From NCBI GenBank assembly GCA_905234395.1, contig CAJOHG010000001.1:1-64000 (forward strand): 64,000 nucleotides of DNA, in the 5' to 3' direction. Within the stretch, counting starts at the first letter, position 1. Every line of letters starts with the position of its first letter. Source of the DNA: an uncultured Selenomonadaceae bacterium (GTDB lineage: Bacteria > Bacillota > Negativicutes > Selenomonadales > Selenomonadaceae). A program made the translations under genes and the position numbers. Positions 1-64,000 of the stretch are shown piece after piece. The notes beneath the pieces are model-generated. The model ran no database searches and was not told where the DNA came from. It saw only the letters and a program-made list of their open reading frames with translations.

Positions 1-1
1 T

Positions 2-367
2 GACACAAACGAATTAATCATCCGCAAAGGTGCCATTGCCGCTCACAAGGACGAAAAAGTTTTGATACCGATAAACATGCGCGACGGCTCCGTTCTGGCT
101 GTCGGCAAAGGAAATGCCGATTGGAATTATTCCGCTCCGCACGGTGCAGGAAGAATTCTCTCGCGCTCCGAAGCTAAAGAACAGCTTAGCATGGACGAAT
201 ACAAAGAATCGATGGCGGGAATTTATACGACTTCAATCAGCTCCGGCACACTCGACGAATCGCCGCAAGCTTACAAATCTCTCGACGACATCATTGACGT
301 TATCGGCGACACCGTTGACATTGTCGAAGTTATGAAGCCCGTTTACAATTTCAAAGCAGGTACTTGA
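2..367 (+). CDS. rtcB: RNA-splicing ligase RtcB, C-terminal fragment (cut by window edge)
   Basis: This is the last ~121 residues of an RtcB-type tRNA-splicing/RNA-repair ligase, which joins 2',3'-cyclic phosphate or 3'-phosphate ends to 5'-OH ends using GTP and Mn2+. The reading frame is open from base 2, so the start lies outside the window. Visible family signatures are INMRDGS, GKGNADWNYSAPHGAGR and SRSEAK; the His of HGAGR corresponds to the residue that becomes guanylylated in characterised RtcB proteins. It ends KPVYNFKAGT, the usual family terminus. It lies 3 nt upstream of a toxin-antitoxin pair. The call is confident; only the truncation is a limit. Confidence 0.93.
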   Translation, partial: DTNELIIRKGAIAAHKDEKVLIPINMRDGSVLAVGKGNADWNYSAPHGAGRILSRSEAKEQLSMDEYKESMAGIYTTSISSGTLDESPQAYKSLDDIIDVIGDTVDIVEVMKPVYNFKAGT

Positions 368-370
368 CGC

Positions 371-709
371 GTGGGAACAGTAACTTACTTGAATTTTGAA
401 TGGGACAGAGAAAAAGCAAAGCTCAACAAAATTAAACACGGCGTCAGTTTCAAGACGGCAACGGCGGTTTTTGATGACCCACATTGTTTTAAAGAGTACG
501 ATTGGGATCATTCTTTTGATGAGGATCGTTGGAAAATCATTGGTATGGTTGATAATGTCCTGTTCGTAATTTATACTGAGCGGCAGGATAAAATTCGCAT
601 TATCTCCGCTCGCGAGGCAACTGAATTAGAAAGGAGAAAATACTATGGAAGACTTGGAATTTTACACGAGGAGAGTTGGGGAACCTTTGACGGCGGAGGA
701 GAAAGCTGA
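371..709 (+). CDS. brnT: BrnT-family toxin (RelE-like ribonuclease)
   Basis: This 112-residue protein has the BrnT signature near its start, FEWDREKAKLNKIKHGVSF followed by A..VFDDP, and the central IIGMVDNVLFVIYTER..KIRIISAREAT block ending in ERR.YY. BrnT toxins are small RelE-like RNases that stop growth by cleaving mRNA and are neutralised by the adjacent BrnA. The GTG at 371 has no clear Shine-Dalgarno site; a TTG at 389, just before FEWD, is the alternative start. The 3' end overlaps the next gene by 65 nt, which suggests translational coupling. The C-terminal ~20 residues past KYYGRLG are longer than usual and derive from that overlap. Confidence 0.8.
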   Translation: MGTVTYLNFEWDREKAKLNKIKHGVSFKTATAVFDDPHCFKEYDWDHSFDEDRWKIIGMVDNVLFVIYTERQDKIRIISAREATELERRKYYGRLGILHEESWGTFDGGGES

Positions 710-884
710 AATTGCCGCACTGAAAGGTCGTCCGATTGTCTTTGATGAGGATTGTCCGCCGACAACTTTGGAACAAGTCGAAGAATCCCTTCGTCTCATG
801 CAAAAGTACAATACGCGTTGTCTAACCAAAGAAATCTACATGAAAGAATTCCCTGAACGTTTTAAAAATCGTGTCGTAGGCTGA
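645..884 (+). CDS. Putative antitoxin partner of BrnT
   Basis: A 79-residue protein starting at an ATG with a good AAGGAG site 8-13 nt upstream, inside the end of brnT. The middle segment, LTAEEKAEIAALKGRPIVFDED.PP, resembles the linker of antitoxins encoded beside BrnT toxins, where it wraps around the toxin. No clear ribbon-helix-helix DNA-binding segment is visible, so autoregulation like that of classical BrnA is uncertain. Overlap with the toxin gene and matching orientation are the main support. The exact antitoxin family could not be assigned by eye. Confidence 0.6.
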   Translation: MEDLEFYTRRVGEPLTAEEKAEIAALKGRPIVFDEDCPPTTLEQVEESLRLMQKYNTRCLTKEIYMKEFPERFKNRVVG

Positions 885-897
885 TGGAGGTCGTTTA

Positions 898-1464
898 ATG
901 ATAATTTTGGCATCGGGCTCGCCGCGCAGGCATGAACTCTTGCAAAAGCTCTGTAAAAATTTTGTCGTTGAAGTCAGCGACGCACAGGAAGTTCAATCTG
1001 CCGAAAGCCCGAAAAGTTTAGCCGTGGAAAATGCCGTGCGCAAAGCTCAATCTGTCGCGAAAAAAAATCCCGACGCGGTTGTCATCGGTGCTGATACAAT
1101 CGTCGTGCTTGACGGTGAAATTTTCGGCAAACCGGACGGCTCAAGCAGCGCGGAAAAAATGTTGGCACGTCTCGCCAATCGGAAGCACGAAGTCATCACG
1201 GGCTTGGCGATCTGCGCGGGTGGAAAAATTTTCACGGCGGCGGAAGCCACTGAAGTTTTTTTCGGCGAAATGAACGCGGCGGAGATTCGCGACTACGTTG
1301 CCACGGGTGAACCGCTCGATAAGTCCGGTTCGTATGCTTTGCAAGGCGGCGCGACTAAATTTATCGAAAAAATTCACGGCGACTGGTCAAACGTCGTCGG
1401 ATTGCCGGTTTATCGATTGAGAATGTTGGCGCGAACGGCAGGCATCGACTTCAACGCAACTTAA
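898..1464 (+). CDS. maf: Maf-family nucleoside triphosphate pyrophosphatase
   Basis: A 188-residue Maf/YhdE-type pyrophosphatase that hydrolyses non-canonical or surplus NTPs (dTTP/UTP type) to NMP and PPi in the cytoplasm; the family is also linked to septum formation. The N-terminal ILASGSPRRHELL (residues 3-15) is the Maf signature, and ADTIVV (about 65-70) holds the catalytic-base Asp66, followed by GKP. GGAGG precedes the ATG. The 14 nt gap from the antitoxin gene allows co-transcription. A bidirectional terminator separates it from convergent era. Substrate specificity cannot be read reliably. Confidence 0.93.
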   Translation: MIILASGSPRRHELLQKLCKNFVVEVSDAQEVQSAESPKSLAVENAVRKAQSVAKKNPDAVVIGADTIVVLDGEIFGKPDGSSSAEKMLARLANRKHEVITGLAICAGGKIFTAAEATEVFFGEMNAAEIRDYVATGEPLDKSGSYALQGGATKFIEKIHGDWSNVVGLPVYRLRMLARTAGIDFNAT

Positions 1465-1468
1465 AACA

Positions 1469-1513
1469 AAAAATCCCTCAAAAGGTCTCGAAAACTTCTT
1501 GAGGGATTTTTTT
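1469..1513. terminator. Bidirectional intrinsic terminator between maf and era
   Basis: The inverted repeat AAATCCCTCAA ... TTCTTGAGGGATTT has an A-run on the left and a T-run on the right, so it can terminate convergent transcripts from both strands. Confidence 0.85.
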
Positions 1514-1522
1514 GCAAGTTCT

Positions 1523-2413
1523 TCAAAAATCTTTCAAGCCGAAATTTTTCAGCGCACCGATGGAATTGCGCCAATCGCGTTTGACTTTGACCCACAAGTC
1601 CAAAAAAATTCTCGTGCCCAAAAGCATTTCAATTTCGGGACGAGCCGCCGCGCCGACATTTTTCAACATCGAACCGCCCTTGCCGATAAGAATGCCTTTC
1701 TGCGAATCGCGTTCAACGTAAATCGTCGCCCGAATAAAAATCGTGCCGTTATCGCGCTCGGTGAATTCGTCCACGTCGACGGCGATTGAATGCGGAACTT
1801 CGTCCTGCGTGGCGTGCAAAATTTTTTCGCGAATCAGCTCGGCGATAATCAAACGTTCGGGCTGATCGGTGACCATGTCGGCGGGATAATATTGAACGCC
1901 TTCGGGCAGAAAAATTTTCGCCTCGGTGAGGAGCGCGTCGACGTTTGTACCTTCAATCGCACTTATCGGAACAATCGCATCAAATTTTCGCCGCGCAGAG
2001 TAGTCGGCAATTATCGGCAAGAGTTTCTCGCGTTCAAGCAAATCAACTTTGTTCACGACGAGAATCACGGGCTTAGTCGTGGTGCTCAAGCGTTCAAGGA
2101 TATATTTTTCACCGCCGCCGAATTTTTCCGTCGCGTCAATGACAAAGAAAATCGCGTCGACTTCACGGAGCGTACTTTCCGCCGCCTTGAGCATATATTC
2201 GCCGAGTTTGAATTTGGGCTTGTGAATGCCGGGCGTATCGAGAAAAATTATCTGCGCGTCGTCTTGCGTCAATATGCACTGAATTCGGCTGCGCGTAGTT
2301 TGCGGCTTATCGGAGGTTATGGCGATTTTCTGACCGATGATTTTGTTTATGAGCGTGGACTTGCCGACGTTCGGTCGTCCGATGACCGCGATGAATCCCG
2401 ATTTATATTCCAT
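1523..2413 (-). CDS. era: GTPase Era
   Basis: A 296-residue Ras-like GTPase with a C-terminal KH domain; it binds the 3' end of 16S rRNA and couples 30S subunit maturation to growth. The G1 motif GRPNVGKS is at residues 12-19, the G3 motif DTPG at 59-62 and the G4 motif NKVD at 121-124. The KH motif GKGG is near 244-247. Length matches the family. The ATG at 2413 is the start. It stands between two oppositely oriented units: maf ends convergently, and the GIY-YIG gene lies just upstream on the same strand. Confidence 0.97.
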   Translation of the reverse strand: MEYKSGFIAVIGRPNVGKSTLINKIIGQKIAITSDKPQTTRSRIQCILTQDDAQIIFLDTPGIHKPKFKLGEYMLKAAESTLREVDAIFFVIDATEKFGGGEKYILERLSTTTKPVILVVNKVDLLEREKLLPIIADYSARRKFDAIVPISAIEGTNVDALLTEAKIFLPEGVQYYPADMVTDQPERLIIAELIREKILHATQDEVPHSIAVDVDEFTERDNGTIFIRATIYVERDSQKGILIGKGGSMLKNVGAAARPEIEMLLGTRIFLDLWVKVKRDWRNSIGALKNFGLKDF

Positions 2414-2504
2414 GATGTTCCTCCAAAAATTTTATATGGTTTGCAGTTGGAAACCTTTCGCGTGAACTTTTCGGGGAAGCAAATTTTTTTCCTGCGCGGC
2501 AAAT

Positions 2505-3236
2505 TTATTCGCGAGCCATGAGATATTCGGCGGGCTTATTGAAAATCTTCACGAGTTTGGCGATGTCTTTTGCCGTGAAATTTCGTTCGCCGCGCATTTT
2601 TCTGGAAAATATTGATTGCGACAAACTCAAAAGCTTCGCAAGTGAACGATATGATATCTGTAGTTCGCTTATCGCGTCCAATAAATTTTTATAGGGCGAT
2701 TTACCACGTTTTGAGGCTGATAATTTTGCGCAAGTTTCCGCTGTATGATGTTTTCCCAACATGTTTTTGTTACCTTGCGTGGCTATTGATATTTTCAGCC
2801 GTGCCGCCTTAGTATGATGCTTGCCATAAAAAGGATTCTTTTCACCCTTATGAGCCGCAGATTTTTTAGCTAACGTTTCGGGCGAATCGCCGCCTCTTTC
2901 CCATCGATTTTTAGACGAAGCTTTCATTTTTTCTATGGTCTCTTCTGAAGGAGAGATCAAACCGTCGCCGCCCGCCGTGCAGTTGTAACCTTTAGGTGCT
3001 TTGCAGTTGAGTTTAGCGATCCAAAAAATTTCGCGTTCATTGAGTTGTTCAGGCGTGTGGCACTCTTCGAGAACTTCTATTGTAAAATTTTCCACGCCGT
3101 GCTTGCGAATCGCTCTGCCGACAGCAGTATTAGCAGATTTATGCCCCGAAATTCGTCTGCCAAGAGATTGCGTTGTCTTCCCGACGTAAGACTTGCCGTT
3201 AATCGTATTCGTGAGTTTGTAGATAACACCGTACAT
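2505..3236 (-). CDS. GIY-YIG endonuclease with NUMOD3 repeats and C-terminal HTH
   Basis: A 243-residue free-standing GIY-YIG nuclease. Residues 1-90 hold the catalytic fold (GVIYKLTN ... SYVGKT, then a conserved R, and E/N in LNEREIFWIAKLN). Residues ~100-185 carry lysine-rich NUMOD3-type DNA-binding repeats (KNPFYGKHHT, NMLGKHHTAET). Residues ~188-243 look like a Cro/C1-type helix-turn-helix (LQISYRSLAKLLSLSQS). Such proteins are usually homing endonucleases of introns or phages, but no intron is visible here. A related gene at 21374 has a similar leader. The cleavage target is unknown. Confidence 0.85.
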   Translation of the reverse strand: MYGVIYKLTNTINGKSYVGKTTQSLGRRISGHKSANTAVGRAIRKHGVENFTIEVLEECHTPEQLNEREIFWIAKLNCKAPKGYNCTAGGDGLISPSEETIEKMKASSKNRWERGGDSPETLAKKSAAHKGEKNPFYGKHHTKAARLKISIATQGNKNMLGKHHTAETCAKLSASKRGKSPYKNLLDAISELQISYRSLAKLLSLSQSIFSRKMRGERNFTAKDIAKLVKIFNKPAEYLMARE

Positions 3237-3386
3237 AATACATGCCGCCTTTCGTTTGACTGCGCGGCGCGAGCGTGTTAGAATCAGAATGCGAAATGGC
3301 TCCGCCGTGCAAAGGATTAACTGTTAACAAGTCAATCTTACACGACAGAGCTTTTTCCGTCAATAAAGCAATTTTTTTGTGCGGCG

Positions 3387-3415
3387 TTGACTTTGCAAAT
3401 TAATTCGGCTAATAT
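3387..3415 (+). promoter_or_regulatory. Sigma-70-type promoter for mutA-mutB
   Basis: TTGACT (3387-3392) and TAATAT (3410-3415) are separated by exactly 17 bp, about 94 nt before the mutA start codon. No other promoter-like pair of this quality was seen in the 272 bp gap between the GIY-YIG gene and mutA. Confidence 0.75.
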
Positions 3416-3508
3416 CCTGCCATAAATGCTGATAATCACGAAGATAACTTGAGGAGGCGAGACAAAACTTTTCGCAAGATATAAAATTTTTACAGGAGGA
3501 AAAAATTT

Positions 3509-5653
3509 ATGAGCAATGCAGAACTGGACTTACAATCTCTGATTAAACAGTCCGAAGCGCAAGAAAATTTTCCCGAAGTATCACTTGACGAGTTCACTCC
3601 GCCCAGCTTTGACGCCTGGAAAGAAGCGTGTATCGCTTTACTGAAAGGCGCACCGTTCGAGAAAAAACTTTTCACGAAGACATACGAAAACATTACGTTC
3701 TCGCCAATGTATTTTCACAACGACGCGGAACCGATTCAACCGAAGACTTATCCCGGCATGGGCGACTATCTGCGCGGCGTGACGGCAAATGGCTACGTTT
3801 GCTCACCGTGGAAAATCGCTCAAGCCTGCGACGAAACTTTTCCTGCCGAAAACAACGAACTGCTCAAACATGAAATCGACAAAGGCAGCACCGTTTACAA
3901 CATCAAAGTCGACTGCGCGACCCGCAAGGCTAAGGACGCCCGCGAATGTGAACACATCGGCAAACACGGCTGCTCCTTGACGACTCTCGGCGACGTTGAA
4001 ACACTGCTCAACGGTCTCAAGCTCGACACTTATCCGCTTTACGTTTATGCCGGTGAAAGTTCTCTTCCGCTCCTCGCGCTGATTGTTGCGGCTGTCAAGA
4101 AAAACGGCGGCGACGTTTCAAAACTCAACGGAATTATCGGCGCGAATCCAATCGGCGAATACGTCGGCAACGGCCGGCTCGGTCAAGATTTGGATAAACT
4201 CTTCGACGAAGCGGCAACCGTCGCGAAATGGACAATCAAAAACGCTCCCGCGCTCAAAACGATTTTCGTTAAGAGCAACGTCTTTTCAAACGGCGGCGCA
4301 AATGACGTGCAGGAAGTCGCTTACACAATCGCAACGGGCGTGGCTTATCTGCGTGCACTGCTCGATCGCGGTTTGACGATTGACGAGGCGGCGTCTCAAA
4401 TTATGTTCGGCTTTTCGATGGGCGCGAATTTCTTCATGCAAATTGCCAAGCTCCGTGCAGTCCGTCCGATTTGGGCGCAGATTGTCAAAGCGTTCGGCGG
4501 CAATGAAGAATCGCAAAAGATTCACGTTCACGGACGTCCCGCGAAATTTTTTGCGACCGTTTACGATCCTTATGTCAACATGCTGCGCGAAACCACTCAA
4601 CTTTTCAGCGGCGTAGTCGGCGGCGTTGACAGCTTTGAAAATTCCACGTTCGATGAACCTGTTCGCAAAGGCGACGAATTCAGCAGACGTATCGCCCGCA
4701 ACATGCAGATTATCTTGCAAGAAGAGTTCGGGCTTTTGCAACCGATTGATCCTGCAGGCGGCTCGTGGGCAGTCGAAACGCTCACCAAAGAGATTAAAGA
4801 AAAAATTTGGGCAGAGTTCCAAGTCATCGAATCAAAAGGCGGTATCGTTGCCGCGCTCAAAGAAGGTTATCCGCAGGACGAAATTGCCAAAGTTCTTGAC
4901 GCTCGTTTCAAGGCTGCGGAGACTCGCAAAGATCGTATCGTCGGAAATAACATGTACGCCAACATGACCGAAGAACGCATTGACGCCCGCGCAGAATCTC
5001 AAGCCGAAAACATGAAGGCTCGCAAATCGGCGATTGAAACTTTCCTCGCGAACGTCGACGCCAAATCCGCGCTTGCCAATGTTAAAGCTGATGACGTTGA
5101 TTCGGTGATTAATGCGGCTCAATCGGGCGCGACCATTGCTGAAATTCGCAAGGCTCTCGGCACGGCTGATGTTGATGAAATTAAAACTATCGAGGCTCAT
5201 CGTTGGAGCGAACGTTTCGAGGCTCTGCGCGAAGTCACGGAGAAATTCAAAGCTCAAACCGGCGACAACGTTAAAATTTTCCTCGCGAACATGGGACCAA
5301 TTCCGCAACATAAAGCCCGCGCAGATTTTACCACGGGATTTTTGCAAGTCGGCGCGTTTGACGTTTTGGGCAACAACGGCTTTAAAACTGTCGACGATGC
5401 GGCACAGGCGGCTAAAGAGTCCGGCGCGGATGCAGTCGTCATTTGCTCAACCGACGCGACTTATCCCGAAATTATCCCGGCTCTTGCTCCGAAACTTCAT
5501 GAAGTTTTGCCGAATGCAACCGTATTTCTTGCGGGCGCGGCTCCAAAAGATTTGAAAGAAACTTACGACGCGGCGGGCATTGATGAATATATTCACGTCA
5601 AGGCGAATTGCTACAAGATTCTTCAAGCTCTTCAGCAGAAAAAGGGGATGTAA
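3509..5653 (+). CDS. mutA: Methylmalonyl-CoA mutase, small (beta) subunit
   Basis: The 714-residue small subunit of heterodimeric methylmalonyl-CoA mutase. It has the TIM-barrel-like substrate-domain fold and a degenerate cobalamin-like C-terminal domain without the DxHxxG motif, so it is not expected to bind B12. Characteristic blocks include [11 protein letters not shown] near residue 80, [23 protein letters not shown] near 300, and [26 protein letters not shown] lies 8 nt before the ATG. It overlaps mutB by one nucleotide. Together the pair interconverts succinyl-CoA and (R)-methylmalonyl-CoA in the succinate route to propionate. Confidence 0.95.
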
Positions 5654-7857
5654 TGATGGCTGAATATAAAAATCCTGACTTCACGCAGATTGATCTTAGC
5701 GACGTCCCTGCTTCTGACGCGGCGGAGTGGAAGTCTAAATTTGAACAGGCGGCTAAGGAAGATTACGACAAGCTGATTTATAAGACGATGGAGCATGTTC
5801 CCGTTAAGCCGTTGTACACGCACGACGAATATGCGCACATGAATCATCTCGACTTCGTGAGCGGCATTCCGCCTTTCCTGCGCGGCCCGTATGCAACAAT
5901 GTACGTCTTCCGTCCGTGGACAGTTCGCCAATACGCGGGCTTTTCGACGGCTGAAGAGTCCAACGCATTTTATCGCCGCAACCTTGCTGCCGGTCAAAAA
6001 GGTTTGTCAATCGCATTCGACTTGCCGACACATCGCGGTTACGATGCGGACAATCCTCGCGTTTTCGGCGACGTTGGTAAGGCTGGCGTTTCGGTCTGTT
6101 CAATGCTCGATATGAATATTTTGTTCAGCGGCATTCCGCTCGACCAAATGTCGGTTTCAATGACGATGAACGGCGCAGTCCTTCCGATATTGGCTTTCTT
6201 CATTCAGAGCGGCATTGAGCAGGGCGTTGACAAATCGATTCTCAACGGCACGATTCAAAACGACATTCTTAAAGAGTTCATGGTTCGCAACACGTACATT
6301 TATCCGCCCGAAATGTCAATGCGAATCATCGGCGATATTTTTGAGTACACGACGAAATACATGCCGAAATTCAATTCGATTTCAATCAGCGGCTATCACA
6401 TGCAAGAGGCGGGCGCACCGGCTGACATTGAGCTTGGTTACACGCTCTCGGACGGTCTCGAATACATTCGCACGGGCATAAACGCCGGCTTGAAGGTCGA
6501 CGACTTCGCAAAACGTTTGAGCTTCTTCTGGGCTATCGGCAAGAATTATTTCATGGAAGTTGCGAAGATGAGAGCGGCTCGCGTCTTGTGGGCAAAGATT
6601 GTCAAACAGATGGGCGGCACTCAAGCAAAGTCGATGGCACTTCGCACGCACTGTCAAACGTCGGGCTGGTCGCTCACGGCGCAGGATCCTTTCAACAACA
6701 TTTCTCGCACGGTTATGGAAGCAATGGGCGCGGCACTCGGTCACACTCAATCGCTCCACACAAACGCGCTCGACGAGGCTATTGCATTGCCGACGGACTT
6801 CAGCGCACGCATTGCACGCAACACGCAACTTTACATTCAAGACGAAACGTCCGTTTGCAAGATTATCGATCCTTGGGGCGGCTCTTACTACGTTGAGGCT
6901 CTCACCAATGAAATTATTCGTCGTGCATGGGCGCACATTCAAGAGATTGAACAGCTCGGCGGCATGGCTAAGGCTATCGCGACAGGTTTGCCGAAAATGC
7001 GCATTGAAGAGGCTGCTGCTCGTCGTCAAGCGCGCATCGATTCAAACAACGAAACGATTGTCGGCTTGAACAAATTCCGCCTTGACAAGGAAGACCCGCT
7101 CGAAATTCTCGCCGTCGACAATACGGCCGTCCGCAATGCACAAGTCGAACGCCTCAACAAACTTCGTGCTGAGCGTAACGAGGACGATGTTCGCGCGGCA
7201 CTGGAAGCCATCACCAAAGCGGCAGAGACTCGCGACAACGGCAACTTGCTTGAATGTGCGGTTGAGGCGGCTCGCGTTCGTTGCTCACTCGGCGAAATTT
7301 CTGACGCTGTCGAAAAAGTTTCGGGCAGATACGTTGCGACGATTCACACAATCAGCGGCGTTTATTCAACCGAATTCGGCGCGCAGACTGAACTTGACAA
7401 AGTCCGTGCCCGCGCAGATGAATTTGAAAATCTTACCGGGCGTCGTCCGAGAATTTTTGTCGCGAAGATTGGTCAAGACGGTCACGACAGAGGCGCAAAA
7501 GTTATCGCGTCGAGTTTTGCAGACATGGGCTGGGATGTTGATGTTGGTCCGCTCTTCCAAACTCCGCAAGAAGCCGCGCAGGATGCCGTTGACAACGACG
7601 TGCACATTGTCGGATTCAGTTCATTGGCTGCAGGGCACAATACTTTGTTGCCCGAACTCGTCGACGAACTCAAAAAGCTCGGTCGCGAAGACATCTTGGT
7701 TGCAATCGGCGGCGTTATTCCCGTGCAAGACTACGATCACCTTTACAAGAGCGGAGCCGTTGCAATTTTCGCGCCGGGCACAAACATTCCCGAAGCGTCG
7801 ATTAAACTTTTGAACATTCTGATTGACCGCGCCAAGGAAGAGGAAGACGCAGGCTGA
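5653..7857 (+). CDS. mutB: Methylmalonyl-CoA mutase, large catalytic (alpha) subunit
   Basis: A 734-residue adenosylcobalamin-dependent mutase. The catalytic barrel shows [15 protein letters not shown], the [12 protein letters not shown] block and [12 protein letters not shown]; the C-terminal domain has the base-off B12 motif DGHDRG (His near residue 611), SSLAAGH (~655) and IGGVIP (~686). The ATG at 5653 overlaps the last base of the mutA stop codon, and a second ATG follows at 5656. No epimerase or MeaB chaperone gene is adjacent, so these must lie elsewhere. A strong terminator follows. Confidence 0.97.
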
Positions 7858-7884
7858 TTAAAAATTTTCATCACGACAAAAATT

Positions 7885-7916
7885 AACCGTCAGGCTAAAA
7901 AGCTTGACGGTTTTTT
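7885..7916 (+). terminator. Intrinsic terminator of mutAB
   Basis: The stem AACCGTCA ... TGACGGTT with a 12-nt loop is followed by TTTTTT, starting 27 nt after the mutB stop. Confidence 0.85.
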
Positions 7917-7920
7917 GATT

Positions 7921-8067
7921 CCGAAAAATTTTTCTGTCGATTGAAAGTTTTGCGTGATTCAGTTTCGATTGACGCCGACGATTTTTAATCGAACAAACTC
8001 AACTGAACGGGCTCCGAAAAATTTTTCTGTCGATTGAAAGTTTTGCGTGATTCAGTTTTGATTGACG
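7921..8067. repeat. Direct repeat derived from the rnhA 3' end (93-bp period)
   Basis: Bases 7921-7974 and 8014-8067 match at 53 of 54 positions, offset by 93 bp (31 codons). The right copy is inside rnhA and encodes SIKTESRKTFNRQKNFS; the left copy lies just beyond the rnhA stop codon. It looks like a recent partial tandem duplication of the gene tail. Confidence 0.9.
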
Positions 8068-8524
8068 GCGGAAGATTTTTAAATTCGCCGCGCTGAAATT
8101 TTTCCGCCATAGTTCGGGCAAGAGTGTCGCATCGCTCGTTGAAAAAATTTCCCGCGTGACCTTTGACCCAATTAAAATTCACAGTGCGACTTGCAATAAG
8201 TTCGTCGAGTTCAATCCACAAATCTTGATTGAGCACGGGATTGCGCGTCGAAGTCCGCCAACCGTTGCGTTTCCATTTGACAAGCCAACCGTTCGTGAAG
8301 GCGTTCTTCAAATAGTTGCTGTCCGTGAAAAGTTCGACGTTCGCACCCGCAGGAATTTTTTTCAACGCACAAATCGCCGCCGTCAACTCCATGCGATTGT
8401 TGGTCGTATGTTTTTCGCCGCCGAAAATTTCTTCGCGATGATTCTGTTCGTCGACAATGACTGCCGCCCAGCCGCCCGCACCGGGATTTCCCAAGCAGGA
8501 GCCGTCCGTGTGAATTTTAATCAT
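7985..8524 (-). CDS. rnhA: Ribonuclease HI
   Basis: A 179-residue RNase HI that degrades the RNA strand of RNA-DNA hybrids. The four catalytic acidic residues are Asp7 (HTDGSC), Glu46 (NRMEL), Asp68 (FTDSN) and Asp133 (RCDTLA), with the conserved His123 in KGHAG. The catalytic core ends near residue 145; the extra ~35 residues form a basic tail ending QLSLFD, and part of the tail is duplicated downstream. QLSLFD resembles a beta-clamp-binding peptide, which is an inference. It lies 18 nt after the ABC ATPase gene and may share its transcript. Confidence 0.95.
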   Translation of the reverse strand: MIKIHTDGSCLGNPGAGGWAAVIVDEQNHREEIFGGEKHTTNNRMELTAAICALKKIPAGANVELFTDSNYLKNAFTNGWLVKWKRNGWRTSTRNPVLNQDLWIELDELIASRTVNFNWVKGHAGNFFNERCDTLARTMAEKFQRGEFKNLPPSIKTESRKTFNRQKNFSEPVQLSLFD

Positions 8525-8542
8525 TGATAAATTCCTTCCGTG

Positions 8543-9268
8543 TTAATTTCGCCTGAAGACTTCGCGCATTTCCCGCGACTGAAAAACTTCATCGACGCCG
8601 CCGAATTTGAGCACGCGTTTGTTCAGCAAAATCACTTTGTCGGCAAAACGTTCGAGCATTTCCAAATCGTGCGATATGAGCAGAATCGCCATATCTTCCG
8701 CAGATTTTAATTCGGCGACGAGTTCATAAAAAATTCGCATTCCGATTTTGTCGACGCCGCTGATCGGTTCGTCGAGCAGCAAAAGATCGGGCAACGGGTC
8801 AAGTGCGAGTGCCAATAAAATTCTCTGCAATTCTCCGCCGCTAAGTGCGCCGAGTCGTCGATCAATCAGATGTTCCGCTTTGACGCGTTGCAAATTTTTT
8901 ATCACGCGCGGGCGAATGAATTTTGAACTGCAAAGCCAAACAGGTCGCCGCGTCAAACACGCCATAAACAAATCTAAAACGGTCGTCGGGGAGCCGGTGT
9001 CGAATTTCAACGTTTGCGGGACGTAGCCGATAATCGGGCGCAAATGTTTGCCTTTCGCGTCGAAATAATTCAACGTGCCCGTGTGATTGACTTCGCCGAG
9101 AATAGACTTGAGCAACGTCGACTTGCCCGCGCCGTTCGGTCCGATTAACGCCGTCAATTCGCCGCAATGGATTGTGAAGTTCACGTTTTCAAAGATGGTC
9201 AATTCGCCGACTTGCACGCCGAAATTTTCAACGCGCGTCGAACAGAGTTTCGATTGATGATGTTTCAT
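8543..9268 (-). CDS. Metal-type ABC transporter ATP-binding protein (ZnuC/MntB-like)
   Basis: A 241-residue ABC ATPase. Walker A GPNGAGKS is at 43-50, the signature LSGGE at 142-146, Walker B LLLLDEP at 162-168 and the H-loop His at 200. The general sequence (IGYVPQTLKFD, VLDLFMACL) fits ATPases of zinc/manganese ABC-3 importers, which power cytoplasmic-membrane uptake of a divalent metal. No permease or binding-protein gene is adjacent, so partners must be encoded elsewhere. The substrate is inferred from family resemblance only. Confidence 0.8.
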   Translation of the reverse strand: MKHHQSKLCSTRVENFGVQVGELTIFENVNFTIHCGELTALIGPNGAGKSTLLKSILGEVNHTGTLNYFDAKGKHLRPIIGYVPQTLKFDTGSPTTVLDLFMACLTRRPVWLCSSKFIRPRVIKNLQRVKAEHLIDRRLGALSGGELQRILLALALDPLPDLLLLDEPISGVDKIGMRIFYELVAELKSAEDMAILLISHDLEMLERFADKVILLNKRVLKFGGVDEVFQSREMREVFRRN

Positions 9269-9324
9269 TTAAGTCCTCGAAAATTTTTCACGACCGCGAC
9301 AGAATTATCGATTAATCAGCCGTT

Positions 9325-9585
9325 TCAAACATCGCTCCTGTGCGGCAACCACTGAACTTGAATTTTAATTTCTTGACCGGCTTCAACCTTCATATCGCAA
9401 CTGTAAGGTTTATCATGCCAAGCGGGCGTGAGCGTGTCGAAGATAACTTTATCGTTCACGCAAAACTTTGTGTAGTCAATCCAGTAAGGAATGCGTTTAG
9501 ACTTGTCCGCAGGGTTGCGAGCATATATTCCTTTGAGGTCTACGGTGAGCTTTCCGTCAACGGCGGCTTTGGCGACGAGTTCCAT
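9325..9585 (-). CDS. Hypothetical 86-residue protein
   Basis: I do not recognise a family. The protein begins MELVAKAAVDGKLTVDLKG, contains IPYWIDYTKFCVNDKVIFD and ends with KIQVQWLPHRSDV, giving alternating hydrophobic positions consistent with a small beta-rich domain. The ATG at 9585 has AGGAG 8 nt upstream; in-frame GTG at 9594 and ATG at 9591 are too close to that site. The RBS lies at the end of the phosphoethanolamine transferase gene, so the two are probably translated together. No signal peptide is visible. Confidence 0.6.
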   Translation of the reverse strand: MELVAKAAVDGKLTVDLKGIYARNPADKSKRIPYWIDYTKFCVNDKVIFDTLTPAWHDKPYSCDMKVEAGQEIKIQVQWLPHRSDV

Positions 9586-9590
9586 AAACA

Positions 9591-11441
9591 TCACTCCTTA
9601 TCCTCCGTTAATTTGTGTTGACCTAACATTGTCGTCAACGTGTCACGGTTGAATTTGTATTCGGCGGCAGAAAAATCTTGTCCGGAGTCGCAGCGATTCG
9701 ACGGTGCGTTAATCAGTCCGCAGAAGGTATCGTAGAACATATCGTTGGTAAAATATTCGGCGCGGCGACTTTCGAGTCTCGCGACCTTGTCGGGAAAAAT
9801 TTTTTCGTATTCGGGCGACAACCAGACAAACATCGGCACGCGCAACATTTCAAACCTAAACACGTCGGGATTGTGAGAAATTTCCAAGTCTTCGCCGTGG
9901 TCAGAGAAATAAATCATCGCCTGCAAGTTCAAATTTGCCGCCGCGTAATCAAAAATTTTCGACAGGACAAAATCGGTGTACAGAATCGAATTCGCATAAC
10001 TCGGTGCCGCCAACATCATGCGCGTACCGTCCGCCGTCAACCATTTCTTGAATCTGCGCGGATAGCGGCTGTTGTAATAAATGTGACTGCCCATCAAATG
10101 GAAGACGATAAAATTATTTTCGTTCGGGTCGACGCGGTCGAAGAACTTCAACAAAATTTCGTCCTCAAGTTCGCTGAAGTCAAAGGTGTCGTCAGTCCAC
10201 TCGGAAACGTCGGAAGTTTTGGCGACGAGAGTTATCGCGCTGTCGAATTCGCCGTAGCGTCCCTGGTTGCTGAACCAATAAGTTTTATATCCCGCCTTTC
10301 TAGCCACGTCGACGATTGACACGCTGTCGAAAAATTCTTTGTCGTTGTATTGACTTTGCTCGGTCAAGGCGCGTTGCAATACAGGAACCGTCTGCGTCCA
10401 CGAGGCGTAAACATTTTGGAAGATAATAAACTTTCCGTCGGTATGCGTCAAGTTTGGCGTGTTGTCCGGCGTCGCTTTGTATTCGAGATTAATTTTGGCG
10501 TCGTCGGGAAGATTTGGCGTCGGAGAAATTTTTTCCAATTTGCTGTCAAGCCAAGGAGTGTTGTCAAAAAAATTCGTATTGTAGGCGTGCATGTAGTCGC
10601 GGCTGGCAGATTCGCCGATGACAAAAATCACGGTGCCTTTGACTTTTGCGGGCAGAGTATTGGCGGCGTCAATGTTCAAGTCGGCGAGACGTTCGGCGCG
10701 ATTTTGCGAGTAGCGTTGAGTTTGTTCGGCGTAGTCGGTTACGGTCTTCCAAAGTCCCGCCATTGAAGTTTGCGGCATGTAAAAAATCAGCGCGGCAAAA
10801 CTTCCGATAAGTGCAATCGCCGCCGCCGCCAATCGTTCCGTGTCAAAAGCCTGTCGTAAAAATTTCGCGTGAGCTTTGAACGTCAGCCGCAAGAAAATTC
10901 CAATCGTCAACAAAATCAGCGCGACGGTCGGCAGTCCGATCATTGCGCGAATGAATTCGATTGACTCGTGCCAATTCGTCAGATAAATTGCCATAAGCGA
11001 CGCCGGCGATAAGCAATGCCACGTCATGCAATAATAAATCAGTTCGACAAGCGGAATCAGCCAGAAAATCAAATTCAACGCGCAAATCGTCAGCGGCGAA
11101 CGAAAAATTATCAGCGCACTTGTCAAGAAAATAAAAATCGCCGTGCCAACCGCGAAGTCGTAATAAATCAGCGACATGAACCATTGACGTTGATAAGTCC
11201 ACGTGAAAAGCAACGGGAACATCACGAGCCACGCCACGCCGGTCAACAAATTCGGCAGGTGTCGACGATTGAAAAGCTCCGTTCGCGATGCATATTGAAT
11301 CAGCCACAGCAGAGCGATTGTTATCGGTATCGGCGGCAAAAAATATTGCGGCGCGGCGGGTTGCCCGATGTCGATGTAAAAAACTTCGCCGAGATAATAA
11401 TACAGTGCCGCGTAAAGTAAAAATTTCGTCGTGTCAGTCAT
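9591..11441 (-). CDS. Membrane phosphoethanolamine transferase (EptA/sulfatase-fold family)
   Basis: A 616-residue membrane enzyme with about five hydrophobic segments in residues 1-220 and a periplasmic alkaline-phosphatase/sulfatase fold after that. Visible metal and catalytic motifs are VIGESASRDYMHAYN (~270-285), SWTQTVPVLQRAL with the candidate nucleophile Thr, MGSHIYY and YFSDHGED (~540). Family members move phosphoethanolamine from phosphatidylethanolamine to lipid A, core sugars or glycans, often lowering sensitivity to cationic peptides. It overlaps the start region of the 86-residue gene. The acceptor cannot be told from sequence. Confidence 0.85.
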   Translation of the reverse strand: MTDTTKFLLYAALYYYLGEVFYIDIGQPAAPQYFLPPIPITIALLWLIQYASRTELFNRRHLPNLLTGVAWLVMFPLLFTWTYQRQWFMSLIYYDFAVGTAIFIFLTSALIIFRSPLTICALNLIFWLIPLVELIYYCMTWHCLSPASLMAIYLTNWHESIEFIRAMIGLPTVALILLTIGIFLRLTFKAHAKFLRQAFDTERLAAAAIALIGSFAALIFYMPQTSMAGLWKTVTDYAEQTQRYSQNRAERLADLNIDAANTLPAKVKGTVIFVIGESASRDYMHAYNTNFFDNTPWLDSKLEKISPTPNLPDDAKINLEYKATPDNTPNLTHTDGKFIIFQNVYASWTQTVPVLQRALTEQSQYNDKEFFDSVSIVDVARKAGYKTYWFSNQGRYGEFDSAITLVAKTSDVSEWTDDTFDFSELEDEILLKFFDRVDPNENNFIVFHLMGSHIYYNSRYPRRFKKWLTADGTRMMLAAPSYANSILYTDFVLSKIFDYAAANLNLQAMIYFSDHGEDLEISHNPDVFRFEMLRVPMFVWLSPEYEKIFPDKVARLESRRAEYFTNDMFYDTFCGLINAPSNRCDSGQDFSAAEYKFNRDTLTTMLGQHKLTEDKE

Positions 11442-11514
11442 AAGAGAACCTTTGCAGAAAATTTATCGTGAAACGGAGGTGATTTTACATTGCCGCAAAT
11501 TCAAAGTCAAACAA

Positions 11515-12627
11515 TCATACGAGTCCGCGCAAATGTTTCATGCTCGCGGCGATGTCGAACAGGTCGACGCCGTGAACTTCGACTTCAAAATTCTCCGCCC
11601 GATAAATTTTTTCTTCGACGTTCGGCGGACATAGCAAAAAAATTTTCCGCGCACCGCAACGTTTGGCATACGCGAACATCTGATACATGTCGTCTTCCGA
11701 AATTTTGAATTTCCACTTCGTGTCGAGGATAATTTTTTCGCCGCCTTCTAGGATAATATCGGGCTTGAGTCCGAAACTGCGCGGCTCGTCGAATAAAAAT
11801 TTCTCCTGCGCTTGAATTTTTACGGTGAAGCGGTCGGAGAAATATTTTTTTATGTGTTCGGCGACGTAAGCCTCAAAAAGTTTATTCATGTCGAAAAGCA
11901 ACGTCAAAGCCTCCGATTGTCCGATAAACGACGTGAAACTTTCGCCCGCCAAAATTAGTCGCGTCCAATTCATGACGACTTCATAACCGCGATTCGTCCT
12001 GTCGATTGAAATTGCCGCGAAGTCTTTGGAATAATTTCTCGACGCCTCAACCGAATCAAAATAAGTCAGCAGACGCCGCGCGAGTTTTTCACGCCGAAGT
12101 TTCAACAACGCCGACTTAATCAATCTGTGTTCGGGACAATCAATTCCGTATTCGTCATAAGAAACGAAAAATCTTTCACGGTGCGCAAAATTGCGACGAA
12201 GATTTTCATTGACGAGCAACTTGCCCTTGAAAAATTTCAAATTGTCCTCGCGCTCAACGTATGACGACTTCAGCCCGCGCTTTATCAAATCCAAAACCAT
12301 TCCAAGATAAATTCGGATAAAAATTTCGTACAGGTCGAGGCGTGCCGTATCGAGTTCCGCGTCGAGAAATTTTTTATAGGAAAAATCTTTCAGCGTCCGA
12401 ATCATTTCAACGACAAGCCCGCGCAGTTTATCGTTCGGAGCGTCGAGTTTCGGCAGAATTTCAATTTGAAAGCCGCTCGGCAACCGAATCACTCCGACAT
12501 AATTTTTCGCTTGGACGTGTCGCCAACTTAAATTAAAAAATTCGCCTGCCTCAGCGAAATTTCTAAGCTCATCGAAGTTCGGGCAATCGTCAGGAAAAAT
12601 TTTTTCGTATTCGCGAATCGTCATCAT
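11515..12627 (-). CDS. mcrC: McrC-family nuclease subunit of a McrBC restriction system
   Basis: A 370-residue protein with an N-terminal McrC region and a PD-(D/E)xK nuclease core: PD at 289-290 and DTK at 302-304 (LKPDIILEGGEKIILDTKWK). McrC is the endonuclease partner that the McrB GTPase drives to cut modified (usually methylated) DNA. Its ATG overlaps the mcrB stop codon by 4 nt, a standard coupling. It is the last gene of the pair; the next gene downstream starts 74 nt later. Length and motif order fit the family. Confidence 0.9.
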   Translation of the reverse strand: MMTIREYEKIFPDDCPNFDELRNFAEAGEFFNLSWRHVQAKNYVGVIRLPSGFQIEILPKLDAPNDKLRGLVVEMIRTLKDFSYKKFLDAELDTARLDLYEIFIRIYLGMVLDLIKRGLKSSYVEREDNLKFFKGKLLVNENLRRNFAHRERFFVSYDEYGIDCPEHRLIKSALLKLRREKLARRLLTYFDSVEASRNYSKDFAAISIDRTNRGYEVVMNWTRLILAGESFTSFIGQSEALTLLFDMNKLFEAYVAEHIKKYFSDRFTVKIQAQEKFLFDEPRSFGLKPDIILEGGEKIILDTKWKFKISEDDMYQMFAYAKRCGARKIFLLCPPNVEEKIYRAENFEVEVHGVDLFDIAASMKHLRGLV

Positions 12628-13559
12628 AGTTTATAACTTTCAGCGTCGTTAAAAGCGGCGTCGTTGATTGTGTAGCGAAATTTTTCATCACTCAAACGTT
12701 CGCGCTGAATAATTTTGTTGCCGAGCACTTCGCGAATCCGTTCGCCGTCGTCGAAAAAATATTCTTGCAGGAGCGGAATGATTTTGTTGCTAAAAATTTT
12801 GGCGAGATCGTCGAGCGTCTTGCACTTGATAAAATACGCGTGCCCGATTGTGTGTTCGCGGTCGAGGAGCGTTTCAATTCGCGTGTTGAGCGTCGTCAAC
12901 ATTTCCTGCAAGTTCACGCCGTCAACGTCGGTGCTCAAAAGTTCGGGACGCGGCATCATCTCGATAAAATCAAATCTGCGACGCAATGCCGTATCTATCA
13001 GCGCGATTGAGCGGTCGGCGGTGTTCATCGTGCCGATTATGTAGACGTTTGGCGGAACGGTGAATTCTTCTTGCGAATACGGCAACGTCACGGAAATTTC
13101 GCCGCGTTTATCGTCTTCAATCAGCGTTATCAGCTCGCCGAAAATTTTTGAGATGTTTCCGCGATTTATCTCATCGATGATGAAGACGACGTTGCCCGAT
13201 TCGTAACGCGCCTCGTCACAAAATTTCTTGAAGACGCCGGCTTTGACTTCGTAGGAAATGTTGCCGTTGACGAGCGTCGGCTTGATACCCTCGATGAAGT
13301 CTTCGTAGCCGTATGATTGATGAAACGTCACGAATTTTATGCGACCGTCGGGCGAAATAGTTTCGGCGATTTTCAGCGCGTTGAAAGTCTTTCCTGTGCC
13401 GGGCACGCCATAGAGAATTTGATTGAGCGGAAAAATTTTTTTCGACTCTATGACGGACGACAATTCCGAATCAAAATCATCATTTTTATCAAATATAAAT
13501 CGACCTTGTGCAGGAGGATAGTAAACCATATTGTCACTCGTTTTTCGCTGATAAGTCAT
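12624..13559 (-). CDS. mcrB: McrB-type AAA+ GTPase lacking the N-terminal DNA-recognition domain
   Basis: A 311-residue AAA+ motor of the McrB family. Walker A GVPGTGKT is at 51-58, Walker B VVFIIDE at 124-130, and the family-specific MNTADRS at 178-184 is followed by the arginine-finger region ALRRRFDF. The chosen ATG (13559) has AAGGAGG 9 nt upstream; the frame extends 30 codons further but without a ribosome site. Classical McrB has ~160 residues of DNA-binding domain before the motor; here only ~45 residues precede Walker A, so target recognition must come from McrC or elsewhere. Confidence 0.9.
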   Translation of the reverse strand: MTYQRKTSDNMVYYPPAQGRFIFDKNDDFDSELSSVIESKKIFPLNQILYGVPGTGKTFNALKIAETISPDGRIKFVTFHQSYGYEDFIEGIKPTLVNGNISYEVKAGVFKKFCDEARYESGNVVFIIDEINRGNISKIFGELITLIEDDKRGEISVTLPYSQEEFTVPPNVYIIGTMNTADRSIALIDTALRRRFDFIEMMPRPELLSTDVDGVNLQEMLTTLNTRIETLLDREHTIGHAYFIKCKTLDDLAKIFSNKIIPLLQEYFFDDGERIREVLGNKIIQRERLSDEKFRYTINDAAFNDAESYKL

Positions 13560-13577
13560 ACACACGCCTCCTTGCGC

Positions 13578-13615
13578 AAAAAAAATTAGGCGGGAAGAGA
13601 AATTTTCCTGCCTAA
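13578..13615 (-). terminator. Intrinsic terminator-like hairpin in the mcrB leader
   Basis: Read on the minus strand, TTAGGCAGGAA ... TTCCCGCCTAA forms an 11-bp stem (one G-U pair) followed directly by eight U residues, and ends about 4 nt before the mcrB Shine-Dalgarno site. It may be an attenuator for mcrBC or the terminator of an unseen minus-strand transcript. Confidence 0.65.
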
Positions 13616-13685
13616 AAAAATTTTTGCGTTTTAAACGTTTGTTTTGCATTCCGACTTCACAACCGTTGCCGCCGAAAAATTTTCG

Positions 13686-13694
13686 TGATATGAT
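13686..13694 (+). promoter_or_regulatory. Extended -10 promoter of small-peptide locus 1
   Basis: TG-A-TATGAT is preceded by CG, and the whole GTGATAT.AT segment is repeated at locus 2 (38718). No clear -35 hexamer is visible, as expected for an extended -10 site. Confidence 0.55.
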
Positions 13695-13712
13695 AACCGC
13701 GCTGTCGCTAAA

Positions 13713-13744
13713 CCTCGTTAGTCTGACAGACTTTGCAGGCGAGG
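13713..13744 (+). promoter_or_regulatory. RBS-abutting hairpin of small-peptide locus 1
   Basis: CCTCG (13713-13717) pairs with CGAGG (13740-13744); the right arm runs into the Shine-Dalgarno sequence GGAGGGAGG. Locus 2 has an equivalent stem of different sequence (CTCTCGT/ACGAGAG), so pairing rather than sequence is conserved. Confidence 0.55.
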
Positions 13745-13759
13745 AGGGAGGTGAATGGC

Positions 13760-13876
13760 GTGGAGAATATGCTCATTACGTTCGTGGTGAGTGTAGTCGG
13801 CAGTTCGGTCGGCACGTTCGTCGGCGGACTCGCGTTGCACTACTTATTGAAAAAACTCAACGACAAGCGGCAGTAA
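13760..13876 (+). CDS. Small hydrophobic membrane peptide, family copy 1
   Basis: A 38-residue peptide (GTG start, strong GGAGG site): a short N-terminus, one hydrophobic glycine-rich segment (LITFVVSVVGSSVGTFVGG), then a basic tail (KKLNDKRQ). The core VGT..GG.A..Y..KK aligns with the peptide at 38784. One transmembrane helix plus a cationic tail is typical of type I toxin peptides and holin-like peptides, but no function is demonstrated. It sits in the mcrB-DASS intergenic region and is transcribed on the plus strand, away from mcrBC. It is too short for most gene callers. Confidence 0.65.
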   Translation: MENMLITFVVSVVGSSVGTFVGGLALHYLLKKLNDKRQ

Positions 13877-13921
13877 CATCACGAATCACGCCCTCTGACT
13901 GAGTCGCATCGGTTATGGCAA

Positions 13922-13966
13922 AACGAAACTCCCTACGGTGTCGCAATCCGTTAGGGAGTTTTCGTT
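13922..13966 (+). terminator. 3' hairpin of small-peptide locus 1
   Basis: AACGAAACTCCCTACGG pairs with CCGTTAGGGAGTTTTCGTT (two bulges). It follows the conserved sequence ATCGGTTATGGCAAAACG, which also precedes the locus 2 hairpin. There is no U-run after the stem, so it may be an RNA-stabilising or processing structure rather than a plain terminator. The rest of the 13,560-14,056 gap shows no other gene. Confidence 0.6.
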
Positions 13967-14056
13967 CGGTGTTTAGCGTTTCGAATATGCTCGTGTTGTA
14001 TTTTTAATCCTTGAAGAATTTATCACAGAATTTTTCATCTGTCAACGGCAAAACAA

Positions 14057-15601
14057 TCAGCCGACAATCATATTGACGAGCAAAACAGCAATCGGAATCG
14101 TCACGAGTGCAATCCCGATAAAGTCGATGTAAACGCCCGTCTTAATCATCTTTGTTATCGGAACGTAACCGCTGGCGTAGACAATGGCATTCGGAGGCGT
14201 GGAGACCGGCAACATAAATCCTAACGACGCACTCAACGCGATGCCGACTGCGACGGGCACGGGACTCAAGCTTGCGGAAACTGCAATAGTTATCGCAATC
14301 GGTCCGATCATGTTCGTTGCAGCGGTGTGAGAAGTCAATTCGGAGAGCAACAGAGCCAATACCGAGAATATCGCGACCAACACGACTTGAGACGCCGCGC
14401 CGCCCATTGCTGCGACAATTAAATCGCCGAGCCACTGCGACAAACCGGTTTTGTACATCATGCCGCCCATTGCAAGTCCGCCGCCGAAAAGAATCAACGT
14501 GCCCCACTCAATGCCGGCTGATGCTTCCTTCCAAGTGATGGTGAATTCGCGCTTAGCAAAGTTCACGGGCAGAAGGAACAGCAATAATGCGCCCGACATT
14601 GCCGCAATCGCTTCAGGGAAAAGTTTATTGTACATTTTCAAAATCGGACTCGCGTCGCCCAAAAAAATGTTCATAAAGCCCGGCAATATCCACAGCACGA
14701 CCGCCACTATAAATGCCGACAACGTATTTTTCTGCGCACGCGTCCACGAACCGAGCTCATTTCTTTTTGAACGGATAAATTCTTCCGCGCCGTCAATTTT
14801 GTCAACGTCGGGCGGGAACATCTTCGACAGGACGACGTAAGCGATTATGAAGTAGAAGAACATTGCGCAAAAGCCCCAAATCATCCACTCGAAGAACGAG
14901 ACGTGAATATTTTGCATTGAATCCAAAAAGCCGAGCATAATCAAATTCGGCGGTGTGCCTATTGGTGTCAAGACGCCGCCAATCGACGCCGAGTAAGCCG
15001 TCATCAACATTAAGCCCGTTGCGTATTTGTATTCGCTCAAGTCAATTTCGCGACCGTTCGCCGCCATCATATCTTTAATCGACGTGAGCAAGCCCAAGCA
15101 AATCGGAAACATCATTGCCGCCGTTGCAGTGTTGCTGACCCAACCCGAACATAAAGCCGTTGCCAAACCGACTGCCAAAAAAATTCTGCGCGGACTGGAA
15201 CCGACCCAACTTCGCGACAACAACCAATAGGCGAAACGTTTATCAAGCCCGTGCATCATCATTGCCTTCGCCAAAATGAAGCCGCCCATAAACAAAAAGA
15301 CTGTCGGGTTTGCAAATGCCGCAAATGCCGCAGCGATTGGAATTGCGCCCGTGATAACTGCAAGCGTCGGACCGATTAGCGACGTGACTGGAATTGGCAC
15401 CGGCTCCGTTATCCACCACGTTGCGACCAAAACCATAATTGCCAAAAGTTTGTGCGCCTCAAGTGTCAGCGCGTCAATCGGCGTGAGCATGACGGCAATC
15501 GCGAATAAAGGCCCGGCAATCAGTCCGAATGTTCTCCGCCGTCGATCGAAAGCCAGTTCAGCCTCTTTGATTCGTTGTGCCTCGGAATTTTTCGCGTCCA
15601 T
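14057..15601 (-). CDS. DASS-family sodium-coupled anion (dicarboxylate) transporter
   Basis: A 514-residue SLC13/DASS transporter with about 11-12 hydrophobic segments. The two signature SNT-type motifs are present as VSNTATAAMM (first half) and TSHTAATNM (second half), followed by SLGFMLPVSTPPNAIVYASG, the family's C-terminal signature. Members import succinate, malate or sulfate-like anions with Na+. Uptake or exchange of succinate would fit the propionate pathway encoded at 3.5-7.9 kb, which is inference. The ATG at 15601 is preceded by GGAGGGG at good spacing. Only the first ~25 residues are cytosolic and highly charged. Confidence 0.92.
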   Translation of the reverse strand: MDAKNSEAQRIKEAELAFDRRRRTFGLIAGPLFAIAVMLTPIDALTLEAHKLLAIMVLVATWWITEPVPIPVTSLIGPTLAVITGAIPIAAAFAAFANPTVFLFMGGFILAKAMMMHGLDKRFAYWLLSRSWVGSSPRRIFLAVGLATALCSGWVSNTATAAMMFPICLGLLTSIKDMMAANGREIDLSEYKYATGLMLMTAYSASIGGVLTPIGTPPNLIMLGFLDSMQNIHVSFFEWMIWGFCAMFFYFIIAYVVLSKMFPPDVDKIDGAEEFIRSKRNELGSWTRAQKNTLSAFIVAVVLWILPGFMNIFLGDASPILKMYNKLFPEAIAAMSGALLLFLLPVNFAKREFTITWKEASAGIEWGTLILFGGGLAMGGMMYKTGLSQWLGDLIVAAMGGAASQVVLVAIFSVLALLLSELTSHTAATNMIGPIAITIAVSASLSPVPVAVGIALSASLGFMLPVSTPPNAIVYASGYVPITKMIKTGVYIDFIGIALVTIPIAVLLVNMIVG

Positions 15602-15626
15602 TTACATTCCCCTCCTTTTTTGATAC

Positions 15627-15654
15627 AGTTTAGCAACTTACAATGGCGAATCAA
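15627..15654 (-). promoter_or_regulatory. Promoter of the DASS transporter gene
   Basis: On the minus strand, TTGATT (15654-15649), 16 bp, TAAACT (15632-15627), 26 nt before the start codon. The same -10 (preceded by TG or TTGC) recurs upstream of kdsB and the second GIY-YIG gene. Confidence 0.5.
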
Positions 15655-15702
15655 GCGGCAAAAGTCACAGTCAAGAAAAAATTTTTTAAAGGAGTGTTGA
15701 GC

Positions 15703-15927
15703 ATGACCGTTGAGGAATTAATTGAACAACTGGAACTCGTCCGCAAGGAGCGGATATTGGAAGCGCACCACGACATGATTTTTCAGAGCTATCCCGACAT
15801 TGAAGCACTCGAAAGCGTCATTGACTTTATAAAATTTTTGGACGATAAAAAGCCTTCGGACACGGTGACGGTCGCGGAAATATTCAAAAAGCTCACCGAA
15901 GTCAAGCCGAGAATTCCGGGACTTTAA
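15703..15927 (+). CDS. Hypothetical 74-residue acidic protein
   Basis: A short protein beginning MTVEELIEQLELVRKERILE, predicted mainly helical, with a run of acidic and hydrophobic residues (DIEALESVIDFIKFLDDKKPSD) and ending KPRIPGL. AAAGGAG stands 8 nt before the ATG, which decides this start over an in-frame ATG 60 nt upstream. It lies between the divergent DASS gene and the convergent TerD gene, so it forms its own plus-strand unit. I do not recognise the family and see no metal- or DNA-binding motif. Confidence 0.6.
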   Translation: MTVEELIEQLELVRKERILEAHHDMIFQSYPDIEALESVIDFIKFLDDKKPSDTVTVAEIFKKLTEVKPRIPGL

Positions 15928-16023
15928 TTGACGTTCAAACAAAACAGCGCGGACAAGTTTGCGACAATCGCAACTCAACCGCGCTTTAAATTTTATTGTC
16001 ATCGAAAATCTTTCATGCATTTC

Positions 16024-16602
16024 TTACACGTTGACGCCGTAATTTCTGCCGAGAGCCGCCAGTCCGCCGCTCCAGCCTGCACCAATGGCGTTGAACTTCC
16101 ACTCACCGCGATTGCGATAAATTTCACCGACAACGACCGCCGTTTCGATTGAAAAGTCTTCGCCGAGATCGTAGCGGATAATTTCTTTGCCGGTATCCTC
16201 GTCGACCACGCGAATGTAAGCGTTGCTGACCTGCCCGAACTTTTGCTTGCGAGCATCTGCGTCGTAAATGGTGACGGTGAAGTCAATCTTATCAACGTTT
16301 GCGGGCACGAGCGACAGATCAACTTTGATCTCCTCGTCGTCACCTTCGCCCTCGCCGGTCAAGTTGTCGCCCATGTGCTCAACCGCGCCGCTCTTGTGCT
16401 TGAGGTTGTTGTAGAAAACAAAATCGTCATCGCTGTTGACTTTGCCGTTGGCACCGAGTAAAAATGCCGCCGCGTCGAGGTCGAAGTCAAAGCCGCCGTC
16501 GTATTTGTTGACATCCCAACCGAGTCCGATTAAAAGGTGTTTCAAACTTGGGTTGCCCTTCGTCAAGTCGACTTTCTGCCCTTTTTGCAAACTGATTGCC
16601 AT
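16024..16602 (-). CDS. terD: TerD-family stress protein (copy 1)
   Basis: A 192-residue TerD-domain protein of the tellurite/chemical stress family. The typical landmarks are [69 protein letters not shown] and the C-terminal [14 protein letters not shown]. The acidic DxDAAAF and GEGEGDDE segments form the Ca2+ sites seen in TerD structures. It is the last gene of a probable minus-strand unit of three glycosyltransferases, a TerD fusion and this gene. It is closely similar to the copy at 26893. Confidence 0.95.
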
Positions 16603-16651
16603 TATAATTCCTCCCTAAAAAATTTTTATCATCACGCATTGCGCATGCGCA

Positions 16652-18235
16652 TTAATCTTTGCCGGCGGCTGTCCAAATCAATCCCCAATCAAAAGCGCGA
16701 TCCATTTGCTCCGAGTCTTCAAAGAACTCAATGATTTTTTCCACGCTGAATGTTCCGCCGATGTTCTCAAGCAGTGCAATGGCGCAGGTGTGTTTATTGG
16801 AGCCGTATTCGTCCATGCGAACAACAAGTTCGGGACTGCCGGGACAATTCAACGTGACTACGCCCTTTGCCTTCGACCAATTCGCCGCGCCTTCGTAAAT
16901 GAACGTGTAAATCAGAATGCGCTGAATCTTGTCCGCGAATTTGCCGTTGACGCGAATTGTCTCGCCGCCTGCAACAGAGCCTGTTCTGTCGTCGCCGTCA
17001 AGTGCAATGTAAGGCGGGTGATTTAAATCGCCGAAATGATTGCCCAAAGCTTGCACCGCACCGATATTCCCGTCCTTAAGCTCAAACAGGCACGCCAAAT
17101 CCAGGTTGATGCCGCGATTCAAAAATCTGCTGAAAAAGCCGTTACTATGCGCGGGCTTATTCCAATTCAGATTGATGACAATTTCGCCGAGAGTGTTACC
17201 TTTTTTGGCGAGACTGATCTTTTGTCCCTTGCGAAGTTCAATTTTTTTCGGCTGCGGAGATGTTCCACAAAGAATATCGCGTCCCATGTTGATACCACTG
17301 CGATTTGAATCGGGACGTTCATTGCGTGTATCAATCTGCGGACGCTCATCATTTTGCGAAATGTCACGTCCCATGTTAATGCCGTTGCGATTTGAATCGG
17401 GACGTTCACGACGTGTATCAATCTGCGGACGCTCATCATTTTGCGGAATGTCGCGTCCCATGTTAATGCCGTTGCGATTTGAATCGGGACGTTCATTGCG
17501 TGTATCAATCTGCGGGCGGTCATCATTTTGCGAATTGTCGCGTCCCATGTTGATTCCGCTGCGATTTGAATCGGGACGTTCATTGCGTGTATCAATCTGC
17601 GGACGGTCATCATTTTGCGAATTGTCGCATCCACGATTTGAAGCGGAATTCTTCGTGCGGCGATTATTACGCGGACGTTCACGACGCGTGTTAATTTTCG
17701 GACGTTCGGGTTGAGGAAGTGTCGGAGCAACGTCGCTGACTTCAATGCCGAAGTTGTTGCAAAGAGCCGCAAGTCCGCCGCTGAAGCCCGCGCCAATGGC
17801 ATTGAACTTCCACACGCCCTTATAGCGGTAAACTTCGCCGAGGACAATCGCCGTCTCGACAGAAAAATTTTCCAACGGGAACGTCGCAATTTCTCCGCGC
17901 GAACCGAAAATTCTCAAGCGTGCATTGCGAATCATGCTGAAGTTTTGTCGGCGTTTATCTGCGTCGTAAATCGTGGCGGTCAAAGAAATTCTCTCAACGT
18001 GACGTGGAATTCGCGACAAGTCAATTTCGACAGAATCGTCATCATTATGCGTGACGGCTCCCGAATTGTGACGGGCATTGCCGTAGAAAACAAAATCTTC
18101 GTCGCCGGCAACTTTCCCGCGTCCGTCCGTCAAAAATGCCGCCGTGTCAATTTCAAGCGCGGAATCCGGGCGTTCAAACTTAATCGTCAAAAAATTTTCG
18201 TTGAGCGGGATTTTCTGTCCCTTGCCGAGTTCCAT
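16652..18235 (-). CDS. TerD fusion protein: TerD domain, 29-residue repeats, second TerD-like domain
   Basis: A 527-residue two-domain Ter protein. Residues 1-170 form a TerD domain ([46 protein letters not shown]). Residues ~195-315 are about four copies of a 29-residue hydrophilic repeat (ERPQIDTRNERPDSNR..INMGRD), probably disordered. Residues ~325-527 are a second, divergent domain resembling TerA/TerD (IELRKGQKISLAKK, RTGSVAGGETIRVNG, FIYEGAANW). The GEGEGDDE calcium segment of canonical TerD is reduced in the first domain. GGAGGTGAG precedes the ATG. It starts 13 nt after a glycosyltransferase gene. Confidence 0.85.
   Translation of the reverse strand: MELGKGQKIPLNENFLTIKFERPDSALEIDTAAFLTDGRGKVAGDEDFVFYGNARHNSGAVTHNDDDSVEIDLSRIPRHVERISLTATIYDADKRRQNFSMIRNARLRIFGSRGEIATFPLENFSVETAIVLGEVYRYKGVWKFNAIGAGFSGGLAALCNNFGIEVSDVAPTLPQPERPKINTRRERPRNNRRTKNSASNRGCDNSQNDDRPQIDTRNERPDSNRSGINMGRDNSQNDDRPQIDTRNERPDSNRNGINMGRDIPQNDERPQIDTRRERPDSNRNGINMGRDISQNDERPQIDTRNERPDSNRSGINMGRDILCGTSPQPKKIELRKGQKISLAKKGNTLGEIVINLNWNKPAHSNGFFSRFLNRGINLDLACLFELKDGNIGAVQALGNHFGDLNHPPYIALDGDDRTGSVAGGETIRVNGKFADKIQRILIYTFIYEGAANWSKAKGVVTLNCPGSPELVVRMDEYGSNKHTCAIALLENIGGTFSVEKIIEFFEDSEQMDRAFDWGLIWTAAGKD
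17277..17640. repeat. In-frame 87-bp tandem repeats within the TerD fusion gene
   Basis: Units begin at 17277, 17364, 17451, 17538 and 17625 (the last partial), with an exact 87-bp period and few differences. They encode the Asn/Arg/Asp-rich linker and could expand or contract without a frameshift. Confidence 0.92.
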
Positions 18236-18248
18236 CGTCTCACCTCCG

Positions 18249-19241
18249 TCAATGAGACTTGTTGCGATAAAAATTCATGAAGACTATCAGATTTGAGATC
18301 AACGCGGCGTGCTTGGTGCCGTCCTTTGAAAATTCGCCGTAGAAAATTTTGTACAGCTCGTGATTGTCCAATTCATCCAACGCGCCGAGCATTCCCGCCA
18401 ACTGCATTTTAACAAAAAAATTCGTAACTTTAAAGCGGTAATTCGGATTCTGCACAAAAAATTTTAAGCCGTCCAAAAATTTGTCGAGGAAGTCAACGCC
18501 CTTGATGAGCGGATCGAGCCAAAATTTTATCTCTTCTTCCGGCGAACGTTTACTGCGCATCATTGAATTGTTACTCGTGCGATAAGTGTAAAGGCGTTCG
18601 GGAAAAAACAGCCAGCGTTCGGCGAGGCAGACAAGTTCAATCGTCCAGATAACGTCCTCGGAAATGCGCATTTCGGGAAATTTTATGTCGTTGGCAATGA
18701 GAAAATCGCGGCGCAAAAATTTTATCCACGGTGCCCAACCGTAAGAGGTCGCGAACATTTTTTTCATGCGTTCAGCAAAATCAGTCGTCTCAAGCGTCGG
18801 AGTGTCAATCTGCGGCGAAACTTTGTCCCAGTTAGCGAGAGTGATTTTTTCGGGATTCAAATCTTCGCTGCAGATGAAACCGCGATTCATGTGCACAACG
18901 TCCGCCTGAAAATTTTTCGCCGCGCCGTAAAGTTTGGTCAGAGCTTCGGGCACGAGCATATCGTCGCTGTCCATGAAAAAAACGTATTCGCCGCGAGAAA
19001 ACTTCAAGCCTTCATTGCGAGGAACTGCGCCGGAGCCGGTATTTTTCGGCAGAGAAATGATTTTGAGCCGTCCGTCAAATCGCGACAGAAAATTTTCGGC
19101 AACGGCAACGCTTTTGTCGGTTGAGCAGTCGTCCACGACGATAACTTCAAAGTCCGTGAACGTTTGAATCAGCAAACTTTCAAGACATACGCCCAAATAT
19201 TTTTCCGCGTTGTAAAGCGGGATAATCACGGAGACTTTCAT
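18249..19241 (-). CDS. Family 2 glycosyltransferase (tandem copy 1)
   Basis: A 330-residue GT-A fold glycosyltransferase. It has the GT2 start VSVIIPLYNAEKYL, the nucleotide-binding VVDDCSTDKS, a DxD-type MDSDDML near residue 92, and a C-terminal half with WAPWIKFLRRDFL and SEDVIWTIELVCLAERW. It would transfer a sugar from a nucleotide donor to a surface glycan; donor and acceptor are not readable. Its ATG shares one base with the stop codon of the next copy (TGATG), and the TerD fusion starts 13 nt downstream. Confidence 0.88.
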   Translation of the reverse strand: MKVSVIIPLYNAEKYLGVCLESLLIQTFTDFEVIVVDDCSTDKSVAVAENFLSRFDGRLKIISLPKNTGSGAVPRNEGLKFSRGEYVFFMDSDDMLVPEALTKLYGAAKNFQADVVHMNRGFICSEDLNPEKITLANWDKVSPQIDTPTLETTDFAERMKKMFATSYGWAPWIKFLRRDFLIANDIKFPEMRISEDVIWTIELVCLAERWLFFPERLYTYRTSNNSMMRSKRSPEEEIKFWLDPLIKGVDFLDKFLDGLKFFVQNPNYRFKVTNFFVKMQLAGMLGALDELDNHELYKIFYGEFSKDGTKHAALISNLIVFMNFYRNKSH

Positions 19242-20224
19242 CAGATCAGCTCATTTCGATAGAGAATGTTCGCGAGCAAGCAAGCCGTCAGCGCGGGCGT
19301 TGAACTTGCCTTTGACAATTCGCGCAAAAAAATTTCGTAGACTTCAGCCGGCGTTAATGCGTTCAAAGCCGTTGACATCTTGAAGAGTTGAAAGCCTGTG
19401 AAAAAATTCAGCACCTTCAAGCGAACGTCGGGATTTTGTCGGAAATATTCGAGTCCGCGCAGGAAATTGTCCAGGTCGTCCAATGCGGTGATGAGCGGAT
19501 TCAACCACAAAATCAATTCTTGTTCGGGCGAACGTGAGCGGCGCGTCACCGATGATTCGACTATTCGCCAAATGTAAACCGGCGTCGATATGCGAAGAAT
19601 TTTTTTCGCGAGACAAACGATTTTGAACGTCCAATGACTGTCTTCGGCGATTTGCACGCGCGGAAATTTTATATCGTTGTCAATCAAAAAATCGCGGCGC
19701 AAAAATTTTGACCACGGCGGCCACTTGTAATACGTGCTGAAAATTTTTTCCACGCGCCCGGCAATTCCGTCCGTGTCGAGCGTCGGAACGTCAACAGTTA
19801 AAACGTCGTCCAACAGTCGCCTGTCAAGAATTTGCGGAATCGGTTCTTCGCCGCAAGTGAAAATCTGATCGACGTAAACGACATCAGCCGCATATTCTTC
19901 CGCGAAATCGTACAAAATTTCCAGCGCGTTATCAATCAGCAAATCGTCGTTGTCCACGAAGTAAACGTATTTGCCGCACGATAAATCAAGCCCGACGTTT
20001 CGCGGAATGGCAGGGTTGCCGGTGTTTTCGGGCAAGGTGACAATCTTCAATCGTCCGCCGAATCGCTCAAGGTAATTCTCGGCAACGGCAACGCTTTTGT
20101 CGGTTGAGCAATCGTCGACGACGATAACTTCAAAGTCCGCGAGCGTTTGAATCAGCAAACTTTCCAAACATACGGCAAAATATTTTTCCGCATTGTAAAG
20201 CGGGATAATCACGGAGATTTTCAT
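19241..20224 (-). CDS. Family 2 glycosyltransferase (tandem copy 2)
   Basis: A 327-residue paralogue of its two neighbours, with ISVIIPLYNAEKYFAVCLESLLIQT, VVDDCSTDKS and the DxD-type VDNDDLL. The C-terminal acceptor region differs (WPPWSKFLRRDFLIDN, AEDSHWTFKIVCLAKK), so acceptor specificity may have diverged while the N-terminal donor domain stayed nearly identical. One-base stop/start overlaps with both flanking copies imply a single transcript from ~21.2 kb to 16.0 kb. No signal peptide or membrane helix is present; it should act in the cytoplasm. Confidence 0.88.
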   Translation of the reverse strand: MKISVIIPLYNAEKYFAVCLESLLIQTLADFEVIVVDDCSTDKSVAVAENYLERFGGRLKIVTLPENTGNPAIPRNVGLDLSCGKYVYFVDNDDLLIDNALEILYDFAEEYAADVVYVDQIFTCGEEPIPQILDRRLLDDVLTVDVPTLDTDGIAGRVEKIFSTYYKWPPWSKFLRRDFLIDNDIKFPRVQIAEDSHWTFKIVCLAKKILRISTPVYIWRIVESSVTRRSRSPEQELILWLNPLITALDDLDNFLRGLEYFRQNPDVRLKVLNFFTGFQLFKMSTALNALTPAEVYEIFLRELSKASSTPALTACLLANILYRNELI

Positions 20225-21216
20225 CAGACCAGCTCATTTCGATACAGACCGTTCATTGCAAGCGAATAAGCGATAAGCGCGGGTGAAACATTGCCTTCCT
20301 TTGAGAATTCGAGCAAAAAAATTTCGTAGACTTTTTCCGGCGGCAAACGCTTCAACGAATCTTCCATATAGTCAAATTGTATGTTCGCGAAAAAATTTAT
20401 TACTTTGAGCCGATAAAAAGGATTCTGCTTGAAAAATTCCATTGAACTCATAAATTCGTCAAGCAGAGCCGTGCCCTTCACGAGGGACTTAAGCCAAAAA
20501 ATTATCGTCTGTTCGGGCGAGCGTACCTTTTTGGTCAATGATTCATCATTTGTGCGATAGACGTAAAGCGACGTTTGCACGCGCAAGATTCTTTTCGCCG
20601 CGCAGAGGATTTTGAACGTCCAGACGACATCTTCGGCGGTTGTCATATTTGGAAATTTTATGTTGTTGCAGATTAGGAAATCGCGCCGCAAAAATTTTGT
20701 CCAAATTGACATTGCAACGGCTTGCCGAAAAATTTTGTCTATCCTTTCGGAAATATCGTCACTCTCGAAAGTCGGAACACTTGAAATGAATTCGGAAGAT
20801 CCCCACGCGATTTCCTTCATATCTTGCGGAATCGGTTTTCCGCCACAAATAAAACCTGTCTCCATGTAAACGACATCCGCCCGATATTTGTCCGCCACAT
20901 TGCAGAGAGTTTCAAGCGCGGTAGCCATCAGAAAATCATCGGCGTCCACAAAATAGACGTATTCGCCGCGAGCAAAATCAAGCCCGACATTTCGCGGAAT
21001 GGCAGGGTTGCCGGTGTTTTGCGGCAAGGTGATAATTTTCAGCCGTCCGCCGAATCGCTCAAGATAACTTTCTGCAATGGCAAGGCTTGAATCGGTTGAA
21101 CAGTCATCAACAACGATAACTTCAAAGTCCGTCATCGTTTGAATTGCCAACGACTCCAAACATACGGCAAAATATTTTTCGGCATTGAACAGCGGAATAA
21201 TCACGGAGACTTTCAT
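20224..21216 (-). CDS. Family 2 glycosyltransferase (tandem copy 3, first of operon)
   Basis: A 330-residue GT2 enzyme with VSVIIPLFNAEKYF, VVDDCSTDSS and VDADDFL (DxD-type). The start is placed at MKVSVIIPL, matching the N-terminus of the other two copies; an in-frame ATG lies 18 nt upstream. The middle region, FRQAVAMSIWTKFLRRDFLICNNIKFPNM, parallels its paralogues. As the promoter-proximal gene it probably leads a glycosyltransferase-TerD operon, an unusual partnership. The sugar substrate is unknown. Confidence 0.87.
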   Translation of the reverse strand: MKVSVIIPLFNAEKYFAVCLESLAIQTMTDFEVIVVDDCSTDSSLAIAESYLERFGGRLKIITLPQNTGNPAIPRNVGLDFARGEYVYFVDADDFLMATALETLCNVADKYRADVVYMETGFICGGKPIPQDMKEIAWGSSEFISSVPTFESDDISERIDKIFRQAVAMSIWTKFLRRDFLICNNIKFPNMTTAEDVVWTFKILCAAKRILRVQTSLYVYRTNDESLTKKVRSPEQTIIFWLKSLVKGTALLDEFMSSMEFFKQNPFYRLKVINFFANIQFDYMEDSLKRLPPEKVYEIFLLEFSKEGNVSPALIAYSLAMNGLYRNELV

Positions 21217-21247
21217 TTGATCAGCTCGTTTCAATAATCAGTTGCGT

Positions 21248-21276
21248 TTGACGAAAAAAGCCCTGCGTGCTAAACT
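21248..21276 (+). promoter_or_regulatory. Promoter upstream of the second GIY-YIG gene
   Basis: TTGACG (21248-21253), 17 bp, then TG-C-TAAACT (extended -10, ending 21276). This leaves a ~95-nt leader before the ATG at 21374. Confidence 0.55.
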
Positions 21277-21373
21277 TGAATTGTTCAAAACTCAATCAAC
21301 ACGTCAGAGCAAAACCTAGCGTTTTGATTCTAACACCGTGTTGCTTTGCTGTCAACGAAAGGCGGAATGGATT

Positions 21374-22462
21374 ATGTACGGGATTGTTTATCTGATAATA
21401 GACGGCACTAACGATTTGGAATACGTGGGACAGACGCACTGCTCGCTCGGAAAACGTTTCAATCAGCACACGAAAAATAATTCTTACATCGGCAATGCGA
21501 TTCGTGCTCACGGCGCGGAAAATTTCGTTGCTGCCGTTCTGAAGAAGTGCGCGAGTAAAGATGAGCTTGACTTTTGGGAAAAACATTTCATCAAGTCGCG
21601 CGATACCAAATATCCCAACGGCTACAACTTGACCGACGGCGGCGGAAGTGCTTGGGAACACACGCCCGAAACTTGCGCAACTATTGCGGCAAAACTTACG
21701 GGCAAGCCAAAATCTGCAAAACACTGCGCGAATTTATCAGCGGCTCATAAAGGCAAGAAACTTTCACCTCAACATTGTGCTAATCTGTCTGCCGCAAGAC
21801 GTGGCAAAAAACGTTCATACGCAACCGGCGCGAGCATATCGTTAGCACTTACGGGCAGAGTTTTTTCGCCGGAGCATTGCGCGAATATTTCTAAGGCAAA
21901 ACAAGGCAAAATTCCTTCGGACGACACGCGCGATAAAATGACAGCGGCTCGTACCGGCGAAAAAAATCACAATTACGGCAAACCGCGTCCTAAAGAAACT
22001 TGCGCTAAAATCGGAGCGGCTCAACGCAAAGAGAGCCCGTTCAAAAATTTGACAGCCGAACTGGACGCACACCAGCTTTCTTATGCCGCGCTTGCAAAGA
22101 TTCTGGAAATAAACAACGCAACCGTATCAGAGAAAATGCTTTGCAGGAAAAATTTCACGGCACGCGACAAAGCTACGCTCGCAGAATTTTTCGGTAAGTC
22201 CGCCGAATATTTGTTTCACAGTGACGGTGACAAAATTTATAAGCCGACGCCAAAACGCAGGAAAAGCCCGTATCCAAATTTGATTCATGAACTCGATTCG
22301 CGTCAACTTTCATATGCCAAGCTTGCGGAGCTGATGGATTCGGAGAAAAATACCGTTGCTCGCAAAATTCGCGGCGATCGCAGTTTTATGCAAAGAGAAA
22401 AAGAAAAGCTCGCCGAAATTTTCGACAAGCCGATTGAATATTTGTTTGCACGCAACGAATGA
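21374..22462 (+). CDS. GIY-YIG endonuclease with NUMOD3 repeats and duplicated HTH
   Basis: A 362-residue relative of the 2505-3236 protein. Residues 1-90 hold the GIY-YIG fold (GIVYLIIDG ... EYVGQT, LDFWEKHFIKS). Residues 95-220 contain five or so NUMOD3-like repeats (KSAKHCANLSAAHKGKK type). Two helix-turn-helix units follow, each starting SP(F/Y).NL and ending (A/I)EYLF, where the other gene has one. AAAGGCGG lies 9-16 nt before the ATG at 21374; an in-frame upstream start has no RBS. Its stop codon abuts the convergent Ca2+-ATPase gene with no gap. The target site is unknown. Confidence 0.85.
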   Translation: MYGIVYLIIDGTNDLEYVGQTHCSLGKRFNQHTKNNSYIGNAIRAHGAENFVAAVLKKCASKDELDFWEKHFIKSRDTKYPNGYNLTDGGGSAWEHTPETCATIAAKLTGKPKSAKHCANLSAAHKGKKLSPQHCANLSAARRGKKRSYATGASISLALTGRVFSPEHCANISKAKQGKIPSDDTRDKMTAARTGEKNHNYGKPRPKETCAKIGAAQRKESPFKNLTAELDAHQLSYAALAKILEINNATVSEKMLCRKNFTARDKATLAEFFGKSAEYLFHSDGDKIYKPTPKRRKSPYPNLIHELDSRQLSYAKLAELMDSEKNTVARKIRGDRSFMQREKEKLAEIFDKPIEYLFARNE

Positions 22463-25135
22463 TTATTTGTTTGAGCCGATGATAAGTTTTCGTAAAATAT
22501 CGATTGGGATTATGGTTACAGCCATTGCAATTACGAATGCCCATTCACTTGCCGTCAAGCCAAAGCAACGGAGTATTACACCGCCGAATTGCGTCATGAT
22601 AATTTGTACAACGACTATCAGTCCCATGACTTTCAAAAAGCCGGGATTTTCACCGATATGTTCAAAAACATTAATTTTATTTGTACGGGTGTTGAATGCG
22701 TTGAACACGGCAAGGAAAATGAAGAACGTAAAATAACCCGTTAGAGCTATCGCGCTTATGCCTTCAAATGTGATGTTGACGCCTTCAGGGTTAATATCGC
22801 GGAAGTGACTGTGTGAGAAGTCCGTCAGCAAGAAAATCAAACTCATCGCAAAGCACCATAGTCCGCTCGTTCCTATAGCAGAGAGCATATACGGGCTAAT
22901 AATCTTCTCATCTCTACGCTTTGGAGGTTCATCCATATAGCGTGCCAATGCCGGCTCACCGCCGAAAGCTAATGCGCTCAGCGCGTCCATGCACAAATTC
23001 ACCCATAAAATTTGCGTTATAGAAAGCGGGTTTTCTATACCAATAAGAGGACAGATAAAAGAAATTGCCACGGCAGACACGTTGATCGTCAACTGGAAAA
23101 TCAAAAACTTTCTAATGTTGTTGTAGATTGTGCGACCGTACAAAATCGCGCGCCCGATTGATTTAAAGTTGTCGTCGAGGATAACAATTTCGCTGGCTTC
23201 TTTGGCGACTTCGGTGCCGCCGCCCATTGCAAAACCGACATCAGCTTTTTTGAGCGCGGGCGAATCGTTGACGCCGTCGCCTGTCATGCCGACAACCAAA
23301 TTTAATTCCTGTGCCAAACGAACGAGACGACTTTTATCGGTTGGCAGAGCACGTGCGATAACGCGGAGCTTCGGAAGTTTCTGCTTAACTTCTTCATCGC
23401 TCATTGCGTTGAGTTCGGCACTGGTTATGACAATCGCGTCGTCAATTTCAATCAAGCCCGCTTCCTTGGCAATAGCCTGCGCGGTCTCTTTGCGGTCGCC
23501 GGTTATCATGACAACTTGCACGCCTGCCGAGTGAACTTGTTCGATAGCTTTAATGGCATCGGGTCGAACGTCATCGCGAATGCCCGTCACTCCAACGAAC
23601 GTCAAGCCGCTGTCTGGAATGTTGCCGTCTGTAACGTCGCCATCGTAAGTGACAAGCGCAAGCGTCCGAATCGCGCGGTTTGCAAGTTCGTCAATCTTGG
23701 CGTTAATCGCGGCGGTTGAGTTGAGCTTTTGCCGTTGCCCGTTGCTGTCGTAATAGTAGGAGCATTTGTCAAGCAGACGTTCGGGCGCACCTTTGATGAG
23801 CCACAAATTGTAATCGCCACTGACTTTCGCCATTGAATATTTCTTCGCGCTGTCGAATGGAACCGTGTCGCCGACTGTGACATTTGGAGCCGTATCCTTG
23901 CCGATAACAAAACCTAGCAATGCGCGATCCGTCATGTTGCCGCCGACGATTTTGTCGCCCGTGATGACTGCGCCGCTGTTGAATCGAACGCTCAACGAAA
24001 TCAACGACTGAATTTTTTTGCTTAGCTTGTCGAATGTGTCCGTGAAAGTCGCGGTGCCGTCAAGGAACGTCACGACTTCAAGCTGACCTTTCGTAATGGT
24101 GCCGGTCTTGTCGCTGAATAAAAGATTCAGACTGCCCGCCGTTTCAATGCCGGAGATTTTTCGGACAAGGACGTTGTCTTTTAACATCTTGCCCATGTTC
24201 TGCGCGGACACAATCGCAATCATCAGCGGCAAGCCTTCGGGAACAGCCATAACGATAATTATCACGGCGAGCATAACGGCTTCGACGAGACTGTTTAAAA
24301 GATTCATCCAGTCGGAGCAGTACGCGGTAACTTGCGCCCAATCGAAACCGTGTTGAATAAAAATTCTCTCGAACATGAACGCAACCGCAATCGCCACGCC
24401 GCCGATATAACCGAACTTTGAAATTTGATCCGCAAGGTCGCCGAGCTTGAGCTTTAACGGAGTGTCGCGGTCTTCGTCAACTTGAAGTTCGCCTGCGATT
24501 TTGCCGTAAACCGTATTGTCGCCGAGTGTAACAGTTCTCATGACAGCAGAGCCGCCGGCTACGACTGCCGCGCGAAAAACTTTGTGCGGGTTGAGAAAAT
24601 CGGAACTTTCTGCGGCTTCGGAATCGGCAGTTTCATTCGGTGCAGGAGTTTTGGACTCTTCCTTAGCCTCGCCGTTGAGAATCGATTGATCGACTTGAAT
24701 TGAGCCGTCAATTATCACGCCGTCCGCAGGAATTTTGTCGCCGGTCTGAAGTAAAACGCAGTCGCCCATCGTTATATCGTTAATCGGAATTTCAGTGACG
24801 ACGCCATTACGATAGACTTTGCACTTAATCAACGACGCCTCGCCCTGAAGTTTTTGGAACGCGCTCTCGTTTTTGTATTCGCTGAAAGTCGAAACGAACG
24901 TTGCCAATAAAACCGCAATCGCAATGCCGACTGATTCGTACCATTCAGCCTTGCCCATGAACGCGAAGAAGACGTTCAGACACAGCGCGAAGATTAAAAT
25001 TTTGATTATCGGGTCGTCGAAGTTGCCTTTGAGTTTTTCCCAGAAACCTTCGCGAGCCTGTTCAGTGATTGAGTTGTCGCCGAATTTCGCCTTAGCCTCT
25101 TGGACTTGCGCATCGGTTAAACCTGTGATTTTCAA
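22463..25135 (-). CDS. Calcium-type P-type ATPase (P2-type cation pump)
   Basis: An 890-residue P2-type ATPase, most like Ca2+ pumps of the PMCA type. The phosphorylated aspartate is in SDKTGTIT near residue 341; the ATP-binding loop holds KGAPERLL; the hinge motif is TGDGVNDSPALKKADVGFAMG; PEGLPLM is the ion-binding helix M4. Ten membrane helices are expected. The start is TTG at 25135 with GGAGG 8 nt upstream. It stands at the end of a TerD-TerD-nucleosidase-ATPase gene order; TerD proteins bind Ca2+, so shared calcium or metal handling is plausible. Ion specificity is inferred. Confidence 0.9.
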   Translation of the reverse strand: MKITGLTDAQVQEAKAKFGDNSITEQAREGFWEKLKGNFDDPIIKILIFALCLNVFFAFMGKAEWYESVGIAIAVLLATFVSTFSEYKNESAFQKLQGEASLIKCKVYRNGVVTEIPINDITMGDCVLLQTGDKIPADGVIIDGSIQVDQSILNGEAKEESKTPAPNETADSEAAESSDFLNPHKVFRAAVVAGGSAVMRTVTLGDNTVYGKIAGELQVDEDRDTPLKLKLGDLADQISKFGYIGGVAIAVAFMFERIFIQHGFDWAQVTAYCSDWMNLLNSLVEAVMLAVIIIVMAVPEGLPLMIAIVSAQNMGKMLKDNVLVRKISGIETAGSLNLLFSDKTGTITKGQLEVVTFLDGTATFTDTFDKLSKKIQSLISLSVRFNSGAVITGDKIVGGNMTDRALLGFVIGKDTAPNVTVGDTVPFDSAKKYSMAKVSGDYNLWLIKGAPERLLDKCSYYYDSNGQRQKLNSTAAINAKIDELANRAIRTLALVTYDGDVTDGNIPDSGLTFVGVTGIRDDVRPDAIKAIEQVHSAGVQVVMITGDRKETAQAIAKEAGLIEIDDAIVITSAELNAMSDEEVKQKLPKLRVIARALPTDKSRLVRLAQELNLVVGMTGDGVNDSPALKKADVGFAMGGGTEVAKEASEIVILDDNFKSIGRAILYGRTIYNNIRKFLIFQLTINVSAVAISFICPLIGIENPLSITQILWVNLCMDALSALAFGGEPALARYMDEPPKRRDEKIISPYMLSAIGTSGLWCFAMSLIFLLTDFSHSHFRDINPEGVNITFEGISAIALTGYFTFFIFLAVFNAFNTRTNKINVFEHIGENPGFLKVMGLIVVVQIIMTQFGGVILRCFGLTASEWAFVIAMAVTIIPIDILRKLIIGSNK

Positions 25136-25151
25136 TTTGTAGCCTCCAATA

Positions 25152-25248
25152 TTAGCTTTAAGCTTTGAGCTTTGAGCTTTGAGCTTTAAGCTTTGAGCTT
25201 TTAGCTTTGAGTTTTGAGTTTTTTTCCTTAAAGCTTACAGCTTAAAGC
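25152..25248 (-). repeat. Heptamer repeat element (AGCTTTR units), copy A
   Basis: About ten 7-bp units (AGCTTTA/AGCTTTG) are followed by TTTTTTTCC and an inverted block TTAAAGCTTACAGC. The same layout recurs at 37588-37675 and the same heptamers occur inside a coding region at 33290. It fills the gap between two minus-strand genes and can fold on itself. Confidence 0.85.
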
Positions 25249-26175
25249 TTACCTAAGAATGTTGCGGATGTAATGTTGCGCGACGAGCAAAACGAATTCT
25301 TGACAGGACTTTGCAACGTGCGGATTGTAATCGTGCCCGGTGGTGATGTTGTCGGACAGAACGCGAATTCCAATGAACGGAACGTTTGCCGTGTGACAAA
25401 TCTGCGCGACGGCTGAAGTCTCCATTTCTTCGCAACTTGAACCGTATCTTTCGTGCAGGAAATTTATATGGTCAAGATTTTGCAACCACGCATTGCCCGT
25501 GCCGATGACACCGCTGACGACTTTGGCACCGCGATAATCGTTGGCAGCAGCAAACGCCATGTTGAAAAGCGTCGTATCAGCGCGATATTCAGCATAAGGT
25601 TGAAATTTTTTCGTAGCCGCGTCGTAAGCGTAAGTGCCGCGCATTTCCTGTTGAGTGATGTCGAAACCTGCGCCCGCCGCAGTGTAAGGCGTCTTTATTG
25701 CAGTGTAATCGAAAGTGCTCGCACCGATGACGATGTCGCCGATTTTCAACGCGGGATCGTGTCCGCCTGCAGTGCCTTGATTGATGACGGCAACGGGATT
25801 GAATTTTTTAATCGCAAGAGCCGTGGACGCCGCCGCATTTGCAACGCCTTGTTCAGTGCGAACAACGACGACGGGATAATTTTCATACGTGCCCGCGACG
25901 AAGAGCCAATTCAATTCACGATAGGCGACGGGATTTTTCAATGCACGAACTAAAATTTCCGTCTCGACGTTCATTGCGCCTTCAATCAAAATCGGACGAC
26001 GTTTGCTTTTGTAATCGCCTTTGGCTTGCGGAAGTGACGCGTAGAATTTTTCGGCAGAATCGCCCGCAACGTCGGCAGCAGCGTCCGCATTGTCGATTGA
26101 TTGAGAATTTTGAGCATTCGCGGGAAATGTGACCATGAGCACTGCCGCGATTAGCAACGTAAAAAATTTTTTCAT
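25249..26175 (-). CDS. Exported MTA/SAH-nucleosidase-like (phosphorylase superfamily) protein
   Basis: A 308-residue protein with a clear signal peptide (MKKFFTLLIAAVLMVTFPANA, cleavage near residue 21), then a nucleoside phosphorylase/MTAN fold. Visible active-site blocks are TEQGVANAAASTALAI, NQGTAGGHD, and the signature SSCEEMETSAVAQICH..NVPFIGIRVLSDN, where the ribose-binding Met-Glu and the catalytic Asp (SDN) are kept. Cytoplasmic MTANs recycle methylthioadenosine and S-adenosylhomocysteine; an exported form would act on periplasmic nucleosides. It starts 3 nt after a TerD gene, suggesting co-expression. The substrate is unproven. Confidence 0.85.
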   Translation of the reverse strand: MKKFFTLLIAAVLMVTFPANAQNSQSIDNADAAADVAGDSAEKFYASLPQAKGDYKSKRRPILIEGAMNVETEILVRALKNPVAYRELNWLFVAGTYENYPVVVVRTEQGVANAAASTALAIKKFNPVAVINQGTAGGHDPALKIGDIVIGASTFDYTAIKTPYTAAGAGFDITQQEMRGTYAYDAATKKFQPYAEYRADTTLFNMAFAAANDYRGAKVVSGVIGTGNAWLQNLDHINFLHERYGSSCEEMETSAVAQICHTANVPFIGIRVLSDNITTGHDYNPHVAKSCQEFVLLVAQHYIRNILR

Positions 26176-26178
26176 GAC

Positions 26179-26796
26179 TTATGCAAATCTCTTTTCCAAA
26201 TCAGAAAGTCCGGTATCTTTCGTGCCGGTGCCGACAGCGTTAAATTTCCATTCGCCCTTGTAACGGTAAACTTCGCCGGCAATCATCGAAAGCATATCGG
26301 TATAATCGTCGCTCAAATTGAAACGGCAAAGCTCTTCGCGATTGTCCGGGTCGATTATGCGAATGTAAGCGTTGCGAATCATGCCGAAATGTTGCTTGCG
26401 TTCGACAGCCTTGTAAATGTTGACGACGAAAATCAGCTTGTCGTAGCGTTCGGGAATGGCGTCCAGGTCAACGAAAATTTGTTCATCATCGCCTTCGCCT
26501 TCGCCGGTCAAGTTGTCGCCCATGTGCTTAATCGCGCCGCTTTTGTGCTCAAGGTTGCCGAAATAAACGAGATCATCGCGGTCAACGTATTTGCCGCCTT
26601 GACAGACGAAAACGGATGCATCGCAGTCGATATTTGCAGGGCTTGAGCTGAAAATTCTGCTGAAGAAGCCGCCTTTTTTTTCGGGAGCAGATTCTTTTGC
26701 GCTGTCCCAACCGAGTCCGACCATGAGCTTTGAAAGTCTTTTGCCGTCAGATTTTTTGAGCGAAACTTTTTGTCCTTTTTGAAGACTAACTGCCAT
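26179..26796 (-). CDS. TerD-family stress protein (copy 2, divergent)
   Basis: A 205-residue TerD-domain protein. The start is placed at [15 protein letters not shown], which has AGGAG 8 nt upstream; an in-frame ATG 27 nt earlier is less well supported. It keeps [30 protein letters not shown] and WKFNAVGTG. It carries an insertion after the GLGWD motif (KESAPEKKGGFFSRIFSSSPAN) and replaces FDLDAAAF with IDCDASVFV, so it is distinct from copies 1 and 3. GFFSRF-like insertions also occur in the C-terminal domain of the TerD fusion, linking the two. Confidence 0.92.
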   Translation of the reverse strand: MAVSLQKGQKVSLKKSDGKRLSKLMVGLGWDSAKESAPEKKGGFFSRIFSSSPANIDCDASVFVCQGGKYVDRDDLVYFGNLEHKSGAIKHMGDNLTGEGEGDDEQIFVDLDAIPERYDKLIFVVNIYKAVERKQHFGMIRNAYIRIIDPDNREELCRFNLSDDYTDMLSMIAGEVYRYKGEWKFNAVGTGTKDTGLSDLEKRFA

Positions 26797-26824
26797 GATA
26801 AATTCTCCTTTCGTTAAAAACACG

Positions 26825-26866
26825 AATTAGGAATGGGAGCCGCAAAAGACATTCCCATTCCTAATT
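26825..26866. terminator. Perfect 14-bp inverted repeat between two terD genes
   Basis: AATTAGGAATGGGA (26825-26838) and its exact reverse complement (26853-26866) enclose a 14-nt loop. The arms consist of the AATTAGG/AATGGG heptamer repeat also seen just to the right and at 33258 and 56074. It could limit read-through between the terD genes or stabilise mRNA. Confidence 0.6.
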
Positions 26867-26892
26867 GCTCATTCCTAATTCCTAATTGCAAT

Positions 26893-27471
26893 TCACACGT
26901 TGACGCCGAAATTTTTGCACAGAGCCTCAAGTCCGCCGCTGAAGCCGGAGCCAATGGCGTTGAATTTCCATTCGCCCTTATTGCGATAAAGTTCGCCGAT
27001 AACAACAGCCGTCTCGATTGAAAAATCTTCGCCGAGGTCGTAGCGGATAAGCTCTTCGTTCGTAGCCATGTTCACGACGCGAATGAAAGCGTTTTCGACT
27101 TGCCCGAAGTTCTGCTTGCGTTCATCAGCCTCATAAATCGTGACGGTGAAGTCAATTTTCTCAACGTTCGCGGGAACTTTGCTAAGGTCGATTTTAATTT
27201 CTTCGTCGTCGCCTTCGCCTTCGCCGGTCAAGTTGTCGCCGAGATGTTCGACGCTGCCGGACGCGTGCTTAAGGTTGCCGTAGAAAACAAAATCGCTGTC
27301 GTCGTTGACTTTGCCGCTTGCACCGAGACAAAATGCCGCCGCGTCGAGGTCAAATGCAGAGCCGCCGTCGTATTTGTTGGTGTCCCAGCCGAGTCCGATT
27401 AAAATTTCTTTCAAGCCCGGATTTGTCTTCGTAAGATCAACTTTCTGTCCTTTTTTCAAGCTTACTGCCAT
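26893..27471 (-). CDS. terD: TerD-family stress protein (copy 3)
   Basis: A 192-residue canonical TerD protein, nearly the same length and sequence as copy 1: [59 protein letters not shown] and [14 protein letters not shown]. The calcium-coordinating DLDAAAF and GEGEGDDE segments are intact. GGAGG precedes the ATG at good spacing. It is the first gene of the likely unit terD, terD, nucleosidase-like gene, Ca2+ ATPase. Ter proteins are associated with resistance to tellurite, phage and oxidative damage; the specific trigger here is unknown. Confidence 0.95.
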
Positions 27472-27531
27472 AGGATAAACCTCCTAAAAATTTTTTAAGC
27501 GCGATTAATCTAGCACACTCTCAAAATAATT

Positions 27532-27960
27532 TCAAGTATTCTCGTCACACAGCAGGCGACCGATAACGAAAAAAGTTGCGTTTGCTTTGGCGTAGAGTTT
27601 TCCTTTCGCGTCGAGAATTTTACATTCGCAGACCATGGTTTTGCGTCCGTCGTGCAGAACCGTCGCCTCCGTGAAAACTTTCGGAGCATTCGTCATCACG
27701 GCATGCATGAATTCCATCGTCAAAGAAATTGTGACGACGCGCTTATTCAACGCCAAACATTTCGCGCCCATCGCCGTATCAGCCATCGTCGTTAAAACTC
27801 CGCCGTGAGCCATCGAATAAAGGTTTGCGTGTCGACTGTCCGCAGAAAGTTCCAAGCGAGCTTCTCCGTCGGGCGTCGGCACCACGTCAATTTCCATGTA
27901 GTCTATCACGCTGTTTTCGTGAAAAAATTTTATAATTTGTTCCTGTGTCGGCTTAAGCAA
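27532..27960 (-). CDS. PaaI-like hotdog-fold thioesterase
   Basis: A 142-residue hotdog thioesterase, presumed to hydrolyse acyl-CoA or aryl-CoA esters. The core NLYSMAHGGVLTTMADTAMGAKC is the PaaI motif, with HGG and the following Asp forming the active site, followed by TISLTMEFMHAV. TTG at 27960 is chosen because AAGGAG sits 8 nt before it; a GTG at 27969 overlaps the ribosome site itself. A longer open frame extends to 28152 but its N-terminus resembles no thioesterase and reads antisense to a duplicated oxidoreductase fragment. Confidence 0.85.
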   Translation of the reverse strand: MLKPTQEQIIKFFHENSVIDYMEIDVVPTPDGEARLELSADSRHANLYSMAHGGVLTTMADTAMGAKCLALNKRVVTISLTMEFMHAVMTNAPKVFTEATVLHDGRKTMVCECKILDAKGKLYAKANATFFVIGRLLCDENT

Positions 27961-28018
27961 TTCGTTCACTCCTTCGACGCAAAATTTTATCACGGGCGCA
28001 GGAAATTTCAACGTTGCC

Positions 28019-28230
28019 GCGTAGAAATTCGCAGGAGTGATTTTTATGATTAACGTTGCGATTTTAGGCACGGGCAAAATTATTTCGGAGGCGATTAGGC
28101 AATTCAGGCGTCGAAAAAATTTCACATCGCAAATATTTGGGCACGACAGCACAGTCGCGATAAAGCCGCCGCGCTTGCCGAAAAGTTTAACGTCGACAAA
28201 TTCACTTGCGAGCTTGACGACATCTTTAAC
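28019..28230 (+). pseudogene. Duplicated 5' fragment of the adjacent oxidoreductase gene
   Basis: Bases 28019-28230 repeat the RBS region and about the first 65 codons of the next gene at a 212-bp period. One base is missing (GATTAGGC against GATTGAGGC), which shifts the frame, and the copy runs straight into the second unit at GCGTAGAAATTC. It is a non-functional leader copy that carries its own RBS and ATG. Confidence 0.9.
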
Positions 28231-28257
28231 GCGTAGAAATTCGCAGGAGTGATTTTC

Positions 28258-29226
28258 ATGATTAACGTTGCGATTTTAGGCACGGGCAAAATTATTTCGG
28301 AGGCGATTGAGGCAATTCAGGCGTCGAAAAAATTTCACATCGCAAATATTTGGGCACGACAGCACAGTCGCGATAAAGCCGCCGCGCTTGCCGAAAAATT
28401 TCACGTCGACAAATTCACTTGCGAGCTTGACGACATCGCCAACGACCCGTCGATTGATTTTGTTTACGTCGGATTGATTAACGCCGTTCATCACGAATAC
28501 GTCAAAAAATTTCTCGTCGCCGGAAAAAATGTCATCGTCGAGAAACCGTTCACGACTTCTGCCGCGCAGGCAAAGGAACTTATCGACATCGCGTTGAGCA
28601 AACGGCTTTATCTGTTCGAGGCAGTCACGACATTACATTTGCCGAATTTTTTTGCCATACGTGACGCACTTCCGAAGCTCGGCGAAATTAAACTTGTCAC
28701 GTGCAATTACTCGCAGTATTCAAGCCGATATGACGCTTACAAAAACAATCACGTTGTCGCGCCCGCATTTGACCCGAAACTTTTCGGCGGAGCACTCGCG
28801 GACATCAACATTTACAATTTGAATTTGGTCGTCGGATTGTTCGGTCTGCCTAAAAAAATTTCTTACGCGGCGAATCGCGGCTTTAACGGCGTCGACACGA
28901 GCGGCATCGTCACGCTGGAATACGAAACTTTCTTCGCACAATGCATCGGCGCAAAAGATTCAAACGCTCAATCTTTTTTCAGCATTCAAGGTGACGGCGG
29001 CTACATTCACTCTGCCGGCACTCCCAACGAGTTGAATTCTTTTGAGCTTGTGATTCGCGGCGAGACGGCTAAAAATTTTTCGCTGAACAAATTTACGCAC
29101 CGCATGATTCACGAGTTCATTGACTTTGGCGAAATTTTTGAGCGCGGCAATTATTCTGCAGTCGAACGCGGCTTAAAGGTGTCGTTGAACGTGATGACCG
29201 TCGTTGACGCCGCAAATAATCCTTGA
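28258..29226 (+). CDS. Gfo/Idh/MocA-family NAD(P)-dependent oxidoreductase
   Basis: A 322-residue dinucleotide-dependent dehydrogenase. The N-terminal Rossmann motif is VAILGTGKIISE (residues 3-14); VEKPFTTS, about 90 residues in, is the family's E-K-P catalytic-lysine motif; GGALADINIYNLNLV is the typical second-domain substrate loop. AGGAG lies 8 nt before the ATG. Members oxidise or reduce sugars, inositols and related diols; the substrate here is unknown. The gene's own 5' end is duplicated immediately upstream. Confidence 0.9.
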   Translation: MINVAILGTGKIISEAIEAIQASKKFHIANIWARQHSRDKAAALAEKFHVDKFTCELDDIANDPSIDFVYVGLINAVHHEYVKKFLVAGKNVIVEKPFTTSAAQAKELIDIALSKRLYLFEAVTTLHLPNFFAIRDALPKLGEIKLVTCNYSQYSSRYDAYKNNHVVAPAFDPKLFGGALADINIYNLNLVVGLFGLPKKISYAANRGFNGVDTSGIVTLEYETFFAQCIGAKDSNAQSFFSIQGDGGYIHSAGTPNELNSFELVIRGETAKNFSLNKFTHRMIHEFIDFGEIFERGNYSAVERGLKVSLNVMTVVDAANNP

Positions 29227-29242
29227 AAAAATTTTGTCGCCG

Positions 29243-29372
29243 TGATAAGATTTGCGCAGTCAATTAGACAACAAAAAAGCAGGTTGTCGATGCCGAACGT
29301 CGACTTCCTCCTTTAAGGAATTTGTGCTACGTTGGGGAATGTCGCTTCAGCTTACGGGGCGGCTTTTTGTGT
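29243..29372 (+). ncRNA. Possible small structured RNA in the 29.2-29.6 kb gap
   Basis: An extended -10 (TG-A-TAAGAT, 29243-29251) is followed by self-pairing segments: GACAAC/GTTGTC, TTCCT/AGGAA nested in AACGT/ACGTT, and GTCGC/GCGGC followed by TTTTT. A short frame after it (EQHEQRQDIFDNVENELYSLKF) has no good start. This is a weak call. The rest of the 29,227-29,627 gap holds only this frame and the promoter at 29506. Confidence 0.25.
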
Positions 29373-29505
29373 TCTAGCTATTGAACAACATGAGCAACGT
29401 CAGGATATTTTTGATAATGTTGAGAATGAGCTGTACTCACTGAAATTTGTCCGTGACACGTTCAGAAAAGTTTCAACCTTCGATTAGTCGAGGGTTATTT
29501 TTTCG

Positions 29506-29534
29506 TTGACACTTCGCCGGCAGCATTATAAAAT
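29506..29534 (+). promoter_or_regulatory. Promoter of the Tad-like surface gene
   Basis: TTGACA (29506-29511), 17 bp, TAAAAT (29529-29534). TTGACACTTCGC and ATTATAAAAT recur with the same spacing at 31486-31514. Confidence 0.75.
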
Positions 29535-29627
29535 CATTAAAATACAGTGATTCTTTTACGAAAATTTTTAACGTCGTGCATTGCGCAGGTTGAACTATAA
29601 ATTATCAATATCAAAGGAGCGATAATC

Positions 29628-31464
29628 ATGTTTAAAATGAATTGGGGGGGGGGGTAGGAGTCGCGGACAAGTCCTGGTATTTTATGCCTTCATGATACCG
29701 TTGCTGTTTATTCTCGTCGGCGTGGCATTGGACTTGGGCTGGTATTATTTTAACGTGTCACGTTTGCAGAATGCGGCGGACGCGGCGGTTTTAGCCGGAG
29801 CACAAGATTTGGTTGCGCGTAATAATACGATTTTCAAAGGATACAATATCACCCTCGTTGAAAACAAATTTTCAGGGTATCCCGATCCCGACGACGATAT
29901 TTCCACTGCCGAAAGCGATGAAGTTGCCGCCGATTACGTCCGCAAAAATTTATCTTCCGATGCTGCGGCGACGACTCTCAAAGACGATTTGGGCAATGCC
30001 TACGCTTACACCATGATTGATAATTGGAGTCCGAATGCCTCTGAAGTTACAATGACACCGCACTTGGGACAGGACGGCGACGTTTTTTATTACGTTGTCC
30101 ATTTGACGGAAAACATCAGACATTTCCTCATGCCCGGCAGATACGAACCGATACCCGCGCCCGTCGTTGCCGTAGCCATGCTTACAAAACAAATTATTCC
30201 CGATAATGCTCGTCCTCAAGGCGGCGGAGCAGAAAACAAGGTTGAAGGTACCGACATTTTGACTGATATGTACAACTTGGAAGATAAATCCGTCACGAGA
30301 AACTGGGAAGTCCAAACCTATGCGTCACCGGCGGACTTTGCCAAATTTTACAATGGAGCAACAAAATATGTCGGTCATGTGAATGAATACCAAGACAGAA
30401 AAGTTAATTATGACAAAAACGTCAGTACTCGTTATCGTTATGAAAAGGCGGAAGTGAAAGCAGGCAGTGCCAATCAAGGCAGTTCGCAAGGAACGATGTA
30501 CAACTATACCGAGGCACAAGGGATTGATTCTTTAAATCTCGACTTCAAGGCAGATGTTCAATTTACAAAGGAGTGGTCGCAGGCTGAATGGACAGATTTT
30601 GACATAAAATACAGTGATCCGTCCGCAGTCACTTATTTAAATGGTGCCAACAGCAACACTGCCGATTTAAGAATTCACTCTACATTTAATTTCACGACTC
30701 CTTACACCGTGCGGCAAAATCGCACTGAAGAGCAAGTTGCACAAAATCCCGAAGATGCTTTATATGTGCGCATCGAAAGCGAACCAATTAAGCCTTTGAG
30801 CTTTAGAACCACTCACAGGTCTTACAGCTCGGTGCGCCAGATATTTTTAAACATAAATCAACCTAACACGGGTGAGAACGATCGACCGCTTGTATTTTTC
30901 TATGAAGGTCCGGAGAAAATCAATGGTCAGTCAAGCGTCAGAGATTCTCAACCTTTTGTCTTGACCCTCAACGCCGATGCTCGCGTCATCTTGTTTGCGC
31001 CTTACAGTCCCGTAGTCATCAGAGGCAACAATCATAAAATGCAAGGCTTTGTTATCGCCAAAGAATTTGTACAGTTGACGACAGCAAGCGATTATTATCA
31101 AGAAGGCGGCAAATATTACAACAGCTCCGCCAAGACAAAAGAATATTTTTACGTTCCTGAAGAAGGTACTTTCGTCGATTCGGTTGGCAATGTTCAAACG
31201 AAACCGCTTGAAAATGCTACTCGTGACAGAAACGACAGCGAAGTATTTCCGGAAGGAGCGGTAACCAGAATTCAAAATGAGACTTATGAGAAGGTTTATG
31301 ATTTTTCAGTCTTTGGTCTCGCCGAAGGTTCACATTATGATTCATTTAAAATAGCGGAACTCAAGAGAAATGTTTATACATACCTGGACAATTATACAGA
31401 TGAAGAAAAAGATGATTCTGTGGACATGTTCTTTACGACAATGCGAGCAAGTTGGATTGATTAA
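29628..31464 (+). pseudogene. TadG/TadE-like surface protein, out of frame at a poly-G tract (phase-OFF)
   Basis: The natural start is ATG 29628 (AAGGAG upstream), but a run of 11 G (29644-29654) leads into a TAG after nine codons. With ten G the frame would read through to RSRGQVLVFYAFMIPLLFILVGVALDLG, the hydrophobic N-terminal helix of Tad pilus-associated TadE/TadG-like proteins, giving 611 residues. The rest is open to 31464; an internal ATG at 29692 would start inside the helix without an RBS. NVSRLQNAADAAVLAGAQ is the family signature. The long C-terminal part is extracytoplasmic and unrecognised. Probably a reversible switch rather than a dead gene. Confidence 0.8.
29644..29654 (+). 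repeat. Poly-G tract (11 G) in the Tad-like gene
   Basis: Eleven consecutive G seven codons into the gene. Ten or thirteen G restore the frame; eleven gives TAG. Confidence 0.9.
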
Positions 31465-31485
31465 GCAGAGTTAAATCTTTTTCCG

Positions 31486-31514
31486 TTGACACTTCGCAGC
31501 TTGAATTATAAAAT
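31486..31514 (+). promoter_or_regulatory. Promoter of the activase gene
   Basis: TTGACA (31486-31491), 17 bp, TAAAAT (31509-31514); nearly the same sequence as the promoter at 29506. Confidence 0.75.
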
Positions 31515-31538
31515 TACAGGCGGCGAGGTGATTTTTTT

Positions 31539-34500
31539 ATGAAAGTCGGAATTGACATCGGCTCCACGACGATTAAGCTGGTCGTCATGGACAACGAGGA
31601 ACGGCTTGTCTTCAAAAATTATGCGCGACACTTTTCTGAAATCGGGAACGCGCTTACAAACTCTTTAACGTCGCTGAAGAACATCATCGGCGAGAAAACT
31701 TTTAAAATTGCGTTGGCGGGCTCGGCGGGCATGGGCATTGCGAAAAAAATTTCGTTGCCGTTTGTGCAGGAAGTCATCGCTTGTCAACGCGCGGTCGAAG
31801 AATTCATTCCGCAAACTGATACTGTCGTTGAGCTCGGCGGCGAGGACGCGAAAATTATTTATCTCGGCAACGCTCCCGAAGTTCGCATGAACGGAGTCTG
31901 CGCGGGCGGCACCGGCTCATTCATCGACCACATGGCAAGCTTGCTGTCGACGGACGCTCTCGGCTTGAATTCATTGGCGGAAAAAGGCAAACAGCTCTAC
32001 ACGATTGCATCACGTTGCGGCGTCTTCGCGAAGACAGATATTCAAGCTCTCATGAACGACGGAGCGAAGAAAGCTGATATTGCCCTGTCGATTTTTCAAG
32101 CGGTCGTCAATCAGACAATCGGAAATTTGGCGCAAGGTCGTCCGATTAAAGGCAACGTCGCATTTTTGGGCGGACCTTTGCATTTTCTGCCCGAACTCAA
32201 GAAACGTTTCGTCGAGACGCTCGGACTTTCAAAAGAGGAAGTCGTCGACACTCCCGACGGAAATTTTTTTGTGGCAACGGGCGCGGCATTGAGCGACGAG
32301 GCTAAAGAAATTTCGGTTGCGCAACTTGAAACGTCGATTAAAAAATCTGAAGAGGCAGCACGTTCAGAAACTCGCAAGGCAGATTTTACGCTGTTCACGG
32401 ACGCCGAAGACTTAAAAAATTTTCGCGCACGTCACGACAAAGCCAAGGTTAAACGCGGCGACTTGAGCACTTATCACGGCAAAATTTTCGTCGGCATTGA
32501 CGCGGGCTCAACCACAACTAAAATCTGCGCGATTGGCACCGACAAGCAGATTCTCTTCACGAGTTACGGCTCAAATGAAGGCGCACCGCTGAAAATCGTC
32601 GTCAATCAGATTCGCGAACTTTACGAAAAAATTCCGTCGACTGCTCAAATTTCCGGCGTCTACACCACGGGCTACGGCGAAGCGATTGTTAAGGCTGCTC
32701 TTCACGCTGACGGCTCCGAAGTCGAAACTTTTGCGCACTTGACCGCCGCGCAGGAATTTTGTCCCGAAGTTTCTTTTGTGCTTGACATTGGCGGGCAGGA
32801 TATGAAATGTTTTTTCGTCAAGGATGGCTCAATCGGCAACATCACGCTCAACGAGGCTTGCTCGGCGGGTTGCGGAAGTTTCATTCAAAATTTCGCGCAA
32901 GGCTTGAATTTGACTGTCGGCGATTTTGCGGGCAAAGCGTTGACTTCGGCGGCTCCTGTCGACCTCGGAACGCGTTGCACAGTTTTCATGAATTCAAAAG
33001 TTAAACAGGCTCAAAAGGAAGGCGCGACCGTCAACGACATTTCGGCGGGCATTGCGTTGAGTGTCATCAAGAACGCGCTGTTCAAAGTCATGCAGCTCAA
33101 GAACGTTGAAGACCTCGGCGAAAATATCGTCGTGCAAGGCGGAACTTTTTACAACGACGCTGTCCTGCGTTCAATCGAAAAAATTCTTCAACGCAACGTC
33201 ATTCGCCCGGACATCGCAGGATTGATGGGTGCATATGGCGCGGCGATTTTGGCAATGAGGAATGAGGAATTAGGAATTAGGAATGATGAGCCAACTCTAA
33301 AAGCTCAAAGCTTAAAGCTTAAAGCTCAAAGCTCAACTCTGTTGTCGGCTGACGAACTGAAAAATTTCTCCGTCGTCACGAAGTCTTATCGTTGCGGACG
33401 TTGCGGCAACAACTGTTTAATCACCATGCAGAAATTTCCTGACGGCGGCAAATATTTCACGGGCAATCGTTGTGAACGCGGCGTCGGCGGGCAACGTGAC
33501 GTTGCATCCAACGGTCGCGATTTAACCGATAAACAGCTTGAAGGTTATGACCGCGCTCATACGCAAGCCATGCGGCTTGCCGGCAATAAAAATCCAAATT
33601 TGACATCTAACGCATTTGCTTACAAATATTGGCGCGTCTTTGATTATCAGCCGTTGGAAAATCCGCGTCGAGGCTCAATCGGCATTCCGCGCACGCTCAA
33701 CATTTACGAGGACTATCCTTTTTGGTTTACGCTCTTAACTGAACTCGGTTATCGCGTCGAAATTTCTTCCAAGTCGTCCGCGCAGATTTTTTATAAGGGC
33801 ATGGCGACAATTCCGAGCGATTCGCTGTGCTATCCCGCCAAGCTTGCACACGGGCACATCATGGATTTGGTCGAACGCGGCTTGAAGAAAATTTTTTATC
33901 CTTGCGAGCCGTACAATTTCGACACGCGGTCGGAAAATTTTTACAACTGCCCGATTGTCGCCGGTTATGCCGAGAACATTCGCAACAATATGGACATTCT
34001 CAAGGAGCGCGGCGTTAAATTTATTCAGCCGTTTTTGCCGGTTCACGACATGAAGAAATTGAAAAAACGTCTTGCCGAAGAATTTGCTTCCGAAGGCGTC
34101 ACGCGTGATGAAATTTCTCGTGCAGTTGATTTGGCGTCGGCGGAACTTGAAAATTATCGGCGGGACGTGAAAAATTTCGGCGACGAACTTTTGAAACGGC
34201 TTGAACATTCGGGCGAACATGCAATCTTGCTCGTCGGCAGACCGTATCACATTGACCCGGAAATCAACCACGGAATCACGGAAATGATTCAGTCTTACGG
34301 CTTGCCGATTCTGTCGGAAGATTCGATTTATCACAAACCGGTTGACGCGCCGAAAATTTCCGTCGTCAATCAGTGGAGCTATCACGCACGACTTTATCAC
34401 GCGGCGCAATTCGCGGCTCAAAATCCAAACGTCACTTTGATTCAGTTGAGCTCGTTCGGTTGCGGACTTGACGCCTTGACGATTGAACAAGTCAAAGAAA

Positions 34501-35888
34501 TTTTGGAGGCGCACGGAAAAATTTACACGATGATAAAGCTGGACGAAGTTTCAAATTTGGGCGCGGCAAGAATCAGACTGCGGTCACTGCTCGCGGCTTT
34601 GAAACGTCGCACGCCCGTCAATTACTCGCCGAAAAAATTTTCCGAACGTCCGCGATTTACTGCCGACTGCAAAGCCAAACACACAATCCTTGCGCCGCAG
34701 ATGGCTCCGATTCATTTCGAGCTGGTTCAAACCGTTTTGCAGAAATACGGCTACAAAATTTTGATTCCCGAACTTCCCGATAAAGCCGCGATTGATTTGG
34801 GACTTCGCTACGTCAACAACGAGATGTGCTATCCGGCGATTGTCACGACAGGGCAAATGATTGCGGCTCTAAAATCCGGCGAGTGCGATCCCGATAACAC
34901 GTCGATAATTTTGTTTCAGACTTGCGGCGGCTGTCGTGCCACGAATTATATTTCTGTCCTGCGTCGTGCGTTGAAATTCGCGGGCTTCGGTCAAGTTCCC
35001 GTTTTTGCGTGTTATGGACTGCCTGACGAGACTGACGACTTTGAATTGAGCCGCGATTGTCTCATGGACGCGATTAAAGCTTCCGTTTACGGCGACTTGC
35101 TTCAAAATGTTGTAAATCGTATGCGCCCGTATGAAATTCATCGCGGCGAGACCGACAGACTTTTTGCCGAGTGGATGACGCTTGCCAAAGCCGATTTGGT
35201 CGACGGAAATTATTTGAGCTATCGGCGCAACGTAAAGGAGATTGTCCGCCAATTCGACGCGATACCGATTGACGAAACGCTTATCAAACCTAAAATCGGC
35301 ATCGTCGGAGAAATTCTCGTCAAGTATCACCCGGTCGCGAATAACTTTATCGAACGTCTGCTTGCCGACGAGGGCGCGGAAGTCGTTATGCCGGACTTCG
35401 TGGACTTTTTTTTGTATTGTGCTCACGACGCCATTGTCAAGCGCGAACTTTTGGGCGGCAGTCGCAAAGATAAAATTTTCGCCGAATTGTTTATCAAGTT
35501 CATTGAATTTTTCCGCCTTCCGATGAAAAACGCGCTCAAAGATTCTAAACACTTCCGCGCTCCGCACGACATTAAACACACTGCGCGGCTTGCCGAAAAA
35601 TTTTTAAGCAACGGCAACTTGAACGGCGAAGGCTGGCTTTTGACGGGCGAAATGGTCGCGCTGATTGAAGACGACGTTAAAAATATCGTCGGTCTTAGTC
35701 CGTTTGCTTGCCTGCCCAATCACATAATCTTGAAGGGAACTTTACATGCCTTGCGCGAAAGTTATGACAACGTGAATATCGTTGCGATTGATTGCGACGC
35801 GGGCAGCTCCGAAGTCAACCAAATCAATCGAATCAAACTCATGACGACTTTGGCGAAAAAATTTTTGGGCGCGAAAAAATTCAGATGA
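31539..35888 (+). CDS. Giant acyl-CoA dehydratase activase-type protein (two BadF/HgdC ATPase domains + DUF2229 + HgdB-like region)
   Basis: A 1449-residue protein. Residues 1-260 form an ASKHA ATPase of the 2-hydroxyglutaryl-CoA dehydratase activator type (GIDIGSTTIKLVV, GGEDAKI, MNGVCAGGTGSF). Residues ~318-572 are a second one (GIDAGSTTTKICAIG, DIGGQDMKCF, NEACSAGCGSF). A repeat-derived linker (573-605) follows, then CGRCGNNC...RCERG, possibly a metal site, a DUF2229-type region (GSIGIPRTLNIYEDYPFW) and an HgdB-like part with CGGCRATNY. The Cys in each activator domain could hold a shared [4Fe-4S] cluster. Such fusions are common in anaerobic Firmicutes; their substrate is unknown. Confidence 0.85.
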   Translation: MKVGIDIGSTTIKLVVMDNEERLVFKNYARHFSEIGNALTNSLTSLKNIIGEKTFKIALAGSAGMGIAKKISLPFVQEVIACQRAVEEFIPQTDTVVELGGEDAKIIYLGNAPEVRMNGVCAGGTGSFIDHMASLLSTDALGLNSLAEKGKQLYTIASRCGVFAKTDIQALMNDGAKKADIALSIFQAVVNQTIGNLAQGRPIKGNVAFLGGPLHFLPELKKRFVETLGLSKEEVVDTPDGNFFVATGAALSDEAKEISVAQLETSIKKSEEAARSETRKADFTLFTDAEDLKNFRARHDKAKVKRGDLSTYHGKIFVGIDAGSTTTKICAIGTDKQILFTSYGSNEGAPLKIVVNQIRELYEKIPSTAQISGVYTTGYGEAIVKAALHADGSEVETFAHLTAAQEFCPEVSFVLDIGGQDMKCFFVKDGSIGNITLNEACSAGCGSFIQNFAQGLNLTVGDFAGKALTSAAPVDLGTRCTVFMNSKVKQAQKEGATVNDISAGIALSVIKNALFKVMQLKNVEDLGENIVVQGGTFYNDAVLRSIEKILQRNVIRPDIAGLMGAYGAAILAMRNEELGIRNDEPTLKAQSLKLKAQSSTLLSADELKNFSVVTKSYRCGRCGNNCLITMQKFPDGGKYFTGNRCERGVGGQRDVASNGRDLTDKQLEGYDRAHTQAMRLAGNKNPNLTSNAFAYKYWRVFDYQPLENPRRGSIGIPRTLNIYEDYPFWFTLLTELGYRVEISSKSSAQIFYKGMATIPSDSLCYPAKLAHGHIMDLVERGLKKIFYPCEPYNFDTRSENFYNCPIVAGYAENIRNNMDILKERGVKFIQPFLPVHDMKKLKKRLAEEFASEGVTRDEISRAVDLASAELENYRRDVKNFGDELLKRLEHSGEHAILLVGRPYHIDPEINHGITEMIQSYGLPILSEDSIYHKPVDAPKISVVNQWSYHARLYHAAQFAAQNPNVTLIQLSSFGCGLDALTIEQVKEILEAHGKIYTMIKLDEVSNLGAARIRLRSLLAALKRRTPVNYSPKKFSERPRFTADCKAKHTILAPQMAPIHFELVQTVLQKYGYKILIPELPDKAAIDLGLRYVNNEMCYPAIVTTGQMIAALKSGECDPDNTSIILFQTCGGCRATNYISVLRRALKFAGFGQVPVFACYGLPDETDDFELSRDCLMDAIKASVYGDLLQNVVNRMRPYEIHRGETDRLFAEWMTLAKADLVDGNYLSYRRNVKEIVRQFDAIPIDETLIKPKIGIVGEILVKYHPVANNFIERLLADEGAEVVMPDFVDFFLYCAHDAIVKRELLGGSRKDKIFAELFIKFIEFFRLPMKNALKDSKHFRAPHDIKHTARLAEKFLSNGNLNGEGWLLTGEMVALIEDDVKNIVGLSPFACLPNHIILKGTLHALRESYDNVNIVAIDCDAGSSEVNQINRIKLMTTLAKKFLGAKKFR
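33258..33341 (+). repeat. Two heptamer repeat families inserted in frame in the activase gene
   Basis: Four units of GGAATKA type (GGAATGA/GGAATTA) are followed by units of AGCTYAA type, encoding the linker NEELGIRNDE...LKAQSLKLKAQSS between the second ATPase domain and the Cys-rich segment. Both families are otherwise intergenic in this window. Confidence 0.85.
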
Positions 35889-35904
35889 CTGTTTGACGAC
35901 AAAT

Positions 35905-35938
35905 TAAAACTCTCGACCGTAAAAAGTCGGGAGTTTTT
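35905..35938. terminator. Bidirectional terminator between the activase gene and prfC
   Basis: AAACTCTCGACC ... GTCGGGAGTTT with a 7-nt loop and TTTTTTT to the right; an A-run to the left serves the convergent prfC transcript. Confidence 0.85.
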
Positions 35939-35960
35939 TTGTGGTGACCGATAAAATATT

Positions 35961-37565
35961 TCAGTCCTTTGCAAACGGCGTCGCGCTCATTTCAAGTTTA
36001 GGATTGTTGTCACTTATCCAACCCAGTGCCCATTCGTTTTCGACGAGCAAGACTGGATTTTCCGCACGGTCAAGCACAAACATTCCTCTGTCGGCACCGC
36101 GAAGACTTGTCGGCGTAACTTTGCTGTCATCGGAAAATTTCAGCCAACGCGCCACTTCAAACGGCAACATCGTCATCAAAATATCAACGCCGTATTCGGA
36201 CTTCAAACGATATTGCAGAACTTCAAATTGCAGCGTGCCGACGGTTCCGACAACGTAAGATTCGGTGCCCGCGCCAACTTGATTGAACAACTGAATCGCG
36301 CCTTCCTGCGTCAACTGGTCAATGCCCTTTGCGAATTGTTTGCGCTTCATCGTGTCGCGAGCTTGAACGCGAGCAAATTTTTCGGGCGGGAATGTCGGGA
36401 AGTCCTCGAATTTGAATTTGTGCGCGGCGTCGGTCAACGTGTCGCCGATTCCGAAAATGCCCGGGTCAAAAAGTCCGACGATGTCGCCTGGAAAAGCCTC
36501 GTCGATAATCTGTCTGTCCTGCGCGAGAAATTGTTGCGGTTGCGCGAGTTTGATGAGCTTATCGGTCGGCGCGTGCCAAACGGTCATGTTGCGTTCAAAC
36601 TTGCCCGAACAAATTCTGATGAACGCCAAGCGGTCGCGGTGCGCAGGATTCATGTTGGCTTGAATTTTGAACACGAACGCCGAAAATTTTTCGTCTTCCG
36701 GCTCAATGATTCCGTCGCTTGAAAGTCTCGGTGCGGGCGGCGGAGCAAGTCGCAAATACTCTTCCAAAAAATTTTGCACGCCGAAATTCGTCATTGCCGA
36801 GCCGAAAAATGTCGGTGTCAATTCGCCCGCGTCGATTTTGTTTTTGTCGAAGGTCTCGCCTGCCTCGTCGAGCAACATCAAATCTTCCTGCAACGCGTCA
36901 AAATTTTCTTGCCCGATTCGTTTGATGACTTCCTTGTCGTCAGGAGAAAAAATTTCAGACGCGCGCTCACGTTGTCCGTGCGAAGTGTCTTCCGCGAAAA
37001 GTTCAACGATATTTTTTTGACGATCGAAGACGCCCAAATATTTTCCGTCAATGCCAATCGGAAAGTTCATCGGATAAGTCGGGATGCCCAAAATTTTTTC
37101 AATCTCGTCGAGCAAATCGAGCGGAATTTTTCCGTAGCGGTCGAGCTTGTTTATGAACGTGAAAATCGGAATGCGACGTTCGCGACAAACTTTGAAGAGC
37201 TTTTTAGTTTGTGCCTCAACGCCTTTTGCCGCGTCGAGAATCATAACCGCGCTATCGACAGCCATCAACGTGCGATAAGTGTCCTCGGAAAAATCTTGGT
37301 GCCCGGGCGTATCAAGAATGTTGATTCGGCAGCCCGCGTAGTCGAATTGCAAAACGGAACTCGTGACGGAAATGCCGCGTTGCTTTTCAATCTCCATCCA
37401 GTCGCTGACGGCGTGACGTTGAGTTTTGCGGGACTTAATCGAGCCTGCCAAATGAATTGCTCCGCCGTAAAGCAAAAGTTTTTCGGTCAACGTGGTCTTG
37501 CCGGCGTCGGGATGCGATATGATTGCGAACGTGCGTCTCTTGTTAATTTCATCAATCAAAGCCAA
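35961..37565 (-). CDS. prfC: Peptide chain release factor 3
   Basis: A 534-residue translational GTPase that removes RF1/RF2 from the ribosome after termination. It has HPDAGKTT (G1) near residue 18, RGISV (G2), DTPGHQDF (G3) and NKLDR (G4), with the RF3-specific QRHAVSDWMEIEKQRG region and the C-terminal VGTLQFEVLQYRLKSEYGV. The length is the family norm. AAAGGAG lies before the ATG. A heptamer repeat element fills the gap between rlmN and prfC, and the two may form one minus-strand unit. Confidence 0.96.
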   Translation of the reverse strand: MALIDEINKRRTFAIISHPDAGKTTLTEKLLLYGGAIHLAGSIKSRKTQRHAVSDWMEIEKQRGISVTSSVLQFDYAGCRINILDTPGHQDFSEDTYRTLMAVDSAVMILDAAKGVEAQTKKLFKVCRERRIPIFTFINKLDRYGKIPLDLLDEIEKILGIPTYPMNFPIGIDGKYLGVFDRQKNIVELFAEDTSHGQRERASEIFSPDDKEVIKRIGQENFDALQEDLMLLDEAGETFDKNKIDAGELTPTFFGSAMTNFGVQNFLEEYLRLAPPPAPRLSSDGIIEPEDEKFSAFVFKIQANMNPAHRDRLAFIRICSGKFERNMTVWHAPTDKLIKLAQPQQFLAQDRQIIDEAFPGDIVGLFDPGIFGIGDTLTDAAHKFKFEDFPTFPPEKFARVQARDTMKRKQFAKGIDQLTQEGAIQLFNQVGAGTESYVVGTVGTLQFEVLQYRLKSEYGVDILMTMLPFEVARWLKFSDDSKVTPTSLRGADRGMFVLDRAENPVLLVENEWALGWISDNNPKLEMSATPFAKD

Positions 37566-37587
37566 AATTTACAGTCTCCTTTCAAAT

Positions 37588-37675
37588 GAGCTTTAAGCTT
37601 TAAGCTTTGAGCTTTGAGCTTTGAGCTTTGAGTTTTTTTCCTTAAAGCTTACAGCTTACAGCTTAAAGCTTCTTT
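37588..37675 (-). repeat. Heptamer repeat element (AGCTTTR units), copy B
   Basis: AGCTTTA/AGCTTTG units, TTTTTTTCC, then TTAAAGCTTACAGC-type inverted units: the same order as at 25152-25248. It lies between prfC and rlmN and its right end reaches the last codons of rlmN. Confidence 0.85.
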
Positions 37676-38696
37676 TCGCGCGAAGTTGTCCGCAGGCGGC
37701 GTTGACATCTGCGCCCATCTCTTTTCGGACGGTTGCGGTTATGCCGTGCGTGTTCAGGAAGTGGAAAAATTTTTTTACGGCGTGATTCGTCGGCGGAACA
37801 AAATTTCTCTCGTCGACAGTATTAAACGGGATAAGATTGACGTTTGCAAGCTGCCCGCTCAAAATTTTTGCAAGCCGTCGAGCGTGTTCTTCAGTGTCGT
37901 TGACGCCGCCGAGCAAAATATATTCGTAAGTGACGCGTCGCCCGGTCGATTGAGCATAATCATCGCCCGCCGCCAGCAAACTTTTCAGCCCGAACGCGGA
38001 ATTTATCGGCATGAGTGCGGAGCGAAGTTTATCGTCGGGAGCGTGCAGAGAAATTGACAACGTGACGGGAATTTTTTCGTCGCGCAATTTTTTTATCGCC
38101 GGAACAACGCCGCACGTCGAGATTGTAATTTTTCGGTAGCTCATGCCGAGGCAATAATCTTCGTGCAAAAGGCGGAGCATTTTAATCAGCGCGTCGAAAT
38201 TCATCAACGGTTCGCCCGTGCCCATTATTACGACTGAATCGAGCTTTTGACCTTCGCCGCGCAGAAATTCTTCCGCAAAAAAAATTTCACCGAGCATTTC
38301 AGCCGCCGTCAAGTTGCGTTCAAGACCTTTGAGCGTCGACGCGCAGAATTTGCAGCCCATTTGACAACCGACTTGACTTGAAATGCAAACGCCGTTGCCG
38401 TAGTCGTGGCGCATGATGACAATTTCAATCGCCGCGCCGTCCGATAAGGCAAGCAAAAATTTTGTCGTCAAGCCGTCGTTGGAATCCAAACGTTTCAAAA
38501 TATCGGCAACCTTAATTTCGTAGCGCGCGCCGAGTTCCGAACGCAGAGCTTTGGGCAAATCGTTCATCGCGTCGAAATTTTTCACGCCGTGCTTGTAAAT
38601 GTGTGCGGCGATCTGTTTAGCGCGAAATTTCGGCAGCGGAGCAAGTTCCGTTTCCAATTCCGATAACGTCAGCCCGAACAAATTTTTCCTGTTCAA
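37656..38696 (-). CDS. rlmN: 23S rRNA/tRNA (adenine C2)-methyltransferase RlmN
   Basis: A 346-residue radical SAM enzyme that methylates A2503 of 23S rRNA and A37 of some tRNAs. The iron-sulfur cluster cysteines are C111, C115 and C118 (GCQMGCKFC), and C335 (NAACGQLR) is the mechanistic cysteine near the C-terminus. MGTGEPLMNFD and LISLHAPDD-like SISLHAPDD are also family blocks. The ATG at 38696 lies 20-30 nt from the divergent promoter of the second small-peptide locus. Confidence 0.96.
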   Translation of the reverse strand: MNRKNLFGLTLSELETELAPLPKFRAKQIAAHIYKHGVKNFDAMNDLPKALRSELGARYEIKVADILKRLDSNDGLTTKFLLALSDGAAIEIVIMRHDYGNGVCISSQVGCQMGCKFCASTLKGLERNLTAAEMLGEIFFAEEFLRGEGQKLDSVVIMGTGEPLMNFDALIKMLRLLHEDYCLGMSYRKITISTCGVVPAIKKLRDEKIPVTLSISLHAPDDKLRSALMPINSAFGLKSLLAAGDDYAQSTGRRVTYEYILLGGVNDTEEHARRLAKILSGQLANVNLIPFNTVDERNFVPPTNHAVKKFFHFLNTHGITATVRKEMGADVNAACGQLRAKRSFKL

Positions 38697-38717
38697 TGAA
38701 TCATCTCCCGTTAATTG

Positions 38718-38726
38718 TGATATAAT
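38718..38726 (+). promoter_or_regulatory. Extended -10 promoter of small-peptide locus 2
   Basis: TG-A-TATAAT, preceded by TG; it aligns with the GTGATAT.AT.A block of locus 1. Confidence 0.65.
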
Positions 38727-38742
38727 TACGCCGATGCTACGA

Positions 38743-38771
38743 CTCTCGTCAGGCAGAACACCGAACGAGAG
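38743..38771 (+). promoter_or_regulatory. RBS-abutting hairpin of small-peptide locus 2
   Basis: CTCTCGT (38743-38749) pairs with ACGAGAG (38765-38771), and the right arm joins the Shine-Dalgarno GGAGG (38771-38775). The same position at locus 1 has a different but complementary stem. Confidence 0.6.
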
Positions 38772-38783
38772 GAGGTGTTAGCA

Positions 38784-38894
38784 GTGTTAAGTATCTGGAC
38801 GATGCCGGCAGTGGGTGTGGTCTCGACCGCCGTTGGAACCGTTATCGGAACCGTCGCGGGCGTCTACATCTGCAAACGCTGGCTCAAAGCGTAG
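38784..38894 (+). CDS. Small hydrophobic membrane peptide, family copy 2
   Basis: A 36-residue peptide from GTG, with GGAGG 8 nt upstream. A single hydrophobic, Gly/Thr/Val-rich segment (AVGVVSTAVGTVIGTVAGVYI) is followed by the basic tail CKRWLKA. The pattern VGT..G..A..Y..K(K/R) is shared with the peptide at 13760. The promoter, leader hairpin and downstream hairpin are also shared, so the locus is a real unit rather than a chance frame. Type I toxin-like or membrane-stress peptide roles are possible but unproven. Confidence 0.65.
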   Translation: MLSIWTMPAVGVVSTAVGTVIGTVAGVYICKRWLKA

Positions 38895-38947
38895 CAGTCG
38901 TTATTAAACTTCTGCGTGCCCGCTAATCGAGCCCTATCGATTATGGC

Positions 38948-38998
38948 AAAACGAAACCCCCGTTCAAGTGCCCTAATCTTGCTCGGGGGTTTTCGTTT
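38948..38998 (+). terminator. 3' hairpin of small-peptide locus 2
   Basis: AAAACGAAACCCCCG pairs with CGGGGGTTTTCGTTT with one bulge. TATGGCAAAACGAAAC is shared with locus 1, but the C/G-rich part of the stem differs in both arms, keeping the pairing. The remaining gap to 39,079 shows nothing else. Confidence 0.65.
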
Positions 38999-39079
38999 GG
39001 TGTTACAGTGTTAAGTATCTCTTATGGATTTCTTAAGTAGCAACGACAATTTATCACACGTTCAAAAGTTTGTCAAACG

Positions 39080-40768
39080 TCACAGCTTGAATTGCGCGAC
39101 TTCGCCCTGCATGTCGTTGGCAAGTTCGGCAAGAGTTCTGCTCGCGTCGGCAACTTCCTGCATGGTAGCAGTTTGTTCTTGAGTAGCCGCGCTGATTGAG
39201 CCGGCATTCTCGTTCGACTGATTTGCAATTTTTCTGACGCGTGCGACTGCCGTCAAAATTTCTTCACTGCAGGAGTTTACGATTTTAATGTGTTCCATGC
39301 TCGCCAAAATATTATCGTTAAGCTTGTCAATTTCCGCCTCAATGCCGCGAAATGCCTCGCCTGTTTGAGCAACGGCTTGACGACCGTCTTTGACGTTGAG
39401 CGTGCTTTGTTCAATCGATTCGACTGCGGAGGCGGTGTCTTGTTGAATCGTCGTGATAAGTTTTGTGATGTTGTCCGCCGCAACGCCCGATTGTTCGGCA
39501 AGCTTGCGAACTTCTTCAGCGACCACTGCAAAGCCGCGACCGTGTTCACCGGCACGAGCTGCCTCAATCGCCGCATTTAACGCCAACAAATTCGTCTGTC
39601 CCGCAATGCCCGAAATCGTTTCGACAATCTGCCCGATCTCATCGGAACGCCTGCCGAGTTCGCCGACAATTCGCGCGGAAGAGTTGACTTGCTTAGCGAT
39701 ATTCTCCATCATCAAAATTGCGGCATCGACTTTGGATTGTCCGACAGTGGCATTGGCGGTACTTTCATGCGCAACTTTTTCCATATGCCCGGCACTTTCT
39801 CGCAAGCCGTCAATTTTCTCGCGCATACTCTGAATTCTGTCTTCAAGTAACTGAACCGTCGATTCTTGTTCGGCGGTGCCGTTAGTCAAAACTTCCATGT
39901 TGCGGGCGACCATGTTAATAGATTCGTTGGTCTGTTGAGTGCCGGCGGTTAATTCTTCACTTGACGCCGCGACACGTTCCGAACACTCCGCAATTTTCGT
40001 CAGCAGATTTTTGAGCCGATATTTCATGTCGTTGACGTTCTCCGCCAACATTCCAATTTCATCTTTTGAACGAATCGTTACGTCGTTGATTCGCAAATTG
40101 CCGCCGGAAATTTTTTTAACCGCGTCGACGACTTCATTAAGTCTACCGACCATTTTGCCGATGAAAAAATTTGACGCCAATGCGCACAAAATCACAATCA
40201 CCAAAATTGCCAGCGCAGTCGACGAAAGAATTAAACTTATCAACATGTCGTTCATTTCTTTAATGTTGACGCCGACGAAGAGCATTCCAATTGTTTTGCC
40301 CGCAACGTCTTTAATCGGTTGATAGGCGGCGTAATGATCTTCGCCCATTACCATAGCCTCGCCCAAAAAACTTTTCCCTTGAGTGATGACGTTATCAATG
40401 ACGGTTGCCGACGCTTTTGTTCCGACGGCTCGTTTGCCCGCCGAATCTTTTACGGTGGTTGCAACTCGTGTATCGCCGTTGAAAATTGTAACTTTACTGC
40501 CGCAGACTTTGCTGAGCGAATCGACAAGATCGTCCGCACCGTCCATTTGTTGAGTACCCTTAAAAAGCAGTCCGTCTTGCAAGTGCCAATCGCCGGCGCA
40601 ACGATACTTTAAAATTTCGGCAACGGAATTAACATCTGCCGAAGCCTTCATCTTCAGTGCGGTTGCAAAAACTTCGGCGGCACGAAAATAGCTGATAACT
40701 CCCATGAGTATGCAAACGATAACTATAATGGTATTGACCGCGAGCATTGCTTTGTTTTTTAAGCTCAT
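39080..40768 (-). CDS. Methyl-accepting chemotaxis protein with periplasmic Cache domain
   Basis: A 562-residue chemoreceptor. An N-terminal transmembrane helix (residues ~8-28), a periplasmic single-Cache-type sensor (~30-185, with DHYAAYQPIKDVAGKTIGMLFVG), a second helix (~190-212), a HAMP linker, and a cytoplasmic signalling domain follow. The signalling hairpin tip is EAARAGEHGRGFAVVAEEVRKLAEQS. It controls the CheA/CheW pathway, implying motility. The start is set at MSLKNK with GGAGG upstream; an in-frame TTG 18 nt earlier overlaps that site. The ligand is unknown. Confidence 0.93.
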   Translation of the reverse strand: MSLKNKAMLAVNTIIVIVCILMGVISYFRAAEVFATALKMKASADVNSVAEILKYRCAGDWHLQDGLLFKGTQQMDGADDLVDSLSKVCGSKVTIFNGDTRVATTVKDSAGKRAVGTKASATVIDNVITQGKSFLGEAMVMGEDHYAAYQPIKDVAGKTIGMLFVGVNIKEMNDMLISLILSSTALAILVIVILCALASNFFIGKMVGRLNEVVDAVKKISGGNLRINDVTIRSKDEIGMLAENVNDMKYRLKNLLTKIAECSERVAASSEELTAGTQQTNESINMVARNMEVLTNGTAEQESTVQLLEDRIQSMREKIDGLRESAGHMEKVAHESTANATVGQSKVDAAILMMENIAKQVNSSARIVGELGRRSDEIGQIVETISGIAGQTNLLALNAAIEAARAGEHGRGFAVVAEEVRKLAEQSGVAADNITKLITTIQQDTASAVESIEQSTLNVKDGRQAVAQTGEAFRGIEAEIDKLNDNILASMEHIKIVNSCSEEILTAVARVRKIANQSNENAGSISAATQEQTATMQEVADASRTLAELANDMQGEVAQFKL

Positions 40769-40800
40769 TTGGAGAATTCCTCCCAAGAAAATTTTGCCGT

Positions 40801-40830
40801 ATTATATCATGCATTTAACCTACGTAACAA
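40801..40830 (-). promoter_or_regulatory. Promoter of the chemoreceptor gene
   Basis: Minus strand: TTGTTA (40830-40825), 18 bp, TATAAT (40806-40801), with the TG-A extension of the -10. Confidence 0.6.
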
Positions 40831-40876
40831 TAAAAAAATCGGCGACCTTCAAGCCGCCGTTCGATTGAAAAATTTT

Positions 40877-41377
40877 TCAGCCTCTGAAGTGCTGAACCCA
40901 ATAGTGTTTGAATCGCGAGTTCGGTTGAAAATAATAGACGACGCCGAGTTCGGTAAAGTTCTTGTTCAAAATGTTGTCGCGATGTGTTTTGGAATCCATC
41001 CACGCTTGAACGACCTGTTGCGGAGAAGTTTGTCCGCCCGCCAAATTTTCGCCGAGAATGTGTCCGCGTTGTGGCATTGCCGTAAAACATGTGGAACCAT
41101 TGGGACGCGTGTGTGAAAATTTTTGCGGCAGTTCCGTCGCTCGAACGAATGCACTTGCCGCCAAATCATTTGCGAATCGCAACGGAGCCGCGCCGACTTT
41201 TTCACGCTCAACATTGACCAAACGTAAAACTTCATAAGGAAAATTTCGAACGTCGACTTGCTGATTTGAACGTGCCGAATTTTTTATCGTGATTAGCTGA
41301 TTTGCCGCCGACGCGCTTACAAAACTCAATGCCGCGATTAGAAACGTCGTCGCGACTGCAAAGAAAAATTTTTTCAT
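40877..41377 (-). CDS. Secreted CAP (SCP/PR1-like) domain protein
   Basis: A 166-residue exported protein: signal peptide MKKFFFAVATTFLIAALSFVSASA (cleavage near 24), then a CAP domain of the bacterial YkwD type. Landmarks are LRLVNVEREKVGAAPLRFANDLAASAFVRATEL, SHTRPNGSTCF (the conserved His), GENLAGG and WMDSKTHRDNILN, then HYWVQHF. The second His of the CAP site is in KTHRDN. Functions of bacterial CAP proteins are poorly known. It has its own RBS and precedes the chemoreceptor by 108 nt on the same strand. Confidence 0.93.
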   Translation of the reverse strand: MKKFFFAVATTFLIAALSFVSASAANQLITIKNSARSNQQVDVRNFPYEVLRLVNVEREKVGAAPLRFANDLAASAFVRATELPQKFSHTRPNGSTCFTAMPQRGHILGENLAGGQTSPQQVVQAWMDSKTHRDNILNKNFTELGVVYYFQPNSRFKHYWVQHFRG

Positions 41378-41508
41378 CGTAAATCACCTCGCCGCCAGTT
41401 TAATCGTTTATAATTAATCGCGCCTTAACGTTGCGGAAATTCTATTTCAACGCGCCGGGACTTGCAAGAATCGTTGCAGGAAAATTTTTCAGAATATCCT
41501 TAAAAATC

Positions 41509-41538
41509 TTGTCGTGGCGGCGCAAGGTGTGTTATAAT
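41509..41538 (+). promoter_or_regulatory. Promoter of the TAXI binding-protein gene
   Basis: TTGTCG (41509-41514), 18 bp, TATAAT (41533-41538), 48 nt before the ATG. Confidence 0.65.
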
Positions 41539-41585
41539 TCGACAGCAGAATTTGTATCCACACTTTTTGAGAGGAGTGTTTAATC

Positions 41586-42551
41586 ATGAGGTTGCCCAAG
41601 TTTTTCACAAGGGTAATGACCGTCATTTGCGCAGTGGCATTGGCGGTCGCAGCAGCCGGTTGCGGCGGTGGTGCCAACGGCGAAAAAGAACAATTCATCA
41701 ACATCGCCACGGGCGGCACGGCGGGCACTTATTATCCCATCGGCGGAGCCATCGCTGAAGTTCTCAACAAGAACGGCATGAACGCCAGCGCACAATCAAC
41801 AGGCGCGTCCGTCGCCAACATCAACATGCTCAAAGACAAACAAGTCGAGCTTGCAATCGTTCAGAACGACATAACTTATTACGCTGTCAACGGGCTTGAA
41901 ATGTTCAAGGAAACCGGCAAGGTTGAAAATCTTTTCGGTATCGCCTCGCTCTATCCCGAAACGTGCCAATTTGTTGTCCGCGAAGACTCCGGCATTAAAA
42001 CCATTGCCGATTTGAAAGGCAAACGCGTTGCTGTCGGCGCGGCAGGTTCCGGTGCAGAAGCCAATGCCCGTCAAATTCTTGAAGCTTATGGTCTCACTTA
42101 TGACGACGTTGACGAGCAATTCTTGTCCTTTGCCGAAGGTGCTTACGCGCTCAAAGACAAAACCGTTGATGCGGCATTCGTGACGGCAGGTTATCCTACC
42201 GCTTCCGTGCAAGACGTTGCCTCGCAGAACAAGATTCGCCTCCTGCCCGTCGGCGACGATCAAATCAAAGTTCTCTCCGAAAAATATCCTTTCTACACCA
42301 AAACGACCGTTCCCGCCGGCACTTACCAGGGCTTTGACGAGGAAGTTCAAACCGTCAGCGTTATGGCTATTCTCGTTGTCAACGACAAAATCGACGCGGC
42401 TCTCGGCGAAAAACTCACCAAAGCCATTTTCGACAACGTAGACAAGATTGCGGCGGCTCATGCGGCAGGCAAGAACATCAAAAAGGAAAATGCTCTTGAA
42501 GCGATGGACTTCATCAAGATGAACGAAGGCGCGTCCAAAGCTCTCAAGTAA
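41586..42551 (+). CDS. TAXI-family TRAP transporter solute-binding lipoprotein
   Basis: A 321-residue binding protein with a lipoprotein signal (lipobox AAGC, lipidated Cys near residue 27) and the TAXI fold: FINIATGGTAGTYYPIGGAIAE, then LKDKQVELAIVQNDI and IKTIADLKGKRVAVGAAGSGAEANAR. TAXI proteins deliver carboxylates such as glutamate or 2-oxoglutarate to a fused TRAP permease. No permease gene follows, so it must pair with one elsewhere. GAGAGGAG precedes the ATG. The substrate is not readable. Confidence 0.93.
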   Translation: MRLPKFFTRVMTVICAVALAVAAAGCGGGANGEKEQFINIATGGTAGTYYPIGGAIAEVLNKNGMNASAQSTGASVANINMLKDKQVELAIVQNDITYYAVNGLEMFKETGKVENLFGIASLYPETCQFVVREDSGIKTIADLKGKRVAVGAAGSGAEANARQILEAYGLTYDDVDEQFLSFAEGAYALKDKTVDAAFVTAGYPTASVQDVASQNKIRLLPVGDDQIKVLSEKYPFYTKTTVPAGTYQGFDEEVQTVSVMAILVVNDKIDAALGEKLTKAIFDNVDKIAAAHAAGKNIKKENALEAMDFIKMNEGASKALK

Positions 42552-42640
42552 AATCTTGTTGCAAAAAATTTTCGAGTAAATAACAGGCGCGTCGTCTTAA
42601 GCGGCGCGTCAATTTTTGTTGTAAATAAGGAGTGAGCAAC

Positions 42641-43417
42641 GTGAAACAGTTTATCGTCGACGCATTCACGGATAAAATTTTCGGCGGCAATCCTGCGGCG
42701 GTTTGCATTGTCGATAAATTCCCGCGCGAAGAGATCATGCTCAACATCGCCCGCGAAAACAATTTGTCGGAGACGGCTTTTGCAATGCGCGACGGAGAAA
42801 TTTTCCGATTGAGATGGTTCACGCCCGCCGCCGAAATAAATCTTTGCGGACACGCCACGCTCGCAACTGCCTTTGTGATTTTGACGCAATACGAAAAAAA
42901 TTTGCCCGTCGTGACGTTCGAGACGTTGAGCGGCAAGTTGACCGTCAAGCGCAAGGATAATTTGTTCGAGATGGATTTTCCCGCGTATGTCCCGAAAAAA
43001 ATTCCCGTCACTGCCGAAATGTGCGACGCCCTTCAAGCTGAAGTGTCGGAGGCTTATCTTGACCGCGACTTGCTGATGATTTTGGATTGCGCCGCGACCG
43101 TCGAGAGACTTCAGCCGAATTTGGACAAGCTTGCCGCGTTGGACGGACTGATTCAAGCCGTGACTGCTCCCGATAAAAATTTTGACTGCACAAGCCGTGT
43201 CTTTGCGCCGAAATTGAAAATTCCCGAAGATCCCGTTACCGGCTCAACGCACTGCTTAATCGCGCCCTATTGGACGGAGCGGCTCGGCATAAAAAAAATT
43301 TCTGCGCGGCAAGCGTCGACTCGCGGCGGAATTTTGTATTGCGAAGTTTCGGGCAATCGTGTTAAAATTTCGGGCAACGCGGTTTTATTTTCCGTTGCCG
43401 AACTCGTGGATTTATAA
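42641..43417 (+). CDS. PhzF-family isomerase-like protein
   Basis: A 258-residue PhzF-fold protein made of two diaminopimelate-epimerase-like halves. The N-terminal VDAFTDKIFGGNPAAVCI and the glutamate in NNLSETAFAM (catalytic Glu of PhzF) are intact, as are LCGHATLATAFVI and EDPVTGSTHCLIAPYW. The reaction in most bacteria is unknown; the phenazine role is confined to dedicated clusters, absent here. GTG at 42641 is preferred because AAGGAG lies 8 nt upstream; the earlier in-frame GTG overlaps the RBS. Confidence 0.9.
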   Translation: MKQFIVDAFTDKIFGGNPAAVCIVDKFPREEIMLNIARENNLSETAFAMRDGEIFRLRWFTPAAEINLCGHATLATAFVILTQYEKNLPVVTFETLSGKLTVKRKDNLFEMDFPAYVPKKIPVTAEMCDALQAEVSEAYLDRDLLMILDCAATVERLQPNLDKLAALDGLIQAVTAPDKNFDCTSRVFAPKLKIPEDPVTGSTHCLIAPYWTERLGIKKISARQASTRGGILYCEVSGNRVKISGNAVLFSVAELVDL

Positions 43418-43435
43418 TTTGTAGGAGGACTTTTT

Positions 43436-44569
43436 ATGGATGTGTCAAAAATTTCCGTGCTCATTCCGCTGTACAATCGCAAGCATTATATCGCACAGTG
43501 CATTGACAGCGTATTGAATCAAACGTTCAAAGATTGGGAGCTTATCATTCGAGACGACGGCTCAACCGACGGTTCCCCCGAATTCGTCGAGGAAAATTAC
43601 GCCGATGAAATTTCTTCGGGCAAAATCAAACTCCGTCGCAATGAGAAAAATATCGGCGAATTTCCTACCGAAAACATATTGATTGAAGAGGCAACGGGCA
43701 AATATATAATGATTCTGCACAATGACGACGCATATCTGTCGCACGCATTGGAGCACATGTACACCGTTGCCGAGGAATATAATGCCGACGTCGTGCACAG
43801 TTCAATGCGCATTGGTACCGCTCCCGACGGCATCATTGAGACCGGAATTGATTTGAACATTGCTCACGACAGAATGTTGAAACGCACTTATAACGGCTCT
43901 TCTTTGGACAAAATCGTACTCGTGCCCGACGACCCTGCGATACGTTTCAACGAATGGAACGAGGGCGGCATTTTTATCGACACACAATACAATATCTTCA
44001 GCAGGAAGTTTCTAATGGAAAGTGGTTTGCGTTTTGAAATTTTCGGCGAAAGGTTCAGTGACAACAGAATCTTTGCATTAAAGTGGATCATGAAAGCTCC
44101 TGTCATAGTCAAAACACTTGAGCCTTTTTACATTCATCGCAATGCCTACGACTCACAATCCCGTGAAAAATATTCTCTCGAAGACATTGCGGAATTTATC
44201 TCCGCTTTTGTTGAACTTTCATATCATCTTGACGAATATTTTGCTTCAGAAGAATTCTTCCGCGACAACAAAGAAGCTCAGTATCTTACGCGAGTTCATT
44301 TGTTTTCTGTTCTCGATCGATTTTGGCTTCACAAGCGCGGCATTTATAAAACGGGCGTCACATTCGATTTGAATGACGCTGTGGAAGCAGTCTTTAGAAA
44401 ATATTTTGGCGGAGGTGCCGCATATGTGACGTTCCTCTTCCATTGGGCTCATTGTATGATGGCAGAGCGTCCTCTTGGAAGAATAGTATCCCCCCCCCCA
44501 AGTCAACTCCCAGACCAAATCAATAGACTTTATAGAGCTGTTCGATATCAAGATGCCTTGACTGCGTAA
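43436..44569 (+). CDS. Family 2 glycosyltransferase with poly-C tract near its C-terminus
   Basis: A 377-residue GT2 enzyme: ISVLIPLYNRKHYIAQCIDSVLNQT, DDGSTDGS and the DxD-like LHNDDAYLS. After residue ~350 the gene contains ten C (44490-44499) encoding SPPPS, followed by 21 codons ending DALTA. Nine C would give a different tail of about 20 residues and eleven C a shorter one, so tract slippage would change only the last ~25 residues. AGGAGG lies before the ATG. purB starts 18 nt downstream. It is a different subfamily from the triplet at 18-21 kb. Confidence 0.85.
   Translation: MDVSKISVLIPLYNRKHYIAQCIDSVLNQTFKDWELIIRDDGSTDGSPEFVEENYADEISSGKIKLRRNEKNIGEFPTENILIEEATGKYIMILHNDDAYLSHALEHMYTVAEEYNADVVHSSMRIGTAPDGIIETGIDLNIAHDRMLKRTYNGSSLDKIVLVPDDPAIRFNEWNEGGIFIDTQYNIFSRKFLMESGLRFEIFGERFSDNRIFALKWIMKAPVIVKTLEPFYIHRNAYDSQSREKYSLEDIAEFISAFVELSYHLDEYFASEEFFRDNKEAQYLTRVHLFSVLDRFWLHKRGIYKTGVTFDLNDAVEAVFRKYFGGGAAYVTFLFHWAHCMMAERPLGRIVSPPPSQLPDQINRLYRAVRYQDALTA
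44490..44499 (+). repeat. Poly-C tract (10 C) in a glycosyltransferase gene
   Basis: Ten consecutive C in the codons for SPPP. It is one of three G/C homopolymers of ten or more bases in the window, all inside surface-related genes. Confidence 0.9.
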
Positions 44570-44587
44570 ATTAAGGAGGCTTGTTTA

Positions 44588-45880
44588 ATGATTGAACGAT
44601 ATACTTTGCCCGAAATGGGAAAGCTTTGGTCGATTGAGAACGAATGGCAGACGATTCTTGATGTGGAACTTGCCGCGTGCGATGCGATGGCTGAACTCGG
44701 AGAAATTCCCGTTGACGCCGCGCAGAACATTCGCGCCAAAGCCAATTTCAACTTGGAACGCATTCACGAGATCGAAGCCGTCACGCACCACGACATCATT
44801 GCCTTTTTGACGTGCGTCGGCGAATACGTCGGCGAAGATTCAAAATACATTCACAAGGGCTTGACTTCCAGCGACGTTAAAGACACGGCAATTTGCTTGA
44901 TGATGAAACGTTCCGCCGAAATTATTCTTGACGACTTGAAAAAGTTCCGCGAAGTTTTACGCCGCCGCGCAGTCGAATTCAAACACACGGTTTGCATTGG
45001 CAGAACTCACGGCATACACGCGGAGCCGATGACTTTCGGGCTTAAACTGTTGCTTTGGAGCGCGGAAATTGAACGTGACATTGAACGCGTTGAACATGCG
45101 AAAAAAATTGTCGGCGTCGGAAAATTGAGCGGAGCAGTCGGCACGTATTCAAACATTGACCCGCGCATTGAGGAGCTTGTCTGTCAAAAACTCGACTTGA
45201 CGCCCGTAAGACTTGCAACGCAGGTCATTCAACGCGATCGCCACGCCGAATACATGACAACGCTTGCGATTGTGGCGAGCACGTTGGAAAAAATCGCAAC
45301 GGAGATTCGCAACCTTCAACGCACCGACATTCGCGAGGCTGAAGAATATTTTTCGCCCGGTCAAAAAGGCTCGTCAGCAATGCCGCACAAACGCAACCCG
45401 ATAAATTGTGAACGCGTCGCGGGTATGGCAAGACTTGTTCGCGGAAATGCCGTCGCCGCAATGGAAGACATCACACTCTGGCACGAACGCGACATCAGTC
45501 ACAGTTCAGTTGAACGCGTCATTTTGCCCGACTCGACGATTAACGTTGACTACTGCACGCGCAAAATCACAAACATCGTCGACAAATTGCTTGTTTATCC
45601 CGACGCAATGTTGCATAATATGAATCGCACCGGCGGTTTGATTTACAGTCAACGGCTCATGCTTGAGATTGTCGGCAAAGGAGTTTTGCGCGAGGACGCT
45701 TATAAATGGGTGCAACGCAATGCAATGAAACGTTGGCTTGACGGCGAGGACTTTCAATCGAACGTCGCCAACGATCCTGACATCACGAAATATCTAAGCG
45801 CGGAGGAAATTTCGGCGTGTTTTGATTACAAATTTTTCCTGCGCAACGTCGATATGATTTTTGAACGTTTCGGACTTTAG
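44588..45880 (+). CDS. purB: Adenylosuccinate lyase
   Basis: A 430-residue fumarase/aspartase-superfamily lyase that splits SAICAR and adenylosuccinate, releasing fumarate, in purine synthesis. The signature [14 protein letters not shown] (catalytic Ser loop) lies near residue 262, and [13 protein letters not shown] and [10 protein letters not shown] (general acid His region) are present. AAGGAGG precedes the ATG. purC follows after 11 nt, forming a tight purB-purC unit. Confidence 0.97.
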
Positions 45881-45891
45881 GAGGTCACAAC

Positions 45892-46599
45892 ATGGTTAAA
45901 GGCAACATGCTTTACGAGGGCAAGGCGAAAATCGTTTACGAGACCGATAATCCCGATGAGTTGCTCGTTTACTTCAAAGACGATGCCACTGCCGGCAACG
46001 GTGCCAAAAAAGGCATTATCGACGGCAAGGGCGTCATCAACAACAAAATCAGCGCGTATTTTTTCAAACAGCTCAAGGCTCGCGGAATTAAAAGCCACTT
46101 CGTCGACACGATCGGTCCGCGCGAAATGGTTGTTAAACGTCTCGACATGATTAAGCTTGAAATTATCGTTCGCAACGTCGTGGCGGGCAGTCTCGTCAAA
46201 CGTTTGGGCTTGCCGGAAGCTACGCCGCTCACCTCTCCGATAATCGAATACGACTACAAGAGCGACGAACTCGGCGACCCGATGCTCAATCGTTGGCACA
46301 TCATGGCGTTGAAGTTGGCGACGATTGACGAAATGAATCAAATTGAACATTTGTCGCTGTCGATTAACGCTGTCCTGCGCGAATTGCTCAAAGCCAAGAA
46401 CGTCGATTTGATTGACTTCAAATTGGAATTCGGACGCGACAAAGACGGCACGATTCTCCTTGCCGATGAAATTTCTCCCGACAACTGCCGCTTCTGGGAT
46501 GCCGACACTCACGAGAAATTGGACAAGGATCGTTTCCGTCAAGACCTCGGCGGCGTCGAAGAGGCTTATCAAGAAATGTTAAACCGTTTGACTTTGTAA
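45892..46599 (+). CDS. purC: SAICAR synthase
   Basis: A 235-residue phosphoribosylaminoimidazole-succinocarboxamide synthase that joins CAIR and aspartate with ATP. It shows [25 protein letters not shown], the signature [17 protein letters not shown] and [31 protein letters not shown] lies 8 nt before the ATG. The expected purine neighbour purM is 3.6 kb downstream, separated by four sugar genes. Confidence 0.97.
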
Positions 46600-46686
46600 G
46601 GCACATCATAGCGAAAAATTTTCGGGCGGCTCGCGGTCGGCTGACACGTCGGCTGCTTGTCGCCAAATTTTTTGGGCGGTGATCGT

Positions 46687-47589
46687 TTGAAGATTTACGA
46701 CTGCTTTACGTTCTACAACGAGTTTGAACTTTTGGAGTTGCGTTTAAAATCGCTGTGGGACGTTGTAGATTATTTTGTCATTGTCGAGGCGGACAGGAAG
46801 CATAATAACGTGCCTAAGCCGTTTTACTTTTGGGAGCGGCAAAACGACTTCAAAGCGTTTTTCCCGAAGATTAGACATTTGCCCGTTGAAATGAACGTTC
46901 CGTACAGCGGCGCGGGAGATTGGTCGATTGAAAATGCTCAACGCGACGCGATAGCTTACGGACTTGAAGACGCCGAGCCGGACGATTTAATCATGATAAG
47001 CGACGCCGACGAGATTGTTGCGCCCGATGTCTTTCAACGTCTGCAAGAAAATCAAATCAAACTCTTTGCGCCCTATGTCACGCCCGCGACGATTGACGAT
47101 AAAAATATGACGTGTCCCGCGTGGCTGCTCGTCTCCGCGATTGAGTTTTTGGATTACGGCGCGATTGTCATGGATCAAAAATTTTTCTGCTACTATTTCG
47201 ATTGGGTGAGCAAGTCGACGTGGCAAGGCACCATTTTGACCAAACGCAAGACTTTGACGACACCGCAGGCTTTGCGCGACGTGCGGAACTTTCTGCCGCG
47301 AGTTATCGACGGCGGTTATCATTTCAGCTACATGGGCGGCGTTGACCGCGTGATTGACAAAATCAGCTCCATTGTTGAAGGCGTCGTCAAGTTGCAAGGA
47401 AAAACTTTGGACAGACACCACGTTGCAGAGGTTATGGCGAACGGCACGGATATTTACGGGCGCAAGCACATTCCCGAAGCTCAACTGCTGTCTTTCAACG
47501 CACACAACATCAACTTGCCGCGCGTCGACGAATTCTTGAGGAAGTACCCGAATTTTTTGCGCGAGCCCGAAAAATTTTTTGGAGGTTGA
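46687..47589 (+). CDS. Family 17-type glycosyltransferase (copy 1, intact)
   Basis: A 300-residue protein like bacterial GT17 enzymes (related to beta-1,4-mannosyl-glycoprotein GlcNAc-transferase): KIYDCFTFYNEFELLELRL, DYFVIVEADRKHNN, GDWSIENAQRDA and DDLIMISDADEI, the last carrying a DxD motif. The C-terminal GGYHFSYMGGVDRVIDK block matches copy 2. The start is TTG 46687, preceded by GGCGG, exactly as in copy 2; the first ~120 bp of the two genes differ at about three positions. It opens a four-gene sugar cassette between purC and purM. Confidence 0.82.
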   Translation: MKIYDCFTFYNEFELLELRLKSLWDVVDYFVIVEADRKHNNVPKPFYFWERQNDFKAFFPKIRHLPVEMNVPYSGAGDWSIENAQRDAIAYGLEDAEPDDLIMISDADEIVAPDVFQRLQENQIKLFAPYVTPATIDDKNMTCPAWLLVSAIEFLDYGAIVMDQKFFCYYFDWVSKSTWQGTILTKRKTLTTPQALRDVRNFLPRVIDGGYHFSYMGGVDRVIDKISSIVEGVVKLQGKTLDRHHVAEVMANGTDIYGRKHIPEAQLLSFNAHNINLPRVDEFLRKYPNFLREPEKFFGG

Positions 47590-47596
47590 AATTTTC

Positions 47597-48379
47597 ATGG
47601 CTGACAATCTGCACGTCGTCTATCGCATTTCCGACAAGGGCAATCCCAAATCGAAACTTCCAAACGCGGGCAAGGGTGACTGTCTGATAAATGCCGTCAA
47701 CGAATTCGGCGCGGAAAATTTTCACGTGATAGCCGACAACTGCACCGATCAAACGCTTGACGTCTTGAAGTCGACGGGCTTAAGTTTGGAAGTGACTGCC
47801 AACGGCAATGCCGGGACGTGTCGCCATATTTTCAACGAGGTCATCAATCGTTACGACGCCGACGATTTTGTTTATCTGCTTGAAGACGACTACTTACACT
47901 TGCCCGGCAGTCGCGAGGCTCTGTTGGAAGGTTTGGCAATCGCCGATTATGTCACGCTTTACGATCATCCCGACTACTATCGCCGCGACGGCAAGGGCGT
48001 TAATCCTTTCGTGCACGACGACAAGCCCAAATGTTCGATTTATCTGACGGCGCACGCTCATTGGCGCGAGACTGTTTCAACGACGATGACTTTTGCCGCA
48101 AAGGTTAAGACGTTGCTTGAAGACCGCGACATTTGGAATCGATATTGCGTCGAGAAAAATCCTTCGGACTTCGGAGCATTCGTGACTTTGACGGGACAAG
48201 ACGATTTGAACGAGGCTAAACGTTTCGTGCAGAGAGGTTATATCAATTTGGCGCAACTCGTCGTTGAAAATTTTTTGAACGGACGCAAGAAACGATTGTT
48301 AATTTCGCCGATGCCGTCATTTGCCACGCACGCCGAGACAAATTTTTTGGCACCGCTGATTGATTGGACAAAGGTTTGA
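47597..48379 (+). CDS. Probable glycosyltransferase (GT-A-like), unassigned family
   Basis: A 260-residue cytoplasmic protein. NLHVVYRISDKGNPKSKLPN, then FHVIADNCTDQTLDVL and DDFVYLLEDDYLHLPGS suggest a GT-A nucleotide-sugar fold, with LEDDY as the metal-binding acidic motif. The later part (DHPDYY, TAHAHWRETVSTTMTFA, LTGQDDLNE) is not recognised. ATG 47597 follows GGAGG at good spacing. Its position between a GT17 gene and a UDP-sugar decarboxylase supports a glycan role. Donor and acceptor are unknown. Confidence 0.65.
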   Translation: MADNLHVVYRISDKGNPKSKLPNAGKGDCLINAVNEFGAENFHVIADNCTDQTLDVLKSTGLSLEVTANGNAGTCRHIFNEVINRYDADDFVYLLEDDYLHLPGSREALLEGLAIADYVTLYDHPDYYRRDGKGVNPFVHDDKPKCSIYLTAHAHWRETVSTTMTFAAKVKTLLEDRDIWNRYCVEKNPSDFGAFVTLTGQDDLNEAKRFVQRGYINLAQLVVENFLNGRKKRLLISPMPSFATHAETNFLAPLIDWTKV

Positions 48380-48390
48380 GGTGTTGAATT

Positions 48391-49323
48391 TTGAGTAAAC
48401 GAATTTTGGTGACGGGCGGCGCAGGATTTTTGGGCTCGCACCTTTGCGACAAACTTATCGCCGAAGGTCACGAGGTCATTTGTCTGGATAATTTCTTCAC
48501 GGGCAAGAAAAAAAATATCGCGCACCTTTTGAGCAACCCGAATTTTGAAATCATGCGCCACGATGTGATTCAGCCGATTTACGCCGAAGTCGATTGGATT
48601 TTCAATTTGGCGTGCCCGGCAAGTCCCGTGCATTATCAACGAGATCCCGTCCGCACGATTAAAACAAACGTCATGGGCGCGTTAAATTCTCTCGGTTGCG
48701 CCAAACAAAATAACGCACGAGTTTTGCAGGCTTCAACGTCCGAAGTTTACGGCGACCCGAAAGTTCATCCTCAGCCCGAAAGTTATCGCGGAGCAGTCAA
48801 TCCGATTGGAATTCGCGCCTGCTACGACGAGGGCAAACGTACCGCCGAAACTCTGTTCTTCGACTATCACAGACAACACGGGCTTGATATTCGCGTCGTG
48901 AGAATTTTCAACACCTACGGTCCGCGAATGACTTCAAATGACGGGCGTGTAGTGTCGAATTTTATCGTGCAGGCTTTGACGGGCAAGGACATCACGATTT
49001 ACGGCGACGGAACGCAGACGCGAAGTTTTTGCTACGTCGACGATTTGATTGACGGCATTGTTAAAATGATGCACGCCGAAAATTTCACCGGTCCGGTTAA
49101 TTTGGGCAATCCCGGCGAATTCACGATGCTGGAGCTTGCCGAACTCGTCTTGAAGTTGACGGGCAGCAAGTCGAAAATTGTTTATCGCCCGTTGCCTTCC
49201 GACGACCCGACGCAACGTTGTCCCGTGATTGATTTGGCTAAGGAGAAACTTAATTGGCAACCGACCGTCAAGCTTGAAGACGGGCTTAAACTCACAATCG
49301 ATTATTTCAAGAAAAATTTTTGA
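48391..49323 (+). CDS. UDP-glucuronate decarboxylase-like NAD-dependent epimerase (UDP-xylose synthase type)
   Basis: A 310-residue extended SDR. The Rossmann motif [10 protein letters not shown] is at residues 8-17, followed by [11 protein letters not shown]; the catalytic region is STSEVYGDP with YDEGKRTAE in place of the usual YxxxK (Y-D-E-G-K). [12 protein letters not shown] and [11 protein letters not shown] are typical of UXS proteins, which convert UDP-glucuronate to UDP-xylose. It would supply a pentose donor to adjacent glycosyltransferases. The start is TTG 48391 with a GAGGTG site upstream. A 4,6-dehydratase-like activity cannot be excluded. Confidence 0.87.
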
Positions 49324-49335
49324 GGCGGTGATCGT

Positions 49336-50213
49336 TTGAAGATTTACGACTGCTTTACGTTCTACAACGAGTTTGAACTTTTGGAGCTGCGCTTGAAATC
49401 GCTGTGGGACGTTGTAGATTATTTTGTCATTGTCGAGGCGGACAGGAAGCATACGGGCGAGCCGAAAGTTTTTAATTTTTGGACGCGGCAAGAAGACTTC
49501 AAAGAATTTTTGCCGAAGCTACGATTTGTTCCCGCCTATTTGTCGAATGTTCCGTTCAAAGGCACGGGCGATTGGTCGATTGAAAATGCTCAACGCAACG
49601 CGATAATGAACGGACTTATCGACGCGCAACCCGACGACTTGATTTTAGTCAGCGACTTGGACGAAATACCTGCGCCCGATGTTTTGAAAAATTTGGACAA
49701 AGCGTCATTGACTGACCGCAAAGACGTAACCGCGCTTGAACTTTTGGAAAGAGGCGGCGAGGTAGCCATGAGCCAAGAATTTTTCTATTACCATTTCGAT
49801 TGGATAAGCAAGGCAAGATGGCAAGGAACGACACTAATCAAACGAAAATTCATTCGGACGCCTCAGCACCTGCGCAATCGTCGCAACAAAATTTCACGCG
49901 TGGGGGGGGGGATCACTTCAGCTACATGGGCGGCGTTGACCGCGTGATAAACAAAATGACTTCCATTGTTGACGGCAATGAGCTTGTTGAAAAATCGGGC
50001 GGGAAATTTATCGACAGACAACACGTTGAAGCGGCCATGGCGAACGGCGCGGACGTTTACGGTCGGAAAAATGTTGCTGCACAATTTCTGCCTTACGACG
50101 CACACAACATTCGCTTGCCGCACATCGACGAGTTCTTGAAAAAATATCCTCACTTTCTGCGCGAGCCGGAAAAATATTTTAAGGAGCAACCTGATGGAAC
50201 AAATGACGTATAA
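49336..50213 (+). pseudogene. Family 17-type glycosyltransferase (copy 2), frameshifted at a poly-G tract (phase-OFF)
   Basis: The 5' part (TTG start, KIYDCFTFYNEFELLELRL ... ILVSDLDEIPAPD) matches copy 1. At 49902-49911 ten G shift the frame, so translation ends at 49947 with 203 residues, whereas DHFSYMGGVDRVINKMTSI, the counterpart of copy 1's HFSYMGGVDRVIDK, continues in another frame to 50213. Eleven or eight G would give a ~292- or 291-residue enzyme. The 3' end overlaps purM by 20 nt. Everything outside the tract looks intact, favouring a switch over decay. Confidence 0.85.
49902..49911 (+). repeat. Poly-G tract (10 G) in glycosyltransferase copy 2
   Basis: Ten consecutive G; copy 1 has no tract at the matching place (it reads ATCGACGGCGGTTAT). 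Eight or eleven G restore the frame. Confidence 0.9.
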
Positions 50214-51219
50214 AGATTCGGGCGTGGACATCGACGCGGGCAACGAGTCCGTCCGATTGATAAAAGATTTTGTCCGCTCAACTTACCGCTCTGAAGTTTT
50301 GGGCGACATCGGCGGATTCGGAGGATTGTTCGCGCTGAAAAATTACGACGAGCCGATTTTGGTCAGCGGCACGGACGGTGTCGGCACCAAATTAAAAATC
50401 GCCTTCAAACTCAATCGTCACGACACAATCGGGCAAGACGCCGTTGCCATGTGCGTAAATGATATTCTTGTTCAAGGCGCAGAGCCGTTATTTTTTCTTG
50501 ATTATCTCGCTGTCGGCAAACTCAAGCCCGCGCAGGTCGCCGAAATTGTCAAAGGCGTTGCCAACGCTTGCAAGGATTCGGGTTGCGCGTTGATTGGCGG
50601 AGAGACTGCCGAAATGAGCGGCTTTTATTCCGACGGCGAATACGACATTGCGGGCTTTGCGGTCGGTGTCGTCGAACGTAAAAACTTGATAACTCCCGCG
50701 CGCGTCAAAGTCGGCGATATTTTAATCGGCTTGCCGTCAAGCGGTCTGCATTCCAACGGATTCAGCCTCGTTAGGAAAATTGTTTTCGAGCGCATGAAGT
50801 TCACGGGCGACGAAAAATTTTCTGACGACAAAACTCTAGGCGAGGAGCTTTTGACGCCGACAAGACTTTATCCCGCGACGTGTTTGCCGCTGATAAAAAA
50901 ATTCGGCGAAAAAATTCACGGACTTGTTCACGTGACGGGCGGCGGTTTTTACGACAACATTCCTCGCGCATTACCCGAAGGTTTGGGCGCAACGATTGAT
51001 TCCGGTTCGTGGACTGTGCCAAAAATTTTTGAGCTGTTAAAAGCGTGGGGAAATGTTTCTAGCCGCGAAATGTTAAGGACGTTCAACTGCGGCATCGGCA
51101 TGATTCTTATTGTCGACGCGGAAGCTTTGCCCGACATTGACGCGCACCTTAACGAGAACTTAGAAACGTTTTATAAAATCGGTCGCGTTGTCGAAGATGC
51201 AGGCGTCACGATTAATTAG
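50194..51219 (+). CDS. purM: Phosphoribosylformylglycinamidine cyclo-ligase (AIR synthetase)
   Basis: A 341-residue PurM. It begins YKDSGVDIDAGNESV, has GGFGGLFAL, the ATP-binding VSGTDGVGTKLKIAF, and CALIGGETAEMSGFY, then LPSSGLHSNGFSLVR and HVTGGGFYDNIPRALP. It closes the imidazole ring to give AIR in purine synthesis. AAGGAG lies 8 nt before the ATG, within the end of the preceding glycosyltransferase gene. Downstream purine genes (purN, purH, purD) do not follow; phage-like sequence does. Confidence 0.97.
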   Translation: MEQMTYKDSGVDIDAGNESVRLIKDFVRSTYRSEVLGDIGGFGGLFALKNYDEPILVSGTDGVGTKLKIAFKLNRHDTIGQDAVAMCVNDILVQGAEPLFFLDYLAVGKLKPAQVAEIVKGVANACKDSGCALIGGETAEMSGFYSDGEYDIAGFAVGVVERKNLITPARVKVGDILIGLPSSGLHSNGFSLVRKIVFERMKFTGDEKFSDDKTLGEELLTPTRLYPATCLPLIKKFGEKIHGLVHVTGGGFYDNIPRALPEGLGATIDSGSWTVPKIFELLKAWGNVSSREMLRTFNCGIGMILIVDAEALPDIDAHLNENLETFYKIGRVVEDAGVTIN

Positions 51220-51265
51220 TGTTGTTAGCAAAAAAATGCGTTAGACAATTATTGAGACTGTCGAA

Positions 51266-51976
51266 GTGCCCGACGGGCGTTGGAAAAAATTTCTCCGCCT
51301 TGACGTCGACGAATTTCATCAAATCATGAGCGAACGCGGTGCTTGCTCTTTCGACGAGCCCGACACCGCCGAGCGGATCTTGAAGGCGGCAAAGGAAGTT
51401 GACTATTTTCAAACGCTCACCGCGGCTAAGCCTGCTTGGTATATCTACAAGTCTTGCGATTGGTATCGGACGAGCAAAAAGACTGCGGCGGCTATCCTGC
51501 AAAAGTACGGCTTGACCGTCGAACAATTCGCCGAAGCTAGGCTGGCTTATCACGACGCTCAAACAGCTGAACGAATCAAAGCGTGGAAAGCAATGCCGTC
51601 TGCGCCTTCGTTGCCGGTTGCTCATGAAACAGCCGACAAACGCGCCGAAGCCGGACTGACTTGTCAAGAAATTAACTCGACCGCGCCCGAAGGTTGGCAA
51701 ATAAAGCCTGTCGGTGCCAAATTCAACGTTCAATTCAGCGGTCAATCGGTCGCCACTGTCGACAGTCTCGCGCTTGCAAAAGTCTTGACGCCCGAAAAAT
51801 TCTTCGAGCAATTCAGACCGCTTGTTGATAAAGACTTCGACGCCGACAAACAATTCATTGCCGACCGCAAAGCCGAAATTGCCGCCTTGCAAGAAATGCG
51901 CGATGAACTTGTCGGCGACACCGAACGACTAAAAATTATCGACAAGCTCATAGCTCAAAACGAACTCGCGTCATAA
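51266..51976 (+). CDS. Hypothetical 236-residue protein at the phage remnant edge
   Basis: I do not recognise this protein. It starts at a GTG inside VEVPDGRWKKFLRLDVDEF with no visible ribosome site, and the frame is closed a few codons earlier by TAG, so it may be a 5'-truncated gene. The middle has AWYIYKSCDWYRTSKKTAAAILQKYGLTVEQF; the C-terminus is a charged helical stretch (DFDADKQFIADRKAEIAALQEMRDELVGDTERL). A terminator-like hairpin follows at 52036. Its location between purM and the phage genes suggests it belongs to the remnant. Confidence 0.5.
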   Translation: MPDGRWKKFLRLDVDEFHQIMSERGACSFDEPDTAERILKAAKEVDYFQTLTAAKPAWYIYKSCDWYRTSKKTAAAILQKYGLTVEQFAEARLAYHDAQTAERIKAWKAMPSAPSLPVAHETADKRAEAGLTCQEINSTAPEGWQIKPVGAKFNVQFSGQSVATVDSLALAKVLTPEKFFEQFRPLVDKDFDADKQFIADRKAEIAALQEMRDELVGDTERLKIIDKLIAQNELAS

Positions 51977-52035
51977 AAAGACAGCCGACCAATGAGCCGG
52001 CGAAGGAAAAATCGGAAACTCAAATTAACAAACAC

Positions 52036-52062
52036 AGCCGCCTTAGTCAAGAGCGGCTTTTT
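52036..52062 (+). terminator. Intrinsic terminator after the 51.3 kb gene
   Basis: AGCCGC ... GCGGCT with an 11-nt loop and TTTTATTTT. Confidence 0.8.
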
Positions 52063-52068
52063 ATTTTC

Positions 52069-52163
52069 CCGATTTCAAATCGCCAAATAAATTTATCGTC
52101 GTGACCGCTGACGATAATCACGACTTATCTAATGTCGCTGACGGTTTCCCGATTTCAAATCGG
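52069..52163. repeat. Two copies of a CGATTTCAAATCG palindrome
   Basis: CCGATTTCAAATCG occurs at 52069-52082 and, extended to CCGATTTCAAATCGG, at 52149-52163, 80 bp apart and both preceded by TTTCC/TTCC. They could be regulator-binding sites or recombination scars at the phage boundary. The rest of 51,977-52,260 holds no gene that I can support. Confidence 0.5.
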
Positions 52164-52260
52164 AGAACGCCGCCGAATGAATCACGCTCATTGAGCCGCC
52201 TAATTTGCCCTAGAACGCGCCGATTTGACCTTGCACGATACTTTATACCCCTAAGCCAAT

Positions 52261-52434
52261 TTAGCAGGTAATTTCTCTCGTGAATTCATAAAAGGGCATT
52301 CCTCGTTGCACCGGCGTCTGCAGCTCGTCCATCAATTCACGACACTCGCGCAAAAGCTTTTTGAGCCGTTCTGCCTTTGCCAGTGCCGAATCAAGTTGTG
52401 TTTCGTCGAAGTCTAAATATTGCCCTGTCTCCAT
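52261..52434 (-). CDS. Small 57-residue protein, end of phage remnant
   Basis: A short acidic, helical peptide (METGQYLDFDETQLDSALAK, then AERLKKLLRECRELMDEL, ending RGMPFYEFTREITC). Its ATG lies one base past the upstream gene's stop codon (TGATATGG), so translation is probably coupled. Family unknown; a coiled-coil phage accessory protein is possible. It was found by reading the sequence after the last longer gene of the minus-strand unit. Confidence 0.5.
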   Translation of the reverse strand: METGQYLDFDETQLDSALAKAERLKKLLRECRELMDELQTPVQRGMPFYEFTREITC

Positions 52435-52435
52435 A

Positions 52436-52786
52436 TCAGAAAATCACTCCTTCGTCTATCAGGCGTTGCACGTCGGAAGGCAATTTATACGGCTTGCCCG
52501 ACTTCAAACACTCGCGCATCGTCGCCTGCCATTCCGATTCAGGCATATGAATCATCATCTGCGGAATTCCGTCGGATTCAGGAAACTTGATTCGATATTG
52601 CAAGTCTAGCAGGTCATGATCATTCATCGTGCGGGCGTTTGGCGTTCGTCTCCACCGCAGACATTCTATTAGAAAGTAGCACATCTCCTCGTCCGTAAAG
52701 TCGGTGTCGAGCTCCGGTAAATCTTTCTGAAAGACTTCTCGATAAGTCGCCGTCAAGTCTGCACGTCCCTTTGACCAATCTATCAT
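52436..52786 (-). CDS. Hypothetical 116-residue protein (phage remnant)
   Basis: Starts MIDWSKGRADLTATYREVFQ with AGGTGG upstream. It contains FTDEEMCYFLIECLRWRRTPNARTMNDHDLLDLQYRIKFPESDGIP and ends VQRLIDEGVIF. No family is recognised. It follows the second toxin-immunity cassette and a 30-bp remnant of a methyltransferase start, in the same orientation as the rest of the phage genes. An immunity or head-accessory role cannot be separated by eye. Confidence 0.55.
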   Translation of the reverse strand: MIDWSKGRADLTATYREVFQKDLPELDTDFTDEEMCYFLIECLRWRRTPNARTMNDHDLLDLQYRIKFPESDGIPQMMIHMPESEWQATMRECLKSGKPYKLPSDVQRLIDEGVIF

Positions 52787-52829
52787 TTGTCACGCCACCT
52801 TCAACAATTCGTCGAGCATTTCGTTAAAG

Positions 52830-52859
52830 AATCACCTTGTTTAATCATTGCTCCTCCTT
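52830..52859 (-). repeat. Remnant copy of the methyltransferase start region
   Basis: Bases 52830-52859 match 54331-54360 at 28 of 30 positions; the latter is the RBS and first codons (MIKQGD) of the methyltransferase. Here translation would end after about 15 codons. It marks a module junction directly downstream of the second immunity-like gene. Confidence 0.8.
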
Positions 52860-53094
52860 AACCGTAGAATTCCATTCCGGCAACGATTTCGGAAAGCGAC
52901 TTGCCACCGACGAAAGGATTGTTCATTAATTCTTCGAGAGAGCGAAATTCAAAAGTTCGTCCGTCATAAACAACCGCCGCATAAAAACCGTCCTCTTTGT
53001 TGAAAGGGCAAATTGCGCCGCGCTTGCCTTTGTAGAGGAAGCCATAATCAGTGTAGCCTAATGACAATTCTTTTTTCAATTCGTCCGCTGTCAT
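52858..53094 (-). CDS. Putative immunity protein for toxin cassette 2
   Basis: A 78-residue protein (MTADELKKELSLGYTDYGFLY, FNKEDGFYAAVVYDGRTFEF, MNNPFVGGKSLSEIVAGMEF). Its ATG overlaps the stop codon of the toxin-like gene by 4 nt, a typical toxin-immunity arrangement. The family is not recognised by eye. The immunity assignment rests entirely on position, size and coupling. Confidence 0.55.
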   Translation of the reverse strand: MTADELKKELSLGYTDYGFLYKGKRGAICPFNKEDGFYAAVVYDGRTFEFRSLEELMNNPFVGGKSLSEIVAGMEFYG

Positions 53095-53690
53095 AAAATA
53101 TCACCATTATCCTCTCGTTCTTGAGTAGTCAATTCACGTGTGGAACGTTGCGCCTTTCCGTCAGCCCAATTTATATCATGAGCATGTTCGCCCTTTTTGC
53201 CGTATGGATGATTCTTCGCGTTGCCGTGATTCGTCGTGTTTATCTCGAAATAAGGTTGCCCCGTATCGTTATAATAAATTCTCTTGTCGATTGTGCCCTT
53301 ATAATCTTTGTGGTCGATTATAATCAGCGGCTCTGTTTTACTCGGCGTTCGTTCGTGTCCTCCAATAACTCTGTCCGGCTTTATATTGCCGCTCCCGCCA
53401 TGACTTGCAACTTGCTCTTCATATGTGCCAAACCGTTGCAAATCAAAAGTTTTATCAAAATTACCACGCGAGGCAGTTGAAGTCAACGAATCGGCTTTAT
53501 ATTGAGCGTCTTTTTCTGCTCGCCACGCGTCGAAAGGTTTGCTTTTGTCGATATAGACCGCTTTCCATTCGCGATAGTTCATATCGGCTGGTGCTCGTTC
53601 GCGATTAGTCTCACGCGCAAATCTTTCGCCGGTCTTTCTGCCTTTGCTCGTCGGTGTGTCGAACGTCGCAACTATTGTAATTTTAATCAA
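53091..53690 (-). CDS. Orphan MuF-linker/toxin cassette 2
   Basis: A 199-residue frame that starts with the C-terminal linker of the MuF-like capsid protein (IVATFDTPTSKGRKTGERFA, then ETNRERAPADMNYREWKAVYID) and continues into a different C-terminal domain with HKDYKGTIDKRIYYND, YFEINTTNHGNAKNHPYG and GEHAHDINW. The His-rich end suggests a metal-dependent nuclease or similar toxin, which is only a guess. The first codon is a TTG overlapping the methyltransferase stop. It has no capsid domain, so it resembles the orphan, swappable C-terminal modules of polymorphic toxins. Confidence 0.65.
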   Translation of the reverse strand: MIKITIVATFDTPTSKGRKTGERFARETNRERAPADMNYREWKAVYIDKSKPFDAWRAEKDAQYKADSLTSTASRGNFDKTFDLQRFGTYEEQVASHGGSGNIKPDRVIGGHERTPSKTEPLIIIDHKDYKGTIDKRIYYNDTGQPYFEINTTNHGNAKNHPYGKKGEHAHDINWADGKAQRSTRELTTQEREDNGDIL

Positions 53691-54349
53691 AAAAGCTCCT
53701 GCTGTTTCAAAGCAAGAGCGTCGCCGATTCTTTTCTGTGCTATCTCATAATATCGCTCGTCTATCTCGTAGCCGATGAAGTTCCGATTCAAATTCAGTGC
53801 CGCAACCGCCGTCGTGCCGTTGCCCAAAAACGGATCAAGCACTGTTTGACCTTCCGCCGACGAATTACGAATCATCTTCTCCATTAACTCAACAGGTTTT
53901 TGCGCCGGATGTAGTCTTGCTTGTGTGTAATTCACGCATCGGATTCGCCATACGTCCGTTTCAGTCGTCCCGAAATTTCTTTCCGATTTGCCTTTCGTCG
54001 CGAAGATTATCAGTTCGTGCGACGCCCTATAAAAATTCCCCAGCTTAAACCACACTATATCCCAAACAATTAAATTGCGCACCGTCAGATATTTTATTAT
54101 CAACGGATACAGGAAAGGATACGTCCGCCAATCTGTGCAAAGATAAATGTGACCGCCGTCTTTCAATACGCGCTGCCACTCCGAAAACAACTGCTCAAAG
54201 AACGGGCGCATCAAATTAAAATCGCTGAAACTCGACCTTAAACCGTTTGAACTTACTCCGAGGCAATACGGCGGATCTGTCGCTATCATATCAACCGAGC
54301 CGGCGGGCAATTCTTTCATAAGCTCCAGACAATCACCTTGCTTTATCAT
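53687..54349 (-). CDS. DNA adenine/cytosine-N4 methyltransferase (phage type)
   Basis: A 220-residue amino-methyltransferase. The catalytic motif IV DPPY is near residue 25 (MIATDPPYCLGVSSNG) and motif I FxGxG is near 180 (VLDPFLGNGTTAVAA), the beta-class order. HPAQKPVELMEKMI precedes it. It methylates an unknown short sequence. AAGGAGGAGC lies before the ATG, which is 4 nt within the immunity-like gene. No cognate nuclease is adjacent; it sits between the two toxin cassettes. Confidence 0.9.
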   Translation of the reverse strand: MIKQGDCLELMKELPAGSVDMIATDPPYCLGVSSNGLRSSFSDFNLMRPFFEQLFSEWQRVLKDGGHIYLCTDWRTYPFLYPLIIKYLTVRNLIVWDIVWFKLGNFYRASHELIIFATKGKSERNFGTTETDVWRIRCVNYTQARLHPAQKPVELMEKMIRNSSAEGQTVLDPFLGNGTTAVAALNLNRNFIGYEIDERYYEIAQKRIGDALALKQQELF

Positions 54350-54567
54350 TGCTCCTCCTTGACAAGTTCAACTTCCTTACCAACGAAATTGCCTTCGCCT
54401 TGCACTGCGATACATTTCCCGTTCGTGTGCGACATCGGAATGGGTTTATAAATTACTCCGCCAATACGATAGTTGCGATAGGGTTTGTTATGAGGCAATT
54501 CTTTGTCAAGATAAAGAATATATTTATCATTTTTTTGCGGTGACCATTCCTTGAGTATTCTGCTCAT
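54346..54567 (-). CDS. Putative immunity protein for toxin cassette 1
   Basis: A 73-residue protein (MSRILKEWSPQKNDKYILYL, then NKPYRNYRIGGVIYKPIPMSH, ending GKEVELVKEEQ). Its ATG overlaps the end of the toxin-like frame by 4 nt and its end overlaps the methyltransferase start by 4 nt. Small size, overlap on both sides and lack of a signal peptide fit a cytoplasmic immunity protein, but the family is not recognised. Confidence 0.55.
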   Translation of the reverse strand: MSRILKEWSPQKNDKYILYLDKELPHNKPYRNYRIGGVIYKPIPMSHTNGKCIAVQGEGNFVGKEVELVKEEQ

Positions 54568-56009
54568 TTTAAGGCTCCGTTCTCTTTAACTAATTTTTCA
54601 TACTGCCGGAGTTGGATTGTCGTCGTTTCAATTTCCTCACGAGGTATACCATATTTTTTAGCCACACGCAACAGATACTTTTTCGCGTCAATCTCGTTAA
54701 GCCACGACCGCAATGGTTCTTCTTTATCGTCGTTCATGCCGCGTCGGTTTTGCCTTATGTGATGCGTCTCTTCCAATATGGCACTGACCGATACATTTTT
54801 GCGGAAGAAAACGATGTCCGTTCCAAAGTTTGACGCTTCAGCATTCATGAAATCTAAATGCCTTTCTGCCTCTTCGCCGCGAATTATCGTCACACCCATT
54901 TTTTTCAAAGGAACTATCAGCTGTTGATAACGTTCTTCCGACACGGGCTTATACGGCAAATTCGGTATGGTTCCCCTCTGTAATTCTCCGTCGATATAGA
55001 CCGCTTTCCAGTCGCGATAAGTCATATCGGCAGGTGCTCGTTCGCGATTAGTTTCTCTTGCCGCACGTTAGCCCGAAGTCCTACTTTTGCTCGTCGGAGT
55101 GTCGAACGTCGCGCAAATCGTACAGCGGCATCGAGGATGAAGCGGCGGCGCGTTCTCGCCTTGATTCATATCTTTCAGCGCAAATATTTCGCCGTCTTTC
55201 TCGCCGCAACGAATACACGTCCGACGGTCTAACGTCGCCATGAATTGATAATGAGTAAATTCCGCATCCTTCATTGCGTCCGCCGAAGCCTTGTTTTCGA
55301 CTGCGTTCAGTTCAGTCCGAATCAACCGTTCTGCGTTTTTATAGCCGACTTCCATGCGTTGAGCCAAATCCTTCGACAGTTGCTGAATTGAACTGCCGCG
55401 ATGAATCGCCGTCATCATCGAACGTTGAATTTCCTTCGTTAGCTTTGAACGATTTGCCCAGATTCGCGCCGAATAATTTTTCCCGCTCCATGCCGTCTGC
55501 AACACCGATTCAACTCGTTTAGCGTCCAAACTCGCAGGCGGCGAAGGCAAGCCAACCGTCTTGTGATAATCATACACGTTCTGATAATAATTTTCCACGT
55601 AGGCGCGATACAAATGCGCGTCAGCAGTCTCTTGAAGTTTCTCGCTCAATTCGGCTAGTTCAATCAGCGTCCGACCGTGTATCGCCTCAATGCGGCTTAT
55701 CCTCGAACGCATTGCCAATGTATTCAGCTCTCGCAACAGCTTCGGATCAGCCTTCGACTTCGCAACGTATTCTTTGAGCGTCATTCGCCACTGCTTAAAT
55801 TCGGCTCCGCGAATCAATTTCCGTGCCTCTTCCGGCGGCAATGCATTTTCTCGCGCGTATTTCGCGTACAGCAGAGCAATTTCTTTCTCAATCTCTTTCG
55901 CCGCCGAAGTGTAATATTTTTTCAGCGACTTCAATTCTGCCGTCGTCAAGTCGTGCCATTTCTTTTCTCTTTCGACCTGCCGACGACGCCAGTACTCCTG
56001 CGAATTCAT
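54564..56009 (-). pseudogene. MuF-like phage minor capsid protein with C-terminal toxin-like domain, split by a nonsense codon
   Basis: Residues 1-313 (56009 to 55068) are a SPP1-gp7/MuF-type head morphogenesis protein, ending in the Cys/His cluster DRRTCIRCGEKD ... HPRCRCTICATFDTPTS. A TAA (55070-55068) then interrupts the frame, but the same frame continues without another stop for 168 codons: ARETNRERAPADMTYRDWKA, then a domain with ILEETHHIRQNRRGMN, possibly a metallopeptidase-like centre, ending at 54564. At the same site cassette 2 has GAA instead of TAA. Translation could restart at MTYRDW (55025). The capsid half alone may still be functional. Confidence 0.8.
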
Positions 56010-56022
56010 TTTTTGCCTTTCA

Positions 56023-56051
56023 TTGCAAACGAAAAGCCGCTGTGCTAAACT
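56023..56051 (+). promoter_or_regulatory. Promoter of the kdsB-led LPS operon
   Basis: TTGCAA (56023-56028), 17 bp, TG-C-TAAACT (-10 at 56046-56051). It overlaps the end of the divergent phage gene. A single AATTAGGAATGAG repeat unit lies between it and the ATG. Confidence 0.65.
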
Positions 56052-56096
56052 GTCATTCTTAAAGTAAACATGAGCAATTAGGAATGAGGTTTGTAA

Positions 56097-56834
56097 ATGA
56101 AATCAATTTGTGTTATTCCTGCGCGATATTCGTCGACGCGTCTGCCCGGTAAACCGCTCAAAGATATTTGCGGCGTGCCGATGATTTGTCGAGTTTGGCA
56201 ACGTGCAAGCCGTGCAAAATCCGTCGCCGATGTTATCGTGGCGACTGACGACGAGAGAATTCTTCAAGCCGTCGAAAATCATTCGGGACGTGCGATGATG
56301 ACGCGTGCCGACCATAAAACCGGAACCGATCGCCTTGCCGAAGTTGCCGAGAAATTTCCCGACGCTGATGTTATCGTCAATGTGCAGGGCGATGAACCGT
56401 TGATTGAGCCGAGCTTGATTGATGAACTTGTCGCCGAATTTGAAAGTGACGCTGAACTTCAGATGGCGACCGTTGCGACTGAACTCACCGACGCCGACGA
56501 AATGAAAAATCCCAATAATGTCAAAGTCGTGCTTGACCGCTACAACGACGCGCTGTATTTTTCTCGCTCGCTGATACCTTATCCGCGCAACGCCGGCAAC
56601 TCAAAAGTTTTCAAGCACATCGGCATTTACGCTTATCGTCGACAATTTCTGATTGACTATGCGAAAATGGAACCGACGCCGCTTGAAAAGTCCGAATCGC
56701 TTGAGCAACTTCGCGCACTGGAGAACGGATTCACGATTCGCGTGATAAAATCGTCGTGCAGATTTGTCGGCGTCGACACGGAAGAAGATTTGCAACTCGT
56801 CAACGAAATTTATCAGCGGGAGATGACAACATGA
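56097..56834 (+). CDS. kdsB: 3-deoxy-manno-octulosonate cytidylyltransferase
   Basis: A 245-residue CMP-KDO synthetase that activates KDO for transfer to lipid [19 protein letters not shown] is the nucleotide-binding N-terminus; [12 protein letters not shown] carries the Mg-binding Asp; [11 protein letters not shown] and [12 protein letters not shown] complete the family pattern. The stop codon overlaps the kdsA start (ATGA). This gene begins an uninterrupted LPS assembly operon running off the right edge. Confidence 0.97.
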
Positions 56835-57652
56835 ACATCGTTAAAATTGGCGGCATTGAATTCGGCGGCGGAAAATTGATTTTGCTTGCCGGGCCGTGCG
56901 TGCTTGAAGGTTACGAGCGCAGTTTGATGATTGGTCGGCGCATCAAAGAGATCGCTGAACGTTTGAATATCCCGTACATTTTCAAGGCGTCGTTCGACAA
57001 AGCAAATCGTTCGTCGATAAAAAGTTATCGTGGTCCCGGCATGGTCGAAGGCTTGAAAATTTTGGCGGACATCAAACGCGAGCTGAACGTTCCAATCGTC
57101 ACGGACATTCACGAAACTTATCAAGCCGCGCCCGTCGCTGAAGTCGCCGACATTTTGCAGATACCCGCGTTCCTTTGCAGACAGACCGATTTGCTTGTCG
57201 CCGCCGCGAAGACCGGCAAGGTTGTCAACGTCAAGAAGGCTCAATTTCTTTCTGCGCGGGACATGATAAACGTCGTCGAGAAGCTTAGAGCCGGCGGCAC
57301 GGAAAAAATTTTATTGACGGAGCGCGGAACGTCGTTTGGCTACAATAATCTTGTCGTCGATATGCGCGGACTGCCGATTATGCGCGGCTTTAATTGTCCC
57401 GTGATTTTCGACGGCACTCACAGCGTACAACTTCCCGGCGGTGCAGGAACATCTTCGGGCGGTCAACGCGAATTCGTCGAGCCGTTGGTTAGAGCGGCAG
57501 TCGCGGTTGGTGTCGACGGTTTATTTTTGGAAGTGCACGATAATCCCGCAGAAGGACTTTCGGACGGCGCGAACATGATTCCGTTGGACAAATTGGAAAA
57601 ACTTTTGGTGAACGCATTAAAAATTCACGAGGCGCACCTTTTAAAAAGTTGA
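56831..57652 (+). CDS. kdsA: 3-deoxy-8-phosphooctulonate synthase
   Basis: A 273-residue KDO-8-phosphate synthase joining arabinose-5-phosphate and phosphoenolpyruvate. [22 protein letters not shown] and [12 protein letters not shown] form the PEP and A5P sites, followed by [18 protein letters not shown]-like [15 protein letters not shown] and [12 protein letters not shown]. The Cys in AGPC may bind metal, whereas metal-independent enzymes have Asn at the equivalent place; this is inferred from family knowledge. The start overlaps kdsB by 4 nt. Confidence 0.97.
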
Positions 57653-57772
57653 CAAACAGCGGTCGCGCCAAAAGTTTTGACAGGCTTAAAAGCTGTTACC
57701 GCATTCGAGCATGGTAAAAAATTTTTTAGCGACATCAAAAATTCAAAGCGTCACAAAAACTTTGGAGGCATT

Positions 57773-58741
57773 ATGATTAGAGAAAAAGCGATTGAAACTT
57801 TGCAGATTGAGGCGGCGGCGATTGAACATTTAATCCCGCGCATTGACGATGAATTTATTGCGGCGGTCAAAAAAATTATGAGCTGTCGCGGACGCGTGGC
57901 AGTGACGGGCATGGGAAAATCCGGACACGTCGGCAGAAAAATTTCGGCGACTCTTGCGTCAACGGGCACGCCGTCATTTTTCATGCACCCGGCAGAAGCT
58001 TATCACGGCGATTTGGGAATGCTCACCGAACGCGACATTTTAATTGCAATTTCAAACAGCGGCGAATCGTCGGAGATCGTCAACATCTTGCCCGTCGTCA
58101 GAAGAATCGGCGCGGAAATTATTGCAATGTGCGGCAAACGATCTTCGACGCTCGGAAAGAACTGCGATTATTTTATCAACATCGGCGTTGAACGCGAGGC
58201 TTGTCCGTTGGGACTTGCACCTACTGCGTCGACGACCGCGACACTTGCAATGGGCGATGCTTTGGCGATGGCTTTAATGGACGAGAAAAATTTTACGTCG
58301 AACGATTTTGCGCTGTTCCATCCCGGCGGCGCACTCGGCAGAAAACTTTTGCTCACCGTCGGAGACGTCATGCACAGCGGCAACGATAATCCGATTGTCA
58401 AAGTCGGTGCCACGGCGAAGGACGCGCTCTTTGAAATGACGGCTAAAGGTCTCGGCGCAGTTTCCGTCGTCGATGAGCAAAATAAATTCGTCGGACTCGT
58501 CACGGACGGAATCATTCGTCGTGCATTGGAAAAGAAACGTTCTTTCATTGATGAGCCTGTCGAGCATATCATGTTCAAGGAGCCGTTGATTATCAGCGCG
58601 GACAAATTGGCGGCGGCGGCATTGTCGGTTATGGAGAAACATAAACCGCGACCCGTGACCGTCTTGCCCGTCATTGATGAAAAAAATTTTCCCGTCGGCA
58701 TGATTCACTTGACCGATTTGTTGCGTCAAGGAGTGGTTTGA
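57773..58741 (+). CDS. kdsD: Arabinose-5-phosphate isomerase (KpsF/GutQ type)
   Basis: A 322-residue sugar isomerase supplying arabinose-5-phosphate for KdsA. Residues 1-200 form the SIS domain (VTGMGKSGHVGRKISATLASTGTPSFFMHPAEA.HGDLG, SNSGESSEIV); residues 205-322 hold two CBS domains. GGAGG lies before the ATG; an in-frame ATG 96 nt upstream has no RBS. The 120-bp gap after kdsA is the largest in this part of the operon, and no convincing promoter was found in it. Confidence 0.96.
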   Translation: MIREKAIETLQIEAAAIEHLIPRIDDEFIAAVKKIMSCRGRVAVTGMGKSGHVGRKISATLASTGTPSFFMHPAEAYHGDLGMLTERDILIAISNSGESSEIVNILPVVRRIGAEIIAMCGKRSSTLGKNCDYFINIGVEREACPLGLAPTASTTATLAMGDALAMALMDEKNFTSNDFALFHPGGALGRKLLLTVGDVMHSGNDNPIVKVGATAKDALFEMTAKGLGAVSVVDEQNKFVGLVTDGIIRRALEKKRSFIDEPVEHIMFKEPLIISADKLAAAALSVMEKHKPRPVTVLPVIDEKNFPVGMIHLTDLLRQGVV

Positions 58742-59314
58742 ATGAAAATTTCGGGCGACGCTCTCAATCGGGCGCAACGTGTCAAGCTGATAATCTTCGA
58801 CGTGGACGGCGTGCTTACTGACGGCGGAATTTATCACGGTGCGAACGGCGAATTGTTCAAACGTTTTCATTGCCGCGACGGTTTCGGAATAACGCTTGCT
58901 CACTCGTGCGGCTTGAAGACCGCGATAATCACGGGCAGGACTTCGCAGATGACTTCCTATCGCGCCGCCGAATTAAAAATTTCCGCCGTCATGCAAGGGC
59001 AGATGAACAAACGCGACGCTTACAAAAAAATCAAGACGCAATTCGATTTGACTGACGACGAGATTTGCTACGTTGCCGACGACGTGATTGACTTGCCGGT
59101 TTTCGTGCAAGTCGGTTTTCGTGCGGCAGTAGGTGACGCCTCGCCCGAAGTCATTGAACGCGCTCATTTTGTCGCAAATAATTTCGGTGGGCACGGTGCA
59201 GTTCGCGAAATCGTAGAATTTATTTTGAAGGCAAAAGGATTTTGGCAGGCGATTATCGAACGCTACAGCGCACCCGAATTCGACGACAAAGAGCTCACGG
59301 CGATGAATCAGTGA
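58742..59314 (+). CDS. kdsC: KDO-8-phosphate phosphatase (HAD superfamily)
   Basis: A 190-residue KdsC-type phosphatase. Motif I is IFDVDGVLTDGG (catalytic Asp near residue 19), motif II ITGRTS, and motif III YVADDVIDLPVF. It removes phosphate from KDO-8-P to give KDO. The ATG starts directly after the kdsD stop (TGAATG). The last 19 codons (SAPEFDDKELTAMNQ end) are duplicated 118 bp downstream. Length otherwise fits the family. Confidence 0.96.
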   Translation: MKISGDALNRAQRVKLIIFDVDGVLTDGGIYHGANGELFKRFHCRDGFGITLAHSCGLKTAIITGRTSQMTSYRAAELKISAVMQGQMNKRDAYKKIKTQFDLTDDEICYVADDVIDLPVFVQVGFRAAVGDASPEVIERAHFVANNFGGHGAVREIVEFILKAKGFWQAIIERYSAPEFDDKELTAMNQ

Positions 59315-59432
59315 AATTTTCACGGTCATCAATCGGTTGCAAAGCAATACCGTTGGATGCAACGTCACGTTGCTCGAACGCTACAGCGCACACAAATTCG
59401 ACGACAAAGAATTGACCGCGATGAATCAGTGA
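59256..59432 (+). repeat. Duplicated kdsC tail (59-bp repeat, 118-bp period)
   Basis: Bases 59256-59314, the end of kdsC, and 59374-59432 match apart from about six positions. The second copy lacks the rest of the gene and leads into the RBS of the next gene (GTGAGGAGAAATTTAATG). Immediately before it, 59349-59373 is a 25-bp sequence also found reversed at 33491-33515. Confidence 0.9.
59349..59373. repeat. 25-bp repeat with palindromic core, shared with 33491-33515
   Basis: The sequence containing GCAACGTCACGTTGC is identical, in reverse orientation, to 33491-33515 inside the activase gene. The core is a 15-bp palindrome (GCAACGT-S-ACGTTGC). It abuts exactly the start of the duplicated kdsC tail. 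Confidence 0.75.
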
Positions 59433-59443
59433 GGAGAAATTTA

Positions 59444-60727
59444 ATGATTGAACTTTCGGGCTTGAGAAAATATAACACGCCGAACAATCGCACGCGGCTT
59501 GAGGCAGACATAAATTTTTCGGACATGGACTCACCTTATCCGCTCAAAACGATTTATTTCGATACTGATAAAGAAAACGCCGATATGCTCGACGATGAAT
59601 CGTATAACGCCTTTGTGCTGGTGCCGTTGTTTGTGGCGATGTTTCATAAGCAAGACTTGCACATTCGCGGCAAGATTTCTAAACGTCTCTATCAAAATGT
59701 CAAGTGGTATATCCAAAGAATTTTCTGTGACTATTCGCCGTTGCTCTCGCCCGTGAATGTCACCGTTGACGGCTTCACCGAAATTGCACAGACCGATAAG
59801 ATAATCGGAACGGGCATTTCAAGCGGAGTCGATTCATTGACGACACTCTACGATAAATTCATCTGCGAAGACGATCCCGATTATAAACTTAACGCGCTGT
59901 TCTACTTCTGTCATGATTGGAAAAACTATTCAACGCTTTCAAAGGAGCATTTCAACGATTCTAATCGCAAACTTAACGCTATGTCTTAAATAAGTGACTA
60001 CGATTTGAATTCAGACGTTTCGGCGGGACAATCCATGTTTAAAACTCTGTTCCCTAAAAATCAAAGGATCGCTGCGGAGCTGAACTTGCCCTGCTATCCT
60101 CTGGAAACGAATTTGCCGCTCTTCAATATAGTGATAAGCAAGCTGAAAGGCAGATATATTCCCTTGAGCTATATCGCGTTGTATTCTTGCGTTTTGAGTT
60201 TTGGCAAAAAGATTTCCAAATATTACATTGCAAGCGCGTTGAATTATGAGCAGGAGAAAATTTTCCGCGATGCCTCGCACGATAAGGATATGTCGGAGTT
60301 TTGCGAGATGTATCTCGTGCCGCTTATCAGTACGGAGCAAACTGAATTGATATTGGACGGTGCACAATATCGGCGCGTGGACAAGGTGAAAAGGATTGCC
60401 GATTGGGACATTGCGCGAAAATATTTGAATGTTTGTTGGCATAATCACGATGACGGCTCGAATTGCGGAGAGTGCGGAAAATGTTTACGGACTTTGTTGA
60501 CGCCGGAGATTTTGGGCAAGCTCGACAATTTCGCTCACATTTTCGACATGGACAGCTATAAAAAAGCCGCGCCGGGTTATAAACGTCGTTGCGTGAAAAA
60601 ATACAAACAAGCTCCTTTTGAATCGGAGAACGTCGACTTTGCCAAAGAAAATAATTTTCCTATGCCGACCTTGAAAAAATCCGTTAAATCTGTTGGCGAT
60701 AAAAAACTTGCTGCTACGAAGCACTAG
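59444..60727 (+). pseudogene. QueC-like PP-loop ATPase gene (copy 1), interrupted by a nonsense codon
   Basis: A 427-codon frame starting at ATG 59444 (AGGAG upstream) and broken only by TAA at 59987-59989. The N-terminal ~120 residues are unrecognised. GTGISSGVDSLTTLYDKF is a PP-loop ATP-pyrophosphatase motif; the C-terminal half has CWHNHDDGSNCGECGKCLRT, a C-x9-C-x2-C-x2-C pattern like the zinc site of QueC (7-cyano-7-deazaguanine synthase). It may activate a carboxylate or modify a base or sugar as an adenylate. The KDO/LPS operon position suggests surface modification, but this is inference. Confidence 0.7.
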
Positions 60728-60736
60728 GAGGATTTT

Positions 60737-61904
60737 ATGATTGAACTTTCGGGCTTGAGAAGATACATCACGCCAAACAATCGGGCGCGGCTTGAAGCCG
60801 ACATAAAATTTTTCGACATTGACGCGATTTGCCCGGCGGACACGATTTACATTGAGATCGACGCGAATTACGGCGGAATGCTCGTCAACGACACCTGCGA
60901 CCCGTTTGCACTCGTCGCGCTGTATCTTGCAATGCACCACAAAACCGATTTGCGAATTCGCGGCAACGTCTCCAAACGTCTCTATAAAAATTTGACGTGG
61001 TACGCGCAAAAAATTCTGTGCGATTATTCAAGCGACCTCGTGCCCGTGAAAATCATCGTCGACGGTTTTGCTCCGACAAAAATCACCGGGACTTTAATCG
61101 GTGCGGGAATTTCTTGCGGCGTCGATTCGCTCACCACGCTTTACGACAGATTCATTGCCGAAAACGATCCCGACTACAAAATCAACGCGCTGTTCTTTTT
61201 CAACTGCGGTGCCAACGGAAATTACACGAATTCTTTCACGCAGAGCATGACGCGGAGCCGACTTCAACGCGCCGAATCACTTGCCGCTGTGCTTTGTAGA
61301 GACGAATCTTCATCAGTTCAAGTTCACCGAGCCGATGGAAACGTTTATTTTTTTCGCGACCTATGGTTGCATACTTGCTCTTCAAAATGCCGTCAAGCGT
61401 TATTACGTCGCGGGAAGTTACAGTTATCGCGAAGTCAAAGCCGACGACGTTCAATATGCTTGCCACGACCTTGCAAAATTTTGCGAGACGTTCTTCATTC
61501 CGCTGATTCAAACGGAGCGCACGGAGTTGATTGTTGACGGTTGCCAATATCTGCGCGTCGAAAAGGTTAAGAAGCTTGCGGATTGGCACATTGCGCAAAA
61601 ATATTTGAACGTTTGCTCAACACATACCGAGGATTCTTCAAACTGCAGTCTCTGTCAAAAATGTTTGCGGACTTTGTTGACGCTGGAAATTTTGGGCAAG
61701 CTCGACGACTTCGCGAAAATTTTTGACGTGGAAAAATATCGGAGCGAGTCTCTCAATCACAAGGTCTTTTGCGTGATGAACGGCGACAAAGATATTTTCA
61801 GCCGAGAGATTCTCGATTTGGCGACGGAATATAATTTTCCAATGCCCGCGCACCGCGATTGTTATGCTTTGAACAATCACTTCATCGTTGTCGACGACAA
61901 ATAA
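60737..61904 (+). pseudogene. QueC-like PP-loop ATPase gene (copy 2), frameshifted with internal deletion
   Basis: A paralogue of copy 1, starting MIELSGLRRYITPNNRARLEAD with AGGAGG upstream. The PP-loop motif is GAGISCGVDSLTTLYDRF. Near 61250, after SFTQSM, the frame shifts; the second half (LPLCFVETNLHQFKF, then CSTHTEDSSNCSLCQKCLRT) lies in another frame to 61904. Against copy 1 about 28 residues are missing here. The zinc-type C-x9-C-x2-C-x2-C motif is kept. It is therefore probably inactive. Confidence 0.75.
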
Positions 61905-61920
61905 ATTTTCGGAGGAAACA

Positions 61921-62847
61921 ATGCTTTACAACACGCTGATGCTTATGAGCAGATTGATACGGCTCCTGCCCTACGACGCGCTTTTGGCTTTGGGACGGGT
62001 GCTGGGAAATTTGTATTACCTGCTCATCAGGAAACAGCGTGAACGGGCGGTGGCGCAAATGATGCCTGCGCTTGAAATTTCCGAATCGGAAGCTCGTCGG
62101 CTTGTCAAAGAGTCGTTCGTAAATTTGGCGCGCAACGTCCTGGATATTTTTTACATGCCGAACCTCAACGAGAAAAATTTGTCGCAGTACATTGAAATTG
62201 ATCACCTTGAACGCATGAAGGCGGCTCTCGACGAAGATAACGGCGTCGTGGTTTTAACCGGACATATCGGCACATGGGAATGGTTAAGCGCGGCTTTCAC
62301 GTTGAACGGTCTGCCCGTCACTGCCATTGCCAAACTTCAACCCAATGCCGAATATTCTCGCGTGCTTGACGATTTGCGCAAGACGATTCGTGTAGAAATT
62401 TTCAATCGCGGCACAAACGAATTGCGTGCGGCAGGTCGTGCACTCAAGGACGGAAAAATTCTCGGCTTTCTCGCTGACCAAGACGCCGGGCCCGGCGGAG
62501 CGTTCATAAAATTTTTGGGCAAGGTCGCATCAACACCGTTAGGCCCGGCAGTTTTCGCACGACGTTTTAACGCGCCCGTTGTTCCCGCATTTATCTTGCG
62601 CAAGGAAAATGGTCGGCACCTTGTCAAAATCGGCGAACCAATGCATTTTGAAGACAGCGGCGATACCGACGCGGATCTCCTGCGCTTTACCGAGAAGATG
62701 ACGAAAATTTTGGAGAACGTCATTCGTGAAAATCCTACGCAGTGGCTGTGGTTCCAAAAGCGTTGGAATACGCCGCCCGAACTGAAAAAGACCAATAAGC
62801 ATCACACCGTCAGAGCGCGGAGAAAATCTTCGGAGGACGACACATGA
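61921..62847 (+). CDS. lpxL: Lipid A lauroyl/KDO2-lipid IVA acyltransferase family protein
   Basis: A 308-residue membrane-associated acyltransferase of the LpxL/HtrB family that adds a secondary acyl chain to lipid A. VVVLTGHIGTWEW contains the catalytic H-x4-(D/E)-type motif (HIGTWE). GFLADQDAGPGGAFIKFLGKVASTPLGPA is the conserved substrate loop, and NPTQWLWFQKRWNTPP is the usual C-terminal signature. GGAGG precedes the ATG. The last ~38 codons are duplicated immediately downstream. Confidence 0.93.
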   Translation: MLYNTLMLMSRLIRLLPYDALLALGRVLGNLYYLLIRKQRERAVAQMMPALEISESEARRLVKESFVNLARNVLDIFYMPNLNEKNLSQYIEIDHLERMKAALDEDNGVVVLTGHIGTWEWLSAAFTLNGLPVTAIAKLQPNAEYSRVLDDLRKTIRVEIFNRGTNELRAAGRALKDGKILGFLADQDAGPGGAFIKFLGKVASTPLGPAVFARRFNAPVVPAFILRKENGRHLVKIGEPMHFEDSGDTDADLLRFTEKMTKILENVIRENPTQWLWFQKRWNTPPELKKTNKHHTVRARRKSSEDDT

Positions 62848-63023
62848 ACACGCAGGAAAAACTTTCAGCAGACACCGACGCTTATCTCCTGCGTTTCACC
62901 GGCGAAAATCCTACGCAGTGGCTGTGGTTTCAAAAGCGTTGGAATACGCCGCCCGAACTGAAAAAGACCAATAAGCATCACACCGTCAGAGCGCGGAGAA
63001 AATCTTCGGAGGACGACACATGA
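62844..63023 (+). CDS. Chimeric 59-residue ORF: lptC-like start fused to duplicated lpxL tail
   Basis: An ATG overlapping the lpxL stop begins MNTQEKLSA, resembling the lptC start (MSTRGKILA), then reads DTDAYLLRFTGENPTQWLWF and onwards, a copy of the lpxL C-terminus with an 11-codon deletion. Its stop overlaps the lptC start just as that of lpxL would. The period is 176 bp. It probably results from a tandem duplication spanning the lpxL-lptC junction; a separate function is doubtful, but translation is plausible. Confidence 0.6.
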   Translation: MNTQEKLSADTDAYLLRFTGENPTQWLWFQKRWNTPPELKKTNKHHTVRARRKSSEDDT

Positions 63024-63595
63024 GCACACGCGGAAAAATTTTGGCAGCAACAATCGCAATTCTTTTTGTGTGCTTAATCGTTTGGGTTGTGCGCACGACG
63101 CCCGACACTCCGCCGCCGATAGAACAGTTCAATCCGCCGACCGTCATGGAATACGAGGGCAACAAGCTTACCGAAGAAAAAGACGGCGTGATAATTTGGG
63201 AATTGACTTGTGATAAAATGCGCGTCGACACCATCACGCAGAACGTTGAGCTTGAGGGCATTAATGCGAAATTTTTTCAGCACGACGAAGAAGAAAAAAC
63301 TTGGGAACTCACGGCGAAAACCGGCGTTTATTATCAGAGCGAAGGCATAATTCACGTAGAAGGCGATGTTGTCGTCACGAACAGCGACGGCGCAAATTTG
63401 CAGAGCGAGCAACTTGAATGGCTGTCCGAAGAAGAAAAACTTATCGCCACGGGCAACGTCCGCATTGTCAAGGACGATATACGCGCGTTCGGCGATACTG
63501 CCTATTCAAACGACAACTTTCAACATTTCGGGCTTTTAGGTCATGCAAAAATTTTGAAAGGCGTTAAAGACGACGAGCCGACTTCCAATCAATAA
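63020..63595 (+). CDS. lptC: LPS export periplasmic protein LptC
   Basis: A 191-residue protein with one N-terminal membrane anchor (ILAATIAILFVCLIVWVV) and a periplasmic beta-jellyroll of the LptC/OstA type (GINAKFFQHDEEEKTWELTA, VEGDVVVTNSDGANLQSEQLEW). LptC links the LptB2FG transporter to LptA for LPS transport across the periplasm. The ATG at 63020 overlaps the preceding short frame. lptA follows after 13 nt. Confidence 0.92.
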   Translation: MSTRGKILAATIAILFVCLIVWVVRTTPDTPPPIEQFNPPTVMEYEGNKLTEEKDGVIIWELTCDKMRVDTITQNVELEGINAKFFQHDEEEKTWELTAKTGVYYQSEGIIHVEGDVVVTNSDGANLQSEQLEWLSEEEKLIATGNVRIVKDDIRAFGDTAYSNDNFQHFGLLGHAKILKGVKDDEPTSNQ

Positions 63596-63608
63596 AGGTG
63601 GTTTTGAA

Positions 63609-64000
63609 ATGACGACGATAAAAAAAATCTGCGCGGCATGTGCGGCGGCAATGTTAATCAATTCTGCGGCTTTGGCGGCTGAAAACGACAGTGAACCTTC
63701 CGAAGTGAACGCCGACGCCATCGAATACGACATGAACACCGAACGCGTCACTGCAACGGGAAATGTCATGATAAAACACGGTGCGCCTAAAGAAAATAAT
63801 CCGCCATCCGAATTGAACGCCGACACCGTTGACTACGACATGAAAAGCGGACTCGTCACTGCGGTTGGAAATGTTTTGCTCAAAAACGGGACGACTAAGG
63901 CAACGGGTTTGAAAGCGATGTTTAACGTCAACACGCAGGAAGCTCATCTAATCGGCAATGTAATTGTCGTGCGCGAAGACATGCGAATCACCTGCGACGC
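63609..64000 (+). CDS. lptA: LPS transport periplasmic protein LptA, N-terminal part (runs off window)
   Basis: The first 130 codons of an OstA/LptA protein. Signal peptide MTTIKKICAACAAAMLINSAALAA (cleavage before ENDS), then OstA beta-strand repeats: VNADAIEYDMNTERVTATGNVMI and LNADTVDYDMKSGLVTAVGNVLL are copies 36 residues (108 bp) apart. AAAGGTGG precedes the ATG. It forms the periplasmic LPS bridge with LptC. The repeat may be an extra module relative to typical LptA; the C-terminus is outside the window. Confidence 0.9.
   Translation, partial: MTTIKKICAACAAAMLINSAALAAENDSEPSEVNADAIEYDMNTERVTATGNVMIKHGAPKENNPPSELNADTVDYDMKSGLVTAVGNVLLKNGTTKATGLKAMFNVNTQEAHLIGNVIVVREDMRITCD

Follow-up and report, generated by a model that had tools for sequence, protein, structure and literature searches.

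QueC-type PP-loop proteins were sorted in a 2026 sequence-network survey of PF06508 into QueC, QatC, Cap9, LarE, WbpG-type, GMP-synthase and a few other groups (PMC13329287). In QueC (PDB 3bl5), a PP-loop core is combined with a C-terminal C-x8-CxxCxxC zinc site, and the motifs YxQxHxxE, VPxRN and YPDC bind 7-carboxy-7-deazaguanine (CDG) (PMC13329287). QatC, a component of qatABCD anti-phage defence (NF041925; PDB 9y01/9y02), consists of a QueC core with N- and C-terminal extensions (PMC13279940) that the survey calls unique, and its residue D63 has been named catalytic (PMC13329287). Cap9 of type IV CBASS (PDB 9nto) is a minimal ~185-aa core encoded beside CD-NTase that retains the QueC active-site signature (PMC13329287). 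The N-acetyl sugar amidotransferase (NASAT; WbpG/WbuX/LpNASAT, TIGR03573) is a PP-loop and tetracysteine zinc enzyme of LPS biosynthesis in which the four cysteines (CxxC..CxxC) precede the PP-loop (PMC10607449). The family described here joins QatC architecture and a QueC-type zinc site to a polysaccharide context, and it is uncatalogued. It is probably missing from the PF06508 survey (PMC13329287) because it lies under the PF06508 cut-off.

The window, by which we mean the whole 64,000-nucleotide stretch of DNA analysed, comes from a Quinella-type Selenomonadaceae MAG (a rumen bacterium; 157 contigs, 2.83 Mb), whose closest named relatives are Selenomonadaceae MAGs, including Quinella sp. 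2Q5 and 1Q7. The rumen genus Quinella has been investigated in the context of low methane emission (PMC9585023). From position 56097, the order of genes on the + strand is kdsB, kdsA, a kdsD/kpsF-type isomerase gene, kdsC, copy 1, copy 2, lpxL, lptC and an lptA-like gene. ORF translation identified the genes for a kdsB-type CMP-Kdo synthase (56097..56834), a kdsA-type Kdo-8-phosphate synthase (56828..57652, its start at an internal ATG being an estimate) and a kdsD/kpsF-type arabinose-5-phosphate isomerase (57773..58741). The Kdo-8-phosphate phosphatase gene kdsC (58742..59314) scored over the cut-off of NCBIfam TIGR01670, the lpxL-type lipid A acyltransferase gene (61921..62847) matched PF03279 with 160.8 bits, and the lptC-type LPS export gene (63020..63595) is an ORF whose orthologue in L015 matches PF06835. 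The kds and lpx genes flanking copies 1 and 2 are all intact. Directly 5' of copy 1 lies a partial second copy of the kdsC 3' end (59374..59432, + strand; 59 nt, 90% identical), such that the last 59 nt of kdsC recur 118 nt downstream at the edge of the inserted genes (59256-59432). A similar duplication is seen further along, where the 3' end of lpxL recurs before lptC (137 nt, 95% identical, spacing 176; 62728-63040), and the sister genome G020 (L145) has two extra lpxL tails of the same kind.

The first-pass annotation had placed two paralogues with a PP-loop and a zinc-type cysteine cluster between kdsC and lpxL, and both are found there on the + strand, copy 1 at 59444..60727 and copy 2 at 60737..61904. 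The motifs are visible in the translations: copy 1 carries the PP-loop SSGVDS (59819..59836) and a C-x9-CxxCxxC cluster (60434..60484), while copy 2 carries SCGVDS (61112..61129) and the same type of cluster (61614..61664). Copy 1 translates as MIELSGLRKY..GISSGVDS..AMS*ISDY..LNVCWHNHDDGSNCGECGKCLRT, with a single in-frame stop; copy 2 reads ..GISCGVDS.. to ~61276 and continues in a different frame from ~61281 (..LNVCSTHTEDSSNCSLCQKCLRT). The proposed resemblance to QueC is real, albeit weak by sequence, as PF06508 aligned with the 3' part of copy 1 only, with 17.9 bits against a cut-off of 22; DUF6395 (PF19932) likewise stayed below its cut-off of 25 with copy 1 (E 0.1, 13.1 bits). Matches of MnmA and GuaA to PF06508 in the same genome were ordinary. 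The genes are also, as first suggested, not tied to queuosine synthesis: in place of queD and queE neighbours, the window has kds, lpx and lpt genes, and the true QueC of this genome sits apart from the locus on contig 4.

Both copies are pseudogenes, and their interest rests with the family to which they belong. DNA alignment with relatives placed an 81-nt insertion (27 codons) in copy 1 (59938..60018, ends approximate), and the one TAA that had been noticed in this gene (59987-59989) lies within it. Neither the insertion nor its TAA is present in any of the relatives, and no second place in the genome was found from which the insertion could have come. Copy 2 had been described as carrying a frameshift and a deletion; both are present, but they amount to one event, a 17-nt frameshifting deletion at approximately 61276..61281 that is likewise shared by no relative. 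The earlier suggestion of regulation by recoding did not survive this comparison. Read-through of the TAA was rejected, given that the TAA is shared by no relative and sits within the insertion; both lesions are of a simple kind. Functional split halves are unlikely because the breaks fall within the PP-loop domain. In two relatives (G033 and G017) flagged as having an internal TAA, this codon turned out to be the natural terminator of the gene.

Outside the lesions, both copies retain every catalytic-type residue, and their branch lengths in the tree are ordinary. The dN/dS-type ratios of the two halves of copy 2 against intact relatives (0.24/0.91 and 0.20/1.17) resemble that between intact copies (0.17/0.78), a rough comparison given that dS is near saturation. 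For the tree and the rate estimate, the parts of each window copy were joined across the lesion; repeating the tree with the parts kept separate returned the same clades. On the strength of the retained residues, the branch lengths and these similar ratios, both copies look to have been inactivated recently in this genome. One might instead attribute the TAA and the deletion to errors in a MAG split over 157 contigs, with both genes intact in the cell. We regard this as scarcely credible, as short-read errors do not typically take the form of an 81-nt insertion or a 17-nt deletion and the neighbouring kds and lpx genes are intact throughout.

Intact homologues, which the first-pass annotation had proposed to look for, were found in sister genomes and beyond, never in a queuosine operon. 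They are ~395 aa long and occupy the kdsC-lpxL interval of many sister genomes, the LPS-type copy being present in 23 of the 66 genomes of the genus. Among the loci inspected, this interval holds 0 to 3 copies of the gene, and where there is none kdsC adjoins lpxL. One such case is the sister G020, which lacks the gene even though its lpxL and kdsC are 98.7% and 97.4% identical, respectively, to those of the window. Phylogenetic analysis resolved the copies into two old, supported paralogue clades: clade A comprises window copy 1 and the first tandem copies, while clade B (100% support) comprises window copy 2 and the second copies. That first and second tandem copies form two old clades indicates that the tandem pair arose early in the genus and was then lost piecemeal.

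A family scan of GTDB species genomes recovered 80 loci, with Selenomonadaceae first. Relatives of ~40-45% identity occur in Lachnospiraceae, Oscillospiraceae, Synergistaceae and Bacteroidales, and those below 30% in Bacteroidetes, Clostridia, Verrucomicrobia, Alphaproteobacteria and a few archaea. Outside the genus, a surface-polysaccharide gene cluster lies no more than 4 genes away in 48 of 58 loci, and a clear polysaccharide neighbour is missing in the other 10. Neighbours at these 58 loci include a flippase (25), members of the pyruvyl-transferase/FrhB group (20), GT2 (13), a MenD-like TPP enzyme (12) and an NAD epimerase (11), and a Pfam search of 80 immediate neighbours agreed, with PS_pyruv_trans, Polysacc_synt, FrhB, glycosyltransferases, Epimerase, PGA_cap, ATPgrasp_ST and Acyl_transf_3 among the families matched. 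Many of these neighbours are generic for polysaccharide loci and name no reaction. No queuosine operon was seen around any family member. With lesions in both window copies and this distribution of relatives, the original view that a function has been lost here, in a family of LPS and surface-polysaccharide loci, holds. In sister genomes, a domain of the polysaccharide pyruvyl transferase type was observed beside a distant relative or fused to it. IMG/VR viral contigs contained 18 distant relatives (L110-L127), some beside glycosyltransferase-like genes, and these possibly represent phage-borne surface modification; no family relative was found in phage records.

These same observations bear on whether the kdsC-lpxL interval is simply an insertion hot spot, the true substrate being O-antigen, capsule or another surface polymer and not Kdo or lipid A. 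The variation from 0 to 3 copies at one site, the partial kdsC repeat bordering the insertion and the presence of relatives in O-antigen or capsule-type loci would all fit such an explanation. We nevertheless consider it unlikely, inasmuch as the kdsC-lpxL position is kept in most of the sister genomes that hold the gene, and by both clades.

We compared 48 diverse members with known families and structures. Among the matches listed, no member passed a Pfam, NCBIfam or PADLOC cut-off, and PF06508 was not among the Pfam families matched at E 0.1. DUF6395 (PF19932), which has no function assigned in Pfam, was matched weakly by 11 of the 48 (best E 1.3e-7), the Cys-cluster region included; most members had no match to it, and all matches to it in the window's own genome fell below cut-off. 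The papers searched included none on DUF6395 or on QueC-like LPS enzymes. The PP-loop takes the form S-[SC]-GVDS, a relaxed version of the QueC motif SGGxDS, in which S125, G127 and D129 are invariant. It occupies residues 125-130 and is followed by C303, C313, C316 and C319, also invariant, with a first spacing of x9 in the first member and x8-9 typically. The PP-loop as a whole and the four cysteines are invariant or nearly so across these members.

An AlphaFold2 model of an intact member was confident (pLDDT 93.6). The best match among solved structures was QatC of the QatB-QatC complex (VIA-align; Z 15.1, rmsd 4.8, 309 residues, model residues 1..394), whereas QueC (Z 12.3, 184 residues) and Cap9 (Z 11.4, 172 residues) matched the core only. 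Residues 118-395 can provide at most 278 of the 309 pairs with QatC, and at least 31 pairs therefore fall in the N-terminal domain. The additional N-terminal domain that had been noticed is indeed present, but it is not a complete unknown, as the whole protein aligns with QatC. On its own, this domain gave no clear match, with weak RNase H-like matches at Z <5. Foldseek against the PDB returned no match at E <0.001, a PDB search by sequence returned nothing, and a viral structure library gave phage QueC-type matches only. Profile-profile scores were weak (QueC, E 9e-4; QatC, E 0.007), and the QatC alignment spans the N-domain through the PP-loop, where the conserved Asp54 falls opposite the Asp in IDxxxLA, a motif of QatC. 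Judging by the spacing to the next QatC motif, that Asp seems to be the catalytic D63. In the predicted model, the family has the QatC architecture of an N-terminal alpha/beta extension, a QueC core and C-terminal helices.

With QatC the family roughly shares its length, the N-terminal extension, a PP-loop core with zinc cysteines and the C-terminal helices. In contrast to the QatC zinc variant C(x)19CGxCxxRR, its cysteines are spaced x8-9 and its other motifs are different, and its genes reside in polysaccharide loci rather than defence operons. The QatC profile NF041925 had no match in the window's own genome or among the NCBIfam matches of the 48 members, no qatA, qatB or qatD was found at the window or Quinella loci, and neither KAP nor TatD was among the 25 commonest neighbour families of the distant loci. 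The family shares with QueC the PP-loop core and the C-terminal C-x8-CxxCxxC zinc motif, and with Cap9 the QueC-type core. Unlike QueC, it scores below the PF06508 cut-off, has extra N- and C-terminal domains and does not occur in queuosine operons. The motifs YxQxHxxE, VPxRN and YPDC are absent from the family consensus, although true QueC proteins from this genus and from its class do contain them. By the reasoning of PMC13329287, absence of these CDG-binding motifs makes preQ0 synthesis by the family unlikely.

The structural match raises the question of whether the enzyme might instead modify proteins in the manner of QatC and Cap9, attaching a 7-deazaguanine or some other acid to the N-terminus, its position among LPS genes being incidental or related to phage defence. 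QatC is the best full-length match, N-terminal glycines are the known or presumed targets of QatC and Cap9 (PMC13279940, PMC13329287), and both the patchy presence of the gene and the poly-G switching described below would suit an anti-phage role. However, we recognised no QatB-like partner, the genes occurring singly or as tandems in the kdsC-lpxL interval; the genus has no match to the QatC model; PADLOC gave no meaningful match for the 48 members; and the CDG-recognition signature of QueC and Cap9 is not in the family consensus. We view protein modification as decidedly improbable. Still more doubtful, in our estimation, is sulfur transfer, in which a PP-loop-activated carboxylate would be thiolated as in LarE, yielding a thio-sugar or thioacid on a glycan. 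TtuA, NcsA, LarE and MnmA do appear among the structural matches, but QueC, QatC and Cap9 score well above these sulfur transferases, and the cysteines after the PP-loop are of the QueC zinc type (C-x8/9-CxxCxxC).

By analogy, the closest functional counterpart is NASAT. The cysteines of the family follow the PP-loop as in QueC, whereas those of NASAT are N-terminal to it, and profile similarity between the two is confined to the PP-loop region. TIGR03573 was not found among the NCBIfam matches of the 48 members, nor at E 1e-30 in the window's own genome. Given the absence of the CDG motifs and the position of the cysteine cluster after the PP-loop, the family most likely works like an LPS-biosynthesis amidotransferase yet is built like QatC. 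We put at even chances a reading in which copies 1 and 2 are dead copies of an uncatalogued surface-glycan enzyme of QatC architecture and QueC-type PP-loop, one that would be acyl-activating and probably amide or amidine forming, with Kdo or the inner core its possible target in Quinella. The sequence family, its intact homologues, position and loss, the predicted fold and the genomic context are observations on which this reading builds; the chemistry and substrate are what we infer.

Having bound ATP at S-x-GVDS, the intact enzyme would adenylate a glycan precursor at a carboxylate (or another carbonyl), releasing PPi. Transfer of the activated group to a nitrogen nucleophile would then yield a decoration of the amide or amidine type. 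The four-Cys zinc site would complete the enzyme core, and the N-terminal domain, in which the conserved Asp lies, may contribute to forming the substrate site in the way it does in QatC. The Quinella gene appears to have entered the Kdo/lipid A/LPS-export operon, which makes Kdo or the inner core the likely substrate. An early duplication would have produced clades A and B, followed by gain, loss and probable poly-G switching between lineages, and by recent loss of both copies in the window genome. As no member has a known activity, both the substrate and the nitrogen nucleophile are conjectural. More tentatively, and with somewhat less than even confidence, we propose that the family represents a widespread, uncatalogued class of QatC architecture, sharing ancestry with QatC, that decorates surface glycans by forming amides, amidines or some other acyl conjugate and is phase-variable in the Kdo/lipid A operon of rumen Selenomonadaceae. 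If glycan tailoring is correct, QatC-type enzymes gain a context outside defence, an unassigned step is added to LPS and capsule chemistry, and a phase-variable surface trait is indicated in Quinella.

Homopolymeric tracts provide a further indication of surface function. A run of at least 9 G occurs at gene nucleotides 34-38 in 3 of 31 LPS-type copies of the genus, compared to 0.015 expected. These G9/G10 tracts fall at codons 12-14, which encode part of the turn linking strands one and two of the N-domain. The G9 tract of L030 is in frame, while the G10 tracts of L039/L223 and L217 are out of frame, although homopolymer lengths in MAGs may err by one base, leaving the on or off state of each genome uncertain. 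Judged from these tracts, the sister copies are likely switched by poly-G slippage, a form of phase variation. Together with the tracts of a third paralogue and of the window described below, they follow the pattern known from phase-variable surface genes, in support of a surface role. Such switching does seem to apply to the copies of other species and not to window copies 1 and 2. The papers searched included none that treats poly-G phase variation in Selenomonas or Negativicutes.

A third paralogue lies outside the LPS operon (L029:956-2121; L027, minus strand, ~1351-2300; L106:6640-7850; L007:1000-2367), and adjoins a pyruvate:ferredoxin oxidoreductase-type gene in L007 and L029. In three species it carries tracts of G9, G8 and G7 immediately 5' of the PP-loop, and at each of them the N-domain and the PP-loop domain meet in different frames. 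The representative in the window's own genome (L007) has an interrupted tract, a further frameshift and a cysK-like remnant fused downstream.

The window itself contains three tracts of at least 10 G/C, and nine-mers were observed 7 times compared to 0.04 in shuffles. A glycosyltransferase family 2 gene (43433-44566) has a C10 tract (44490-44499) close to its 3' end. A G10 tract (49902-49911) splits a glycosyltransferase family 17 gene (49324-50210) into two frames, and this gene looks like a phase-variable gene in its off state. A G11 tract (29644-29654) follows just after the possible start of a TadE/G-like pilus-assembly gene (29641-31461), the upstream ATG being out of frame. In sister genomes, G-tracts of 9 to 13 were likewise observed downstream of lpxL (L160:546, L154:2528 and L167:3380), that of L160 lying near the start of lptC.
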